Source: Bacteroidota bacterium
Lineage (GTDB): Bacteria > Bacteroidota > Bacteroidia > CAILMK01 > JACPUW01
Length of the DNA stretch: 52,322 bases
Assembly: GCA_016192035.1 (NCBI GenBank)
Contig: JACPUW010000035.1
Span: 1-52,322, forward strand
Reading direction: 5' to 3'
The notes beneath the pieces were generated by a model. That model did no database searches. It was not told the origin of the DNA and saw only the letters and a list, made by a program, of their open reading frames with translations. The position numbers and the translations under genes are program-made. The first letter of the stretch is position 1; the number at the start of each line of letters is the position of its first letter. Shown here one piece after another: positions 1-52,322 of this stretch.

Positions 1-1
1 G

Positions 2-232
2 CACCACGCGGGCACCGACCCAGAAGAGCGCAAGCTGATAGAGGACGAGCAGGAGGCCTGGCGCACGTTCACGGCCATGTTTGAAGAACAGGCCCATGAG
101 CTCATAGATGCGCTTAAGAAGAAGGATAAAATACTGAAAGAGAACGAAATTTCAATTAAGGAGAAAGACCTAGCCCTTGAAAGGATGGCCCGGGAGCTGG
201 AAGAAATGCGGCGAAAGCTGGAGGGCAAGTAG
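2..232 (+). CDS. C-terminal fragment of a charged coiled-coil protein (5' end outside window)
   Basis: The frame is open from the left edge and ends at TAG 230-232, giving the last 76 residues of a protein. The segment is almost wholly helical and highly charged, with Lys/Glu heptad-like repeats over the last 45 residues, which points to a coiled coil. The part before it (DPEERKLIEDEQEAWRTF) resembles the region that precedes the coiled tail in Rpn/PD-(D/E)XK-family transposase-like nucleases of Bacteroidota. That is only an impression, because no catalytic domain lies inside the window. A hundred bases of non-coding sequence separate it from the MATE gene. Confidence 0.55.
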   Translation, partial: HHAGTDPEERKLIEDEQEAWRTFTAMFEEQAHELIDALKKKDKILKENEISIKEKDLALERMARELEEMRRKLEGK

Positions 233-331
233 TGTGGCCATATGGGTTCACCAGTTTCGGTAGGCTGCCGATGTTCAAATCAATTCCATTACAGGCTTGT
301 TCAGCGGCCCAAATAGTGTGTCCTTTGCGCC

Positions 332-1720
332 ATGCGAGGCAGGCTCTGGGCTGAAATCAAGAAAAATACTTCTCTGGCTATCCCAGTGGTACTTGGACAA
401 CTAGGACACATAGTTACCCACCTGGCCGACGCGGTGATGGTAGGACGACTTGGCGCTGAGCATCTTGCTGCTGCCTCATTTGCCAATGCCGTCTATTCCG
501 TTTTGCTGGTTTTTGCCATTGGTACTTCGGCAGCAATTACCACCTTGGTGGGCAACCATCATGGTGCCAATAGACGTGATCAGGTAATCCATACCGTAGG
601 CAATGGTTTTTGGCTTCTGGTTATTATGGCCTCCCTGCTTTGCCTGACGGCGCTGTTCACGAGGCCCTTGCTTTACCACTTGGGCCAGCCTAACCACATA
701 GTGGTCTCAGCCGTTTCTTATTTCGGCATTTTGTCTTGGTCCCTACTCCCACTTATGGGTTTTTTGGTGATAAAGAATGCGTTTGATGGGCTGGAATGGA
801 CTACGCCAGGTATGGTCATTAGCATAGTGGCCAATTTGATCAATATTGGCCTGAACTACATACTTATTTATGGGCACCTGGGCATTGGGCCAATGGGCCT
901 CAACGGTGCCGGCCTAGCTACCTTATTGGCGCGGGTTCTTATGCTAATAATGGCATTGGCCATTCTATATTGGCATCCTAGGGTCAGGTTTATCCGCTTT
1001 TCATTGTGGAAATTTTTGCCATCACGTAAACATTGTTGGGAAATATGCTCCCTGGGCCTGCCCATAGGTGCGCAATACCTGCTTGAAGCTGGTGCATTTA
1101 TTTTGGCCGCAATTGCCATTGGATGGGCAGGAAGCCAAGACTTGGCAGCGCATCAAATCGCTATTGGCATAGCGTCTTTTACCTATATGTTCGCCACCGG
1201 TATTGGCGCGGCTGCTACCATACGGATTAGCAATGCCTTAGGAGCCAACCAATTGGGATTGCTACGTATAATTAGCCGTTCGTTACTCCTTATGATCTTG
1301 GTGGTGGAGGCTTTTTTTGCTATCTCTATTGTGTTGTTACACAATGTGCTGCCAAAGTTCTTTGTGGCCGACGAACGGGTCATGACCCTGGCTGGCTCAC
1401 TCTTGCTGGTGTCTGCCTTGTTTCAGTTGGCCGATGGGGTACAGGTGCTACTAATGGGGGCCTTACGTGGGCTTTCTGATGTGCGAATGCCTACCCTTAT
1501 TGCCTTGCTTTCATACTGGGTAATTTCTTTGCCCATAGGCTACTGGCTCATGAAATCCTTTGAACTTGGTGCTGTAGGGGTGTGGTTGGGCTTGCTAATT
1601 GGGCTCTCGTCTGCCGCCATCCTGCTCGCCTGGAGATACTTCCGATTGCTCAAGGGCATGTCGCCGCACTACCCAATCCCGGCAACCCAGCCAACACATG
1701 TGAGCGGGTTGGATGGTTAA
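332..1720 (+). CDS. MATE family multidrug/metabolite efflux transporter
   Basis: A 462-residue polytopic inner-membrane protein with about 12 hydrophobic segments, the usual size for NorM/DinF-type MATE exporters. Typical MATE sequence includes the N-terminal PVVLGQLGHIVTHLADAVMVGRLG segment (residues about 18-41), the central GLPIGAQYLLEAGAF segment opening the second half, and ADGVQVLLMGALRGLSD near the C-terminus. MATE proteins export cationic drugs or metabolites by H+ or Na+ antiport; the substrate here cannot be read from sequence. ATG 332 lies 100 bp after the previous stop. The stop overlaps the start of the glutaminyl cyclase gene by 8 bp, so the two are probably co-transcribed. Confidence 0.93.
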   Translation: MRGRLWAEIKKNTSLAIPVVLGQLGHIVTHLADAVMVGRLGAEHLAAASFANAVYSVLLVFAIGTSAAITTLVGNHHGANRRDQVIHTVGNGFWLLVIMASLLCLTALFTRPLLYHLGQPNHIVVSAVSYFGILSWSLLPLMGFLVIKNAFDGLEWTTPGMVISIVANLINIGLNYILIYGHLGIGPMGLNGAGLATLLARVLMLIMALAILYWHPRVRFIRFSLWKFLPSRKHCWEICSLGLPIGAQYLLEAGAFILAAIAIGWAGSQDLAAHQIAIGIASFTYMFATGIGAAATIRISNALGANQLGLLRIISRSLLLMILVVEAFFAISIVLLHNVLPKFFVADERVMTLAGSLLLVSALFQLADGVQVLLMGALRGLSDVRMPTLIALLSYWVISLPIGYWLMKSFELGAVGVWLGLLIGLSSAAILLAWRYFRLLKGMSPHYPIPATQPTHVSGLDG

Positions 1721-2837
1721 TTTCGACTGTATGTACGCTAATAGGTTTTGTAAAAGGTTCCGCGATTATTTGGCCTTGTTTTTTGTTTGCCAAGTAGTTG
1801 CATGTGGACCAGGGGCCAATAGGGATCCAAAATCCACTGAGCGGAAGGTAGCAGTCCTGGCTTCACCGCTAAATCATCAAGTGCTTCGCTACGGCGACAT
1901 TCTGCCCGTACAATTAAAACTTGACCCGAAATACTTAGATCAAATAGATTCTATTGTGTTGATTATTAATGAAAAGAGAAAATTTTTAATAGACAGGGAC
2001 AATCCAAACGCCCAATTACCATTGGAGAATATGGCTCTGGGGAGGGCCAGTGTGCTGGTAAGGATACATCTCAATAGCCGAACACAAGAAAACAAACTGG
2101 CTTATATAAAGATACTTAGCAATATGGTTCCCCTGTCCTATACGTATAGCACCATAGCCTCTTATCCACACAATGTGCAGTCATATACCCAGGGCCTGTT
2201 GTGGCACAATGGCTTTTTGTATGAAAGTACCGGACAGCGCGGATTTTCAAAACTGCTCAAAGTGGACCTGGCTACAGGCCAGGCCTTACAATCACATGAC
2301 CTCGATAAGTCATTGTTTGGTGAAGGATTGGCTCTTTGGAAAGATCGTTTAATCCAGCTCACCTGGACATCGGGCCTCGGTTTGGTGTATGACCTTTCAT
2401 CGTTTGCCGAAAAGGGCAAGTTTAGTTATCCGGGCGAAGGCTGGGGGCTAACCACCGATGGTTCACATCTCATCATGAGCAACGGTACCAACGAATTGGC
2501 CTTTTTAAATCCAGAAACCTTTGCCAAGGAACACTCCATATGGGTGATGGACCACAAAGGCGAGGTAGATAAACTTAATGAATTGGAGTTTGTGGAGGGC
2601 GAAATATGGGCCAACTACTATGAATATGAGATATATCGCATTGTTCGCATTGACCCCAAAACTGGTCAGGTGACTGGATATATTGACCTAACTGGATTGA
2701 TTGACAAAGACCGTCATGAATCAATAGACGTGCTGAATGGCATAGCCTACGACCCGGTGGGCAAACGCCTGTGGGTGACAGGAAAATACTACCCTAAGTT
2801 ATACCAGATTGAGGTACTTGTGGCTGAGGACCTTTAG
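1713..2837 (+). CDS. Glutaminyl-peptide cyclotransferase (type I beta-propeller), lipoprotein
   Basis: Converts N-terminal glutamine of peptides to pyroglutamate. Residues about 150-370 match the beta-propeller glutamine cyclotransferase family (PF05096): YTQGLLWHNGFLYEST, FGEGLALWKDRLIQLTW, NELEFVEGEIWANYY and LNGIAYDP are signature stretches in the expected order. The N-terminus has a hydrophobic segment ending in VVAC-GPG (Cys about residue 31), a lipobox, so the enzyme should be anchored in the envelope on the periplasmic side. Residues about 35-145 form an extra N-terminal, probably beta-sandwich, domain. ATG 1713 overlaps the MATE stop; ATG 1731 is an alternative that gives a shorter signal peptide. 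The context with Q-starting exported proteins is discussed in the findings. Confidence 0.9.
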   Translation: MVNFDCMYANRFCKRFRDYLALFFVCQVVACGPGANRDPKSTERKVAVLASPLNHQVLRYGDILPVQLKLDPKYLDQIDSIVLIINEKRKFLIDRDNPNAQLPLENMALGRASVLVRIHLNSRTQENKLAYIKILSNMVPLSYTYSTIASYPHNVQSYTQGLLWHNGFLYESTGQRGFSKLLKVDLATGQALQSHDLDKSLFGEGLALWKDRLIQLTWTSGLGLVYDLSSFAEKGKFSYPGEGWGLTTDGSHLIMSNGTNELAFLNPETFAKEHSIWVMDHKGEVDKLNELEFVEGEIWANYYEYEIYRIVRIDPKTGQVTGYIDLTGLIDKDRHESIDVLNGIAYDPVGKRLWVTGKYYPKLYQIEVLVAEDL

Positions 2838-2844
2838 GGAATGG

Positions 2845-3969
2845 CTAGAATGGTTTGCCGTGTGTGAGCCGTATAAGGCGCCTGGCAACTCCGGGCAGTG
2901 GCCGCAATATGCTTATGGCAAGGGATGATAAATGGGTATTGAGCAACAATCCTTGTAAACGCCTGGCCGTCTGAACCCTGAGTCCAAATGCGGCCCGCCA
3001 ATCACGTGCATGGTGGGTTTCCATGCGGGTTCTATCGGTCAATCCCCTTAAATATCGGTCTAAGTGATAGGCTGCCAATTGTGCCCCATGCAAGGCCATG
3101 CTCATTCCATTGCCGGTGAGAGGGGTAATCATCCCTGCCGAATCGCCGGCCATTAAACTATGCTGCCATACGGTCCCTTTATCTCCAAATGAAACCTGTG
3201 AAATACTCAAGGGGTGGCTGTACAAATGCTCCGAATGACTCAAATGATGGGCCAAGTAAGGGTTTCTGGCCAAATAGCGATGTTCTAATTGGCTAATGGA
3301 GCCAGCCTTTTGCAACATTTGGGCAGTGGTAAGGTAGCAAAAACAGGTGCGGCCGTTTTCCACCCGGCTTATACCGGCATATCCCTGTTCAAAGAGGTGA
3401 AGCTCTATCAAGTCATCGGGTATATCGCTGCGCAAGTGGTACTTAATGCCTACAAAATTGTTTTTCCGGTCAGGGGTACTTGTGGCAAATCCTCGGGGCT
3501 TGTCCAGTTTTGACCGTTTGCCGTAGGCCGCTACTACCGATTTAAATTGAAAAGGCCCACAATCGGTCTGTATTTCAAAATCGTCGGTCATGGGCCTATG
3601 TAGTATTGACTGGGCCCTAACCCCTTGCAATACTATTGCGCCTTTGGCCAGGGCTGCATTGGCCATGGCATCATCAAGCGCATAACGGCTAATGCCATAG
3701 CCGCCCAATGGAAGCGGGGTTTCAAGTTTTTTCCCGCTGGGATGTGTTATTGCAAACCTGCCTATATGTTGCCCGCCAAGGGATTCAATATCCAAACCCA
3801 GTTTGCCCAAAAAAGGCAGGCTTTCATTTGAAAGATACTCCCCACATACTTTATGTGCTGGATAGTGCCCTTTTTCAAACACCACTACCGAATGCCCCTG
3901 CGATGCCAACAAATTGGCGGCAGCCAAACCAGCCATGCCGCCTCCAACAATGCCAACTTCATAACTCAT
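2845..3969 (-). CDS. FAD-dependent oxidoreductase (geranylgeranyl-reductase/monooxygenase-like) of the type III PKS operon
   Basis: A 374-residue flavoprotein. The N-terminus has a Rossmann FAD-binding motif, GIVGGGMAGLAAANLL, within the first 20 residues. KVCGEYLSNE follows at about residue 45-55, as in geranylgeranyl-reductase-type enzymes, and GDSAGMITPLTGNGMSMAL near residue 275 is the second FAD motif (GD...P..G.G). It could hydroxylate or reduce the polyketide product; SrsC of the Streptomyces griseus srs phenolic-lipid operon is a functional parallel, not a proven orthologue. A longer open frame exists upstream, but ATG 3969-3967 overlaps the methyltransferase stop as ATGA, so I take that as start. 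It is the last gene of the three-gene operon and converges on the glutaminyl cyclase gene with a 7 bp gap. Confidence 0.85.
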   Translation of the reverse strand: MSYEVGIVGGGMAGLAAANLLASQGHSVVVFEKGHYPAHKVCGEYLSNESLPFLGKLGLDIESLGGQHIGRFAITHPSGKKLETPLPLGGYGISRYALDDAMANAALAKGAIVLQGVRAQSILHRPMTDDFEIQTDCGPFQFKSVVAAYGKRSKLDKPRGFATSTPDRKNNFVGIKYHLRSDIPDDLIELHLFEQGYAGISRVENGRTCFCYLTTAQMLQKAGSISQLEHRYLARNPYLAHHLSHSEHLYSHPLSISQVSFGDKGTVWQHSLMAGDSAGMITPLTGNGMSMALHGAQLAAYHLDRYLRGLTDRTRMETHHARDWRAAFGLRVQTARRLQGLLLNTHLSSLAISILRPLPGVARRLIRLTHGKPF

Positions 3970-4664
3970 TGCCCGCAGTCTTTTTGTATGACTACCAACC
4001 ATCTAAAAGCCCAGATCCATGTTATAGTCTTGGAGTGCGCGGGTATTTCCCGTATCAATTGGTGCAACTCCTTTTTGGTAAATGCCTTAGCTACAGATAA
4101 ACAGGCATCGTGACGTACCAGGTAAGATCGGGAGAGCAGGCGGGTGAGCCATTTAATGGAAAAATAGGCAAACCAATGTCTATGTAGGTCATTCAGAATA
4201 GCATAACTTGCTATCCGTAGCTTGGTGTTGAACAGGGACTTCAGCTTCTCTCCATAAAGGTGGTGCCCTACCAATGAGCTCATGGCAACATTATATTGAC
4301 CCGTAGGCAGGGATTCAAAATCAAGGGTTTGGTATGCTATTGGGTATCCCATACTATGCACCTTGGCATAGGCTATGGCATCAGGAAGCAGGTCTATTCC
4401 AGTGAGTTCTACTTGAATCCCGCGTGCCGAAGCCCAATGCCATATGGCCCTTAGTGTATCGCCACCGCCACAGCCTAGATCCACTATGCGCATGGTACCC
4501 TGTATGTGGGGTGCTATTTTTTCTAATCCCAGCAAGGTGGCGCGGTGGCCGCCCAACAGGCGGTTAATTGTCTCCAGTTCGGTGAGATTTCTCCATAAGC
4601 CTGCGCGCGGTATTTCTGGATTGTCCAGCATCTCCGCCTGATGGCTCCGCTTATTAAACCGCAT
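3966..4664 (-). CDS. SAM-dependent methyltransferase of the type III PKS operon
   Basis: A 232-residue class I methyltransferase. SAM motif I is MRIVDLGCGGGDTLRA (about residues 68-83), and motif II has the acidic residue in ELTGIDLLPDAIAYA. The middle gene of the PKS operon, it probably methylates the PKS product or an oxidised derivative, as SrsB and BpsB do in comparable operons; the site (O or C) is not predictable. The start is chosen at ATG 4664-4662, which overlaps the PKS stop as TAATG; a start 30 bp upstream is possible but would overlap the PKS gene more. The stop overlaps the next gene as ATGA. Both overlaps suggest translational coupling. Confidence 0.87.
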   Translation of the reverse strand: MRFNKRSHQAEMLDNPEIPRAGLWRNLTELETINRLLGGHRATLLGLEKIAPHIQGTMRIVDLGCGGGDTLRAIWHWASARGIQVELTGIDLLPDAIAYAKVHSMGYPIAYQTLDFESLPTGQYNVAMSSLVGHHLYGEKLKSLFNTKLRIASYAILNDLHRHWFAYFSIKWLTRLLSRSYLVRHDACLSVAKAFTKKELHQLIREIPAHSKTITWIWAFRWLVVIQKDCGQ

Positions 4665-5746
4665 TAGTTGGCGGTAGATTGCTGTATAAGGCAAGATTCA
4701 AGGGTGAGGCCAGGGCCAAACCCTGCGGCAAAAATCACATCATCTTCCTGTAGGTTGCGCCGATCCCACATCTCCTTGAGCACAAACAAAATAGTAGGCG
4801 ACGACATGTTGCCGTGGTGCTTTAGTATTTGCCGAGGTATGTCAAGGGCATCAACGGGCAGTTCCATGGTCTCTTCCACAGCGTTCAGTATCTTGATCCC
4901 GCCCGGGTGTATGGCCCATTTTCCCACATCACTTCTCTGCAATCCAGCGGTATATAAACAGCCCTCCAGTAGCGGCTGCACACCTTCTTTCACCAATTCA
5001 GGTATGTATGAAGTGAGTTTCATCTTAAAGGCGTGATCACCTATTTCCCAAGCCATGTCCTTTTGTCCCTTGGAAATTAGTCGGCTAAAAAAGCGGCTAA
5101 TTTTCCACTTGTTTGTTTGCCTGGTTTTACCGCTAACTATCACGGCAGCAGCACCATCGGCAAAAAGCGCGTTGGCCCTTAGATTGTCTTCTGTGGTATT
5201 TTTCAAAAAGTGTAAGGAGCAGAGTTCCACGCAAACTATCAATACACGCGAATTGGGTTCACTCTGGCATAGGGCGTCGGCTATGCGAAGGGCGTGAAAT
5301 GCGGCATAACACCCCATAAAGTTGACCGACAAACGAATGACATCATCACCCAAACTAAGTTTCTCCATTAGCTGGATATCTAATCCTGGGGCCGACATGC
5401 CCGTACAACTGACCGTTATTAAATGGGTTACTGTTTTAAGCTCAATGTCTTGCAGGGCATTCACAGCTGCCTTCAGGGCCAGGTCGGGGGCTTCTTCGGC
5501 AAAGACACGCATGCGCTCGCTCAGGCTGGCCTGACGGCCATTAAAAAGATGATGGTTCTCGTTGCGCGGGGAGAAATCTGGCAGTACGCTGTGGCGTTCA
5601 TCAATGCCTGACTTGGCATATAGTATGCGGATAAGCCGGTCCGTGCGCTCATCCGCCGACACGTATGACCGCATGAAGTCAGAAATTTCTTGCTGCCTGT
5701 ATTTATAGGAAGGAAGTGCCGTGCCTATGGCGGTGATGTAACTCAT
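4664..5746 (-). CDS. Type III polyketide synthase (chalcone/stilbene synthase-like)
   Basis: A 360-residue homodimeric condensing enzyme of usual family length. The catalytic triad is readable: Cys146 in NFMGCYAAFHALR, His280 in WAIHPGGIKIL, and Asn313 in HHGNMSSPT. The C-terminal GFGPGLTLE loop is typical of the family. Such enzymes extend an acyl-CoA or acyl-ACP starter with malonyl units to alkylpyrones, alkylresorcinols or phloroglucinols. No dedicated acyl ligase or ACP is visible nearby, so the starter may come from fatty-acid metabolism. First gene of a three-gene operon (PKS, methyltransferase, FAD enzyme) and divergent from a UbiA-type prenyltransferase across a 90 bp gap. Confidence 0.95.
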   Translation of the reverse strand: MSYITAIGTALPSYKYRQQEISDFMRSYVSADERTDRLIRILYAKSGIDERHSVLPDFSPRNENHHLFNGRQASLSERMRVFAEEAPDLALKAAVNALQDIELKTVTHLITVSCTGMSAPGLDIQLMEKLSLGDDVIRLSVNFMGCYAAFHALRIADALCQSEPNSRVLIVCVELCSLHFLKNTTEDNLRANALFADGAAAVIVSGKTRQTNKWKISRFFSRLISKGQKDMAWEIGDHAFKMKLTSYIPELVKEGVQPLLEGCLYTAGLQRSDVGKWAIHPGGIKILNAVEETMELPVDALDIPRQILKHHGNMSSPTILFVLKEMWDRRNLQEDDVIFAAGFGPGLTLESCLIQQSTAN

Positions 5747-5836
5747 ATGCCTGACTGATGTTGGTGCCTACAACCACTAGATCAAAGAAAGTGTTCGCCT
5801 CTTTCAAATCTGCGTCCACAATATTGCACCAATGTA

Positions 5837-6739
5837 ATGAATATTTTATCAATCAAAAACTTGAAGAAGTGGCGCCATGCGGCAGTGCTGTTGCGCATTC
5901 CTTTTTCGGTGTACCTCATGCCCGTTTTTTGGTTTGCCCTACTCCCTATTCAGCCCCATGAAGCTACATGGATAGGGGTGATTGGTGTTTTTATAGTGGT
6001 GCACTTGTTTCTATATCCCGCCAGCAACGGGTATAATTCTTATTGCGATAAGGATGAAGGGCCTATAGGGGGCCTTGAGAAACCTCCCCCTGCCAATGGG
6101 CAATTGTGGTTTTTATCTTCGGCATTTGACTTAATTGCTTTGATATTAGGGTTTTGGATCAACTGGATTTTTGGGATTGGTATCCTTGTCTTTACCCTTG
6201 TGTCCAAAGCTTATAGCTGGCCAAAAATCCGATTAAAGAAGTACCCCATTATTGCCGCACTGACAGTGAGTGCGTTCCAAGGATTTATTGCCTATTTCAC
6301 CATTCAATCGGGATTTACAGGTGAGATAGGGACTTCTACCCACAACCTCCTCTTGGCAATCTGTTCAAGTGTCTTTTTGGCAGGGAGTTATCCTTTGACC
6401 CAATTGTATCAGCACAAGGAAGACGCCCAACGGGGAGATGTAAGCCTGAGCATGTTGTTAGGGGTGGAGGGCACCTTTCGTTTTTCGGCTCTTATGTTTT
6501 CGCTGGGCGCATTGCTCTTATTCATTGGCCTGTGGATGTGGGGAGTGTGGTACGTATTTCCGGTATTTCTAGTGACTACGACTCCGGTGACCATCTTGTT
6601 TGTGAGGTGGTGGAAGGCCTGTAGCCAAGACCCCATTCATGCCGGATTTGCACAGGCCATGCGGATGAATAAGGTGTCGTCTATCTGTATGAGCTTGGCT
6701 TTTATAGCTATTAGGGAGATACTCATCTTCTGGAAGTGA
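5837..6739 (+). CDS. UbiA-superfamily prenyltransferase (integral membrane)
   Basis: A 300-residue protein with about eight hydrophobic helices. The first metal/diphosphate-binding motif is N67-S-Y-C-D71-K-D73-E followed by GPIGG, the usual NxxxDxxxD-like site. The second is YQHKEDAQRGDVSLSMLLG near residues 192-210, matching the second Asp-rich loop of the superfamily. These enzymes attach an isoprenoid chain to an aromatic acceptor in the membrane. Standing divergently beside a type III PKS operon, it probably prenylates the phenolic product, although a role in another lipoquinone cannot be excluded. ATG 5837 is 90 bp from the PKS start, so both transcripts start in that gap; I found no clear TAnnTTTG box there. 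Confidence 0.85.
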   Translation: MNILSIKNLKKWRHAAVLLRIPFSVYLMPVFWFALLPIQPHEATWIGVIGVFIVVHLFLYPASNGYNSYCDKDEGPIGGLEKPPPANGQLWFLSSAFDLIALILGFWINWIFGIGILVFTLVSKAYSWPKIRLKKYPIIAALTVSAFQGFIAYFTIQSGFTGEIGTSTHNLLLAICSSVFLAGSYPLTQLYQHKEDAQRGDVSLSMLLGVEGTFRFSALMFSLGALLLFIGLWMWGVWYVFPVFLVTTTPVTILFVRWWKACSQDPIHAGFAQAMRMNKVSSICMSLAFIAIREILIFWK

Positions 6740-6799
6740 ATTAAAAATTCTTAGGTGCCGAACTTTTGGCTAAGGCCTTTTGTCAATGCCCACCTAAAC

Positions 6800-7507
6800 A
6801 TGAGAAACACCAAACCAAACCACATGAGAGGAGTAAAACTATTCGCAACCGCACTCTTAGCGCTGGGATTATCGGCGGCCTTTGGCCAGGCCACCCGGTT
6901 TTCCACCGCCGACCTGGCACTTGGGCCTAATGGCACGGTTACCGTGCTTTCGTTGGCCTATACCAAATCTTTTATCATTAAAGACCACATTTGGTTGGGC
7001 ATAGGCCTTAGGGGCAACCAATTGATGGCAGGTGAACAGACCTATTTCACCGCTCCGGCCAAATACACCATGAACGACCAACTTGATGAGTTCAAATTGG
7101 GTAAGGCTTCTACCACATCGCTAAGCATCAAGCTGCACCTGGGCGGGTTAATTACTGAAAAAATAGGATTGGGCTTCAATATTGACGCGCTGGGAATTTC
7201 ATTTGGGCCCGGGCAAACGGGTACGCTTACCCAGATGGTAGCCGACCCTGATGGCAGCACGTTTGCCAACACTACGGCCAAACCCACTTCTACCAATGTA
7301 CTCCTAGTGGGTGACAATGATATAGGTAGCCTAAACTCTGAGTTTTTTCTGTACTATAAGGCGGGCCAGAAACTGGGGTTTCGCGCAGGACTTTCCATGT
7401 TCTTTTCGGAGTACACCACCCAAGCCGCCGGGTTTGACGGCAACCAAAGGTTCAGGAGCAAGATTTCCTACCCATTTGTTTCCGTTGGTTATCATTTCAA
7501 TAAGTAA
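6800..7507 (+). CDS. Predicted outer-membrane beta-barrel protein
   Basis: About 235 residues with a signal peptide (FATALLALGLSAAFG, then Q as likely first mature residue). The rest has alternating amphipathic strands such as TVTVLSLAYTKSFI, TSLSIKLHLGGLI and LGFRAGLSMFFSEY. The C-terminus is SYPFVSVGYHFNK, with an aromatic penultimate stretch as in small Bacteroidota barrels. I do not recognise a specific family. The open frame extends back to a GTG at 6755; ATG 6800 or ATG 6824 is more likely, both leaving a complete signal peptide. YceI follows 5 bp later, so the two may be one transcript. Confidence 0.7.
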   Translation: MRNTKPNHMRGVKLFATALLALGLSAAFGQATRFSTADLALGPNGTVTVLSLAYTKSFIIKDHIWLGIGLRGNQLMAGEQTYFTAPAKYTMNDQLDEFKLGKASTTSLSIKLHLGGLITEKIGLGFNIDALGISFGPGQTGTLTQMVADPDGSTFANTTAKPTSTNVLLVGDNDIGSLNSEFFLYYKAGQKLGFRAGLSMFFSEYTTQAAGFDGNQRFRSKISYPFVSVGYHFNK

Positions 7508-7512
7508 TTGCC

Positions 7513-8040
7513 ATGAAGAATTTAATGATAATAAGCACATTGCTCTTGGCATTTCCTGTCATGGCAGCAAATAGGATTATTTCATCGGCCAGTTCTACAG
7601 TGGGTTTTGAGATTTCAAATGCAGGTATGGCGGTAGATGGAAAATTTACCGAAGTATCAGGCAACATTGATATTGACCCGGCCAATCTCTCGGCTGCACG
7701 TGTGTTCGCTACGGTGAAAACGGCAAGTATAAATACCGGCATTGCCATGCGCGACGACCACTTGCGCAGCAAGGATTACTTTGATTCCGACAAGTTTCCA
7801 AGCATGACGTTTGTGGGAAGTTCATGCTCCATAAAGGATGGCGTCATCACCCTAACGGGCAAACTCACCATAAAGGACAAAAGCAAAATCATCAGCATGC
7901 CCGTTGGTACCTCCACTAAAGGTGACCTAACAATCTATTCAGCTAGTTTCCAGATAGATAGAAAGGAATTTGGTGTAGGCGGCAATAGCTGGATAATGGG
8001 CGATGATGTAAAAGTGAAACTTGCCATAGCTTGCAAGTAA
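7513..8040 (+). CDS. YceI family lipid-binding-like periplasmic protein
   Basis: A 175-residue protein with signal peptide MKNLMIISTLLLAFPVMA followed by one YceI domain (PF04264). Family features are SSTVGFEISNAGMAVDGKF near the mature N-terminus, MRDDHLRSKDYFDSDKFPSMTFV in the centre and FQIDRKEFGVGG near the end. YceI proteins fold as a lipocalin-like barrel that binds polyisoprenoid or amide lipids in the periplasm. It is preceded by a beta-barrel gene and converges with a MarR regulator across a strong hairpin terminator. This mature protein does not begin with Gln, unlike most exported proteins in the window. Confidence 0.93.
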   Translation: MKNLMIISTLLLAFPVMAANRIISSASSTVGFEISNAGMAVDGKFTEVSGNIDIDPANLSAARVFATVKTASINTGIAMRDDHLRSKDYFDSDKFPSMTFVGSSCSIKDGVITLTGKLTIKDKSKIISMPVGTSTKGDLTIYSASFQIDRKEFGVGGNSWIMGDDVKVKLAIACK

Positions 8041-8070
8041 TGCGCTGAAAATGTGTTGTCTTACTGATTG

Positions 8071-8101
8071 AACCAGGTTGGAGTTCCAGCCTGGTTTTTT
8101 T
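8071..8101 (+). terminator. Rho-independent terminator after yceI
   Basis: AACCAGG (8071-8077) pairs with CCTGGTT (8090-8096), and the pairing continues inward as T-G wobble, T-A, G-C and G-C, leaving a small loop. A run of T follows to 8101. It ends the beta-barrel/yceI transcript; the MarR gene converges on it from the right. Confidence 0.85.
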
Positions 8102-8124
8102 ATGTTTGGCTAGGTTGACCCTGC

Positions 8125-8619
8125 CTAGTCATCAAAGTCCGTCATATCCATAGGCCCATCCTTGGCTATGTATGACTCCCTTACCTTGTCCAAAATCTCG
8201 TTAACCACTTTAGCTTCTTCTGCCGATATGCCTTCTAAGGCCTTGTAGTGGTCCAGTATCAGGGGCTTTATTTCTTCGAGCATTTTTAAGCCCTTTTTGG
8301 TTATCCATACCTCAGTATTGCGCTTGTCGGCCGAGCCCGTCGATTTGCTCACCAAACCCTTCTCGGCCAGTTTGTTTACCAATCTTGATGCATTGGACAT
8401 CTTATCGAGCATGCGCTCTATTATGGTGCTTATATTTACCTTGTTTGGGCTCTGGCCCCTAAGTATGCGCAGTACATTATATTGCTGTTTGGTAATGCCA
8501 AAAGGCTTGAGGATGACATGTACCTTGCGCTGCATAAAGTACTGGGTGTAAATGATGTTTACAGCCATTTTGTGGTACTCAGAGTCAAATCTGCTCTTTA
8601 TTTCCTCTTCAAGTTTCAT
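8125..8619 (-). CDS. MarR family transcriptional regulator
   Basis: A 164-residue winged-helix regulator. The DNA-binding region is readable: GITKQQYNVLRILRG, then IIERMLDKMSNASRLVNKLAEKGLV as recognition helix, then the wing GSADKRNTEVWITKKG with the family's D-x-R signature. MarR proteins are dimers that bind short palindromes and are released by small ligands or oxidants. ATG 8619 (MKLEEE) is chosen because the longer frame starts at TTG. A TGTTA-N5-TAACA palindrome lies about 55 bp upstream and may be its operator. The adjacent yceI is a plausible target, since MarR/YceI pairs are common in this phylum. Confidence 0.93.
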   Translation of the reverse strand: MKLEEEIKSRFDSEYHKMAVNIIYTQYFMQRKVHVILKPFGITKQQYNVLRILRGQSPNKVNISTIIERMLDKMSNASRLVNKLAEKGLVSKSTGSADKRNTEVWITKKGLKMLEEIKPLILDHYKALEGISAEEAKVVNEILDKVRESYIAKDGPMDMTDFDD

Positions 8620-8669
8620 TTGGGGCAAATATCGGCTATTGTAGGTAATGTAGGGGTATGTATAACTGG

Positions 8670-8688
8670 AACATGTTAATAAATAACA
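8670..8688. promoter_or_regulatory. Candidate MarR operator palindromes
   Basis: Overlapping inverted repeats AACATGTT (8670-8677) and TGTTA-ATAAA-TAACA (8674-8688) lie between the MarR start and the stop of the upstream TPR gene. Size and position suit autoregulation by a MarR dimer. A near-consensus Bacteroidota -7 box (reverse complement of CAAATATC, 8626-8633, 7 of 8 positions) lies close to the MarR start. The binding role is inference. Confidence 0.4.
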
Positions 8689-8690
8689 CG

Positions 8691-9323
8691 TTAACCCGAA
8701 CAGTGTTCGTCAATGTATTTTTTGGAAAAGGTGCTGCCCAGCCCAAGCGCCTTGGCCCAATCTTGGCAGGCCAACTCGCTGTTGCCCACCCTAAGGTGGC
8801 ATAAACCCCGGTTGTGGTAGGCTTCGGTAAAAGTTTCCCTAAGGGCTATGGCCTGGTCAAAGGATTCAATGCCTTTTTTGTATGCTTTTAGTATGAGGTA
8901 ACAAAGCCCTATGTTGTAGTGCACTTGCTCTATTTTTAGTTTACTGGCTTGGTTGGCAGCCATTTCCACGCATTGTTCAAATGCCGGAATGGCCAGGTCA
9001 TACTCCTTTTGGGCCATGTATATGGTGGCCTTAAGCTCTACATACCTAGGTTCGGTGGGGTTTAATTGTATGGCCTTGTCTATCTGTGTATGAGCCGTGT
9101 CAAATAGGCCTAAATGATGTGCCGCACTGGCCTTGCCAAAGTGCAGCTCGGCCACACCAGGCTCATGCTTTATGCCCTCACTAAACTTGAGATATGCCTG
9201 GTGGTACTTGCCTTGTTGTATGGCCTGTGTGCCTTCCTTGAGCTTGGCTATGGTGCTTGGTTTCTGGGCAAATAATTGACCTGCAATGGCCAGGAGGCAG
9301 CAAACCAAAATGCCCCTGCTCAT
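8691..9323 (-). CDS. Exported TPR-repeat protein
   Basis: A 210-residue protein with signal peptide MSRGILVCCLLAIAGQLFA and Gln as probable first mature residue. Five or so tetratricopeptide repeats follow, with the classic A..H.NLG pattern, for example AYLKFSEGIKHEPGVAELHFGKASAAHHLGLFD and VHYNIGLCYLILKAYKKGIESFDQAIALRE. It probably scaffolds protein interactions in the periplasm. ATG 9323 overlaps the stop of the upstream lipoprotein gene by 4 bp (ATGA), so they are an operon. No more precise function is visible. Confidence 0.85.
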   Translation of the reverse strand: MSRGILVCCLLAIAGQLFAQKPSTIAKLKEGTQAIQQGKYHQAYLKFSEGIKHEPGVAELHFGKASAAHHLGLFDTAHTQIDKAIQLNPTEPRYVELKATIYMAQKEYDLAIPAFEQCVEMAANQASKLKIEQVHYNIGLCYLILKAYKKGIESFDQAIALRETFTEAYHNRGLCHLRVGNSELACQDWAKALGLGSTFSKKYIDEHCSG

Positions 9324-10267
9324 GATGCGGCATTCACCGTGTCGGTAATGGTGCTGTCGCCGCTGTCAGGTTCGGCATTTTGTGCCATGTGGTCAAGCAG
9401 GTACTGCAATTCCGTGGGGCTTAAAGTTTGTTTTACTTCTTCCATATCCATGGCTACCCAGGGCTGGTAAAGAAAGTAGCCCTGTATGCTCTCGCGTATC
9501 ATCATGGTGATGGCCACTATGTTGCCTTCTTCGTCGGTGGCAGCTAAGTAGTTGGTGATATCGGCAGCACCTATGGGTACTTCCACAAACTGCAGCAGGT
9601 CTTCGCCCGGATTTTCGGGATCGTCCACATACTGTTCTTCCTTGTGGGCCAAGTAGGATTCCAACTCTTGGGGACTTTTTACATTGGCGAGGTTATCATT
9701 TTCATAAGCAGCAAGTTTGCCTGATTTGAGTGCGGCAAACAGCTTTTCGTTTATACACTCGAGCCTTGCCTTGGCTATGCCTACCCGGTAATCATCAATA
9801 TGGGTTTGAAAATGCCCAAGCAAGTACTCATATAGCCGCCTTTTGTAGTTCACGTTTAGTTCTTTGGCCAGATCTTTCCATCTTATTATGGCTATGGGCA
9901 AGTATTGGTCTATTCCCCCGGCCTGTAGCATCACGTACAGGGATACTCCCTCTAATTCTGTGCTGTTGTTGTCAAAATTGCCCTGGTGAAGGGCTACTTC
10001 TTCTTCACTAAGTATGCCGTATCCACTTAAATCTTGCCTTCCCGTAGAGTCGGTGGGCAATAGTTTGTTAAAATCTTCTAAGGCCATGATGTGCTCAAGT
10101 GACTTGTCAGAGTAGAGTGTCAACTTATCCTTTTGAATGGCCTTGATGATGATCTCTTCAATTTCATCAAGTTCGGCCTGACTCAAGGGGCCATCGGCTT
10201 TGTTGCCGCAGGCCACGGCAAATACCATGGCCAGTAGGAACATAAACAATAAACGAGCGCTCATCAT
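9320..10267 (-). CDS. Hypothetical lipoprotein, first gene of the TPR operon
   Basis: A 315-residue protein with lipoprotein signal MMSARLLFMFLLAMVFAVAC-GN (lipobox AVAC). The remainder is acidic, largely helical and soluble, with no recognised domain. The C-terminal part includes a short segment with possible strand character (DEEGNIVAITMMIRES). It is translationally coupled to the TPR protein and divergent from the COG2509 flavoprotein gene across 70 bp. I would treat lipoprotein plus TPR protein as a probable complex on the periplasmic face of a membrane. Confidence 0.7.
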   Translation of the reverse strand: MMSARLLFMFLLAMVFAVACGNKADGPLSQAELDEIEEIIIKAIQKDKLTLYSDKSLEHIMALEDFNKLLPTDSTGRQDLSGYGILSEEEVALHQGNFDNNSTELEGVSLYVMLQAGGIDQYLPIAIIRWKDLAKELNVNYKRRLYEYLLGHFQTHIDDYRVGIAKARLECINEKLFAALKSGKLAAYENDNLANVKSPQELESYLAHKEEQYVDDPENPGEDLLQFVEVPIGAADITNYLAATDEEGNIVAITMMIRESIQGYFLYQPWVAMDMEEVKQTLSPTELQYLLDHMAQNAEPDSGDSTITDTVNAAS

Positions 10268-10325
10268 GTATTTCTAAGTGGGTGTGCAATTTATGGGTAT
10301 TTCTGCGCACGCTTCGCCTACAGGA

Positions 10326-10333
10326 TATTTTTG
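10326..10333 (+). promoter_or_regulatory. TAnnTTTG -7 box directly upstream of the COG2509 gene
   Basis: TATTTTTG ends 4 nt before ATG 10338. If used, transcription would begin at or within a few bases of the start codon, giving a leaderless message. No TTG at the expected -33 spacing is seen. Confidence 0.4.
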
Positions 10334-10337
10334 CTAC

Positions 10338-11921
10338 ATGATACACCAAGTGCAACTGGTGGTGGGGCCAGAGATAGCCTTTGACCCTGAAGCGCGAAAA
10401 AAATACCTGGCGGCCTTTTTGGGCGTGCAGAATGGCCCCGACTTTCATGAACGGCTTCTTAAGCGCAGCATAGATGCCAGGGGAGGGAAGGTAAAAGTGA
10501 AGTTTGAGTCGCAAGTGGCTGTAGGAGAAATGCTTCCTTCGGAGTATTTACATCACTTTAACTGGAAAAAAATAGACCTGGCCCCAGAGGTACACATAGT
10601 AGGATGCGGCCCTGCGGGCATGTTTGCCGCGCTAAGGCTTATAGAGCTAGGAATCAAACCCATAATAATAGAACGCGGAAAGGATGTACGGGCCAGGCGC
10701 CGTGACCTGGCTGCCATTAATAAGGACCATGTAGTAAACCCCGACTCAAACTACTGTTTTGGAGAGGGCGGGGCGGGCACCTATTCAGACGGAAAACTAT
10801 ATACCCGGAGCAACAAACGGGGCTCGGTGCGCAGGATTCTGGAAATCTTGGTGAAACATGGGGCCAGCCCGGATATATTGTTCGAGACCCACCCACATAT
10901 TGGTACCAATAAACTGCCAGGGGTGGTGGCCGCCATGCGCAGCACCATACTGGACTGCGGTGGCGAGATTTGGTTCAATACTAAGGTAGAAGGATTTGAT
11001 AATCAATATGGAAGTATTCGTTCCTTGAGGCTTGGTAACGGAATGGCACTCCCCGTGAAAAATGTAGTGCTGGCCACGGGCCATTCTGCCCGCGACGTGT
11101 ACAGGGCCCTGCACCAGGCAAACATACCCTTGGAAGCCAAACCTTTTGCCATGGGGCTACGGGTAGAGCATCCACAGCAAATCATAAACACCATGCAGTA
11201 CCGCACACAGGCGCATAGCAAGTTTCTGCCACCTGCGTCATACTCACTTGTGCGCCAAACCTTGGTACAGGGGCGTCAGCGGGGGGTATTTTCTTTTTGC
11301 ATGTGCCCTGGTGGGTTTATAGTGCCAGCCGCTACGGGGCCCAGCCAAGTGGTAGTGAATGGCATGTCGCCATCCAAGCGCGATTCCCGATTTGCCAATT
11401 CGGGCATGGTGGTTGCGCTGGAAATGGAGGACATGGATATGGGCTTGGGTGCGATGGCTGGGTTGGCAATGCAAGAGGCACTGGAGCAAAGGGCATGGCA
11501 AGCCGGTGGCAGCACCCAGTGCGCCCCCGCCCAGCGCTTGGTTGACTTTGTGGAAGGCCGCCTTTCACCAACACTTAACCCATGTTCGTATATCCCTGGC
11601 CTTCACTCGGCCAACCTATATGAGGTGCTTGGACCCAACCTGGGATTGCGCTTAAGGCAAGCGCTCAAAGAATTGGGGCGCAGCCTAAAACCCTATTATA
11701 CCAATGAAGCCAATCTGGTGGGGGTAGAGAGCCGCTCCTCAGCACCGGTTAGGGTGCCCAGACACCCTGAATCGCTGCAACACCCCTTATGTAATGGGCT
11801 GTATCCCACCGGTGAGGGGGCGGGATTTGCCGGCGGAATCGTGTCGGCGGCCATGGATGGTGAGCGGGTGGCCAACGCAATAGCCACGGAAATGGGCATA
11901 GGTGCGGGAAATGGGACTTAG
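10338..11921 (+). CDS. FAD-dependent dehydrogenase of the COG2509 family
   Basis: A 527-residue flavoprotein. A small N-terminal domain (about 85 residues) precedes the Rossmann motif HIVGCGPAGMFAALRLIELG. Family hallmarks follow: YCFGEGGAGTYSDGKLYTR, FETHPHIGTNKLPGVV, ATGHSARDVY, MGLRVEHPQ, FSFCMCPGGFIVPA and, near the end, GLYPTGEGAGFAGGIVSAAMDG. The reaction is not established for this family. The longer frame begins at a non-ATG codon; ATG 10338 (MIHQVQLVVG) fits the family's start. The gene is alone between the divergent lipoprotein operon and pruA. Confidence 0.9.
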   Translation: MIHQVQLVVGPEIAFDPEARKKYLAAFLGVQNGPDFHERLLKRSIDARGGKVKVKFESQVAVGEMLPSEYLHHFNWKKIDLAPEVHIVGCGPAGMFAALRLIELGIKPIIIERGKDVRARRRDLAAINKDHVVNPDSNYCFGEGGAGTYSDGKLYTRSNKRGSVRRILEILVKHGASPDILFETHPHIGTNKLPGVVAAMRSTILDCGGEIWFNTKVEGFDNQYGSIRSLRLGNGMALPVKNVVLATGHSARDVYRALHQANIPLEAKPFAMGLRVEHPQQIINTMQYRTQAHSKFLPPASYSLVRQTLVQGRQRGVFSFCMCPGGFIVPAATGPSQVVVNGMSPSKRDSRFANSGMVVALEMEDMDMGLGAMAGLAMQEALEQRAWQAGGSTQCAPAQRLVDFVEGRLSPTLNPCSYIPGLHSANLYEVLGPNLGLRLRQALKELGRSLKPYYTNEANLVGVESRSSAPVRVPRHPESLQHPLCNGLYPTGEGAGFAGGIVSAAMDGERVANAIATEMGIGAGNGT

Positions 11922-11947
11922 GTCACCCCCGCCTGTAACCATACTCC

Positions 11948-11955
11948 TACCTTTG
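11948..11955 (+). promoter_or_regulatory. TAnnTTTG -7 box for pruA
   Basis: TACCTTTG, an exact match to the Bacteroidota -7 consensus, lies 23 bp before ATG 11979. A good -33 TTG is not evident. Confidence 0.6.
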
Positions 11956-11978
11956 CCCCATCAAAATATACCAGCATC

Positions 11979-13604
11979 ATGTCAACCGGTTTTTTTAAGG
12001 TTCCCGTAGCTACCAATGAAGTGGTAAAGTCATATGCGCCCGGATCTCCCGAACGCGCCGAGCTTCAAGATACCTTGAAACAATTGCAGTCGCAAGTAAT
12101 TGATATACCCATGGTCATAGGCGGAAAGAATGTTACCACGGGACAAATGGCCAATATTTACCCGCCCCATAACTTGGGGCATATGGTGGCCAAGTACCAT
12201 AGGGGTGGGGCAGCCCAAGCCCAGCAGGCCATAGATGCGGCCATGCAGGCCAAACCAACCTGGGCCGCCATGCCCTGGGAACACCGGGTATCCATTTTCC
12301 TGCGCGCTGCCGAGCTGCTGGCCGGGCCATATAGGGCTACCATCAATGCGGCCACCATGATAGGGCAATCAAAAAATGCATTCCAGGCCGAAATTGACGC
12401 TGCATGTGAACTTATTGATTTCTTTAGGTTTAATGCCGCTTTTGCCGCCGAGCTATACAGTGAGCAGCCCATTTCTTCGCCGGGGGTTTGGAACAGAATG
12501 GAATATAGGCCCTTGGATGGATTTGTATTTGCCATTACCCCGTTTAACTTCACGTCAATCTGTGCCAACCTCTGTGCCGCACCCGCGCTCATGGGCAACA
12601 CGGTAGTATGGAAACCCAGCGATGACCAAATCTACTCGGCCCACTTTTTAATGGCCATGTTTAGAGAAGCGGGATTGCCTGATGGGGTTATTAATATAGT
12701 ATATGGCGATGGTCCTGAAATTGGGAAAGTGGTGTTTTCGCACCCGCAGCTTGCGGGGCTGCACTTTACGGGTTCTACTGCCGTGTTTAAGTCACTATGG
12801 AAAACCATAGGCCAAAACATTGACCAATATATATCATACCCGCGCATAGTGGGCGAAACAGGCGGAAAGGATTTCATTTTTGCCCACCCTTCAGCCCATG
12901 CCAAGGCCGTAGCCACTGCCATATCGCGGGGTGCTTTTGAATACCAAGGCCAAAAGTGCTCGGCGGCTTCACGGGTATATTGCCCTGTATCGCTCTGGCC
13001 TACGGTGCGCCAACACCTGGTGGATGACCTGAAAAGCATGAAGATGGGTGCCCCCGATGACTTTTCAAATTTTATTAACGCGGTGATCAACGAACGTTCC
13101 TTTGATAAACTGGCGGGATTTATAGCCCAGGCCCAGGCCGACCCCAATGTGGAAGTAGTGGCCGGAGGTGGGTTTGACAAGACCAAAGGCTACTTTATAG
13201 AGCCAACCGTATTGATGGCCAAAGACCCCAAATACGTAACCATGTGTACGGAGCTTTTTGGCCCCGTGCTTACGGTATATGTGTATGAAGATGAAAAGTT
13301 TGACGAGGCGTTGGAACTGGTGGGCAACACATCGGACTACGCGCTGACCGGGGCCATTTTTGGTGCTGACCGACATGCCCTGGCCTATATGGCCAATAAG
13401 CTGCAATATGCCGCCGGCAATTTTTACATAAACGACAAACCCACCGGCGCGGTGGTTGGCCAACAACCATTTGGCGGAAGCCGTGCCTCAGGTACCAATG
13501 ACAAGGCGGGCAGCAAGGCCAACCTCATGCGATGGGTATCGGCCAGGACCATAAAGGAAACCTTGGTGCCCCCTACCGACTATAGGTATCCGTTTTTGGG
13601 GTAG
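11979..13604 (+). CDS. pruA: L-glutamate gamma-semialdehyde (1-pyrroline-5-carboxylate) dehydrogenase
   Basis: A 541-residue aldehyde dehydrogenase that oxidises glutamate semialdehyde from proline to glutamate with NAD+. Length matches the ALDH4A1/PruA subfamily (about 540-560). Landmarks are FAITPFNFTSICANL (cofactor-site segment, about residue 185), HFTGSTAVFKSLW, the general-base segment PRIVGETGGKDFIF, and the catalytic cysteine in FEYQGQKCSAASRVY (about residue 327). ELFGPVLTVYVYEDE and QQPFGGSRASGTNDKAGS are typical ALDH4 C-terminal segments. No proline dehydrogenase gene lies in the window, so the two steps are encoded separately here. Confidence 0.96.
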   Translation: MSTGFFKVPVATNEVVKSYAPGSPERAELQDTLKQLQSQVIDIPMVIGGKNVTTGQMANIYPPHNLGHMVAKYHRGGAAQAQQAIDAAMQAKPTWAAMPWEHRVSIFLRAAELLAGPYRATINAATMIGQSKNAFQAEIDAACELIDFFRFNAAFAAELYSEQPISSPGVWNRMEYRPLDGFVFAITPFNFTSICANLCAAPALMGNTVVWKPSDDQIYSAHFLMAMFREAGLPDGVINIVYGDGPEIGKVVFSHPQLAGLHFTGSTAVFKSLWKTIGQNIDQYISYPRIVGETGGKDFIFAHPSAHAKAVATAISRGAFEYQGQKCSAASRVYCPVSLWPTVRQHLVDDLKSMKMGAPDDFSNFINAVINERSFDKLAGFIAQAQADPNVEVVAGGGFDKTKGYFIEPTVLMAKDPKYVTMCTELFGPVLTVYVYEDEKFDEALELVGNTSDYALTGAIFGADRHALAYMANKLQYAAGNFYINDKPTGAVVGQQPFGGSRASGTNDKAGSKANLMRWVSARTIKETLVPPTDYRYPFLG

Positions 13605-13609
13605 GCCAT

Positions 13610-13978
13610 TTACTTCTTAAAAACAAAATATACCGCCCCTATGAGCAGCACAAACGCAATGAGGTGATTGCTGCGAAGCGGTTCATTTTTGAAGAATAGC
13701 AGCGCAAACAAGGTAAAAATTACCAGGGTGATTACTTCTTGCAGTACCTTGAGCTGTACCAGGCTATAGGGGCCTCCATTGTGTACATAGCCCAACCTAT
13801 TGGCCGGTACTTGAAAACAGTATTCAAATAGTGCTATGCCCCAGCTAATTAGTATGATGGAGAATAGGCCCAGTTTGCTAAACCATTTGTAATCGTGGAA
13901 TTTGAGATGGCCGTACCAAGCCAGGGTCATAAATGAGTTGGACAGTACCAACAGGATAATGGTTAGGGCAGCTTTCAT
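13610..13978 (-). CDS. DUF486 (DMT-like) small membrane protein
   Basis: A 122-residue protein with four hydrophobic helices, matching the DUF486 family (PF04342). Signature stretches are LVLSNSFMTLAWYGHLKF, ISWGIALFEYCFQVPANRLGY and SLVQLKVLQEVITLVIF. The family has the size of small multidrug/DMT half-transporters, but no substrate is known. ATG 13978 is chosen because the codon at the longer frame's start is TTG. It converges with pruA at a distance of 5 bp with no hairpin between them. Confidence 0.92.
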   Translation of the reverse strand: MKAALTIILLVLSNSFMTLAWYGHLKFHDYKWFSKLGLFSIILISWGIALFEYCFQVPANRLGYVHNGGPYSLVQLKVLQEVITLVIFTLFALLFFKNEPLRSNHLIAFVLLIGAVYFVFKK

Positions 13979-14280
13979 GGGCAGCAATTATAGTCAAGTA
14001 CAGTTATTTGGGTAGCCACCATTATGGCGGCCGATGGAGGGTATTGATGATTTAATGGCCACGTAATTAGCATGATATGGTAAATTTTGGATCAGGGGTT
14101 TGCCGTTTGGCCCCGGGGGTTCCTTCTTGTACCCATACCACAGCCTAGCCCCAATGATGATGCGGCCCCATATTTGGTCTTTTATTGTATTTATTTCATT
14201 TACAATAAAAATGACACTATAAGATGAAATTTGCGATTGACAATTGTACCAAAATCCTAGTTGCCGGGGGGCCGGCCTTT
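13979..14280. other. Non-coding gap of about 300 bp
   Basis: The stretch lies between the start of the DUF486 gene and the 3' end of menB. It is more AT-rich in its right part (around 14170-14230). An open frame on the minus strand runs through it but overlaps menB, has no recognisable composition and lacks homologous features. I see no hairpin terminator, tRNA or repeat. It should hold the DUF486 promoter and the menB transcript end. Confidence 0.5.
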
Positions 14281-15120
14281 TTAGGGTATCCATTTTACCC
14301 CGTCAAAATTGGGTTTTCGCTTTTCCAAAAAGGCATTACGTCCTTCCTTGGCCTCCTCGGTCATATAGGCCAGGCGGGTGGCTTCACCAGCAAACACCTG
14401 CTGGCCCACCATGCCGTCGTCGGTGAGGTTCATGGCAAACTTGAGCATTTTGATAGAGGTGGGTGATTTGGCCAAAATTTCCTGTGCCCAGGCAAAGGCA
14501 GTGGTTTCCAGTTCTTCATGGTCCACCACGGCATTTACCATTCCCATGTCATAGGCTTCTTGGGCGCTATAGTTCCGACCCAGGAAAAAAATCTCCCGTG
14601 CTTTTTTCTGGCCCACCATTTTGGCCAGGTACGCCGATCCATACCCTCCGTCGAAGCTGGTAACGTCGGCATCGGTTTGTTTGAAAATGGCGTGCTCGCG
14701 GCTGGCTATGGTTAGGTCGCACACCACGTGTAGGCTATGCCCCCCGCCCACCGCCCAGCCTGGGACCACGGCAATTACGACTTTGGGCATGAAGCGTATA
14801 AGTCGCTGTACTTCAAGTATGTTTAGCCGTGGCATGCCGTCATTGTCCACATAGCCCTGGTGTCCACGCGCCCGTTGGTCGCCACCGCTGCAAAAGGCAT
14901 ATACCCCGTCTTTGGGTGATGGGCCTTCACCTGACAACAGCACTACGCCTATTTTGGGGTCTTCGCGGGCATCAAGAAAGGCATCAAACAGTTCAGATAC
15001 GGTGAGCGGCCTGAAGGCATTGCGCACCTCTGGCCTGTTAAACGCTATTCGCGCGGTTTTGCCACATTTTTTATAGGTAATGTCTTGATATTCTTTGGCT
15101 ACAGTCCAGGGTGTATTCAC
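14281..15120 (-). CDS. menB: 1,4-dihydroxy-2-naphthoyl-CoA synthase
   Basis: A 279-residue crotonase-fold enzyme that cyclises O-succinylbenzoyl-CoA in menaquinone synthesis. Diagnostic segments are FCSGGDQRARG (oxyanion hole), VVPGWAVGGGHSLHVVCDLTIAS, FKQTDADVTSFDGGYGSAYLA and the C-terminal GRNAFLEKRKPNF. Length equals that of characterised MenB. No other men genes are in the window. Menaquinone as the main respiratory quinone fits Bacteroidota. It is unrelated in sequence to the type III PKS cluster at 2.8-6.7 kb. Confidence 0.97.
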   Translation of the reverse strand: MNTPWTVAKEYQDITYKKCGKTARIAFNRPEVRNAFRPLTVSELFDAFLDAREDPKIGVVLLSGEGPSPKDGVYAFCSGGDQRARGHQGYVDNDGMPRLNILEVQRLIRFMPKVVIAVVPGWAVGGGHSLHVVCDLTIASREHAIFKQTDADVTSFDGGYGSAYLAKMVGQKKAREIFFLGRNYSAQEAYDMGMVNAVVDHEELETTAFAWAQEILAKSPTSIKMLKFAMNLTDDGMVGQQVFAGEATRLAYMTEEAKEGRNAFLEKRKPNFDGVKWIP

Positions 15121-15185
15121 GGTTATGGTTCTGTTAGTTTTACCGCCGCAAGTTAAATCCGGCTATTGGCCTAAGCTGCACGGGG

Positions 15186-15193
15186 TACCTTTG
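15186..15193 (+). promoter_or_regulatory. Promoter of the VOC gene (TTG-N17-TACCTTTG)
   Basis: TTG at 15166-15168 and TACCTTTG at 15186-15193 are separated by 17 bp, matching the Bacteroidota -33/-7 arrangement. The -7 box lies 23 bp before ATG 15217. Confidence 0.65.
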
Positions 15194-15216
15194 CCGGCAC
15201 GTTACCGTTGCCATTT

Positions 15217-15588
15217 ATGTTTACTGTCCCCACATGGTTTGAGATTCCCGTACTTGATTTGAATAGGGCCAAGACTTTCTACCACAAGGTGTTTGGTTGG
15301 GGTATGGTAGATGGTGCGCCACAAGGGGAGCTTTGTTGGGCGCTTATAGAGGGAAAAAAAGAAAAGGAATATAGGGGCGCCCTGGTGCTGGGCCCTGGGT
15401 ATTTGCCCAGCGCCACTGCCTGTTTGCCATATTTTGCTTGTGATGATATCAATGGGTTGATGGAAAGGATAGGGCCGGCGGGCGGCAGGATCTTGTTTGG
15501 GCCTGAATATGCCGATGGGTCTTGCAGCTATGTACATTTCATGGATACCGAGGGGAACCGGATAGGCTTGGTATCCAATGCATTGTAA
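15217..15588 (+). CDS. VOC family (glyoxalase-like) protein
   Basis: A 123-residue single VOC domain. WFEIPVLDLNRAKTFYHKVFGW is the first beta-alpha unit; PYFACDDINGLMERIGPAGGRILFGPE and YVHFMDTEGNRIGLVSNA complete the second. It has the candidate metal ligand Glu in the first unit (FEIPV) and the second-unit EGNRIGL typical of bleomycin-resistance-type proteins. The substrate is unknown. ATG 15217 is preferred over TTG 15208. It stands alone between menB and the spermidine synthase gene with its own promoter. Confidence 0.9.
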   Translation: MFTVPTWFEIPVLDLNRAKTFYHKVFGWGMVDGAPQGELCWALIEGKKEKEYRGALVLGPGYLPSATACLPYFACDDINGLMERIGPAGGRILFGPEYADGSCSYVHFMDTEGNRIGLVSNAL

Positions 15589-15659
15589 TTTAAGCTAATG
15601 GAAATGCCTTGTTCATTTTGAGGTTGACGGTGGCTTATAATGGGGATTTTGTGCCTGGG

Positions 15660-17204
15660 CTAATACACGTCCCAATTGCCCTGGTTGTAGTAGCGGTAAA
15701 GTATAGGGTTTCCCAGTGTATTCAGTTCTATATTGTTGGTGTCGGCCAGTGGCTGGCCAAATGAGGTAATATGGCCCACGGCGCCGGCGGTAAGCCACCG
15801 CAGGGCAAGAGGCCTATGGCCAAGCCCATGTGCCATGCGCTGCACCAAGGTGTGGGCTGGGTCATTTTTACTGCCCAGCACCCAGCCCCACTGGCCCATG
15901 GTAAGTACTTGGTTGTGTAACGGTAGGGTATAGAACCCCGCCTTTTTCATGCTTTTTTCTATGCAGTAAAATGCCCGGGTGGCATAGTACGGGCTTCCGG
16001 CTTGGGTTATTAAGCGTCCGTGGGGCCGCAAACGGCGGTGCGCCAATCGATAAAACTCTACGGTGTAAAGGATGGCTAAATCCACGGTTTTGGGGTCGGG
16101 CAGGTCCACTATTATCACATCATAGTAATCACCATCTAGCTCCAGGAATTTTTTTCCGTCTTCATGTACCACCATCACCTTTTCATGATGGAGGGCACTG
16201 TCATTCAGGTCCAGCAAAACCGGGTGTTCCCTAGCTAGATTGGTCATGACCGGATCTAAATCAACCAGGGTTATTTTTTCTATTTCGCTGTATTTGAGTA
16301 TTTCACGCACAGCGCAACCATCGCCCCCACCTATGATGAGCACATGCTGGGCCGGGCCGGTAAGCAGGGCAGGGTGAACCAATGGTTCATGGTACATATG
16401 CTCATCTAATGTGCTAAGCTGTTGGTTGTCATTAATGTATAGCCAATAGTTGTCTTTGTATTGGGTGATGGTTATTTTTTGGTATGCCGACTGGGTATTG
16501 AATATCACCTTATCGGTATAGCGGTTTTGGTCGGCCCATTGCACCAAATCTTTTGACCACCAGGCTGCCATGGACAGCACTGCCCCTACCAGGCCCAGCA
16601 ATATGGTTAAGGGCTTGGGCTTATGGGCAGGAAACAAGGCCCACAAGTGCCAGATGACCAAAATGGCTACCATTAAATTGACCGCCCCCAGCACTATGGG
16701 TGTATAGGAGAAACCCAAGAAAGGCAAACCCACAAAAGCGAAGAATATTCCACCGAGCAGGGCACCATAATAGTCCTTTTCCATAATGGAGGAGATATTG
16801 GTGCGCAGGGTTTCATAGCCATTGTTGATGCGGGTGACCAGCGGAATTTCAAGTCCTATAAGTATGCCTATGGCTATGGATAGCCCGTAGATGGCCAGTG
16901 TGGTAGCGGTGGGGCCAAGGCCGGCTATGGCATATACTGCCAGTGCCGACAAGCCCACCAATAGGCTAAGTGCCGCCTCAATGGAAATAAAGGAAACCAA
17001 AAGGTTGGCATGTATATGCCGGCTGAGCCTGCTGCCAAGCCCCATTGCAAAAAGCATGATGGATATGGTAAGTGTCCACTGTACCAATTGGTTGCCCAAG
17101 AAATAGGTGGCCAGTGTGGCAAGCACGTATTCTGAAACAATGCCCGAAAGGCCAGTGGCAAAAACGGCCGCCTTGAGTGCGGTGCTGTGGCTTAGTCGCG
17201 GCAT
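15660..17204 (-). CDS. Membrane-bound spermidine synthase-like aminopropyltransferase
   Basis: A 514-residue fusion of a polytopic N-terminal part (about residues 10-215, six or seven hydrophobic helices) to a cytosolic spermidine synthase domain. The enzyme part keeps the family's active-site landmarks: QQLSTLDEHMYHEPLVHP, VLIIGGGDGCAVREILKY, ITLVDLDPVMTNLA and YDVIIVDLPDP with the catalytic Asp. Soluble SpeE transfers aminopropyl from decarboxylated SAM to putrescine; the membrane-fused form in PspA-type neighbourhoods may modify another amine or act at the membrane. Last gene of the operon DUF4178 - DUF350 - this gene, with a 16 bp gap. Confidence 0.9.
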   Translation of the reverse strand: MPRLSHSTALKAAVFATGLSGIVSEYVLATLATYFLGNQLVQWTLTISIMLFAMGLGSRLSRHIHANLLVSFISIEAALSLLVGLSALAVYAIAGLGPTATTLAIYGLSIAIGILIGLEIPLVTRINNGYETLRTNISSIMEKDYYGALLGGIFFAFVGLPFLGFSYTPIVLGAVNLMVAILVIWHLWALFPAHKPKPLTILLGLVGAVLSMAAWWSKDLVQWADQNRYTDKVIFNTQSAYQKITITQYKDNYWLYINDNQQLSTLDEHMYHEPLVHPALLTGPAQHVLIIGGGDGCAVREILKYSEIEKITLVDLDPVMTNLAREHPVLLDLNDSALHHEKVMVVHEDGKKFLELDGDYYDVIIVDLPDPKTVDLAILYTVEFYRLAHRRLRPHGRLITQAGSPYYATRAFYCIEKSMKKAGFYTLPLHNQVLTMGQWGWVLGSKNDPAHTLVQRMAHGLGHRPLALRWLTAGAVGHITSFGQPLADTNNIELNTLGNPILYRYYNQGNWDVY

Positions 17205-17220
17205 GGATGGGGTGCTGCGG

Positions 17221-18066
17221 CTAGATCAACCATCCTATTAGTACCGCGCCACCTATATAGGCAAAGGCTTCTATGAGGCCGGCGGCCAAATTGGGATGTT
17301 GCTGGTTCACAATTTCATCGGTAAGGTTGTGGGTGGGAAAGAACACCTTGTCGGTGGCCCAGCGGGCCAATGGCAAAAAAAGGAAGCCAATGGCCGCATC
17401 TATGGCCAGGTTGGTCAGGTGATCGGCATATGACACCAGGTCGCCTTTGATGGCGGTCATGAACAAATAGGCCATGGCTATAAGGGCGCCCGAATAGCCT
17501 ATGCCCACCGCCACGTTGTCTTTTTCTATTTGTGCGTGAATGTCAAAAGGGGTGGCCAATGCGTACACCCTGGCGGCCAATATGAAACCCGCTTGAGCCA
17601 AACTCCAGAAAACCAACATGCTAAGTATTCCCCCTCCTTCGCCCATTACCGCGCCGTGTACCATAAGTCCGGTGGCCAGGTAGTTGGCGCCTTCTATAAG
17701 CCCGGTCCCTTTGTTTTGATCTATTAGTATCTCCTTCTTAATGGAAAACTTGTGAAAGATCAACTTGTCGTTTATGAGTGCCGATAGGTTGAGCAGGGCT
17801 ATGGACAAGATACCATAGATGCCTATGTCCATGGCATCATGGAGAATTCCCCGTGAAGGCCCTATGAGTACGCCGCCTATGGCGGCGAGCAGCCCCGCGT
17901 AATAACCCACCTGGACCATGCCAAAGGCAAGGTTGTCCTTCTCCAACAATTCGTTACCAATGTTGATTTTTGGATTGATGAGCCTGTATGCCCATTTGCC
18001 CATCCAGAGCAATGCCAGAAACAGGGCTATATAGGTGAGGGTATTGAGTATGTCTATCAACTGCAT
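17221..18066 (-). CDS. DUF350 membrane protein (YjfL-like), repeated domain
   Basis: A 281-residue polytopic protein of the DUF350 family (PF03994). The motif E-K-D-N-(L/V)-A-(F/V)-G followed by a Y-x-G-(A/L)-L helix occurs twice (about residues 43-62 and 185-204), and a weaker third copy, PNLAAGLIEAFAYIGGA, ends the protein, so it arose by internal duplication. E. coli YjfL is the single-domain form and lies beside a PspA paralogue (YjfJ). No biochemical role is established; association with membrane-stress modules is known. It lies 12 bp after DUF4178 and 16 bp before the spermidine synthase gene. Confidence 0.9.
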   Translation of the reverse strand: MQLIDILNTLTYIALFLALLWMGKWAYRLINPKINIGNELLEKDNLAFGMVQVGYYAGLLAAIGGVLIGPSRGILHDAMDIGIYGILSIALLNLSALINDKLIFHKFSIKKEILIDQNKGTGLIEGANYLATGLMVHGAVMGEGGGILSMLVFWSLAQAGFILAARVYALATPFDIHAQIEKDNVAVGIGYSGALIAMAYLFMTAIKGDLVSYADHLTNLAIDAAIGFLFLPLARWATDKVFFPTHNLTDEIVNQQHPNLAAGLIEAFAYIGGAVLIGWLI

Positions 18067-18078
18067 GGTTGTATTTTA

Positions 18079-19377
18079 TTATTTGCCAAATCCGCCGCTG
18101 CGCGACCTAAAACTGCTCCCCCCGCTGTAGCGTGAGCTGCCACGTGAGCTCCTGGAGTCAAAGCTGCGGCTGCGCTGTTGCCTTCTTTCAAAAAAATCGG
18201 GCTTTTGGGCCTGGGTATAGGTTGAATTGGTGCCATATATGGAACCGCCCCGTCCGTCGGTGCCGTAGTAGGGGTTTCGTCCGTAGTAGGCGCCCCGGTA
18301 ATTGTCATAGTAGCCCCGGTAAATAGGCCTGGTAACCAAGTCGAATACTGTGCTGAACATCATGTATTTGCCATAAAATGACCAAAAGGTCTCACCGCTC
18401 GAGGAGGTTTGCCACTCGCCGTAGCGCTCATCGCCAACATAGGAACTGTAGCCTGGGGGTGCAGCCACTGTTTGCACTCCTTCTTGGTTTTTTGCCATGA
18501 GCTCCATGCCCAGGTTATCCTGGTGCTCCCTGTAATAGTCCCTGTCCACTTCCACCCAGTCGGAATAGCTTATTTCGGGCTCAGATTCGGCACTTTTGGT
18601 AGCAACTACCATATACTTGTGCCGGTACTGGGTGGACCATCCGGTGGGTTGTTCGTCCATGTCGTGGAGTATGATGGAAAAGTTTTCATGTGTGCCGTAT
18701 TGTTCGGCTATAGATTGAATGGGAGGTGTTTGCTGAAGGTTCACCTGTGCCGGGCTTCCGCACCTTGTAGCGGCCATTACTATAAAGGCCAAGCCAAATA
18801 GGGTAAGCCAGAAGTACCCGGTACTTTTCTTTTTGGCCTGGCGATAGGCCTGGTTTGCTGGTTGGGCCTTGCCCTCACGGGGAAGGATGTTTGAAATCTC
18901 GTACTCGTGCACCCTTTTGCCACTGGACGCTTCAAATTCTTCTTCGCCCCATCGCTCAATGTTTAGGAGCAAATTGCCGCTGTCGTCCACATAGTCCCAT
19001 GATATAAACTTGTGCCAGTTGTTGTTTCGCTTGGTGCGCCAGTAACCCATGGAACCTTCCAATCGCCGGTAGCCCACGCCCTTAAAGCGCACCTGTGCCG
19101 GTGGTTCATCAAATTTGAGAATGTGTGCGGCCACATTGGGTTCTATGGACTGCAAACCCACTTTTTCCCATAGGGCAAGCGCTAGGTGGTCATCTTGGTC
19201 CAGGCTAAGAAACGTCTCCTTTTGTCCATTGCTTATCCTGAATTCCTTGCTGGTTTCGCCTCCGCCCCAGTCATATTCAAATTCTTCGGTTACCTCCCAG
19301 GTTTCTAGTTCATAGTCAAAGACAAAGCCGTTGGCTAGGTCTGTAATCCGGATATTGGTGCTGTCGTACTGGCTCAT
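18079..19377 (-). CDS. DUF4178 protein with one membrane helix and Ser/Arg/Gly-rich tail
   Basis: A 432-residue protein. Residues about 5-190 contain two DUF4178-like beta-rich units (ETWEVTEEFEYDWGGG, then YRRLEGSMGYWRTKRNN). A single hydrophobic helix, GYFWLTLFGLAFIVMAA, follows at about 205-222, then a second soluble domain, and the last 45 residues are low-complexity Arg/Ser/Gly. DUF4178 genes are regular partners of DUF350, spermidine-synthase-like and PspA genes. ATG 19377 is chosen over the TTG 11 codons upstream, because an exact TACCTTTG promoter box lies between them and could not be inside the coding region of its own message. First gene of its operon. Confidence 0.82.
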   Translation of the reverse strand: MSQYDSTNIRITDLANGFVFDYELETWEVTEEFEYDWGGGETSKEFRISNGQKETFLSLDQDDHLALALWEKVGLQSIEPNVAAHILKFDEPPAQVRFKGVGYRRLEGSMGYWRTKRNNNWHKFISWDYVDDSGNLLLNIERWGEEEFEASSGKRVHEYEISNILPREGKAQPANQAYRQAKKKSTGYFWLTLFGLAFIVMAATRCGSPAQVNLQQTPPIQSIAEQYGTHENFSIILHDMDEQPTGWSTQYRHKYMVVATKSAESEPEISYSDWVEVDRDYYREHQDNLGMELMAKNQEGVQTVAAPPGYSSYVGDERYGEWQTSSSGETFWSFYGKYMMFSTVFDLVTRPIYRGYYDNYRGAYYGRNPYYGTDGRGGSIYGTNSTYTQAQKPDFFERRQQRSRSFDSRSSRGSSRYSGGSSFRSRSGGFGK

Positions 19378-19407
19378 ATGTTGCAAAATTTCATTCTCGG
19401 CCTTTGG

Positions 19408-19415
19408 CAAAGGTA
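19408..19415 (-). promoter_or_regulatory. TAnnTTTG -7 box for the DUF4178 operon
   Basis: The minus strand reads TACCTTTG, 30 bp upstream of ATG 19377. It supports the shorter start for the DUF4178 protein. Confidence 0.55.
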
Positions 19416-19568
19416 TTGGTCATGGCGGGGCGGCCATTGTTAATTCTATGAAAGGAAATCTAAGCGTATGGGGTCTTCTTGACATGGTTGGGTGGTTATG
19501 CACAGAATTAAAGTCTTCCATCTCAAACATGTGGTGCATATTGTGGTTTCTAAAAGGCAGAGTAGCCC

Positions 19569-21059
19569 TTGAAACATGCCCAAGGTACATACCGTTTTCT
19601 GGCCTTGCACATCCTTGTGGTGGCGCTTGCGCTGGTTTGTGGTTGTGGCCCGGGAAAAATGGACACAACTGTAATGGATGCCTTGCCAAACCCGGTGAAC
19701 CGTGATTTGAACCAATTGCGCAAGGACGGAAACTTGGTGGTGCTTATAGGAAATAGTTCGTCAAGCTATTTTATATACAGGGGAAGGCCCATGGGTTTTG
19801 AATATGAATTACTTGACATGTATGCCAAAAGCCAGGGGCTATACCTGGATGTAAAAGTGCTCAACGATTGGAACGATGCCTTTGCGGAATTGAACCTGGG
19901 CAACTGCGATTTGGTAGCCGCCAATATGACCGTTACCAAGGAGCGGTCGGCAGTGGTGTCGTTTACCGATTACATACTCACCACAAGGCAGGTATTGGTA
20001 CAGCGAAAACCCGATGGCTGGGAGGGGATGAGCTTCGATGCCGTACGCAAACATTTGATACGTAATCCTATAGATTTAATTGGTAAAATGATACACATAC
20101 GGGAGCACACCGCTTATCACAGGCGGCTGGAGCACCTAAGCGAAGAGTTAGGAGGGGATATAGGCATGGTACTTAGGAGCGGAACCATGGAGACCGAAGA
20201 GCTCATACGTATGGTGGCCGAAGGCATAATAGACTATACGGTGAGCGATGAGCACATAGCCCTGCTCAATGCCTCGTATTATCCCAACCTAGATGTGGGC
20301 ACGCCCATAAGTTTTCCGCAGCGCATGGCATGGGCGGTGAGGGCCAATGCGCCGGAACTAAAAAAATCAATAGATGCTTGGCTGGCCGAGAACAGGGCTA
20401 AATCAGACTATAACCATTTGGTAATGAAGTATTACCGAAACCAACATTCGCATAAATTACGCGCGGGTAGCGGATATCATAACCAGTACGGCGGGCGTAT
20501 ATCCATATATGATGGTTATTTTAAGCAATATGCTACCGCTGCGGGCTGGGACTGGCGGCTCATAGCTGCCATAGCCTACCAAGAATCTAAGTTTAATGCC
20601 GATTTGGAATCATGGGCCGGTGCCAAGGGACTCATGCAGTTGCTGCCCGAAACAGCGCTTCGATTTGGGGGCGATTCGGTGCTCAACGCCGAGTCAAGCA
20701 TTCGGGCAGGCGTGGCATTTCTTAGCTATCTAAACCGATTTTGGATAAAGCAAATACCCGATTCTGCACAGCGATTGCCTTTTGTGCTTGCTAGCTACAA
20801 TGCGGGCCTGGGCCATGTACTTGATGCCGTTAGGCTATCGGTGAAATATGGCAACAAGGCCTACGACTGGAAACCGGTTTCCTATTTCCTGACCCACAAA
20901 AATGAAAGGAGGTATTATTCTGATAGGGTGGTGAAAAACGGGTATTGCCGGGGCACTGAAGCAGTAAGATATGCCCATGAGATAATCAACCGCTACGGCC
21001 AGTACCAGAGGCTCATACCCTTGGCACTGGGAAAAGAGCATATGGTGGCTAGTAAATAG
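19569..21059 (+). CDS. mltF: MltF-like membrane-bound lytic murein transglycosylase
   Basis: A 496-residue lipoprotein (lipobox LVCGC-GP, about residue 27) with two domains. Residues about 50-280 are a solute-binding type 3 domain (DLVAANMTVTKERSAVVSFTDYI is typical). Residues about 320-470 are an SLT lytic transglycosylase domain: AIAYQESKFNADLESWAGAKGLMQLLPETA carries the catalytic Glu, followed by SIRAGVAFL and ASYNAGLGHVLDA. It cleaves peptidoglycan at MurNAc-GlcNAc bonds from the envelope; in MltF the N-terminal domain controls activity by binding muropeptides. Its 3' end overlaps the convergent T9SS gene by 11 bp. Confidence 0.93.
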   Translation: MKHAQGTYRFLALHILVVALALVCGCGPGKMDTTVMDALPNPVNRDLNQLRKDGNLVVLIGNSSSSYFIYRGRPMGFEYELLDMYAKSQGLYLDVKVLNDWNDAFAELNLGNCDLVAANMTVTKERSAVVSFTDYILTTRQVLVQRKPDGWEGMSFDAVRKHLIRNPIDLIGKMIHIREHTAYHRRLEHLSEELGGDIGMVLRSGTMETEELIRMVAEGIIDYTVSDEHIALLNASYYPNLDVGTPISFPQRMAWAVRANAPELKKSIDAWLAENRAKSDYNHLVMKYYRNQHSHKLRAGSGYHNQYGGRISIYDGYFKQYATAAGWDWRLIAAIAYQESKFNADLESWAGAKGLMQLLPETALRFGGDSVLNAESSIRAGVAFLSYLNRFWIKQIPDSAQRLPFVLASYNAGLGHVLDAVRLSVKYGNKAYDWKPVSYFLTHKNERRYYSDRVVKNGYCRGTEAVRYAHEIINRYGQYQRLIPLALGKEHMVASK

Positions 21060-22377
21060 CGATCTTACTGGCCCATATGGCCCCATTGGCTTGCCCCTTA
21101 AGCAGGTAAAGCCCTGGGGTAAGCCGCAGGGTTTGGGTTTCGCGGCCCTTTACATCTAGTTCTACTACCAGGTTTCCGCTCACATCATACACAGCTATGT
21201 GCGCCAATTTATCTGAAGGGTTGCCAATGGATACCTCGCCAGGGGCGGGATTGGGGTACACCTCAAAGGACTGTAGTAATAATGGTTCAGCCACATTTCC
21301 AGGCGTATAGGAGAGGTATTCAAACATGCCGTTGTTGTCTGTGCCTACCCACATATGGCCACGGGCATCACATGCCAGGGCAGCCACTTCATCGGGTAAG
21401 GGTGAATTGGTGGAGTTCACCCGCCGCCATACCTTTTTTCCTTCGTCCATGTCTTGAAATACAATACCTCCATTAAATTCAAAAGCTATCCAGGGGTTGC
21501 CATCTTTGTCAAAAGCTATGTCCTTTATTTCGTTAAGCGTGGGTTTAAACCAATGGTTAGGCACAAAAAAAGATGTGTCGTTGTGTATTTTGACTACCCC
21601 CAGGTTGGTGACTACCCAAATGGTATCCATGTAACCAGTTAACATCTTTTTAATGTTGAATTTCTTCAGGTTGAAGGGTTCCTTGCTTAAATCAAGCCGT
21701 TCCCAATTGGAGCCAAGCAGCCTATACACATTGGTTTGGCTGCCCAGATAAATGCCCCCGGTGCTGGTGGCAGTCACATGGTCTATTTTCCATTCCGTTA
21801 TATTTTTTACATTTCCCTTATTCCGCCTGCGCCACTTCGACTTACCGTCAAAAAGGTACAACCCGCTATCGGTTGCCATGAGTAGGGTAGTGTCGCCCAC
21901 GGCAGCTAGACTGTGTACCCGTGGCAATAGCGGGGCGGTACTGTCGCCCACAAAGGCTATTTTGGTCAGCTTGGGCTCTTTCATTACAGTACGTGACTTA
22001 AGCTGGTACAGCCCCGTATATTCATTGGTAAAACTGTTAAAATCGGTATAAAAGACCCATTTTTGATTTAGTCTCAGTACGTGGTAAATTTCCTTTCCAG
22101 GTGTTTGGTCCATTATCCACCAGTAGGTAGCCAAATTGGAAGGGCCTTTCCACCACTTGATTAAGCCCGATTTATAGGTGCCTGCCCATAAGGTGTCGCC
22201 GTTGTCAAAATGCATGTGCCGTATGGTGGCCGATTCATCGCCAAAGGCACTTTTTGGAAAGGTGTTTTTTTTCACATTGCCCGTGTAGGAAGTAAAGTCA
22301 AAGTACTGGCCAAAAGCCGGATTGAACCAACACAAACACGCCAATATGGCTAAAAACAGGGGCTGGGACTTGGGCAT
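21049..22377 (-). CDS. Secreted beta-propeller protein with T9SS type A sorting domain
   Basis: A 442-residue protein with signal peptide (AILACLCWFNPAFG then Gln). Residues about 50-350 hold repeated blade-like units such as HMHFDNGDTLWAGTYKSGLIKW and ALACDARGHMWVGTDNNGMFEY, as in two-component-regulator-type propellers. The last 80 residues are a T9SS type A sorting domain, starting FEVYPNPAPGEVSIGNP and ending in a Leu/Lys-rich strand pair (TPGLYLLKGQ...). It should be secreted across the outer membrane and attached or released after cleavage. Substrate unknown. Its 3' end overlaps mltF. Confidence 0.88.
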   Translation of the reverse strand: MPKSQPLFLAILACLCWFNPAFGQYFDFTSYTGNVKKNTFPKSAFGDESATIRHMHFDNGDTLWAGTYKSGLIKWWKGPSNLATYWWIMDQTPGKEIYHVLRLNQKWVFYTDFNSFTNEYTGLYQLKSRTVMKEPKLTKIAFVGDSTAPLLPRVHSLAAVGDTTLLMATDSGLYLFDGKSKWRRRNKGNVKNITEWKIDHVTATSTGGIYLGSQTNVYRLLGSNWERLDLSKEPFNLKKFNIKKMLTGYMDTIWVVTNLGVVKIHNDTSFFVPNHWFKPTLNEIKDIAFDKDGNPWIAFEFNGGIVFQDMDEGKKVWRRVNSTNSPLPDEVAALACDARGHMWVGTDNNGMFEYLSYTPGNVAEPLLLQSFEVYPNPAPGEVSIGNPSDKLAHIAVYDVSGNLVVELDVKGRETQTLRLTPGLYLLKGQANGAIWASKIAIY

Positions 22378-22419
22378 ATGAACTGTTCTTTGGGTAGGGT
22401 TTTTCTAAGTGCTTACCTT

Positions 22420-22427
22420 TATTTTTG
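22420..22427 (+). promoter_or_regulatory. TAnnTTTG -7 box for elbB
   Basis: TATTTTTG lies 34 bp before ATG 22462, with a near-match TACCTTTA just upstream at 22414-22421. The nearest upstream TTG (22390-22392) is further away than usual for a -33 element. Confidence 0.45.
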
Positions 22428-22461
22428 GCCGTAGAATCGTACAAAATAAAAAGGTAAAGAT

Positions 22462-23160
22462 ATGACAGGCAAACTCAGGATTGGCGTATTGCTTTCGGGC
22501 TGCGGCGTAAACGATGGTAGTGAGATCCATGAATCGGTACTGACCCTACTGGCCATAGCCCAGCAAGGGGCACAGGCGGTATGCATTGCCCCTGGAATAA
22601 ACCAACATCATGTCATTAACCACCTTAGCGGTGAGGTCATGCCAGAAGAACGCAACGTGCTGGTGGAGGCGGCCAGGATAGCCCGGGGCAAGATTTTGGA
22701 TTTGGCCGGATTTGATGTTTCGGGCATAGATGCGTTGGCATTGCCAGGTGGGTCAGGCGTGGCCAAAAACTTGACCAAGTGGGCATTTGCAGGCAACAAG
22801 GGCGAAATTCTTCCAGATGTAAAGGATTTGATCCTAAAGTGTTACCATGCCAAGAAGCCTATTGCTGCCATGTGCATGGCTCCCACCGTGGTGGCTAAAG
22901 CCCTGGCCGAACTTAATCTGGGAGAAAAACTTACCATAGGTTCCGTTACTTCCCCATCGCCTTATGATATTTCGGGCATAAGCCACGACCTAAACGCCAT
23001 AGGTGCCGATGCCCAAATGGCCGAAGCATGGGAAGCGGTGGTGGATATGCAGCACAGATTGGTGAGCAGCCCTTGCTACATGATGGAAGCTGACATAGTG
23101 ATGGTGCACGAGGGAATTCAAAGTGCCATAAAGAAACTGGTGGCCCTTATGAAGACTTAG
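22462..23160 (+). CDS. elbB: Isoprenoid biosynthesis glyoxalase ElbB (DJ-1/PfpI superfamily)
   Basis: A 232-residue DJ-1/PfpI-like protein. Family signature stretches are IGVLLSGCGVNDGSEIHESVLTLLAI, ALALPGGSGVAKNLTKWAF and KPIAAMCMAPTVVAKAL, the last carrying the nucleophile-elbow Cys. E. coli ElbB has glyoxalase activity and was linked to isoprenoid synthesis from genetic work. Length equals that family. The 3' end overlaps the convergent lipoprotein gene by 14 bp. Confidence 0.95.
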   Translation: MTGKLRIGVLLSGCGVNDGSEIHESVLTLLAIAQQGAQAVCIAPGINQHHVINHLSGEVMPEERNVLVEAARIARGKILDLAGFDVSGIDALALPGGSGVAKNLTKWAFAGNKGEILPDVKDLILKCYHAKKPIAAMCMAPTVVAKALAELNLGEKLTIGSVTSPSPYDISGISHDLNAIGADAQMAEAWEAVVDMQHRLVSSPCYMMEADIVMVHEGIQSAIKKLVALMKT

Positions 23161-23734
23161 CGCTTGGCTCAAAAAAAGAAAGGCTCTTGGCCATGGCGTC
23201 AAACATTTCGGCATCTTTGGGTGATAGGCTGTTCAAGTCCTTGATATAGAGATTAATCTTGTAGCGCTCATTCACCATCCAAAAACTATGGGTGCCGCCC
23301 TGCACGCAGTGTTTTCCCTGGCTGCCATTGTCAAAGAGGTAATCTGTGACCTCCGTGCACCCTGACTCATAAAATTCGGCCAAGGTTTTCTCATGGGCTT
23401 CGCCATATACCAAGATTTCAACTGGATTGCCCGGAACGCTTATGGCAAATCCATCACCGTTTCCACTTTTGTCCAAGGCAGTCCAAGCGCGTGGTATGTT
23501 GATTTTGAAGGAATAGCGAATGTTATGTAGTGATTTGAGAATGGGGTTCTCAGGAACCGCGTGGGTAGGAACTTCCTCTATGTCCAAGCCTTGTTCGCCG
23601 GCATCAACGCCGGTATGCACCAAGGTGTCGGTGGTTTTATCTGTTTCTGTAGTGCTTGGTTGGTCTTTTTTGACAGGGCCACAGGCCCATGGCAGGCCCG
23701 CCAAGCACAGAAATATAAAGGGGAGGCAGCGCAC
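23147..23734 (-). CDS. Hypothetical lipoprotein
   Basis: A 195-residue protein with lipoprotein signal MRCLPFIFLCLAGLPWAC-GP. A Thr/Asp-rich linker (about residues 24-55) precedes a compact domain of about 120 residues (IRYSFKINIPRAWTALDKSGNGDGFAISVPG...), which resembles small periplasmic domains that recognise stress- or lipid-linked substrates, but I do not recognise a family. It follows the SRPBCC-like gene by 3 bp on the same strand, so they are an operon. Confidence 0.7.
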   Translation of the reverse strand: MRCLPFIFLCLAGLPWACGPVKKDQPSTTETDKTTDTLVHTGVDAGEQGLDIEEVPTHAVPENPILKSLHNIRYSFKINIPRAWTALDKSGNGDGFAISVPGNPVEILVYGEAHEKTLAEFYESGCTEVTDYLFDNGSQGKHCVQGGTHSFWMVNERYKINLYIKDLNSLSPKDAEMFDAMAKSLSFFEPSAKSS

Positions 23735-23737
23735 GGG

Positions 23738-24232
23738 TCAGAAACTCATGTGTTGGGCTAGCCCGTTGATTTCCTTTTTTATAGATTGTTTGCTGCCCGA
23801 TAAGGCTAATGTGCTCCGCAACAGGAGTTTTTCTACTTTGGTGTATTCCTTTATGGATAGCATGCTGTGTTCTTGGTTGCCAAAAAGGGTGTATTCCCTT
23901 CGTTTCTCCACCTTAAGGTTGGGGTCGGTAATTTTTAATACGAGTTTTTCTCCTTCGGTAGCTTCCAGGATTTCTACCTCAGTGGCTACTCCTGCTCCTG
24001 AAATCTCTATCCACTTGTTGCCTCCATCATTAAGGATTTCCACTTTTTTTACATCTTCCTTTATGGAAGCAAACTCGCGGATGTTGGTCAGTGTGAGCCA
24101 TAAATCGCTCCGGGAGCAATTGAACTTCCGCGAAACTTCGGCACTTTGTTCCACAGGGGTGCAGAAACCCACCAGCACAAACGACAATGCCAAAGCCGCA
24201 AGCACTGAAATAAAAAATACAAACGATCTCAC
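23738..24232 (-). CDS. Membrane-anchored SRPBCC (START-like) domain protein
   Basis: A 164-residue protein with an N-terminal hydrophobic segment (FFISVLAALALSFVLVGF) and a SRPBCC/polyketide-cyclase-type domain: EVSRKFNCSRSDLWLTLTNIREFASIKEDVKKVEIL is the first strand-helix pair, and LVLKITDPNLKVEKRREYTLF and MLSIKEYTKVEKLLLRS are core strands. Such domains bind hydrophobic ligands. First gene of a two-gene operon with the lipoprotein, behind a well-formed promoter. Confidence 0.72.
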   Translation of the reverse strand: MRSFVFFISVLAALALSFVLVGFCTPVEQSAEVSRKFNCSRSDLWLTLTNIREFASIKEDVKKVEILNDGGNKWIEISGAGVATEVEILEATEGEKLVLKITDPNLKVEKRREYTLFGNQEHSMLSIKEYTKVEKLLLRSTLALSGSKQSIKKEINGLAQHMSF

Positions 24233-24532
24233 TTAATTGCCTTTGATTACCCTACAAATATATTGTGCCTTTACATAGAATCAAAAAAGGGTTCGCATTT
24301 AAGTTGCTGGATGCCAATAGCCACAAAACGCGACACGTGATCAATGGCTGAAGTGCACTTGATGAAGGTTTTTTGTTGCGGCCTTAATGTGCTGAAAAAC
24401 AAGCGATTTGACTAATTGTTGGTGTGAGTTGCCTTGTCTGTTAACCACTTGCCACCTGATAATTTCTTGACAATATTTAATAAAAAAATAAACTAGTCCG
24501 CCTCTGGCAGATTCCCAGTTTAAGATGACTTC
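24233..24532. other. 300 bp intergenic stretch with one promoter
   Basis: It lies between the SRPBCC-like gene start and the 3' end of the NTF2-like gene. It contains the promoter at 24255-24284 and an AT-rich tract near 24470-24495. I see no credible coding frame and no strong terminator hairpin in the rest. Confidence 0.5.
24255..24284 (-). promoter_or_regulatory. Bacteroidota-type promoter (TTG-N19-TATATTTG)
   Basis: Minus strand: TTG (24284-24282), 19 bp spacer, TATATTTG (24262-24255), then 22 bp to ATG 24232. This is an exact -7 match at allowed -33 spacing. Confidence 0.65.
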
Positions 24533-25084
24533 CTATTCGCAGCCAAATCCATCGGGCAGTTGAAAATTGCCCAGGGCATTTTCCCAAATGCAGTTCATTA
24601 TCCACCACCTGCTACCGTCATAATAAAGTTGAAACAGGTTCACGCCCGTAATCACAACCTTTTTGGAATCAGGACTTTCTACAATTTGATAAGAGCTGCT
24701 CACCTGGGCCATGTGCCCTATTCGCTCAGTATTCCGCTGGCACTCTAGCTCATAGATGGCCCTGGTTTGGCTGTGCGCCGACGACAAGGCAATAAAGGAC
24801 TCTAGGGTCAGGAATATTTGGCTTGCGCCCGAATCGGCCCCGGGGGTTACCATGATAAGGTTGGCATCAGGGTGCCATAGGCTGGTAAACCGGGCCCAAT
24901 CACGCCCTTCGCCGGCCCCGCCCGAAATGGTTTCGTACAGAGCCGATAACAAGTTGTTTATGGTGCCCACGTCTTGGGGATTGGCTGTGGGTAATTCGTA
25001 GAAATTGGATTGGGCTAAAGCAGATGTGGAGGTGGACACGCCTATGGCAATGCCCATGATAATGGTTGAAATCTTGTTTTTCAT
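24533..25084 (-). CDS. Exported NTF2/SnoaL-like protein
   Basis: A 183-residue protein with signal peptide ending TSALA and Gln as probable first mature residue. The mature part is a single NTF2-like fold (DUF4440-type): NNLLSALYETISGGAGEGRDWARFTSLWHPDANL is the first helix pair, and VVITGVNLFQLYYDGSRWWIMNCIWE the closing strands. Such domains bind small ligands or act as scaffolds; no catalytic residues are evident. It follows the giant FN3 protein by one base, so it is probably co-transcribed with it. Confidence 0.82.
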   Translation of the reverse strand: MKNKISTIIMGIAIGVSTSTSALAQSNFYELPTANPQDVGTINNLLSALYETISGGAGEGRDWARFTSLWHPDANLIMVTPGADSGASQIFLTLESFIALSSAHSQTRAIYELECQRNTERIGHMAQVSSSYQIVESPDSKKVVITGVNLFQLYYDGSRWWIMNCIWENALGNFQLPDGFGCE

Positions 25085-25085
25085 G

Positions 25086-28000
25086 CTATCTCAGTACGCG
25101 TACTAGGCCATGTTCCACATAAGGTACGCCATTCACAGTGACCATTTCTATCTGGTATTTGTACATGTCAACCGGCGCAAAGGTTTGGTCAATGGTACGT
25201 CCGTCCCAGGGTTTTCCATCGTGGGTTTCATATATTATTTGTCCCCAGCGATTAAAGATGCGCATGGTGTATTTTTCCGGAATAAAGGCACCCTGTGGGC
25301 CAAAATGATCGTTGGTGCCAGGACTTACTTCCGGACTAAATACGGTGGGGATATAAATCAGCGGTTCCTGGGTGATGCATAGAGTGGTTGACCACGCAAT
25401 TTCATTGTAGGCCCCCATTTTTTCTACCGCTTTTACCCGGTAGCAATAGGTCATAAACGAGTCATTTAGACTGGTATCCACGTAGGCGGTGAACCGGGAA
25501 TCGGTAGTTCCTATTTTCTTGAAATTGAGTGAATCATATGATCTGTACACATCATAGTATGCCACACTGTCCGGCCAACGCTGGTAGGCAGCCCATTGAA
25601 CGGAATTGGCCATGGCCAAATTGCCACCGGTAAGTACCAAGGCGCAGCCTGGATTGCTCATGGGGCCTTCGTTTTTGCACTTGTCTTCCACGGCTATCCG
25701 GTAGCAATACTCGGCTGTATGGTCCAGGTTGGTACTGTCCACCCATGATGAGGGGCCCGTGGCCGGTAGCTTTCTTATGGCCTCAAAATCCGAACTTCCT
25801 GGCAAAGATCTGTAAACCAAATAGTTTTGTTTGTCCACTTCAGTATTCGGTTCCCATCTTAGCCGTACGCCTTGATTGTAGGTGAGCACCGTGGCGGTAG
25901 CCAAATACACTGACGACGGGCTGCTGCGGTCAACTCCTATGGCGGTATCCATGTGTGATGTGGCCGCAATACCTATATCACCCTGTTTGCCAATTATATA
26001 ATACTGATAGACAATGGAGTCACAACCCACATTGGTATCCAGATATTCAAAAATGCTGTCGGGCCGGGCCTTGTTCACTTTGAATTTGTGAAGCTCTGTG
26101 CCATTCTTCATCACACTGAATTCACCTACATTCCATCCCCTGTAATTCATCCAATTAAGTTTGACTACCGGCCCAGCCTGCGACGCCACTAAGGCTATGT
26201 GTTGGTGAACAGGGGAGGGCATTGGTTGGTTGTTGCCACAGGAATCGGTGACCGATACCCTAAACTGCCACGGATCCATGCTCATGGGCTGTGGTAGGGT
26301 GTTGTCGGTGTAGCTTGTCCCTTGCACGTTTTGCGCCAGGGTATCCCATATATTGTCGCTATACCGCTTGTAGGCTATGGTATAGTATCGGGCATCACTC
26401 GAACTGCTCTTAGCCCAGTTGATTACCAACTCGTTGGCTGGGTTTACGGTGGCCGTTATTATGCTGGTGGCTGCCGGTCGTGTCGTGTCAAATCCCACTA
26501 CCTCTTCCACATCAGAGCTTGATAATAGTCCTATAGCTGAAACAGCCTGTACGTAAAACGCCACCAACTCGCCACAGCCTACCGATGAATCCCTGAAACT
26601 AACCTGATGTGGGGGCAAGGTGGCTATTTGGGTGAATCCCGTCCCTTCCACGTTGCTGAAAACCCGGTACTCCGCTACATCAAAACCCAAGTACTCCGTC
26701 CAATCCAGTTGCGAAGCAAGATTCTGGTTTTCAACCGACAATTGGATGGGGGAATGGAGCAAGCTGGTATCGCCGTCCACCAAACAAGTATTGATTGCGG
26801 TGAGGCGGTAAAAGCCCCGGCGTTCACTGGTATTAACCGTGTGGGAATAGGTGGTGTCCGTGCGTTTTGGAAATTCGGCGATGAGGCTGGGATTTAGGTC
26901 CAGACTATCAATCCAGTAGAGCCTATACCCCACCACAAATGGATCTTTTTGTCGGTCAATCTTGCCCCAACTCAAGGCCACCTCGCCATTTGCTGGATCT
27001 GTTTTCATAACCGTAACCGATTTTATGCTTGGGGCCTGTGCCAGATTTCTTATCTCTTGCACAAATTGCTGAGTGTCTGTTTCTGACCATTGACTTATGG
27101 TAGTATTCACCGCCATGATTTTGTAGGCATAGGTATTGCCCGTGGCCACCGTACTGTCTATGAATAGGGTAATGGGTGCCTGTACCGAATCAATAGCCCT
27201 AAAAGGACGGCCATTGGTGCTTCGATGGATAATATATATGTCAATTCCCTTTGACAATCCCAGGGGTATGGACCATTGAAGCAAATTGGTGGGGTCACAT
27301 GTGTCGCGCTTATAAGTGAAAATAAAGTTGCTGGCCGTATCACTTGGGGGCGACACATGGCTGGAACTACAACTGTCAACCGCTTGGATGTAATATAAGT
27401 ATGTGCTATCCTGAGGGCTGGCTACAGAATCGGTGTACCGGTCAGTTCTCAGTACCGTATCAATTGGGGAGTAGGTGCCTGTTAGGCCTTTCTTCCAGAT
27501 AATGAAGTGCTTCACATCTGAGGTAGGTTGGTAATCCCATCTTAGTTCCAGGGTTTTATGGCTGCTTACACTGGCAGCATGGAATATGGGCATGGTGGGG
27601 CTTATGGTATCAAAAGGAGTAAGTGATACCCAGTTAGAAACCGAGCGCCTGTTGCCCCCGTTTTCGAGGGCCACTATGCGGTAGGATACCGGACTGTTGC
27701 ACCCAACCGGGCCATGTGTATATACGGTATCTGTCCACTTGGCCGTGTCTATGGTCACCCAATTGAGGCCGTCAAAGTGCTCAATTCGGTATTCCTGAAC
27801 AGGATAGCCAACAAATGGCCTCCAAGAAAGATGGTTTTCAAAATTGCCGGGGCTACCGCCCACAAAAACCGGTTTGAATGAGGTTGAGGCATTGGCGTTG
27901 AGACAAGAGTCGAGCGCTACTACCCGGTAGGTGAAGTATGTGGCTGCCAGGTTAACCGTATCCAGGTAGGTGCTCTTTTGTTGTGGAAGGGTATAAAGCA

Positions 28001-31000
28001 CTATTCCATCCGTTATGAAGGGCAATCCATTGCGCGACTTCAGAATGCCATACCCATAGGTGTCGGTGGAGTCACCGCCCGTAAAATCAATTTGAATATG
28101 GTGGTTGTCCACTACCGTCACATTATTTATGCGGGGCGCATCGGGTGCCTGTAGGTCAATGGCCAATCCGGAGGTGGTGTCAGAGTATGCCAGGGCACCT
28201 ACTGAATCAACCGCAGCCATACGGTAGGTTATGACTGTATTACAAGGAGCTGGAAATCTGGTAAATTGTGATTTGGTTGGAGAAATGGTGTCTATGTTAA
28301 TGTACTTGCCACCTATAAGCTGCTGAAGTATATACAGGTTAACACCAAATCCCTTGTAGCTGGTCCAGCTTAGGTTGTGCTGAAGTTGCCCATACCCAAA
28401 ATCCATGTTCATGGTTTTATGGATGGAAAGGGTGTCAGACCTAGATCCGCACGAATCGATGTTTACCAAGAAATATTGATGGTTTGTGGTCTTGGTATTT
28501 AGCCCCACATGCACAAAAAAAGTATCGACAAGCGGGATACTGTCGCGGAGCAAGGTAAACACAGGGCTGCTTTCTTCCCTGTAAAACAAGTCGCTATGGG
28601 CTATAAACGGCTGTCCTTTTTGTGAATCCCATGTGATCTCCACACTGCCGTTGGTAGCATTGGTTTCTATGATGGATGCGGTTCTTGCCCGGGGCACAGC
28701 GGTGCTATATACTTGGGCACTGAGTTTCTGTGAATACCCACTATACGTGCCCCCAATTTCAAGTGCTTTAACCCGGTAAACATATTTGTGGTGGGGGCTA
28801 ACATTGTCAATAAAACTGGTGGAATTGCTTGGGATACTTGCTATTAAGATCTCCGCTTTCCCATCAATGCTTCGGTATAGTTCATATTTATCAAGCCCTT
28901 TGTCAAAATTGTTATAGGGGTTCCAGTAGAGTTCCAGCTTGTCTTGGCAGCCAAGTTGCCTGCTTTGGAGCAATAGGGTGTTTACACCTTTTGACTTGTA
29001 GTAGCTGGGATTCTCAATGCAAGAGTCTATGGCAATAAGTGTATAGGTATATATGGAGTCGGTGGGCACTACATCGGTGTAAACAAACTTATTGTTTAGG
29101 GTATCCAGTGGCATATAGGGGGTCTTAGGCCCTTTTCTATAAATCACGTACATGTTTGCATCGGCTGAAGTGCTCCTATTCCATGCTATTTCCACTTGAT
29201 TGGTTCCCAATACACTTACATATTTAATTACCGGGGGCACTGGGCTTACGGTATCAAATGGTTTCAGCCTAATGGTGTCAGAATAGGCTATATAGCTGCT
29301 GTTTTGATCTATTGCCTTTATCCTATATTGTATGGTATCAAAGCAATATAGGTTTTGGTGGATATAAGTGGATGCGGTGCTGGGCAACACTTGCAGGGTA
29401 GTAAATGCGGTTTGGGATGGCAATATGGCCTCTAATTGGTACTCCTTTACGGTAAATCCTTTGTATCCAGACCAGTATAGCCTGTTTTCTTGATTGGCAC
29501 CTACACCGCTGAGCTGTACCGCGCCTTGGAGTATATTGTTCACCGACCGGTTGGTTGATGAGCAGGAATCTATGGCCACGAGTCGGTAGGTAAATGTGTC
29601 GGTTTTGGCAGAAATGCCTGTGTGCGAGTAGGTTTGGGTGCTTCCTGGCCCTTTGGGCAAGTTGCCCAGAAGTGATAGGGTACTTCCGTTTACGCCATAT
29701 AGCAAGTCGTAGCTTACCACATCGCCCGATGTGCTTTGTTCCCATTCCAGCCTTATGGTGGTATCGTTGTCAACCGTGGTGAACCTCACCCTGGGGTTTT
29801 TGGGTTTGATGGTGTCAAAAGGGGTTGCCGTTATGACGTTTGACATCACCATGATGCCTGTGGTCCGCTCCTTGGTGCGTATGCGGTAGGTATATGGCTG
29901 CTTGCATGGAAGGTTTAGGTAAGTGACGGTTTTGGTGGTGCGGCTAAATTGCTGGATTGGGCTCCATAACCCATTCACATCCTGTACATCCACATAGTAG
30001 CTATCCACCTGAAAACCCTCGTAGAAACTCCAATTGAGCCGGTTGCCCAGGTTTAGGGCGGTGGCCTGCACAAACACCGGGCAGTACAACTCGGCATTGG
30101 GTGAAAAATTCTGCCCGCAACTGTCCACGGCAATCACACCAAAACAATACGAACGGGTATCGGTGTTTTTGGTCTTAATATCCACTTTCACGGTATCGGC
30201 TGCAGCGGTACTATAGGTGGTTACCTCGGTATTTTGTAGGGTGCCATCTTTATATTCTAAGGCAATGATCAGATAATCATTTACATCGGTGGCTGGCGAT
30301 TTTTTAAATACTACTTTGGTGGTGGTGTCGTCCACATTGCTGGCCCATAATATATCTATGGCTGCAGGGGCTATGGTGTCTTTGGCGCGGGCCAATACGG
30401 AGTCTGACCAAGACTGGTAACTCCCCGCCGAAGCCGCAGAAAGGGTGCGCAACCTATAGTCGTAAATAAACCCGCAAAGCGTGGCTTTTTTGTCTATATG
30501 GGTAGAATCATTAGGCCCAAGACGTGCCCATGTTTTCCAGGTGCCGCTTATGGTGTCAAATCGCTCTACGTATTGACTGTCAATACTATATCCAAGATAT
30601 TTGTTCCACCGCAGTTTTACTTCCCGCTGCGAGCCATACGCCTTTAGGTTTACCGGGCAGTGCTGAACGGAGGTATCGCCAGCGTTGCCGCAGGAGTCTT
30701 GGGCCACTATGCGGTAACAATACTCTTTCGCATTGTTGGCCAGTCCATTGTCAATATAAGTATTGAGATTGGCCGTGGATTTTAGGGTGGATATAAGGGT
30801 AAAGGCCCCGCCTTTCAGTGCCCTGTAAATGCCATATTGGCTTACCTCGGTGCTGGCGCTCTTGGCAAATGTGATTTCAGACCTGCCCCAATCTAATACG
30901 CGCACGTTTTTGAGGCCTGGCGCACCTACCGGCGGGCTGTTGTCCACGGTGGTGGAAGTAACTACCGACGATAGGATGCTGCAATATGCTTGGGTGGTGG

Positions 31001-32789
31001 TGGTATCTATCACCTTAATCCTGAAGTCGGTATTTAGTACACATGATGAATAGTCTATGAAAAGCCCTTTGGTAGTACCCACGTCAACAAAAGCGTTGTT
31101 TTCCTTTTTTTGCAGCACGTACTTGAAAGGGCCGTTGCCATAAGAGTTCCAGTCAAAGCGCAGGGTTTTGTCGCTTATTTCTTTGTAGGTCAGTACTATG
31201 GTTGATAAACTGTCAGATGCAAAACCTTCAAGCCCACAGGAGTTTTCTATTTTGAGGTAGTACCTATATTGGGCTGTGGTGGCATTGCTTACTGATTTGT
31301 CAGTGAATGAAGTGATGGTAGAGTCGGTAAAGCTCTTGATCTTGGCCCTGGTGCCGTCAGGATTCACCCGGTATAGGTGCAACCCCTTGAAAAAGGCTAC
31401 GTTGCGAAGGGTATCCCAGGTTATTTGTATTTCGCCGCCACTTACCGGGTTCACACAGAGTATGTCGGGTGGCGTGTATATATCGCGCCCCTGCACATAT
31501 ACTGAAAAAGTGCGTTGAACTTGGTTACATCCTTCGTCAGAGAGGGTTACGGTGAAAATGTGCGGTGAAGTATAGGTAATGTGTTCGCAAGTAGGCACCC
31601 AGAAAAAGGTAGATGTGGCTTTTTTGACCCCAAATGCATTGGGTAGGGTGGCATGGGGGGTGGGTATGGTGCTGCCCGAACCGCCAAAAATGCTGCCGTT
31701 TGACCGGATAAACACCGAGTCGGTCTTGTCCTCTGCTTCTATTTTAAAGGTAAGGGTATCAAATGGATCCACCTTGTAGGTAGTGGTGGTGGGGCTATTA
31801 AAAAAGGGCGGGGCATTGCTCACATTGGGGCAGTTGCCGGCTATGAACTGTAGGTCGCGGCGGATGGAACCCAAATACGTGGTTTTTTTTGTTACCGGAT
31901 CCACCCGGTACTCCTCAATTTTTATGGCTATGACATAATTACCAGAACTCGAAGGATTTGCCTTCATTTCTCCTGTAGTGGAGTTGATGCTTATGGCCGA
32001 ACTGCTAGAACCAAAGGGCAGGGTGGAGGAATACCCTGATTGGTACACCACGGTTTCGTACACGTCATTGTAAGAAGGTGCGGGCACCGAGTTGCTGGGG
32101 TTGGGGGCGGCGGGCAGGCACTGGTCGGGCGACAAGGGGGTGACAATCTTGAAAACAAGGGAGTCGCCATCGGGGTCAAATACCACGTGGTTGAAACTAT
32201 TGCTTATGCCCACGCAGAAATAGGGCACCGGTACGGTGAGGAACTGAGGGGAGGAGTTTTTATATTTAAAGGAGGGTACTTCTGCGGTCCACACCATGCC
32301 GAAGGGGTTTCGGCCATTGCAGCTGCCTGAGGTGCAAGAGCTGTTGTTGGTGCTTGACACACAGCGTTTGAGATTGTTTATGGCGTGGTTCCGCTCTAGC
32401 CTGTACCAGGTTACTATATAGCCATCGGGGTCACCGCCCAGCTCCACCGTGTCTATGTATTTGCCGCTCTCTATGCATACCCCGCTTGGGTTTACACAGT
32501 TGGGCGCTTCGGGTTTTACCTTGTCTTTCTGATTGTTGTACAGGGGGACACGGCGGTTGTTTATGAATACGTTTTTCGATTTCTTAAAATAGACAAAATA
32601 GACTATGGAGGGGTCTATGTTGGCCTGGCCTGCGTTGCAATCCCTATAGACCAAAAAGGTCAACTCATAGGTGCTGTCGTGCAAATGGCGGTAGGTGAGG
32701 TCGCCGCCCATCACGTGGGTAGCTTGGGCGCCGGGCATAGAACATATTCCCAGACAGATACATAGCAGGAGGGGTAGGAATCTAATCAT
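25086..32789 (-). CDS. Giant secreted FN3-repeat protein with T9SS type B sorting domain
   Basis: About 2567 residues. Signal peptide MIRFLPLLLCICLGICSMPGA precedes an N-terminal domain (ATHVMGGDLTYRHL...YELTFLVYRDC) seen on many giant Bacteroidota surface proteins. From about residue 460 come about 22 fibronectin type III-like domains in 11 alternating A-B pairs. A modules end in a (D/N)-(S/T/K)-C element (for example QDSCGNAG, VDSCGQN). B modules contain L-x-W-x-x-Y-x-G-(F/W) (for example LYWSGYKGF, LNWMNYRGW). The last about 85 residues are the gliding-motility-associated type B sorting domain (YIPTVFSPE...NDHFGP...MRIFNRWGQIIYET). ATG 32789 is chosen because it starts the signal peptide; the frame is open 26 codons further. 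Probably a surface adhesin or matrix protein. Confidence 0.93.
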   Translation of the reverse strand: MIRFLPLLLCICLGICSMPGAQATHVMGGDLTYRHLHDSTYELTFLVYRDCNAGQANIDPSIVYFVYFKKSKNVFINNRRVPLYNNQKDKVKPEAPNCVNPSGVCIESGKYIDTVELGGDPDGYIVTWYRLERNHAINNLKRCVSSTNNSSCTSGSCNGRNPFGMVWTAEVPSFKYKNSSPQFLTVPVPYFCVGISNSFNHVVFDPDGDSLVFKIVTPLSPDQCLPAAPNPSNSVPAPSYNDVYETVVYQSGYSSTLPFGSSSSAISINSTTGEMKANPSSSGNYVIAIKIEEYRVDPVTKKTTYLGSIRRDLQFIAGNCPNVSNAPPFFNSPTTTTYKVDPFDTLTFKIEAEDKTDSVFIRSNGSIFGGSGSTIPTPHATLPNAFGVKKATSTFFWVPTCEHITYTSPHIFTVTLSDEGCNQVQRTFSVYVQGRDIYTPPDILCVNPVSGGEIQITWDTLRNVAFFKGLHLYRVNPDGTRAKIKSFTDSTITSFTDKSVSNATTAQYRYYLKIENSCGLEGFASDSLSTIVLTYKEISDKTLRFDWNSYGNGPFKYVLQKKENNAFVDVGTTKGLFIDYSSCVLNTDFRIKVIDTTTTQAYCSILSSVVTSTTVDNSPPVGAPGLKNVRVLDWGRSEITFAKSASTEVSQYGIYRALKGGAFTLISTLKSTANLNTYIDNGLANNAKEYCYRIVAQDSCGNAGDTSVQHCPVNLKAYGSQREVKLRWNKYLGYSIDSQYVERFDTISGTWKTWARLGPNDSTHIDKKATLCGFIYDYRLRTLSAASAGSYQSWSDSVLARAKDTIAPAAIDILWASNVDDTTTKVVFKKSPATDVNDYLIIALEYKDGTLQNTEVTTYSTAAADTVKVDIKTKNTDTRSYCFGVIAVDSCGQNFSPNAELYCPVFVQATALNLGNRLNWSFYEGFQVDSYYVDVQDVNGLWSPIQQFSRTTKTVTYLNLPCKQPYTYRIRTKERTTGIMVMSNVITATPFDTIKPKNPRVRFTTVDNDTTIRLEWEQSTSGDVVSYDLLYGVNGSTLSLLGNLPKGPGSTQTYSHTGISAKTDTFTYRLVAIDSCSSTNRSVNNILQGAVQLSGVGANQENRLYWSGYKGFTVKEYQLEAILPSQTAFTTLQVLPSTASTYIHQNLYCFDTIQYRIKAIDQNSSYIAYSDTIRLKPFDTVSPVPPVIKYVSVLGTNQVEIAWNRSTSADANMYVIYRKGPKTPYMPLDTLNNKFVYTDVVPTDSIYTYTLIAIDSCIENPSYYKSKGVNTLLLQSRQLGCQDKLELYWNPYNNFDKGLDKYELYRSIDGKAEILIASIPSNSTSFIDNVSPHHKYVYRVKALEIGGTYSGYSQKLSAQVYSTAVPRARTASIIETNATNGSVEITWDSQKGQPFIAHSDLFYREESSPVFTLLRDSIPLVDTFFVHVGLNTKTTNHQYFLVNIDSCGSRSDTLSIHKTMNMDFGYGQLQHNLSWTSYKGFGVNLYILQQLIGGKYINIDTISPTKSQFTRFPAPCNTVITYRMAAVDSVGALAYSDTTSGLAIDLQAPDAPRINNVTVVDNHHIQIDFTGGDSTDTYGYGILKSRNGLPFITDGIVLYTLPQQKSTYLDTVNLAATYFTYRVVALDSCLNANASTSFKPVFVGGSPGNFENHLSWRPFVGYPVQEYRIEHFDGLNWVTIDTAKWTDTVYTHGPVGCNSPVSYRIVALENGGNRRSVSNWVSLTPFDTISPTMPIFHAASVSSHKTLELRWDYQPTSDVKHFIIWKKGLTGTYSPIDTVLRTDRYTDSVASPQDSTYLYYIQAVDSCSSSHVSPPSDTASNFIFTYKRDTCDPTNLLQWSIPLGLSKGIDIYIIHRSTNGRPFRAIDSVQAPITLFIDSTVATGNTYAYKIMAVNTTISQWSETDTQQFVQEIRNLAQAPSIKSVTVMKTDPANGEVALSWGKIDRQKDPFVVGYRLYWIDSLDLNPSLIAEFPKRTDTTYSHTVNTSERRGFYRLTAINTCLVDGDTSLLHSPIQLSVENQNLASQLDWTEYLGFDVAEYRVFSNVEGTGFTQIATLPPHQVSFRDSSVGCGELVAFYVQAVSAIGLLSSSDVEEVVGFDTTRPAATSIITATVNPANELVINWAKSSSSDARYYTIAYKRYSDNIWDTLAQNVQGTSYTDNTLPQPMSMDPWQFRVSVTDSCGNNQPMPSPVHQHIALVASQAGPVVKLNWMNYRGWNVGEFSVMKNGTELHKFKVNKARPDSIFEYLDTNVGCDSIVYQYYIIGKQGDIGIAATSHMDTAIGVDRSSPSSVYLATATVLTYNQGVRLRWEPNTEVDKQNYLVYRSLPGSSDFEAIRKLPATGPSSWVDSTNLDHTAEYCYRIAVEDKCKNEGPMSNPGCALVLTGGNLAMANSVQWAAYQRWPDSVAYYDVYRSYDSLNFKKIGTTDSRFTAYVDTSLNDSFMTYCYRVKAVEKMGAYNEIAWSTTLCITQEPLIYIPTVFSPEVSPGTNDHFGPQGAFIPEKYTMRIFNRWGQIIYETHDGKPWDGRTIDQTFAPVDMYKYQIEMVTVNGVPYVEHGLVRVLR
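25380..31460 (-). repeat. Coding tandem repeat: 11 A-B pairs of FN3-like domains
   Basis: Protein-level repeat of about 190 residues (about 560-570 bp) repeated 11 times inside the giant gene. Copies are diverged at DNA level: wobble positions differ throughout, so the array is old rather than recently amplified. The C-containing motif in A and the W-Y-G motif in B recur in register. Confidence 0.75.
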
Positions 32790-32830
32790 AGGTGTTGGAA
32801 GGTAAAGGACATGTGACAACAATCGTAGGT

Positions 32831-32838
32831 CAAAGTTA
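32831..32838 (-). promoter_or_regulatory. TAnnTTTG -7 box for the giant gene
   Basis: The minus strand reads TAACTTTG, 41 bp upstream of ATG 32789. This agrees with the shorter start, since the box would otherwise be inside the coding frame. Confidence 0.5.
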
Positions 32839-32885
32839 ATCACAGGCCCCATAAGAAACTGGGCCACCTTTTGTATTCGTTTTTT

Positions 32886-33854
32886 TTATACCACTGTAGG
32901 CAATAAATGGCTATGGTTTCTGGCCGCCAACCAGCTTCCACAGTTCACCACCACGGCACCACCACAGGGTTGGGTTTCCAGGTGGATTTTGGCCGTGAGG
33001 AAATGTTTGGCCGTGTAGGTGAGGTCTAATGGCATGCGCAGGGCATCCATTTGTGCCAGCCATTCGCTCTTAATAGAGGCATTTACGCTGCCAAACGAAC
33101 GGGCGGTAGTGGGGGTGAGTACTTCATAGTTGCTGGGTACGATTGTGGCGTTTGCTTGTGTAAAATGCTGCCAATCAACAAACAGGCGGTTTAGTGTGTT
33201 GACCAGTTCACCGGCTTTGCATGCTATGGAGGTTATATATACGGGTATGTGTATGGACGCATAGCGTAGCCCCAAGAGCAGGGCGGCTGCCGATAGCCCT
33301 GTGCCGGCATCTATATATATGCGGTCTATGGGTTCTTTGGACTGGGCCAGCAGGGTGAGTATTTCTTGCGCCAGGGTAAGGGCCCCCGGCAGTGCTTCTA
33401 CCTGGCAGGCCCCCTCGCGCACCACAAATATGGATTCTGATTCAAGGAGTTGCTGGTAGTATGGCATTTCCATGCCTGCGGTGGTATTGGCATGTAGCAC
33501 ATGGCCCTGGCACATGGCGTGTACCCATGGCGCGTTGCCCAAGTGTGGGGAGTGTGAATGGGGTACCGCTAAGGCCACCTGCAACCCATAGCTGTGCAGC
33601 AGGGGAAGCAGGCCCAACACGTTGTTGCTGTTGAGGCTTCCTTCTACCACCACGTATTGTGGCCTGTGGTGGCAGGCATGGGCCACCACTGAGGCGTATT
33701 TGCGCACTTTGCTGCCGCCCACCCCCAGGCCCAGTTCGTCGTCGCGCTTTATCCACACGGGTATGTGTGTCGGAAAATATCCTTCGGCACGGTGTACCCG
33801 TGATCTCTGCAGGAGTTCGGGAAGGCAGTACCGGTCTATGAATGGCTGCAACAC
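32886..33854 (-). CDS. PLP-dependent ACC deaminase/D-cysteine desulfhydrase-like enzyme
   Basis: About 322 residues from GTG 33854. Fold-type II PLP enzyme: IPVWIKRDDELGLGVGGSKVRKYASVV has the PLP lysine (in GSKVRKY), VVVEGSLNSNNVLGLLPLLHSYGL the phosphate-loop Ser/Asn, and YIDAGTGLSAAALLLGL the second PLP-phosphate segment. Family members deaminate 1-aminocyclopropane-1-carboxylate or break down D-cysteine. The start is unclear: no ATG precedes the conserved domain. TTG 33983 and GTG 33854 are the candidates, and GTG gives a length close to the family. The gene is divergent from the alpha/beta hydrolase. Confidence 0.85.
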   Translation of the reverse strand: MLQPFIDRYCLPELLQRSRVHRAEGYFPTHIPVWIKRDDELGLGVGGSKVRKYASVVAHACHHRPQYVVVEGSLNSNNVLGLLPLLHSYGLQVALAVPHSHSPHLGNAPWVHAMCQGHVLHANTTAGMEMPYYQQLLESESIFVVREGACQVEALPGALTLAQEILTLLAQSKEPIDRIYIDAGTGLSAAALLLGLRYASIHIPVYITSIACKAGELVNTLNRLFVDWQHFTQANATIVPSNYEVLTPTTARSFGSVNASIKSEWLAQMDALRMPLDLTYTAKHFLTAKIHLETQPCGGAVVVNCGSWLAARNHSHLLPTVV

Positions 33855-33923
33855 ACGGCGAAAGATAAATGCGAAACCTATTTGGCATAGCGAGTGCCGC
33901 CCGTGGAGGCTGGGTAGTGACTT

Positions 33924-33931
33924 TATTTTTG
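33924..33931 (+). promoter_or_regulatory. TAnnTTTG -7 box for the alpha/beta hydrolase
   Basis: TATTTTTG lies 57 bp before ATG 33989, in the gap between the divergent PLP enzyme and hydrolase genes. Confidence 0.45.
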
Positions 33932-33988
33932 CCTGCCAATGGCTGCCTGGCCGAAGGCTGGGCAGCAACCGAAATTTTCTCAATTTAC

Positions 33989-34765
33989 ATGAAACTACAC
34001 TACCAAGAATATGGAGAAGGCCTTGATAACTTGCTAATTATGCACGGGCTCTTTGGTATGCTCGACAATTGGGCCGGCCTGTCAAGGCGATTTGGGGCCC
34101 ACTTTAGGGTGGTGGCAGTGGACCTGCGCAACCATGGAAAATCTGGCCATGCGCCTGGGATGGGCTATGCCGATATGGCCGGTGATGTGGTAGAATTGCT
34201 GGATGACCTGGGGCTGGAAAGGGTACACTTGATGGGGCATTCCATGGGGGGCAAGGTTGCCATGCAATTGGCCGATATACAGGGAGATAGATTGCTGAGT
34301 ATGGTGGTGGCCGACATAGCGCCGCGCACCTATGGCGCCAGGCATGAGGCCGTGCTGGCTGCCCTGAGGGCCATGCCGGTACATGAAATTACGGGCCGTG
34401 CACAGGCCCAAGAATGGCTGGCGGGTTGGCTTCAGGATGAGGGGGAACGGCTGTTTTTGCTGAAAAACCTGCAACGGGGCCCACAGGGTTATGAATGGAA
34501 AATGAACCTGCCGGTGCTGCTGGATGCGTATGATGGGCTTAGCGCTGGACTGGACCTAAGTCCCGGTTTTGACCGCCCCGTGCTGGTGATCAGAGGTGAA
34601 AAATCGGGCTATGTGAATGATGATGATGTGGATAGGTTCAATAGTCTCTACCCGCATGTGGTCTATGCCACCATACCTGGTGCGGGCCACTGGCTACACG
34701 CCGATGCACCCGACACGTTTTTTACCTTGGTGTCTCAATTTCTGGAGGGGGTGGGGAGGGGATGA
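33989..34765 (+). CDS. Alpha/beta hydrolase (YbfF-like esterase)
   Basis: A 258-residue alpha/beta hydrolase. NLLIMHGLFGMLDNWAGLSRRF carries the oxyanion-hole HG motif, and HLMGHSMGGKVAMQLAD the nucleophile elbow with Ser85. DRPVLVIRGEKSGYVNDDD carries the acid region and IPGAGHWLHADAP the catalytic His. The profile (HGLFG, DLRNHGKS, HSMGG) matches YbfF-type esterases acting on acyl thioesters or small esters. A longer frame upstream begins with an ATG 40 codons earlier, but ATG 33989 fits the family start exactly and follows the promoter box. Confidence 0.92.
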   Translation: MKLHYQEYGEGLDNLLIMHGLFGMLDNWAGLSRRFGAHFRVVAVDLRNHGKSGHAPGMGYADMAGDVVELLDDLGLERVHLMGHSMGGKVAMQLADIQGDRLLSMVVADIAPRTYGARHEAVLAALRAMPVHEITGRAQAQEWLAGWLQDEGERLFLLKNLQRGPQGYEWKMNLPVLLDAYDGLSAGLDLSPGFDRPVLVIRGEKSGYVNDDDVDRFNSLYPHVVYATIPGAGHWLHADAPDTFFTLVSQFLEGVGRG

Positions 34766-34853
34766 GTGCTGCCATTTATTGCGGGGACGCATTGGTTGAG
34801 TACTTCCCTTGGTTTGATGTCAATAATTGAATGCCATCTGAAACCAGTATTGG

Positions 34854-35324
34854 TTACAAATTGATTTGATACTGAATGCGCTTGATTTTAATCAACTTTT
34901 CCATTTCAGGTAAGGTTAGCAGTGCGTAGGTACTTGCCTTGGAGTGTAGGCTAACAAAGCAAAACCTAAACCTACTACCGAGGAGATTTCCAAATTCAAT
35001 TTCATTTTGGGTAGCCCCAAAAAAGAACCCCTTGGGATTTTCCGGAAGGTGTTTTTTCGTGGTTTTTAATTCTACCAGTATCAAATTGTCCAAACTGGCA
35101 GAAATGGTGACTGTGGTCAACTCATCAATTTTCATGCCTGGAATTAACACCAAATCAAAGGCTTGTATGAACTTTTGTTCCAAGCCCAACACTTCTAACA
35201 AATATTTTTTCGTGGCAAGGTCCACCTTGAAGAATCCTGCCTGGAGTCCCATCAGAAAGTTTAATCCTTCTTTCTCCGTTACATTATTTGAAATAGTTAT
35301 GGTAAACGAATGTGAATTTGCCAT
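34854..35324 (-). CDS. Putative PD-(D/E)XK endonuclease-like protein (DUF3883-like)
   Basis: A 156-residue protein. The segment LDNLILVELKTTKKHLPENPKGFFFGATQNEIEFGNLLGSRFRF (about residues 78-121) follows the pattern of DUF3883/restriction-type nuclease cores: E85-L-K87-T-T as the E-x-K motif, then F-F...N-E-x-E-F...R-(Y/F). An acidic residue upstream (D67 or D79) could be the PD-site Asp. The N-terminal 60 residues look mainly helical. ATG 35324 follows the stop of an XRE regulator with no gap (TAAATG), so the two are translationally coupled. No methyltransferase gene is adjacent. Base composition is more AT-rich than the flanks, suggesting transfer. Confidence 0.6.
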   Translation of the reverse strand: MANSHSFTITISNNVTEKEGLNFLMGLQAGFFKVDLATKKYLLEVLGLEQKFIQAFDLVLIPGMKIDELTTVTISASLDNLILVELKTTKKHLPENPKGFFFGATQNEIEFGNLLGSRFRFCFVSLHSKASTYALLTLPEMEKLIKIKRIQYQINL

Positions 35325-35588
35325 TTACCTTTTTATATCAAAATCCCTGTAACTGTGATTGGGATTTATTGAGCTAAAGTCAAGGAAATCAGATAAATTC
35401 AATTCAAATACCTTGGCAAAGACAGCAATATGATTGAGGGAAATATTCCTTTCACCCCGTTCTACCATACCTATATACGTTCTGTGGAAGCCCGTTTCAC
35501 TGGCCAATGCTTCTTGGCTAAGGTTTTTTTGCAGCCTAAGTTGCTTTACCCTAGCGGCAAAGTATTCAACGGCCTTCTCATTGAGCAT
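35325..35588 (-). CDS. XRE family regulator (C-protein-like)
   Basis: An 87-residue single-domain helix-turn-helix protein. LRLQKNLSQEALASETGFHRTYIGMVERGERNISLNHIAVFAKVF is a complete XRE domain, with wording typical of restriction-modification controller (C) proteins (FHRTYIGMVERGERN). It probably regulates its own two-gene operon with the endonuclease-like gene. ATG 35588 is chosen since the longer frame begins with TTG. An AT-rich composition is shared with the downstream gene. Confidence 0.88.
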   Translation of the reverse strand: MLNEKAVEYFAARVKQLRLQKNLSQEALASETGFHRTYIGMVERGERNISLNHIAVFAKVFELNLSDFLDFSSINPNHSYRDFDIKR

Positions 35589-35717
35589 GCCACAAATCTG
35601 GGCTACGGCCAATCACTGATCAACATACAATATGTATCGGGTGGCCAACTTAGGCATAAGCCCTTCACCAAACACTCCTTTTGGCTCAACAACACGTATA
35701 TGCAACGCGTATTTCAG

Positions 35718-35736
35718 ACAGGCCAATAGGGCCTGT
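35718..35736 (-). terminator. Hairpin downstream of the SRPBCC gene
   Basis: ACAGGCC (35718-35724) and GGCCTGT (35730-35736) form a perfect 7 bp stem with loop AATAG, 15 bases past the stop of the gene ending at 35752. No clear T-run follows on the minus strand, so it is a weak terminator call. Confidence 0.35.
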
Positions 35737-35751
35737 GCATATTTTGGTGCC

Positions 35752-36162
35752 CTAGTCTGCCATCTCCGTGTATCGCTTAAAATTGTTTAGTATGGCCTGC
35801 CAACCAGCACGTTGCATTTCTGCCGGGTGCTGCCCCTCCGCGTCAAATGATATATGCACCTTGGTCCCATCGGGCTCTGCCACAAATTGTATGTCCGCTT
35901 CTCTCCCGTCTTCCATCTTGTAGGCCAGCTGTTTGTGCTTTTCTACGGTCAAGTATGTGGCCACAAAGTCAAAACCCATGCTTCCATCGGTAGATTCCAT
36001 GCGGGCCATGTAGCGCCCCCCTACTTTTACTTCGTTTTCTGCACGGGGGCAGCACCAGTCGTCGCTGGCCTGGTTCCAGCCTACTATGTGCTGTGGTCCC
36101 GTATAGCATTCCCATACCCGTTCCACGGGTGCCTGTACCATTGCTTCTATACTTACTTTCAT
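35752..36162 (-). CDS. SRPBCC/AHSA1 domain protein
   Basis: A 136-residue single SRPBCC domain of the Aha1 C-terminal type. IEAMVQAPVERVWECYTGPQHIVGWN is the characteristic start; VKVGGRYMARMESTDGSMGFDFVATYLTVEKHKQLAYKMEDGREADIQF and AEMQRAGWQAILNNFKRYTE complete the fold. Such proteins bind hydrophobic ligands; the function of this clade is unknown. It follows the VOC protein by 9 bp, a pairing often seen with small VOC/SRPBCC clusters. Confidence 0.93.
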   Translation of the reverse strand: MKVSIEAMVQAPVERVWECYTGPQHIVGWNQASDDWCCPRAENEVKVGGRYMARMESTDGSMGFDFVATYLTVEKHKQLAYKMEDGREADIQFVAEPDGTKVHISFDAEGQHPAEMQRAGWQAILNNFKRYTEMAD

Positions 36163-36171
36163 GTTATTAGC

Positions 36172-36585
36172 CTATTCCTTTGGTAGTTGGGCCATGTCCA
36201 TCCACATCACCTCCCACTGGTGGCCGTCGGGGTCGGCAAAACTGTCGTAGTACATCCATCCGTGGTCGGCCCCGTCGCGGTAGCGGCTGGCACCGTGGGC
36301 CAGGGCCAGCCCCATCAATTCGTCCACCTTCTGCCTGCTATCCACCTCTATGGCCATGAGCACCTGCGTAGAGCTGCCGTCGGCTATAGGCTTATTGGTA
36401 AAGGTAGCAAAGAACTCGGGCAATATCAGCATGGAGTATATGGTGCCTTCGCTGAGCACCAGGCATAGGGCCTTTTCGTCGCTAAACTGCTCGTTGAACC
36501 CAAAACCCAGTCCCGACCAAAACTTGCGGCTTCGTTCTAGGTCTTTCACGGGCAGGTTCACATAAATGGATTTGATTTGGGTCAT
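36172..36585 (-). CDS. VOC family (glyoxalase-like) protein
   Basis: A 137-residue single VOC domain: IYVNLPVKDLERSRKFWSGLGFGFNEQFSDEKALCLVLS, then VLMAIEVDSRQKVDELMGLALAHGASRYRDGADHGWMYYDSFADPDGHQWEVMWMD. The DPDGHQWEV ending with Glu is the expected metal-site position. Substrate unknown. First gene of a two-gene operon with the SRPBCC protein. About 240 bp of apparently non-coding sequence separate it from nadE. Confidence 0.92.
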   Translation of the reverse strand: MTQIKSIYVNLPVKDLERSRKFWSGLGFGFNEQFSDEKALCLVLSEGTIYSMLILPEFFATFTNKPIADGSSTQVLMAIEVDSRQKVDELMGLALAHGASRYRDGADHGWMYYDSFADPDGHQWEVMWMDMAQLPKE

Positions 36586-36822
36586 GTTGCTTTATTTAAT
36601 TCAATGATAAAGTGTGGTTTAATGCATTTGTGGCCTGACCCTGTGACCAGGGTTTCTAGGGCCGCAAATTAAGTGTATTAACATATAAATTTGAGAAGCC
36701 CCTATATCAATTGCACCCCAGGCCTGTAACTCATCAACCCGTTTTACCTATAGATTGGGGAATATCACATCTTCATATCGTTGTAATTCCACCTTTTGTG
36801 GTACCCATCGACATCCTGCCCG

Positions 36823-38445
36823 TTACCACTGGTACTTGGCCACTATGGGCATACGCCGCCCCATGCCAAAAGCCTTGTCGCTTACCCTAAGTATGGGCGC
36901 TGTTTGGTAGCGCTTCCACTCGCTGCCATTTACCAGGCGCAGCACTTGGGCTATCACATGGGCATGGTGCCCCGCCGCCACCAGTTCATCAGGGCCCATC
37001 CGCTTTTCCAGGTAGTCGTACAGCAGCCTATCCAGTACCTCATACCCAGGTAGCGAATCGGTATCGCGCTGGTTTTCCCTAAGTTCGGCGCTTGGGGCGC
37101 GTTCCAGTATAAAACTGGGTATCACCTCCCCCCCGTGGTTTATCCTACGTGCCAGCGCATATACCTCTGTTTTATACAGGTCGCCTATCACGCTTAGCCC
37201 TCCGCACAGGTCGCCGTACAGGGTGCCGTAGCCCACCGCCATTTCGCTCTTATTGGTAGTGTTGAGCAGTATATGTCCCCATTTATTGCTCAGGGCCATT
37301 AAGTACACCGCCCTTGCCCGGGCCTGCAGGTTTTCTTCCGTCACATCTGCACCGTAGCCCGAAAAAAAAGGGGCCAGGGTATCCCCAAAAACCCCCACCG
37401 CCCCATCTATGGGTATTGCCACATGCGGGCTACCCAGATTTTGGCAAAGCAACTGGGCCTGGCTCACCGATAGAGGATGGGTAAAGGCCGAGGGCATAAG
37501 CACCGAAAGCACATTTTCCCTGCCCAATGCCTTAACGGCCAGTACGCATACCACCGCCGAATCTATCCCGCCCGACAAGCCCAATATGGCCTTTTGCAAT
37601 CCCAGTTTTCCAAAATAGTCACGGATCCCCAGCACAAGGGCACCTTCCACTTGTGCCATCCCGTCTATATCCACATCCACAGCGATGGGCAAATTGTCAA
37701 GGTCTATAGTTTCTATCGCTTCTTCAAACTGAGGAAGTTGAGCCACAATTTCGCCGTTGGGGGCCACCACCTTGCTATCGCCATCAAACACCAGTTCGGT
37801 TTGCGCGCCTATATGATTTACATAAACTACGGGTAATCTGTACTTTATGGCATTTCTTGCCAGCACCTCGCTGCGCCGTGCCTGTTGTTTTTGTGAAAAA
37901 GGGGAGGCAGCTATGTTCACCACCAGTGCCGGTGTGTGTGTCATAAGCCGTTCCATGGGATTGTCCACATAGAGTGGGGCCTCATCCACGTTCCATAAGT
38001 CTTCGCATATGGTCACCGCTACCCGCTTTCCCGCTATGTCCACGCACGCAAATTCCCTGTTGGGCTCAAAATAGCGGTATTCATCAAACACATCGTAGGT
38101 AGGCAGCAGGGTTTTCTTCACCGCCGTGAGTACCTGCCCATTGCCCAGCACGTAGGCCGCGTTAAACAGGGGCTTGCCCCTGCCGGTAAGGTTCGGGGCC
38201 GGGGCACCCACTATGGCCCATATTCCCGTGCACTCACGGGCTATTTCAGCTAGGCATTCTTGGGTTTTTTGCTGAAAATGAGTAAATTCCAAAAAATCAC
38301 GGGGGGGGTATCCCGTGATGCCCAACTCCGCAAAAACCACCAAATCACTGTGGCCTTTGCTCTTTTTTATGGCAGATATGATTTTCTCGGTATTGCGGCT
38401 GAAATTACCGGTATGGTAATTCAACTGTGCAAGGGTAACTCTCAC
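36823..38445 (-). CDS. nadE: Glutamine-dependent NAD+ synthetase
   Basis: A 540-residue two-domain enzyme that amidates nicotinic acid adenine dinucleotide to NAD+. The N-terminal nitrilase-like glutaminase has its triad in order: Glu in FAELGITGYPPRDF, Lys in VKKTLLPTYDVFDEYRYF, Cys in RVAVTICEDLWN. The C-terminal synthetase has the PP-loop LGLSGGIDSAVVCVLAVKALG (about residue 285) and TTNKSEMAVGYGTLYGDLCGG. Length is standard for the fused bacterial enzyme. The beta-barrel gene lies upstream with a 9 bp gap and gldB follows divergently; nadE next to gldB is a known arrangement in gliding flavobacteria. Confidence 0.97.
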   Translation of the reverse strand: MRVTLAQLNYHTGNFSRNTEKIISAIKKSKGHSDLVVFAELGITGYPPRDFLEFTHFQQKTQECLAEIARECTGIWAIVGAPAPNLTGRGKPLFNAAYVLGNGQVLTAVKKTLLPTYDVFDEYRYFEPNREFACVDIAGKRVAVTICEDLWNVDEAPLYVDNPMERLMTHTPALVVNIAASPFSQKQQARRSEVLARNAIKYRLPVVYVNHIGAQTELVFDGDSKVVAPNGEIVAQLPQFEEAIETIDLDNLPIAVDVDIDGMAQVEGALVLGIRDYFGKLGLQKAILGLSGGIDSAVVCVLAVKALGRENVLSVLMPSAFTHPLSVSQAQLLCQNLGSPHVAIPIDGAVGVFGDTLAPFFSGYGADVTEENLQARARAVYLMALSNKWGHILLNTTNKSEMAVGYGTLYGDLCGGLSVIGDLYKTEVYALARRINHGGEVIPSFILERAPSAELRENQRDTDSLPGYEVLDRLLYDYLEKRMGPDELVAAGHHAHVIAQVLRLVNGSEWKRYQTAPILRVSDKAFGMGRRMPIVAKYQW

Positions 38446-38454
38446 AAGGTTTTA

Positions 38455-39222
38455 CTATAGGAATATGCCCAAATTGACCGAAACGTATGAATTGGTAAAC
38501 CGGGCATTTTCTAAAATGCTGCCATACTTGGTCACCTCCTTGTTTGAAATCACGTTGCCCAGGCCATTGTTATAGTCTATGCCTATATGTATGGCCGTGT
38601 TGCCGCCCAGGGAGTACTGGCCGCCCAGCCCTACCACAAAGTAAGGGCTGATAAACCGCTGCTGAAACCGCACATCGGTAGTGAATGTCCTGCGGGTAAA
38701 TGGCTGTAGCAAACCGGTTTCGTCCACATATTCTATCCCGTCATAGTAGGCTGACGCCTTGCCATTGAGTGAAAAATCAAAGGCAAAACCTATGTTGCCG
38801 AAATATTTCATATACCCTATTTCATTTGATTTCAATCGTATAAGGATAGGAACGTGGATGTATGATAGCTTGGCAGGTTCGTAGCTTATGCTGCTATATG
38901 ATATGGGGTTTGACGCCGTTGGTTCGGGGAGCCCACCGGTATTGACCCCTGAAAACTTCCCGCCGGTGAACAGGTGGTTCACCCCCAGGGCCAGGTTGTA
39001 GTTGGGCGTAAAATGGTATTCGCCCACCAAGCCGTAAGAGAAACCCAACCGCGCCCCCTCATTGCTTATCTCTACCTTGTCGGTCGATTCGGTGTTTAGG
39101 TCTATGCCACTTATCCACCCCAGGTTGGGGTTGGCCACAAAGCCCAAGCTGAACTTTTTGTCTTGGGCTAGTAACTGCATGGAGGCAAACATGAGCAAAA
39201 TGGGCAGAATTGGCCTTGTCAT
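38455..39222 (-). CDS. Porin-family outer-membrane beta-barrel protein
   Basis: A 255-residue protein with signal peptide MTRPILPILLMFASMQLLA, then Gln. Repeated amphipathic strands (FSLGFVANPNLGWISGI, LGFSYGLVGEYHFTPNYNLALGVNHLF, SPYFVVGLGGQYSLGGNTAIHIGIDYN) place it in the Bacteroidota PorT/OMP-b-barrel class. The C-terminus RFTNSYVSVNLGIFL has the terminal aromatic expected of an outer-membrane barrel. ATG 39222 is preferred over a longer frame without signal-peptide sense. It is divergent from gldB with 27 bp between starts, and co-directional with nadE. Confidence 0.82.
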   Translation of the reverse strand: MTRPILPILLMFASMQLLAQDKKFSLGFVANPNLGWISGIDLNTESTDKVEISNEGARLGFSYGLVGEYHFTPNYNLALGVNHLFTGGKFSGVNTGGLPEPTASNPISYSSISYEPAKLSYIHVPILIRLKSNEIGYMKYFGNIGFAFDFSLNGKASAYYDGIEYVDETGLLQPFTRRTFTTDVRFQQRFISPYFVVGLGGQYSLGGNTAIHIGIDYNNGLGNVISNKEVTKYGSILENARFTNSYVSVNLGIFL

Positions 39223-39229
39223 ACCTTTG
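39222..39229 (+). promoter_or_regulatory. TAnnTTTG -7 box for gldB, overlapping the divergent start codon
   Basis: TACCTTTG begins on the T that pairs with the first base of the porin ATG (39222) and lies 20 bp before the gldB ATG (39250). Confidence 0.5.
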
Positions 39230-39249
39230 TCGCTATTTATTGGGTTACA

Positions 39250-40278
39250 ATGCGACAAACATACCTCTATTTTGGCTTTCTTTTTTGTGCTACATGGCTT
39301 TTGAGGGGCTGTGCCCCCCATCCATATCAGGTGGACCTCACCGGTGTGGAGGTAGATTTGGAATGGGTTCGTTTAGAGTCTCATTTTCAGTCGTTCAGGG
39401 AAATGGATTTGGAAGGCCAAGTGGCCAAACTGCAGCAGGCACACCCTGATTTGATGGAAGTATTCATAGAGCAACTGGCACGCGCAGGCCAAGCTGACAA
39501 CATTCACATGCCGGCCCTAAAGCGCATGGTGCTCGACACAAACTATAAGCAGGTACTGGCCGACGTGCGCCAGAAATACCCCAATTTAGATGAGGTAGAA
39601 CCTACGGTAAATGAAGCGTTTAGACGGGTTAAGTACTATTTTCCAAACGATACCCTGCCTGAGCGGTGCTATACCCTGGCTACCGGTTTTCAGGTGCCCG
39701 GATTTACCTATAAGCGGGTATTGGCCATTTCCCTTGATTGGTATATGGATCCAGGATATGACTACTATTCCGTAGATGTATTTCCCAGGTACATGCAGCG
39801 GCGTATGAGGAGTGAATATATTGCCCCACAGGTCATTAAAAGTTATTTTACCAATCGGTACCCCATCGGAGAGCACACGGATGGCACCCTGCTTAGTGAG
39901 ATGGTGTATTACGGATTGTTATTGGAATACAACAAAATGATGTTGCCTGAACTGTCAGATACGCTCATCCTGGAGTACCAAACCAAACAAATGAAATGGG
40001 CAGAAGGGAACCAAGCTATGGTGTATCAATATTTTGTGGACAACGACCTTTGGTACAGTACCGACCAACTTGAAACGCAACGATTTGTATCTGACGGGCC
40101 ATTTACCGTGGCACCCAATTTTGGCCCAGACTCAGCCCCGCGAATAGGCTATTATATTGGTTGGCAGATAGTAAAGGGATATTTGCGCCATGCGGGCAAG
40201 GACCTCCATGACATACTCACTGAAAAGACCAGTTACCTTGAAATTTTTAAAGGGGCTAAATACAAGCCGCTAGGCTAG
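39250..40278 (+). CDS. gldB: Gliding motility lipoprotein GldB
   Basis: A 342-residue lipoprotein (signal with lipobox LLRGC-AP, Cys about residue 21). The mature part reads through as GldB: VDLTGVEVDLEWVRLESHF at the start, PERCYTLATGFQVPGFTYKRVLAISLDWYMDPGYDYYSVDVFPRYMQRRMRSEYI in the centre, and GPFTVAPNFGPDSAPRIGYYIGWQIVKGYL near the end, a DUF2268-like, peptidase-derived fold. GldB is required for gliding and is linked with T9SS function in Flavobacterium johnsoniae. Its neighbour nadE is also adjacent to gldB there. gldC does not follow here. Confidence 0.88.
   Translation: MRQTYLYFGFLFCATWLLRGCAPHPYQVDLTGVEVDLEWVRLESHFQSFREMDLEGQVAKLQQAHPDLMEVFIEQLARAGQADNIHMPALKRMVLDTNYKQVLADVRQKYPNLDEVEPTVNEAFRRVKYYFPNDTLPERCYTLATGFQVPGFTYKRVLAISLDWYMDPGYDYYSVDVFPRYMQRRMRSEYIAPQVIKSYFTNRYPIGEHTDGTLLSEMVYYGLLLEYNKMMLPELSDTLILEYQTKQMKWAEGNQAMVYQYFVDNDLWYSTDQLETQRFVSDGPFTVAPNFGPDSAPRIGYYIGWQIVKGYLRHAGKDLHDILTEKTSYLEIFKGAKYKPLG
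39256..39263 (-). promoter_or_regulatory. TAnnTTTG -7 box for the porin-like gene, inside gldB
   Basis: The minus strand reads TATGTTTG, 33 bp before the porin ATG at 39222 and inside the first codons of gldB. With the gldB box at 39222-39229 this makes interlocked divergent promoters. Confidence 0.45.
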
Positions 40279-40373
40279 GTTTTTGGGGCACTTGGCGGTT
40301 AGGCCGGGGTCTTAACGGCCATGTGGATGTGAACGCCCTAATTTCGCGGCCACAGGCGAAACGGTAACCGATT

Positions 40374-40832
40374 ATGGAACTTACATTTAGAATTATACAG
40401 GAAGGCGAAGTATCGCTAGTATCGTCCCTTATCATGGATATGTACCAGCAGCACCTGCGCAGGTACTACACCGACATGGGAAATACCCAGTTTGTAGAAG
40501 CGGCTTCGCCGGGCCAAATCAATGCACGCAGGCTAGCCAATGCCCACATATACCTTATACACGATGCAAAGGATTTGGTAGGGGTGCTTGAATTTGACCA
40601 TGAGGTACTCAAGCAGTTTTTTATAGTGGACGACTTTAGGGGCCGCGGTTATGGCCGCATGGCCATCAACTGGCTCAAGGGTTTTTTCCGCACGCACAAT
40701 CTTGGAAAAGCCATTGTGGTCCATGCTTCACCCAATGCCTACCTGGCTTTTGATAAGGTGGGTTTTATTGCCGTTGGGGGTGAAGAAAAGTCGGAAACCA
40801 TGATCAGCAAGCGCATGGAACTACCCGTGTAG
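40374..40832 (+). CDS. GNAT family N-acetyltransferase
   Basis: A 152-residue GNAT domain. QFFIVDDFRGRGYGRMAINWLKGFF is the acetyl-CoA binding motif A (R-G-x-G-Y/G), and AIVVHASPNAYLAFDKVGFIAVG is motif B with the GF end. Substrate unknown. Upstream TAATTTCG (40339-40346) matches the -7 box at 7 of 8 positions. Confidence 0.92.
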   Translation: MELTFRIIQEGEVSLVSSLIMDMYQQHLRRYYTDMGNTQFVEAASPGQINARRLANAHIYLIHDAKDLVGVLEFDHEVLKQFFIVDDFRGRGYGRMAINWLKGFFRTHNLGKAIVVHASPNAYLAFDKVGFIAVGGEEKSETMISKRMELPV

Positions 40833-40863
40833 GTAGTCCCTGCTGCGCTCGTTGTATGCCGTA

Positions 40864-40886
40864 AAACAAGAAACTACTTCTTGTTT
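40864..40886. terminator. Bidirectional hairpin between GNAT and SRPBCC-GyrI genes
   Basis: AAACAAGAA (40864-40872) and TTCTTGTTT (40878-40886) form a perfect 9 bp stem with loop ACTAC. The stop codon of the gene on the minus strand lies in the loop and its last codons form one arm. U-rich arms on both strands fit a terminator for the two convergent genes. Confidence 0.6.
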
Positions 40887-41932
40887 GGATCTATCGTTAC
40901 AGGATAGGTAATCAGGGTGAGATACTCTGAGGGGCTACTCACCGTAACTGGATCGTTAAGGTATTCCTCTATGGCCATCTCGTAGTAGAAACCATTGGCT
41001 TTCATGTGCTTGTCTATTGCGGTATGGGCACCCCCCACATCTTCATATGGGCCTTTGTGCAGCACCTGGCATGTCAATCCCCCACCTACGCTAAAGGTTT
41101 CCAGGCCTTCAAGGCTTATTTCGGTGGCCTTCACGGCCATTACGGCTGCTACGTCGGTGCGCTGGTTTGCCTCGTCCCATTCAAAGTAAAGGGCCGTGGG
41201 GCCTCCAGCGGTTTCATATCCCGCCTGGGCCAGTAGGCCCCCGATAGCTTTGTAGCTATCAGAAAAAAAGCCCTGTAGCTCTGACCAAGCGAGTTCTTTC
41301 CGAATACCCACGTAGGTATTTCCTTCCCAGGGTTTCTCTTGTACTTCAATTCCATCCACTTCTACCGTCCGCAGTATCACATCGTTGGGCTTATTGGCTT
41401 CTGCTGCACATATTTCGTTCAGATAGCCCAGGCCTTCTTCAAAATCGGGCCCCAATTCGGCATCCATGCTCATAAAACGGTTGAATATGGCACCGATAAA
41501 ACCAAGGTCAGTTTTGAATCCCCACTCTACCTTAATGCCTTCTTCAGCCTGGTCAAGGGCTATCCACACCTTTGCGGTATTTTCCCAAGGGGTCAAAAAA
41601 GTCAAATCCTGTTCTATCCGCTTGCCTACTTCTATGGCTGTAATTAATTGTGAACCTGAGCCTACGTCCTCATTTCCCGACCACATGTACTTGGAACCTA
41701 TCTCTCCAGTGGGCCCTTCAAAGTTGAATTCCATATTTGGGTCGCGGCGGGCCCAGGGCGACCAGTCGTGCTGCTTTTCAAGTGACGACACCTGGGCCCA
41801 CACTATTTCCATTGGGGCCGCCACTACCGTGCTGCGGGTCACCACGGCTTCTTTTGGTGATACCACGCCAATTACCGCCAGGGTCAGGAGGAGTCCCAAA
41901 ATGACTCCGAGAACAATTTTTACAATCTTCAT
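40874..41932 (-). CDS. SRPBCC domain fused to a GyrI-like effector-binding domain, membrane-anchored
   Basis: A 352-residue protein: hydrophobic segment MKIVKIVLGVILGLLLTLAVIGVV, then SRPBCC domain (about residues 28-165; VVAAPMEIVWAQVSSLEKQHDWSPWARRDPNMEF), then GyrI-like/AraC effector-binding domain (about residues 185-350; EVQEKPWEGNTYVGIRKELAW ... GGLTCQVLHKGPYEDVGGAHTAIDKHMKANGF). Such domains bind hydrophobic or planar cationic ligands. This arrangement is common in Bacteroidota but uncharacterised. ATG 41932 is chosen for the hydrophobic start; the longer frame adds 22 residues without features. Confidence 0.88.
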   Translation of the reverse strand: MKIVKIVLGVILGLLLTLAVIGVVSPKEAVVTRSTVVAAPMEIVWAQVSSLEKQHDWSPWARRDPNMEFNFEGPTGEIGSKYMWSGNEDVGSGSQLITAIEVGKRIEQDLTFLTPWENTAKVWIALDQAEEGIKVEWGFKTDLGFIGAIFNRFMSMDAELGPDFEEGLGYLNEICAAEANKPNDVILRTVEVDGIEVQEKPWEGNTYVGIRKELAWSELQGFFSDSYKAIGGLLAQAGYETAGGPTALYFEWDEANQRTDVAAVMAVKATEISLEGLETFSVGGGLTCQVLHKGPYEDVGGAHTAIDKHMKANGFYYEMAIEEYLNDPVTVSSPSEYLTLITYPVTIDPNKK

Positions 41933-42138
41933 CTTATTCAGGTTATTTGATTTGAGCGGTAAAATTAAAAAGTTTCCTTGTGCCGTTGAACGGCCCAACT
42001 ATGACCATTTCATGAAACATACGGGTGTAAACAAGTTTGCCACGGTTTTTGATGTCCTCGCCATTCGCTGTACCGCATTGGTGCAAATTGATATTTCTTT
42101 GAACCCATAAAAACCCGGCGAGAAATCACACCTACCAA

Positions 42139-42723
42139 ATGACCATTTGGAATTGGATATCACAAAGGCCTGATAGCGAATGCTTTTACCAAATAGCATT
42201 AGAGCCAAGCGCATCTATGCAGCGGTTTGCCAAACGGTTGTGGAACCAGATAGGCCCCCTGCTGGGGCCGTCAGGGCACCAAGGTTCGGCAGACGGTATC
42301 CACATGCCCCTATTGGGATTTCCTGCCGAAAGAAAACTCCAGGCACAACTGTTTGAATTCATGGCGTATGAACTCTCCGGTATTAAAGATTTTGGTAGTA
42401 TTCAATTGGGAAATAAGGTGTTGGACCAGGAACTTGGGCTCTTGGGATATGAATTGATCCTGGCTGATGAAGTTGTTGAAACGCTACAGGCGATAAGGGA
42501 AGGCTTGGTTGACCTCTTTGGTATAGATGGCAGGTACCTATGCGAAGGTTTCCGGCCTTGTGTTCAGATTGCCAAGAACCTATCGCCCTATTCGCTTTCT
42601 TTTGTGCGCGACAAGGTGCCAGATTGCTGCAATGTCCAGGGTTTCTACCGGGGATTCGCCGTTTGGCGCGGCAACCGGGTGAATGGCTTTAAGACGATTG
42701 GCCAAGTGCCCGTTGGGCAGTAA
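42139..42723 (+). CDS. 2H phosphoesterase-like protein with degenerate motifs
   Basis: A 194-residue protein. I read a weak 2'-5' RNA ligase/2H phosphoesterase fold: GIHMPLLGFPAERKLQAQLFEFM (about residues 54-76) resembles the first H-x-(T/S) strand-helix unit and FRPCVQIAKNLSP (about residues 135-147) the second, F-x-P-H-(I/V)-T-x-A. Here the first motif is H-M-P and the second has Cys-Val instead of His-x-Thr, so catalytic activity is doubtful. The 3' end overlaps the convergent acyltransferase gene by 35 bp. This assignment is a guess from pattern; no family match was checked. Confidence 0.45.
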   Translation: MTIWNWISQRPDSECFYQIALEPSASMQRFAKRLWNQIGPLLGPSGHQGSADGIHMPLLGFPAERKLQAQLFEFMAYELSGIKDFGSIQLGNKVLDQELGLLGYELILADEVVETLQAIREGLVDLFGIDGRYLCEGFRPCVQIAKNLSPYSLSFVRDKVPDCCNVQGFYRGFAVWRGNRVNGFKTIGQVPVGQ

Positions 42724-43576
42724 AATCATGTTTCCACCGCTTGTGCGACCAAAGCCAGCTATATGGTTGGTTGCGGATTTCTTTTTCCAGCCTATGGGCA
42801 AATGCCTTTACCAGGTCGTCCACCCCATATGAACTAGGATCTTCAATCAGGGTTTCAAATGTGATGGTATAGTGTCCGCGCGATTTTCGGACTATAGAAG
42901 GAAATAGGATGGGGTTGCCCAAGCGGATGGCAAGTGCGGCATACCCATTGAAAAACGCCGTCATATTGTTGAGAAACAAGGTCCAAGTGGCTTTTTCCAA
43001 TTGGTAGGGGCTTTGGTCGGCTAAGAAAACCGTGGCCGTGGGTGCCTGTCCTGCCGTTTGCAGCAGGTGGCGCAGGGCGTTTTTGCGGGGAATGATGCTG
43101 GTGCCAAACCTGGTGCGCGCCTGCCTAATAAAATCATTGAGCCGGGCATCCTTTGGTGGCTGATAAAGTACCTGTAGGTGGTGGTTTATGCGCAGGCCCA
43201 CACCACCGGCGGCCCACTCCCAGTTGCCCGTATGGCCCATCACTATGAGCACACTGCGGCCCTGTGCGTGGTAGTGGTCCAGCAATTCGGGATTGGTGCA
43301 TACAAACCGTTCCAAAAGGGCTTCCCTCGATAGGCCAATTCCTTTTATTCCCTCCACCAGTAGGTCAAACAAATGGTGGTAGTACTGTCGCTCTATGGCC
43401 AGAAGTTCATGGCGGTAGAGTTCGGGCATAGCCCTATACAGGTTCTCCCTTACTACCTTTCGTCGGTATCTAAGTAATTTGTAGCCAATAAAATAGAAAA
43501 TATCGGACAGTACATATAGGCACCAAAAGGGCAGTCGTGACAGTCTTGTCGCTACCGGTTTTATCAGTGCAGCCAT
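42689..43576 (-). CDS. LpxL/HtrB-type lysophospholipid or lipid A acyltransferase
   Basis: A 295-residue membrane-associated acyltransferase. VIMGHTGNWEWAAGGVGL carries the H-x4-(D/E) catalytic motif (about residue 112), preceded by the family's LFDLLVEGIKGIGLS region and followed by VLYQPPKDARLNDFIRQAR and FLADQSP. It adds a secondary acyl chain to lipid A precursors or a related lipid. ATG 43576 is chosen over ATG 43585 because a -7 box ends just 4 bp before the latter. Confidence 0.9.
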   Translation of the reverse strand: MAALIKPVATRLSRLPFWCLYVLSDIFYFIGYKLLRYRRKVVRENLYRAMPELYRHELLAIERQYYHHLFDLLVEGIKGIGLSREALLERFVCTNPELLDHYHAQGRSVLIVMGHTGNWEWAAGGVGLRINHHLQVLYQPPKDARLNDFIRQARTRFGTSIIPRKNALRHLLQTAGQAPTATVFLADQSPYQLEKATWTLFLNNMTAFFNGYAALAIRLGNPILFPSIVRKSRGHYTITFETLIEDPSSYGVDDLVKAFAHRLEKEIRNQPYSWLWSHKRWKHDFTAQRALGQSS

Positions 43577-43589
43577 ACCTAGCATGGGG

Positions 43590-43597
43590 CAAATCTA
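43590..43597 (-). promoter_or_regulatory. TAnnTTTG -7 box for the acyltransferase
   Basis: The minus strand reads TAGATTTG, 13 bp before ATG 43576 and 4 bp before ATG 43585. Confidence 0.45.
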
Positions 43598-43620
43598 TGC
43601 ACTACCGAAGGCAGAGAAGG

Positions 43621-43785
43621 CTAGAAGAGCTCGTTGTCTTCTTTCTTAATGTACTTCTTATATATATAGTAGCCACCTGCTATCAAGAGGATGAGCACTC
43701 CGAATTGCCAAAGGATTTTGATGAACACAATGGCCAAAACAATGACCACGGCGATATATAGGGCATCTTTTACGGCGTCTGACAT
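43621..43785 (-). CDS. Small membrane protein of 54 residues
   Basis: ATG 43785 to TAG 43621 encodes MSDAVKDALYIAVVIVLAIV... followed by a second hydrophobic segment (FGVLILLIAGGYYIY) and a Lys/Glu tail (KKYIKKEDNELF). Two short membrane helices or one long one are likely. It follows the PspA operon terminator and precedes the acyltransferase promoter, so it is its own unit. Such small proteins near PspA (PspB/PspC-like roles) are known elsewhere; the resemblance here is positional only. Family not recognised. Confidence 0.7.
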   Translation of the reverse strand: MSDAVKDALYIAVVIVLAIVFIKILWQFGVLILLIAGGYYIYKKYIKKEDNELF

Positions 43786-43866
43786 AAGGTTCGAATTAAG
43801 TTAAAATGGCTTGTATTGCACAAAGTTGTGATGAAAAAGGCTTTCCCGTTCACCAATAGTCCATAA

Positions 43867-43898
43867 AAAAAGGGAGCCGCCCGGGCAACTCCCTTTTT
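43867..43898 (-). terminator. Terminator after the pspA operon
   Basis: AAAAAGGGAG (43867-43876) pairs with CTCCCTTTTT (43889-43898) around a GC-rich loop. It has A-rich and T-rich arms on both strands, so it works in either direction; it ends the PspA message running leftwards. Confidence 0.85.
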
Positions 43899-43925
43899 GC
43901 TTGTTAACAATATGTTGGGGCAGCC

Positions 43926-44645
43926 CTACTGTTCACCGCCTTGCTTGGCGTGCATGCGGGCCTTTAGCGAAGCCAGGGCATCGTTTGCCGATACCTTTTC
44001 GCTGTCGGCCAGCACCTTGTCTATCTCCTCGTCCACCGTTTTGGCCTCATTGGCTATGTCGGCATATGACTCGGCAAGGGCTTCTTGCTGCTGCACCTTG
44101 TCTTTCATCTTTTCCAGCATGGCTATGGTGCCTGAATTGTCCATTTGGGCCAGTTGTTTATTGAGCTTGGTAGTAGCGTTGGCTACCTTCACCCTGGCAG
44201 TTAGGGTTTTCAGTTCGTTTTCCCACTTGGTAATGTTTGACCTGAGAACTTTGACGTTCTGGTCCATTTTGGCTATTTGCACATCAAAATTGGCTTTTTC
44301 TGCTTCGGCGCGGGTGGCCTGCTCGTCGCACTGCTGTTTGCGCAGCAAGGCCTCGGTGGCCAGCCTGTCGGCCTCGGCTGGAGCTATTTCGGCGCGCTCG
44401 CCCTTCTGTACCAGCAGCATGGCCTTTTGTTCAAAGTCGTTTGATCGCCAACGGTTCTCTTCTGCTTCTTTCTTGCTCCTGATGGCCAGGGCCTTAAGCT
44501 CGGCCAAACCCTGTAGGCTTTTGTCCAGGTCGGCTTTCATTTCGCGGATGCCCTGCTCGGTGATTTTGATGGGATCTTCCAGCTTGTCTATGAGGGAATG
44601 CGTTTCGGCTGCCCCTATCCTAAAAAGTCGTTTGAAAATGCTCAT
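43926..44645 (-). CDS. pspA: PspA/IM30 family membrane-stress protein
   Basis: A 239-residue, nearly all-helical coiled-coil protein. MSIFKRLFRIGAAETHSLIDKLEDPIKITEQGIREMKADL is the amphipathic N-terminus and first helix of PspA/Vipp1; the helical hairpin continues to about residue 190. The C-terminal EEIDKVLADSEKVSANDALASLKARM is typical. These ESCRT-III-like proteins polymerise on membranes and maintain their integrity. It follows the Tir-chaperone-like gene by 14 bp. Confidence 0.95.
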   Translation of the reverse strand: MSIFKRLFRIGAAETHSLIDKLEDPIKITEQGIREMKADLDKSLQGLAELKALAIRSKKEAEENRWRSNDFEQKAMLLVQKGERAEIAPAEADRLATEALLRKQQCDEQATRAEAEKANFDVQIAKMDQNVKVLRSNITKWENELKTLTARVKVANATTKLNKQLAQMDNSGTIAMLEKMKDKVQQQEALAESYADIANEAKTVDEEIDKVLADSEKVSANDALASLKARMHAKQGGEQ

Positions 44646-44659
44646 GTTGTGTTCTGTGT

Positions 44660-45073
44660 TTAAACGGTTAAGGTTTGTTGGTGTGAATAGTCAAGGAGTT
44701 CGCTCGAGTACTCGCTAAGCAACAAGGCCAGTGAGTTTATTGAGCCCTCCAATTCGTTGAGATCCAAGTTTTCCAATTGAAGCGTATCCCTAAACAATAC
44801 GCGCTGACCACTGTCGTCCAGTACAAAGGCACCGTGTATGATGTCGCGGTTTTTCATGAGCAGGGCTTTGTATAAGTCCATACTATCATGTTGAACGCTA
44901 AATATGTACTGCTCAAGGATCACAAGGGGGTCAGACACCCCTATCACCAGGTTCTTTATCCCGGCATCTTCGTCGGCTATTACCAGTATGCCGTCTTCAG
45001 GATGGTCTTGGACTATGTCATAGCCCAAATCAATCACAAATTCTTTTACTTTGCTAAATTGGTCATCTTTCAT
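44660..45073 (-). CDS. Tir-chaperone/YbjN-like partner of PspA
   Basis: A 137-residue alpha/beta protein. KVKEFVIDLGYDIVQDHPEDGILVIADEDAGIKNLVIGVSDPLVILEQYIFSV and HGAFVLDDSGQRVLFRDTLQLENLDLNELEGSINSLALLLSEYSSELLDY follow the layout of type III secretion chaperone-like (CesT/YbjN) domains found next to PspA in Bacteroidota and of YjfI upstream of YjfJ in E. coli. It probably assists or modulates PspA. ATG 45073 is used since the longer frame adds 13 residues without features. First gene of the operon. Confidence 0.78.
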   Translation of the reverse strand: MKDDQFSKVKEFVIDLGYDIVQDHPEDGILVIADEDAGIKNLVIGVSDPLVILEQYIFSVQHDSMDLYKALLMKNRDIIHGAFVLDDSGQRVLFRDTLQLENLDLNELEGSINSLALLLSEYSSELLDYSHQQTLTV

Positions 45074-45109
45074 GTTGATATTGTTAAGGTTGGGTGTAAA
45101 TGCCTTGGT

Positions 45110-45117
45110 CAAAAATA
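45110..45117 (-). promoter_or_regulatory. TAnnTTTG -7 box for the pspA operon
   Basis: The minus strand reads TATTTTTG, 36 bp before ATG 45073. It shares the gap of about 190 bp with the divergent XRE/S24-like gene. Confidence 0.5.
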
Positions 45118-45224
45118 CTGACCGGCCCTGTCTTTTGACCCTCGTATGGATTTATGGCGGGCGGCTTTTGGCGCATGTTTGCATGTGTTGTGTTGGAATG
45201 GTCCGGCAAACGTACTAAATAAAT

Positions 45225-45237
45225 TAGCATTCTAGCA
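45225..45237. promoter_or_regulatory. TAGCA direct repeat upstream of the XRE/S24 gene
   Basis: TAGCA at 45225-45229 and 45233-45237, separated by 3 bp, 11 bp upstream of the -7 box (45248-45255). It is placed where a repressor would block RNA polymerase. The role is inference. Confidence 0.35.
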
Positions 45238-45247
45238 AATATTTTTT

Positions 45248-45255
45248 TACTTTTG
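45248..45255 (+). promoter_or_regulatory. TAnnTTTG -7 box with almost no leader
   Basis: TACTTTTG ends 7 nt before ATG 45263, implying a message with a leader of only a few bases. Confidence 0.5.
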
Positions 45256-45262
45256 TGGCATC

Positions 45263-46006
45263 ATGTCGATTATAGGTAAGAATATCAAGAAAATACGGAC
45301 TATCAAGGGCTATAGCCAACAGGTCTTTGGCGACTTATTTGGCCTGTCAAGGGCCAATATTGGTAGCTATGAAGAGGGTAGGGCAGAGCCTAAGACTTCG
45401 GTGGTGCTTGAAATTGCAAATAAATTTAGCATTCCCTTGGAGCGCTTGCTTCACGCGGAGTTGCGCGTAAATGAAATAGCTGGTTTTAAGCATGAACTGG
45501 GGGCCAGTATGGATGCACCGGCTTTTTCGGCATCTGTCCCTCTCTTGAGGGCGCGGGAGTTTGATGCCTTTATTGCCAAATTGGACCAGGCGTCCTCTGT
45601 GTCAGAACTGCCGCGCATACACCTCCCCTGGGTAGTGCAGGGCGATTGCTTGGCCATAGAGGTCATGGGCAACGAAATGTTGTACAAAGGCATGGGCCTG
45701 TATCCTACCGATGTGCTTATTTGCCGGAGGCAAAACCCAGGGCAGCCGGCTAGCCTCAGGGAAGGTAGGATACATGCAGTAGTGTGCAGCAGTGGATTGT
45801 TAATCAGGAGAATGCAATTTGGGTTGGCCTGTTTTGAATTTTGCGCCGACAATCCCTTTTACCCATCCATTCATGTGCCTGCCACTGAAGTGCGCCAATT
45901 GTGGTTGGCCGTGGCCTTGCTCTCACAGGGCGGGGGGTGCTTGCTTACACGGCACCCTTGGGCGGGTGCGGTCTGGCCTCCACAAGAACCAAAATCAAGC
46001 GATTGA
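45263..46006 (+). CDS. XRE regulator with S24-like domain, protease residues replaced
   Basis: A 247-residue protein: N-terminal XRE domain (about residues 5-62; IKKIRTIKGYSQQVFGDLFGLSRANIGSYEEGRAEPKTSVVLEIANKF) and C-terminal S24/LexA-like fold (about residues 115-235). The S24 Ser motif G-(D/N)-S-M reads G136-N-E138-M, so Ser is replaced by Glu. The Lys motif (L-x-(V/I)-K-R) reads LLIRRM, with Arg at 182. Self-cleavage is therefore unlikely; the domain may be a dimerisation or ligand sensor. Divergent from the pspA operon across about 190 bp, so a possible regulator of it. Confidence 0.87.
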   Translation: MSIIGKNIKKIRTIKGYSQQVFGDLFGLSRANIGSYEEGRAEPKTSVVLEIANKFSIPLERLLHAELRVNEIAGFKHELGASMDAPAFSASVPLLRAREFDAFIAKLDQASSVSELPRIHLPWVVQGDCLAIEVMGNEMLYKGMGLYPTDVLICRRQNPGQPASLREGRIHAVVCSSGLLIRRMQFGLACFEFCADNPFYPSIHVPATEVRQLWLAVALLSQGGGCLLTRHPWAGAVWPPQEPKSSD

Positions 46007-46059
46007 CCCTGAAGGCCTTGTCACTAATGTTTAAAATGTAGCGTGGGGCCTTGGTCTTT

Positions 46060-47073
46060 TCACTGGTTATTGCCGAGCAATTCTTTGGCCTGTTCGCCAT
46101 ATATATTGCTATCGGTGAGTTTTTTGAGCCACTTCTTGGCTTCACCTGTATCGCCTTTTTTTAGGTATAGCTGGGCCAGGTCCCAGGCAGCATCATCCCT
46201 ATGGCCTGACCTTTTGTTGCCGGCTATTTTTCGAAGCGCCTTGGCAGCTTCATCTTCCATTCCATTGGCCAATAGGCTTTTGGCTTGGCTATAATCGGGG
46301 TCTGCACCATCGGCAAGGTCTTCGTGCTCTAGCACCGTATTTTTTACAGTTGGCTGGGTAAGTGCTTCATCAACAGAATTGGGTGTTCCGTATTTGCCGG
46401 AATCCTCTTCCAATTCTTTCTCGATAATTGTGGCGGCTGATGCATGGTTGGCGGTGCCGGTTTCAAGCCGGGTGTCGGTTGTTTCACGGGTTATTGGGGC
46501 CGTTACCCTTGTAGGGGTGCGCGGTGCCACGGGTGCCTCATAGGCCAAAAGATTTGTTTCATTGGGGATGATCGTGTCGCTGTTAATAGCTGATTCACTG
46601 CTGGTATCGGGAGGCATGTGTGAATCTGCGTAAGTATTGGTGCTGGGCTGTGGGCTGGCTTGTTCTTCATATACCACCGCTTGGCCGTGCTTGGTTTCTG
46701 GGCGGGGTATGAGCTGCCAAACCGTGAAACCGGCCATGGCTACCAGGGCCACACTGGCTGCCGCCCATAAATAGGGTCGAATGGCAATTGGGCCCTTATT
46801 GTCTGTTCGTTCGGCAGGAAGTGCATGAACGGTCGCCGTGCCCGCCCCGCTGCGCAACTGAATTTGGCGGTTGATGGAGGCTACCGTACGCTCCAACTGT
46901 TCAGGGTGTTCCATCATCTTCACACCCTCTAGGGCATCGGCCAGTAGGGGTGAGGCGGCAGTGAGTTCTTCTACTTCTTTTTTCTTGTCGCCCAGCAGGT
47001 TGCCTTTTACATGCTTCACAAGCTGTTGCGCACTGAGCCACAGGGCCGGGGTTTGGGGGGTAGATCTAGCCAT
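46060..47073 (-). CDS. Membrane protein of anti-sigma type with TPR-like C-terminus
   Basis: A 337-residue protein. Residues about 1-100 are cytoplasmic and helical, residues about 125-143 (LWAAASVALVAMAGFTVWQLI) form a membrane helix, then a long Thr/Glu/Pro-rich linker and a C-terminal TPR pair: DPDYSQAKSLLANGMEDEAAKALRKIAGNKRSGHRDDAAWDLAQLYLKKGDTGEAKKWLKKL. ATG 47073 overlaps the stop of the ECF sigma gene by 8 bp, so it is translationally coupled to it. Position and single membrane helix suggest an anti-sigma factor, but no zinc-binding (zf-HC2) motif is visible. Confidence 0.7.
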   Translation of the reverse strand: MARSTPQTPALWLSAQQLVKHVKGNLLGDKKKEVEELTAASPLLADALEGVKMMEHPEQLERTVASINRQIQLRSGAGTATVHALPAERTDNKGPIAIRPYLWAAASVALVAMAGFTVWQLIPRPETKHGQAVVYEEQASPQPSTNTYADSHMPPDTSSESAINSDTIIPNETNLLAYEAPVAPRTPTRVTAPITRETTDTRLETGTANHASAATIIEKELEEDSGKYGTPNSVDEALTQPTVKNTVLEHEDLADGADPDYSQAKSLLANGMEDEAAKALRKIAGNKRSGHRDDAAWDLAQLYLKKGDTGEAKKWLKKLTDSNIYGEQAKELLGNNQ

Positions 47074-47650
47074 GGCGCTCCATATACATTTTAAGGTTGC
47101 GCTTGCCATTCTGTATATGGCTTTTTACCTGCTTAAAGTCCATGCCCGTCATTTCTTCTATTTCCTTGTATGACTTGTTGTCAAGGTAAAACATTCTAAT
47201 ACAATCTTTTTGGTCGGATTTAAGTGCATCAATGGCTTTTTCGAGTCGTTCGATGTCCATTTCCAGCAATTCCTTGTCGCTAAGATTCTCACCATTGTCC
47301 AATTCCACACCTCCTGGGCCATCATTTGCCAAATCGTCGCGGTATGTGCTTGCCGGCCGTTTTTTGCGCAGGGCCATCAAGCAGTGGTTGCGCAGGTAGG
47401 TGTGCAGCCAGCCTTGAAAGAACTGTATCTCATGGCGGAGCAGGTCGTCCATCAGTTTTTCAAATACCTGCATCACTGCATCTTTGGCATCCTCTTCATT
47501 CCTTAGGTATTTCATGCATACACCCAGGCACAGGTGGGTGTATCGCTGATAGAGCAGGCCCACCCACTGGCTCTCCTTGGTAGCCTTGTACCGGGCTATC
47601 AACTCTTCGTCGCTGGTGGGGGTTTTCTTGAATAGTTTGAGCAGTGCCAT
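47066..47650 (-). CDS. ECF-type RNA polymerase sigma factor
   Basis: A 194-residue sigma-70 family protein. Region 2 spans about residues 25-90 (YQRYTHLCLGVCMKYLRNEEDAKDAVMQVFEKLM...FQGWLHTYLRNHCLMALRKK), and region 4 the last 65 residues (LEKAIDALKSDQKDCIRMFYLDNKSYKEIEEMTGMDFKQVKSHIQNGKRNLKMYM) with the helix-turn-helix. ATG 47650 (MALLKLFKKTPTSDEELI) is chosen over a longer frame lacking sigma sequence. It probably directs a specific envelope or stress regulon and is restrained by the following gene's product. Confidence 0.93.
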   Translation of the reverse strand: MALLKLFKKTPTSDEELIARYKATKESQWVGLLYQRYTHLCLGVCMKYLRNEEDAKDAVMQVFEKLMDDLLRHEIQFFQGWLHTYLRNHCLMALRKKRPASTYRDDLANDGPGGVELDNGENLSDKELLEMDIERLEKAIDALKSDQKDCIRMFYLDNKSYKEIEEMTGMDFKQVKSHIQNGKRNLKMYMERHG

Positions 47651-47665
47651 GGTTGCTACTATGGG

Positions 47666-47673
47666 CAAATATA
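47666..47673 (-). promoter_or_regulatory. TAnnTTTG -7 box for the ECF sigma gene
   Basis: The minus strand reads TATATTTG, 15 bp before ATG 47650. Confidence 0.5.
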
Positions 47674-47992
47674 GCCCCATGCACCAGTGTGCCCACATAT
47701 GAAGGGGCATTTTGGCCATTAGGTAACTCAAATGGTATGAATGGGTAACAATGGGTTTACTTGGGCTTGGCAACTATGAAGCAAGGAAGCCACTCACCTC
47801 TAGGATTCATTTAATCAAGTGTAATGCAGATGGAGGGATGGAAACCAAGTGATGGCTACTGAGGAGGGACCATTTTCGGGTTGGGACAGCTATGGCTTTT
47901 TGGCAGAAAACACGATTTATCCCCTCGCCATAATTGATGATGAATTCACGATTGGGCAACAATCTGGTCAAAACTATCTGGGGGCCATGCGG

Positions 47993-48034
47993 GTAACAGT
48001 AAGTTTTTGTTGCCCTTACAAAGGAGTAACAGTA
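47993..48034. promoter_or_regulatory. Direct repeat GTAACAGTA, 33 bp apart, before the PhoX-like gene
   Basis: Identical 9-mers at 47993-48001 and 48026-48034, spaced 33 bp start to start (about three helical turns), end about 30 bp before ATG 48066. A regulator binding both on one face of the DNA is conceivable. Confidence 0.35.
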
Positions 48035-48065
48035 CCTGCACAGGTTTGCTCCCAAATTGAAATAC

Positions 48066-49847
48066 ATGCGAAACATTTTTACCATCAGCTTGCTTTTGCT
48101 GGCGTTTTCGTCAAATGCACAAGTCAACTTTGAACCGATTGACTCGAATTACGGCCCCAAAACCGTGATTGTACCGGGCAACCCCGCCAGCTTCCAAATC
48201 CTATTTACTGGAGGCGTGGACGTGGTGAGAAACCACAAGGACGAGTTTGCACTGGCCAAGGAATGGCATGACTTTCTGGGTTTTGTGGAGAAAGGTGGCA
48301 AGACCTACCTGATTTGCAACCACGAAATGAATGTGGGCAACCCAGTGCTGGGCGATGGTGGCGGCATGACCGTATGGCAGGTGAAAAAAGAAGCCAATGG
48401 TTCATGGAGCAGGGTAGGCGAATTTAGGAACGTGGACTTTAGCGAAGTGGGTGGCACCATGGCAAACTGCGGCGGCATACAGGCGCCGAACGGCAGGATA
48501 TGGACTGCCGAGGAATGGATGCAGTACTCAAACCCAGGTATTTATGGCGACCCTTGCAACCCTGGCACGCGTGATACCAACGACTTTACCATTGATTCCG
48601 ATATAGATTTGGCTGATGGCGCCACCATAGATAAGTATGAAAACTACAATTGGATGGTAGAAATTGATGTGGAAAATGCCAAGGCCTTACGCAAACAGTA
48701 CAACATGGGCCGTTTTGGCCATGAAGGCGGCGTGATTACCCCCGACATGAAAACCGTTTACCTCACCGATGACACCTCACCTGGGTGCTTCTACAAGTTT
48801 GAAGCAAGTACGGCAAATGATTTCACAGAAGGTCAACTGTATGTTTATAAGCAAGATGCTGGTAAATACACCGGTGCTTGGGCAGCACTGCCCATGCATA
48901 TGGACTCCATGCTGAATGTGCAAGACATAGCCGTGCGCCTGGGCGGAACCCTTTTCATGCGCGGCGAATGGATAGACATGGCCAAAAATGGCAAGATCTA
49001 CTGGACCGAAACCGGTAGGGACGATGCCGGCAAGTCATTTGCCAAGTATAAGGGCAATGTGGCCCAGCACCATACGGACCGTGGTTATACCGACAACACC
49101 TATACGGACTATTTTGGTAGGGTGATGGTATTTGACCCGGCCGACAACAGCATGAAGGTGTTTCTGGAGGGCGGTGACGGCGCCACCGCAAATGATGGCC
49201 TGCACATGTCAAACCCTGATGGCCTTACTTTCCTCAACGTGGGCGGCAAAGAGTACTTGGTGATACAAGAAGACCTAAACGGTATTTCAGAAGGACGGGT
49301 GCCAAGCCATGCACTGGGGGCTGTTTGTGAGGTGTTTTTGCTCAACATGACCCAAGCCAATCCTAACGTGGACCACCTGAAGCGATTGGCTATCGGCACC
49401 CTGGGGGCTGAAGTAACCGGTGCCCGGGCATCTAGTGATGGTACTACCTTGTTCTTAAACATTCAGCACCCATTTTCGGGCATGAATACATCTAAACCCA
49501 GTGCTGCCCGGCTGAAGAAGTCATATGAAAACACTGCTTTTGGAATCGGACTGGATGTATATCCGTATAACCACTCCATGACCGTGGCTATCAACAACCT
49601 GGACGATTTTGTGTGGACTTCGTTCCAAGAACCTGGGTTCTCAGGCCATGCTTTTGAAGTGTATCCTAACCCCGCTACCCGCTTCCTTAAGCTCAGTAGG
49701 GTAACCAATGCCAACGTATATGACGTAGAAGGCACCCTGGTGAAGCAGGTAATGAACACCAACCAAATAGACATAGCCGATCTGCCAGCCGGCACCTACC
49801 TAATCAAGGCATCTGAGGGTGAAACGGTGAAATTCGTGATAGAGTAA
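48066..49847 (+). CDS. PhoX/DUF839-like secreted protein with T9SS type A sorting domain
   Basis: A 593-residue protein with signal peptide MRNIFTISLLLLAFSSNA then Gln. Residues about 60-500 follow PhoX/DUF839 order: CNHEMNVG, MGRFGHEGGVITPDMKTVYLTDD, CFYKFEAS, GKIYWTETGRDDAG, FGRVMVFDPA, SNPDGLTFL, EVTGARASSDGTTLFLNIQHP. PhoX enzymes are Ca/Fe-dependent phosphatases. The last about 75 residues are a T9SS type A sorting domain (FEVYPNPATRFLKLSR ... LPAGTYLIKAS), so the enzyme is exported past the outer membrane. ATG 48066 is used; the longer frame starts at TTG. Confidence 0.9.
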   Translation: MRNIFTISLLLLAFSSNAQVNFEPIDSNYGPKTVIVPGNPASFQILFTGGVDVVRNHKDEFALAKEWHDFLGFVEKGGKTYLICNHEMNVGNPVLGDGGGMTVWQVKKEANGSWSRVGEFRNVDFSEVGGTMANCGGIQAPNGRIWTAEEWMQYSNPGIYGDPCNPGTRDTNDFTIDSDIDLADGATIDKYENYNWMVEIDVENAKALRKQYNMGRFGHEGGVITPDMKTVYLTDDTSPGCFYKFEASTANDFTEGQLYVYKQDAGKYTGAWAALPMHMDSMLNVQDIAVRLGGTLFMRGEWIDMAKNGKIYWTETGRDDAGKSFAKYKGNVAQHHTDRGYTDNTYTDYFGRVMVFDPADNSMKVFLEGGDGATANDGLHMSNPDGLTFLNVGGKEYLVIQEDLNGISEGRVPSHALGAVCEVFLLNMTQANPNVDHLKRLAIGTLGAEVTGARASSDGTTLFLNIQHPFSGMNTSKPSAARLKKSYENTAFGIGLDVYPYNHSMTVAINNLDDFVWTSFQEPGFSGHAFEVYPNPATRFLKLSRVTNANVYDVEGTLVKQVMNTNQIDIADLPAGTYLIKASEGETVKFVIE

Positions 49848-49876
49848 AGGAAATTTTTCTCAACTAAAATCTTATC

Positions 49877-49906
49877 AAGGAAGGGGTTCGCAAGGCCCCT
49901 TCCTTT
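49877..49906 (+). terminator. Strong hairpin between PhoX-like and peroxidase genes
   Basis: AAGGAAGGGG (49877-49886) and CCCCTTCCTT (49896-49905) form a perfect 10 bp stem with a 9 nt loop. The U-run after it is short (TTT then AG), so termination may be partial, leaving some read-through to the next gene 19 bp away. Confidence 0.6.
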
Positions 49907-49924
49907 AGTTTATCCACACGCGCC

Positions 49925-51850
49925 ATGCATACACCACGTACCATCCTTTTTATGCTCCTGGCTTCGGGAGCTTTGGCTTGGGGTTTTTTCCAGCCCACCA
50001 GGAAGACTGAATCAGCTGCCGTAGAAGCAATAAAGGAACAGTATATAAATGGGCTCCAAGATCTTTCAACGAAATTGGAGGACTTGGAAGGCCTTGTGGC
50101 ACAGTCCGGTACTACCGCCGCCGACATACAGGCAGGGTTTAAGGCAGCCCGTTTGGCATACAAGAGGGTAGAATACCTGCTGGAATACCAGGCGCCTGAT
50201 TTTGCCAAGACCCACCTTAACGGCCCCAACCTTTACTGGCTCAATGAAACCGTGCCCGATGTGGAAGAAATGCCACCCCATGGTTTTCAGGTGGTGGAAG
50301 AACTGCTTTTTTCAGGCGAGGATGGCCTGCCACAGGTAAGGGATGAACTCGATTTTATGGGTAAGAACTTGGCCCAGTTTGTCAATAGAAGAGCGCAAGA
50401 CCAACTCTATGCTTACCAAATATGGGAGGCCATGCGGTATGAATTGTTGCGTGTATTTACATTGGGAATCACGGGTTTTGACTCTCCCGTCTTGCTCAAC
50501 TCCCTTCCTGAGGCAGGTGCATCTCTCCAGGGTATGCTGGCCGCAGTGGAAGCCTATGCTCCCGCCTATGAGTTAGAAAGGCCTGCCGCGTTGGTCCAAT
50601 TGGCCCAGGGGCTACAATATGCCATTGACTATCTCCACGGTTCCACCGATTTTAATCATTTTGACCGCATAACCTATTACAAGCTGCACCACCGCCCGCT
50701 CTATGCACGCTGCCTGGAAGCCCAGAAAGCCAGTGAAGCTTATATACCATCTAAGTATTATACCCTGCCCATAGCAGTACAGTACGAACAGGATGAGCTC
50801 TTCTCCACCCATTTCCTCAACCCGGCATACTATGCTAAATTTAGGGGCGACAACAATCCACTGATAGTCAGGCTTGGCAAGGTGCTCTTTTACGACCCCA
50901 TCCTGTCAGGCAACAATAAAAGGGCATGTGCCTCCTGCCACAATCCCGCCCTGGGATTTGCCGATGGGCGCAAGACCAGCTTGGCCTTTGACATGAAAGG
51001 GAGCGTGGCCCGCAATTCGCCCACCGTGCTCAACTCCGTTTTTAGCAGCCATTATTTTCACGATCTAAGGGCAGAAAACATTGAAGACCAAACGGAGCAC
51101 GTATTGCTTTCGCCGCAGGAATTCAATACCAACTATAAGGAAGCTACCGAAAAGATTAAGCAAAGCCTTGACTACCAACATTTATTTAATGAAGCCTTTG
51201 GGCTTGGCGAACAATCTATAAACCGCAACACGGTGGCCTTTGCCCTGGCCGAATATGTGCGCACGCTCAATGGGTTCAATTCCCCTTTTGACAAGTACAT
51301 GCGTGGGGAGATCAAAGAGCTGGATGCCAGGGTGCTGCGCGGGGCCAACCTGTTCATGGGCAAGGCCGGCTGCGCTACCTGCCACTTTTCGCCCGTTTTC
51401 AATGGCACGCGTCCACCACATTACATAGAATCGGAATCGGAAGTGCTGGGTACCTTGGCCAACGAAAATTTGCAGGAACCTGTGATAGATGAAGATATGG
51501 GGCGGTTTGGCGCGCGCAAACAGGAGGCTTCCATTTTTTACCGTTCCTTTAAGACCCCTACCGTGCGCAACGTGGCCCTCACCGGCCCCTATATGCACAA
51601 TGGTGCATTTAGCGACCTAAGGACCGTGGTGGAATTCTACAACCAGGGTGGGGGCGCCGGACTGGGGCTCTATGTGCCCAACCAAACCTTGCCCAGCGAC
51701 TCACTAAACCTGACCGAAACTGAAATAGATGACATCGTGCGGTTTATGGAAGCACTCACCGACACCACCGGGCTTACTTCCAAACCTGCGCGCCTTCCGG
51801 CATTTGCCCACCCCGCACTAAACATGCGCAAACTGGGCGGGGAGTACTAA
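49925..51850 (+). CDS. Di-heme cytochrome c peroxidase (MauG-like) with extra helical N-terminal domain
   Basis: A 641-residue exported protein. The signal segment (ILFMLLASGALAWGFF) is followed by about 250 residues of helical sequence (EQYINGLQDLSTKLEDLEGLVAQ..., AYQIWEAMRYELLRVFTLGITGFDSP) that resembles imelysin/EfeM-type four-helix domains. The C-terminal 350 residues are a di-heme peroxidase: KVLFYDPILSGNNKRACASCHNPALGFADG with heme site C335-A-S-C338-H339, a second site C483-A-T-C486-H487, and the downstream KTPTVRNVALTGPYMHNGAFSDLRTVVEFYN. It reduces H2O2 or oxidises partner proteins in the periplasm. 77 bp after the PhoX-like gene, across a hairpin. Confidence 0.92.
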   Translation: MHTPRTILFMLLASGALAWGFFQPTRKTESAAVEAIKEQYINGLQDLSTKLEDLEGLVAQSGTTAADIQAGFKAARLAYKRVEYLLEYQAPDFAKTHLNGPNLYWLNETVPDVEEMPPHGFQVVEELLFSGEDGLPQVRDELDFMGKNLAQFVNRRAQDQLYAYQIWEAMRYELLRVFTLGITGFDSPVLLNSLPEAGASLQGMLAAVEAYAPAYELERPAALVQLAQGLQYAIDYLHGSTDFNHFDRITYYKLHHRPLYARCLEAQKASEAYIPSKYYTLPIAVQYEQDELFSTHFLNPAYYAKFRGDNNPLIVRLGKVLFYDPILSGNNKRACASCHNPALGFADGRKTSLAFDMKGSVARNSPTVLNSVFSSHYFHDLRAENIEDQTEHVLLSPQEFNTNYKEATEKIKQSLDYQHLFNEAFGLGEQSINRNTVAFALAEYVRTLNGFNSPFDKYMRGEIKELDARVLRGANLFMGKAGCATCHFSPVFNGTRPPHYIESESEVLGTLANENLQEPVIDEDMGRFGARKQEASIFYRSFKTPTVRNVALTGPYMHNGAFSDLRTVVEFYNQGGGAGLGLYVPNQTLPSDSLNLTETEIDDIVRFMEALTDTTGLTSKPARLPAFAHPALNMRKLGGEY

Positions 51851-52050
51851 AGGCCAGGTGAGTATGGACAGCAACATGTAGTGGGTTGGACGCGTGGCCA
51901 TTACACGGTTTGGGCCAAACACGTCCTGCGGTTTTCAGGCTCAGCGTATTGCATAAAGCCAATGCCCAATCTGGATTGGTTTTGCGGCACAAAAAGGCAT
52001 TTGGCCAAGGATGGATTAGCCTGCGCTCTCCAAAAAAAAAGTCATACATG

Positions 52051-52322
52051 CTACTGCCGCCGCAGCCAAGTTTCCGGATCCAGCTTCTCGGTCTTGTACC
52101 GCATCTCAAAGTGCAGTTCGGCCAGCCCCTTGTCCTCGTCATACGAAACGGTGCCCAATTGTTGTCCTTCACTTATCTCATCACCGGCTTTCACCATCAC
52201 GTCTATCACGTTCTTATACACGGTGTAGTATTCGCCATGCCGCACTATTATGGCATTGTGGGCCCCTGGTATATACACCACGTGCACCACCGCCCCGGGA
52301 AACACACAGCGCACCGGTGCCC
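52051..52322 (-). CDS. M23 family peptidase/murein hydrolase activator, C-terminal part (start outside window)
   Basis: The frame is open to the right edge and ends at TAG 52051-52053; about 90 residues are visible. PGAHNAIIVRHGEYYTVYKNVIDVMVKAGDEISEGQQLGTVSYDEDKGLAELHFEMRYKTEKLDPETWLRRQ is the last half of an M23 (LytM) domain, with IIVRHG and LHFEMR carrying metal/catalytic histidines and DPxxWL the usual end. EnvC-type activators and active endopeptidases cannot be told apart because the first metal motif lies outside the window. About 200 bp of non-coding sequence with a 9-base A-run separate it from the convergent peroxidase gene. Confidence 0.88.
   Translation of the reverse strand, partial: APVRCVFPGAVVHVVYIPGAHNAIIVRHGEYYTVYKNVIDVMVKAGDEISEGQQLGTVSYDEDKGLAELHFEMRYKTEKLDPETWLRRQ

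Follow-up and report, generated by a model that had tools for sequence, protein, structure and literature searches.

Does a membrane prenyltransferase gene that stands back to back with a type III polyketide synthase (PKS) operon belong to the same pathway, and if so, what do the genes make together? The question is raised by a contig of a Bacteroidota bacterium, analysed here as a window of 52,322 nucleotides. We consider it fairly probable that these genes form a compact biosynthetic cluster whose product is a prenylated phenolic lipid, made by the pathway steps proposed below.

Layout and extent of the locus

Three genes on the reverse strand encode the type III PKS (4664..5746, 360 amino acids), a class I SAM-dependent methyltransferase (MT; 3966..4664, 232 amino acids) and a FAD-dependent oxidoreductase (2845..3969, 374 amino acids). 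The UbiA-superfamily membrane prenyltransferase (5837..6739, forward strand, 300 amino acids) is transcribed divergently, its start codon separated from that of the PKS by a 90-bp intergenic region read from the sequence (5747..5836). A sequence-only reading had described these four genes with their coordinates and junctions, and all are as described when the open reading frames and junctions are read directly: the PKS stop and the MT start overlap as TAATG (AACTAATGCG), and the MT stop and the FAD enzyme start overlap as ATGA (CAATGAG). In the list of open reading frames the FAD gene begins at 4002 (385 amino acids), but the true start is most likely 3969, as judged from the ATGA overlap and from the homologues, which begin at this position.

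The four-gene span is genuine and goes well past anything expected by chance. As delimited it is probably too short, with two more forward-strand genes following UbiA. The first (6800..7507) encodes a secreted, probably outer-membrane beta-rich protein for which no Pfam match was found, and is a possible accessory (export) gene. The second (7513..8040) encodes an exported YceI-family protein (PF04264, 123 bits), polyisoprenoid-binding-like and a possible carrier of a prenylated product. A homologue of the outer-membrane-like gene opens a six-gene operon (L093:23-5142, genome G432), the most complete form of the cluster that we saw, in which the genes for the outer-membrane-like protein, YceI, UbiA, PKS, MT and FAD enzyme overlap or lie about 30 bp or less apart. 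Because this operon packs all six genes together, the gene set of the window may extend to the outer-membrane-like and YceI genes (6800-8040). The outer-membrane-like gene recurs near the cluster only in L093 and in L106, where it comes after UbiA and where MarR, outer-membrane-like, UbiA and PKS genes are kept together. Besides its place in the six-gene operon, a YceI gene is adjacent to the cluster in two loci (L166 and L167), and in 9 of 127 loci one lies within six genes. YceI proteins are annotated as polyisoprenoid-binding, fitting a prenylated lipid. The link to the cluster is only suggestive, given that a genome holds 2-10 copies of this family and that neither the YceI nor the outer-membrane-like gene was found beside the cluster in L087, from a genome of the same genus.

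Next to the FAD gene, a MATE transporter and a glutamine-cyclotransferase-like gene (332-2837) also flank the cluster in this same-genus relative (L087:10868-13353), and thus in both sampled genomes of the genus. The pairing is probably local synteny, as the two were not seen together beside the cluster elsewhere. Further along the window, positions 25086-32867 encode a giant protein of 2593 amino acids with a CHU_C type IX secretion signal at its C-terminus.

Proposed pathway and product

The proposal builds on direct observations: the genes are present, stay linked across genomes and are inherited together, and the folds fit the roles assigned to them. The PKS would use a fatty acyl starter from general metabolism and malonyl-CoA to form an alkylresorcinol or resorcylic acid, to which the MT would add one methyl group. 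The flavoenzyme would hydroxylate or oxidise the ring toward a hydroquinone or quinone, and UbiA would transfer an isoprenyl chain from a diphosphate donor to the phenolic acceptor at the inner membrane. In the window lineage, and more speculatively, the YceI-like periplasmic binder and the outer-membrane-like protein may pass the product onward. By analogy with described systems, this product would most likely be a methylated, oxidised and prenylated alkylresorcinol or alkylquinol. Points against the proposal include these: the NCBIfam model closest to the PKS is DpgA (175 bits, cut-off 425), which makes a short aromatic, and the first UbiA motif, NSxxDxD, is non-canonical.

The window PKS has the features of the type III family, including the chalcone/stilbene synthase domains (Chal_sti_synt_N/C, PF00195/PF02797, 109/82 bits), a fold with TM ~0.9 and a Cys-His-Asn triad. 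The triad had been called intact from the sequence; C146, H280 and N313 are indeed present, and are unchanged across 95 of 95 aligned PKSs. The AlphaFold model (pLDDT 89.2) aligns with TM scores of 0.88-0.91 to a M. marinum type III PKS, PKS11, Steely1 and PKS18, all of them acyl-primed enzymes from bacteria or slime moulds. Plant type III PKS structures score nearly as high, so the structural matches leave the product of the PKS unfixed. An unlikely alternative is that UbiA prenylates an alkylpyrone or a short-chain aromatic, which the PKS would form in place of a long-chain alkylresorcinol. The pyrone makers PKS18 and PKS11 are among the closest structures, and DpgA is the best NCBIfam model. 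However, identity to all compared solved structures is about 25-29%, too low for the ring type to be read from them, and the set of PKS, MT and FAD genes matches operons whose PKSs make long-chain alkylresorcinols. UbiA enzymes, moreover, usually require a phenolic acceptor.

The MT has the class I fold (Methyltransf_25/11/31, with Methyltransf_25 at 34 bits) and matches PRK06202 at 144 bits, short of the cut-off of 243 bits. The FAD enzyme falls in the geranylgeranyl-reductase/halogenase-like flavoprotein superfamily, and we assign it as a probable ring hydroxylase or oxidase. It matches FAD_binding_3 weakly (48 bits), and its best NCBIfam match is the geranylgeranyl reductase superfamily model TIGR02032 (GG-red-SF, 106 bits), which would fit a prenyl reductase acting on the chain that UbiA has attached, so that the enzyme would saturate this chain instead of hydroxylating the ring. 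A reduction of this kind would also be needed for the agq product of Actinoplanes, which has a dihydrogeranyl group. We nevertheless find a prenyl reductase improbable. The TIGR02032 match lies under the family cut-off of 158.8 bits, and the conserved motif is VCGEYxS, whereas geranylgeranyl reductases typically carry CGGG. Orthologues of the FAD enzyme (E 1e-68 to 1e-83) are found in FAD-MT-PKS operons of genomes from three families (f5, f2 and f11) that lack this UbiA, and the orthologue is also present in Flavobacteriaceae-type FAD-MT-PKS operons that lack it. Another clade has, instead of the window type, a FAD enzyme of the hydroxylase type with a strong FAD_binding_3 match (201 bits). 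The presence of the orthologue in operons without UbiA argues that its substrate would be the polyketide ring and not the prenyl chain.

The prenyltransferase matches PF01040 at 60 bits (cut-off 34.2). Its model (pLDDT 93.5) retrieves 4TQ4, 4OD4, 6M31 and UBIAD1 with Foldseek, and thus resembles archaeal UbiA homologues, DGGGP synthase and UBIAD1, all of which are lipid-handling prenyltransferases. The window protein has the UbiA fold, and prenyl transfer is its predicted activity. The motifs of its subfamily, NSYxDxD (NSxxDxD) and YQHxxDxxxG(D), the latter in longer form TQxYQHxxDxxxG, are highly conserved and have diverged from the canonical NxxxDxxxD and DxxxD.

Distribution and inheritance in Bacteroidota

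We screened 395 Bacteroidota genomes sampled across the phylum, searching for the PKS, UbiA and FAD enzyme separately. A UbiA orthologue was detected in 26 genomes at E<=1.6e-44; these orthologues make up a distinct class, with the next matches appearing only at E>=2.9e-25. All 26 genomes have both a PKS orthologue (E<=1.4e-78) and a FAD enzyme orthologue (E<=1e-74). UbiA adjoins the PKS in 20 of them, whereas the remaining six (G387, G072, G166, G146, G190 and G158) carry it at another genomic position. Conservation of UbiA beside PKS homologues was the point on which the sequence-only reading had proposed to be judged, and the genomes did not return the outcome that would speak against it. 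For PKS homologues that do not belong to this group (among them family f25), the screen found no such UbiA. A Fisher test (26/0/0/369) gives 3e-41, a value that covers PKSs of the UbiA group only, with the group defined after the tree and the E-value gap had been seen, and that comes from related genomes, which do not count as independent observations of co-occurrence.

A scan of named genomes yielded 80 loci, including Chitinophagaceae, Cytophagales, Sphingobacteriales, Flammeovirga, Runella, Solitalea and Chryseolinea. Among 127 loci with a close PKS, the MT is nearby in 111, this UbiA in 91 (directly upstream of the PKS in 89) and this FAD enzyme in 84; any other neighbour family reaches at most 17. 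UbiA and PKS are co-directional in 61 cases (median overlap 8 bp) and divergent in 30. The architectures comprise UbiA>PKS>MT>FAD, FAD>UbiA<PKS>MT and, in the window and its same-genus relative, UbiA<PKS>MT>FAD. Some relatives retain the PKS and MT without other cluster genes nearby. Split genes were observed in two loci: the PKS forms two open reading frames in UBA2338 (L143:9001-10104; frameshift or assembly error), and both UbiA and FAD genes are split in LS_ISSM_2_bin.86 (L157:4342-5212 and 7038-8206; frameshifts or assembly errors).

In a tree of 95 PKS sequences (quick method, SH-aLRT support), every UbiA-linked PKS falls inside one clade of 63 rows (SH-aLRT 96). Thirteen rows of this clade are without a local UbiA, representing losses or relocations within the clade; those that come from the 395 screened genomes (Pontibacter-like f10, f6, f9 and f11) have UbiA elsewhere in the genome. 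Sister groups comprise 14 rows (support 100) with the other, strong FAD_binding_3-type FAD enzyme, and others without UbiA. The simplest reading of the tree is that UbiA was gained once, with rearrangements afterwards. Since it co-occurs with the PKS in all 26 genomes that have it, adjoins it in most and is linked to PKSs of a single clade, UbiA is, on comparative genomic grounds, a member of the PKS pathway, and the four genes act together. That UbiA serves another pathway, for example menaquinone, and does no more than stand beside the operon is very improbable: it is transcribed divergently from the PKS in the window and the genome holds four other UbiA-family genes above the cut-off, but this constant association within one PKS clade, the 61 co-directional and mostly overlapping pairs, and its absence from most Bacteroidota genomes, unlike a core quinone gene, argue against it.

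Outside Bacteroidota, the PKS of Legionella maioricensis (L184:7069-10149, order MT-FAD-PKS, without UbiA) nests within the Bacteroidota clade, suggesting that this operon arrived by horizontal transfer. A complete UbiA-PKS-MT-FAD cluster was seen in a metagenome-assembled genome labelled Candidatus Sericytochromatia (L110), which may be transfer or mis-binning. Plasmids of Deinococcus radiodurans (L209:4995-9224, followed by a glycosyltransferase) and Psychrobacter urativorans (L208:4995-7818) carry a type III PKS with MT and FAD genes; the plasmids searched contained PKS relatives and no UbiA relative, and no relatives were confirmed among the viral contigs searched. A neighbour of 1285 amino acids in the f25 clade, considered as a transporter, was rejected as it is a histidine kinase.

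The pathway is kept in many Cytophagales and Chitinophagales relatives, where it probably builds a prenylated phenolic or quinone lipid. Retention of the four genes across many Bacteroidota families, even when they are scattered, suggests that the lipid plays a durable role. A bolder and doubtful extension is that the cluster is dedicated to a prenylated alkyl-quinol lipid of the membrane, ancestral to a large Cytophagales/Chitinophagales/Sphingobacteriales lineage and carried by YceI-type and outer-membrane proteins. Such a lipid would belong to the envelope or act as an additional redox carrier, and would not be a sporadic antibiotic. If the product is a prenylated alkylquinone, it would add a meroterpenoid lipid class to Bacteroidota. 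Type III PKS clusters make up 10.7% of Flavobacteriaceae clusters (PMC10734526); though such clusters are routinely counted, we found no product assigned to a Bacteroidota type III PKS cluster in open-licence papers. The pathway is directly testable, as it is carried by several cultured strains (Niastella populi, Runella defluvii, Flammeovirga pacifica, Chryseolinea serpens and Solitalea longa).

Comparison with known systems

The srsABC operon of Streptomyces griseus, first proposed as the model, encodes a type III PKS, a methyltransferase and a flavin enzyme, to which the window genes correspond no more closely than in kind. SrsB is an isoprenylcysteine-type (isoprenylcysteine carboxyl) methyltransferase (PMC6669644), a type absent here, whereas the window enzyme is a class I Rossmann enzyme. 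The window flavoprotein, with its weak FAD_binding_3 match and GG-red-SF as best match, is apparently of another subfamily than SrsC. UbiA lies outside the srs core operon and is a fixed member of the Bacteroidota cluster. The lack of a starter-activating enzyme, of which none was found in the window cluster or scanned neighbours, had been thought to set the cluster apart. It is not distinctive, because srsABC is likewise without one: srsABC alone suffices, and SrsA uses acyl-CoAs (PMC6669644).

Closer in gene content are hidABC of cyanobacteria and an operon of planctomycetes, which have the same compact trio of MT, FAD oxidoreductase and type III PKS (PMC8086630, PMC10896814), usually in the order MT-FAD-PKS and not PKS-MT-FAD as in the window. 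Planctomycete PKSs from such operons make pentadecyl- and heptadecylresorcinols (C15/C17), and one planctomycete MT gave C-methylation (PMC10896814). These operons have no prenyltransferase, except in a hid-like cluster of Raphidiopsis, where one was noted once (PMC8086630). Within Bacteroidota, Flavobacteriaceae-type operons of FAD and MT genes with a divergent PKS (L188-L192 and L207) have an orthologous FAD enzyme and related MT and PKS, but the PKS is only 27-29% identical and there is no UbiA orthologue. In one of them (L188:3600-8602, genome G142), these genes are followed by a FabA-like dehydratase, a ketosynthase and a weak acyl carrier protein match, which suggests that this PKS may be fed by a dedicated fatty-acid module.

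Nor does the adjoining prenyltransferase in itself distinguish the cluster, as had been claimed. In other actinobacteria, a UbiA-family gene adjoins those for type III PKS, methyltransferase and oxidoreductase in the losA region (PMC7587189) and in an srs-like cluster of Gephyromycinifex (PMC8779670), with other methyltransferase and oxidoreductase types and reported as isolated cases rather than as a clade-wide unit. Compared by gene content, agqABCD of Actinoplanes missouriensis, from a different phylum (actinobacterial), is the same, with type III PKS, methyltransferase, oxygenase and membrane prenyltransferase clustered together. Which agq gene encodes which of these four enzymes was reportedly described by Awakawa in 2011. 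The agqABCD cluster leads to alkyl-O-dihydrogeranyl-methoxyhydroquinones (PMC7692728), and O-prenylation of a small polyketide by a membrane prenyltransferase has been assayed for agq (PMC4044012). By analogy, the Bacteroidota cluster would work like agq, and we do not claim descent from it. Given the agq and Gephyromycinifex precedents, the general logic of a PKS combined with a methyltransferase, an oxygenase and a membrane prenyltransferase is already known from actinobacteria. Among open-licence papers we found none on this Bacteroidota cluster. Judged from the genomes compared here, what appears to be new is that UbiA is fixed in a type III PKS pathway and inherited with it across a large part of Bacteroidota, and that this UbiA represents a subfamily of its own and the flavoenzyme is likewise distinct.
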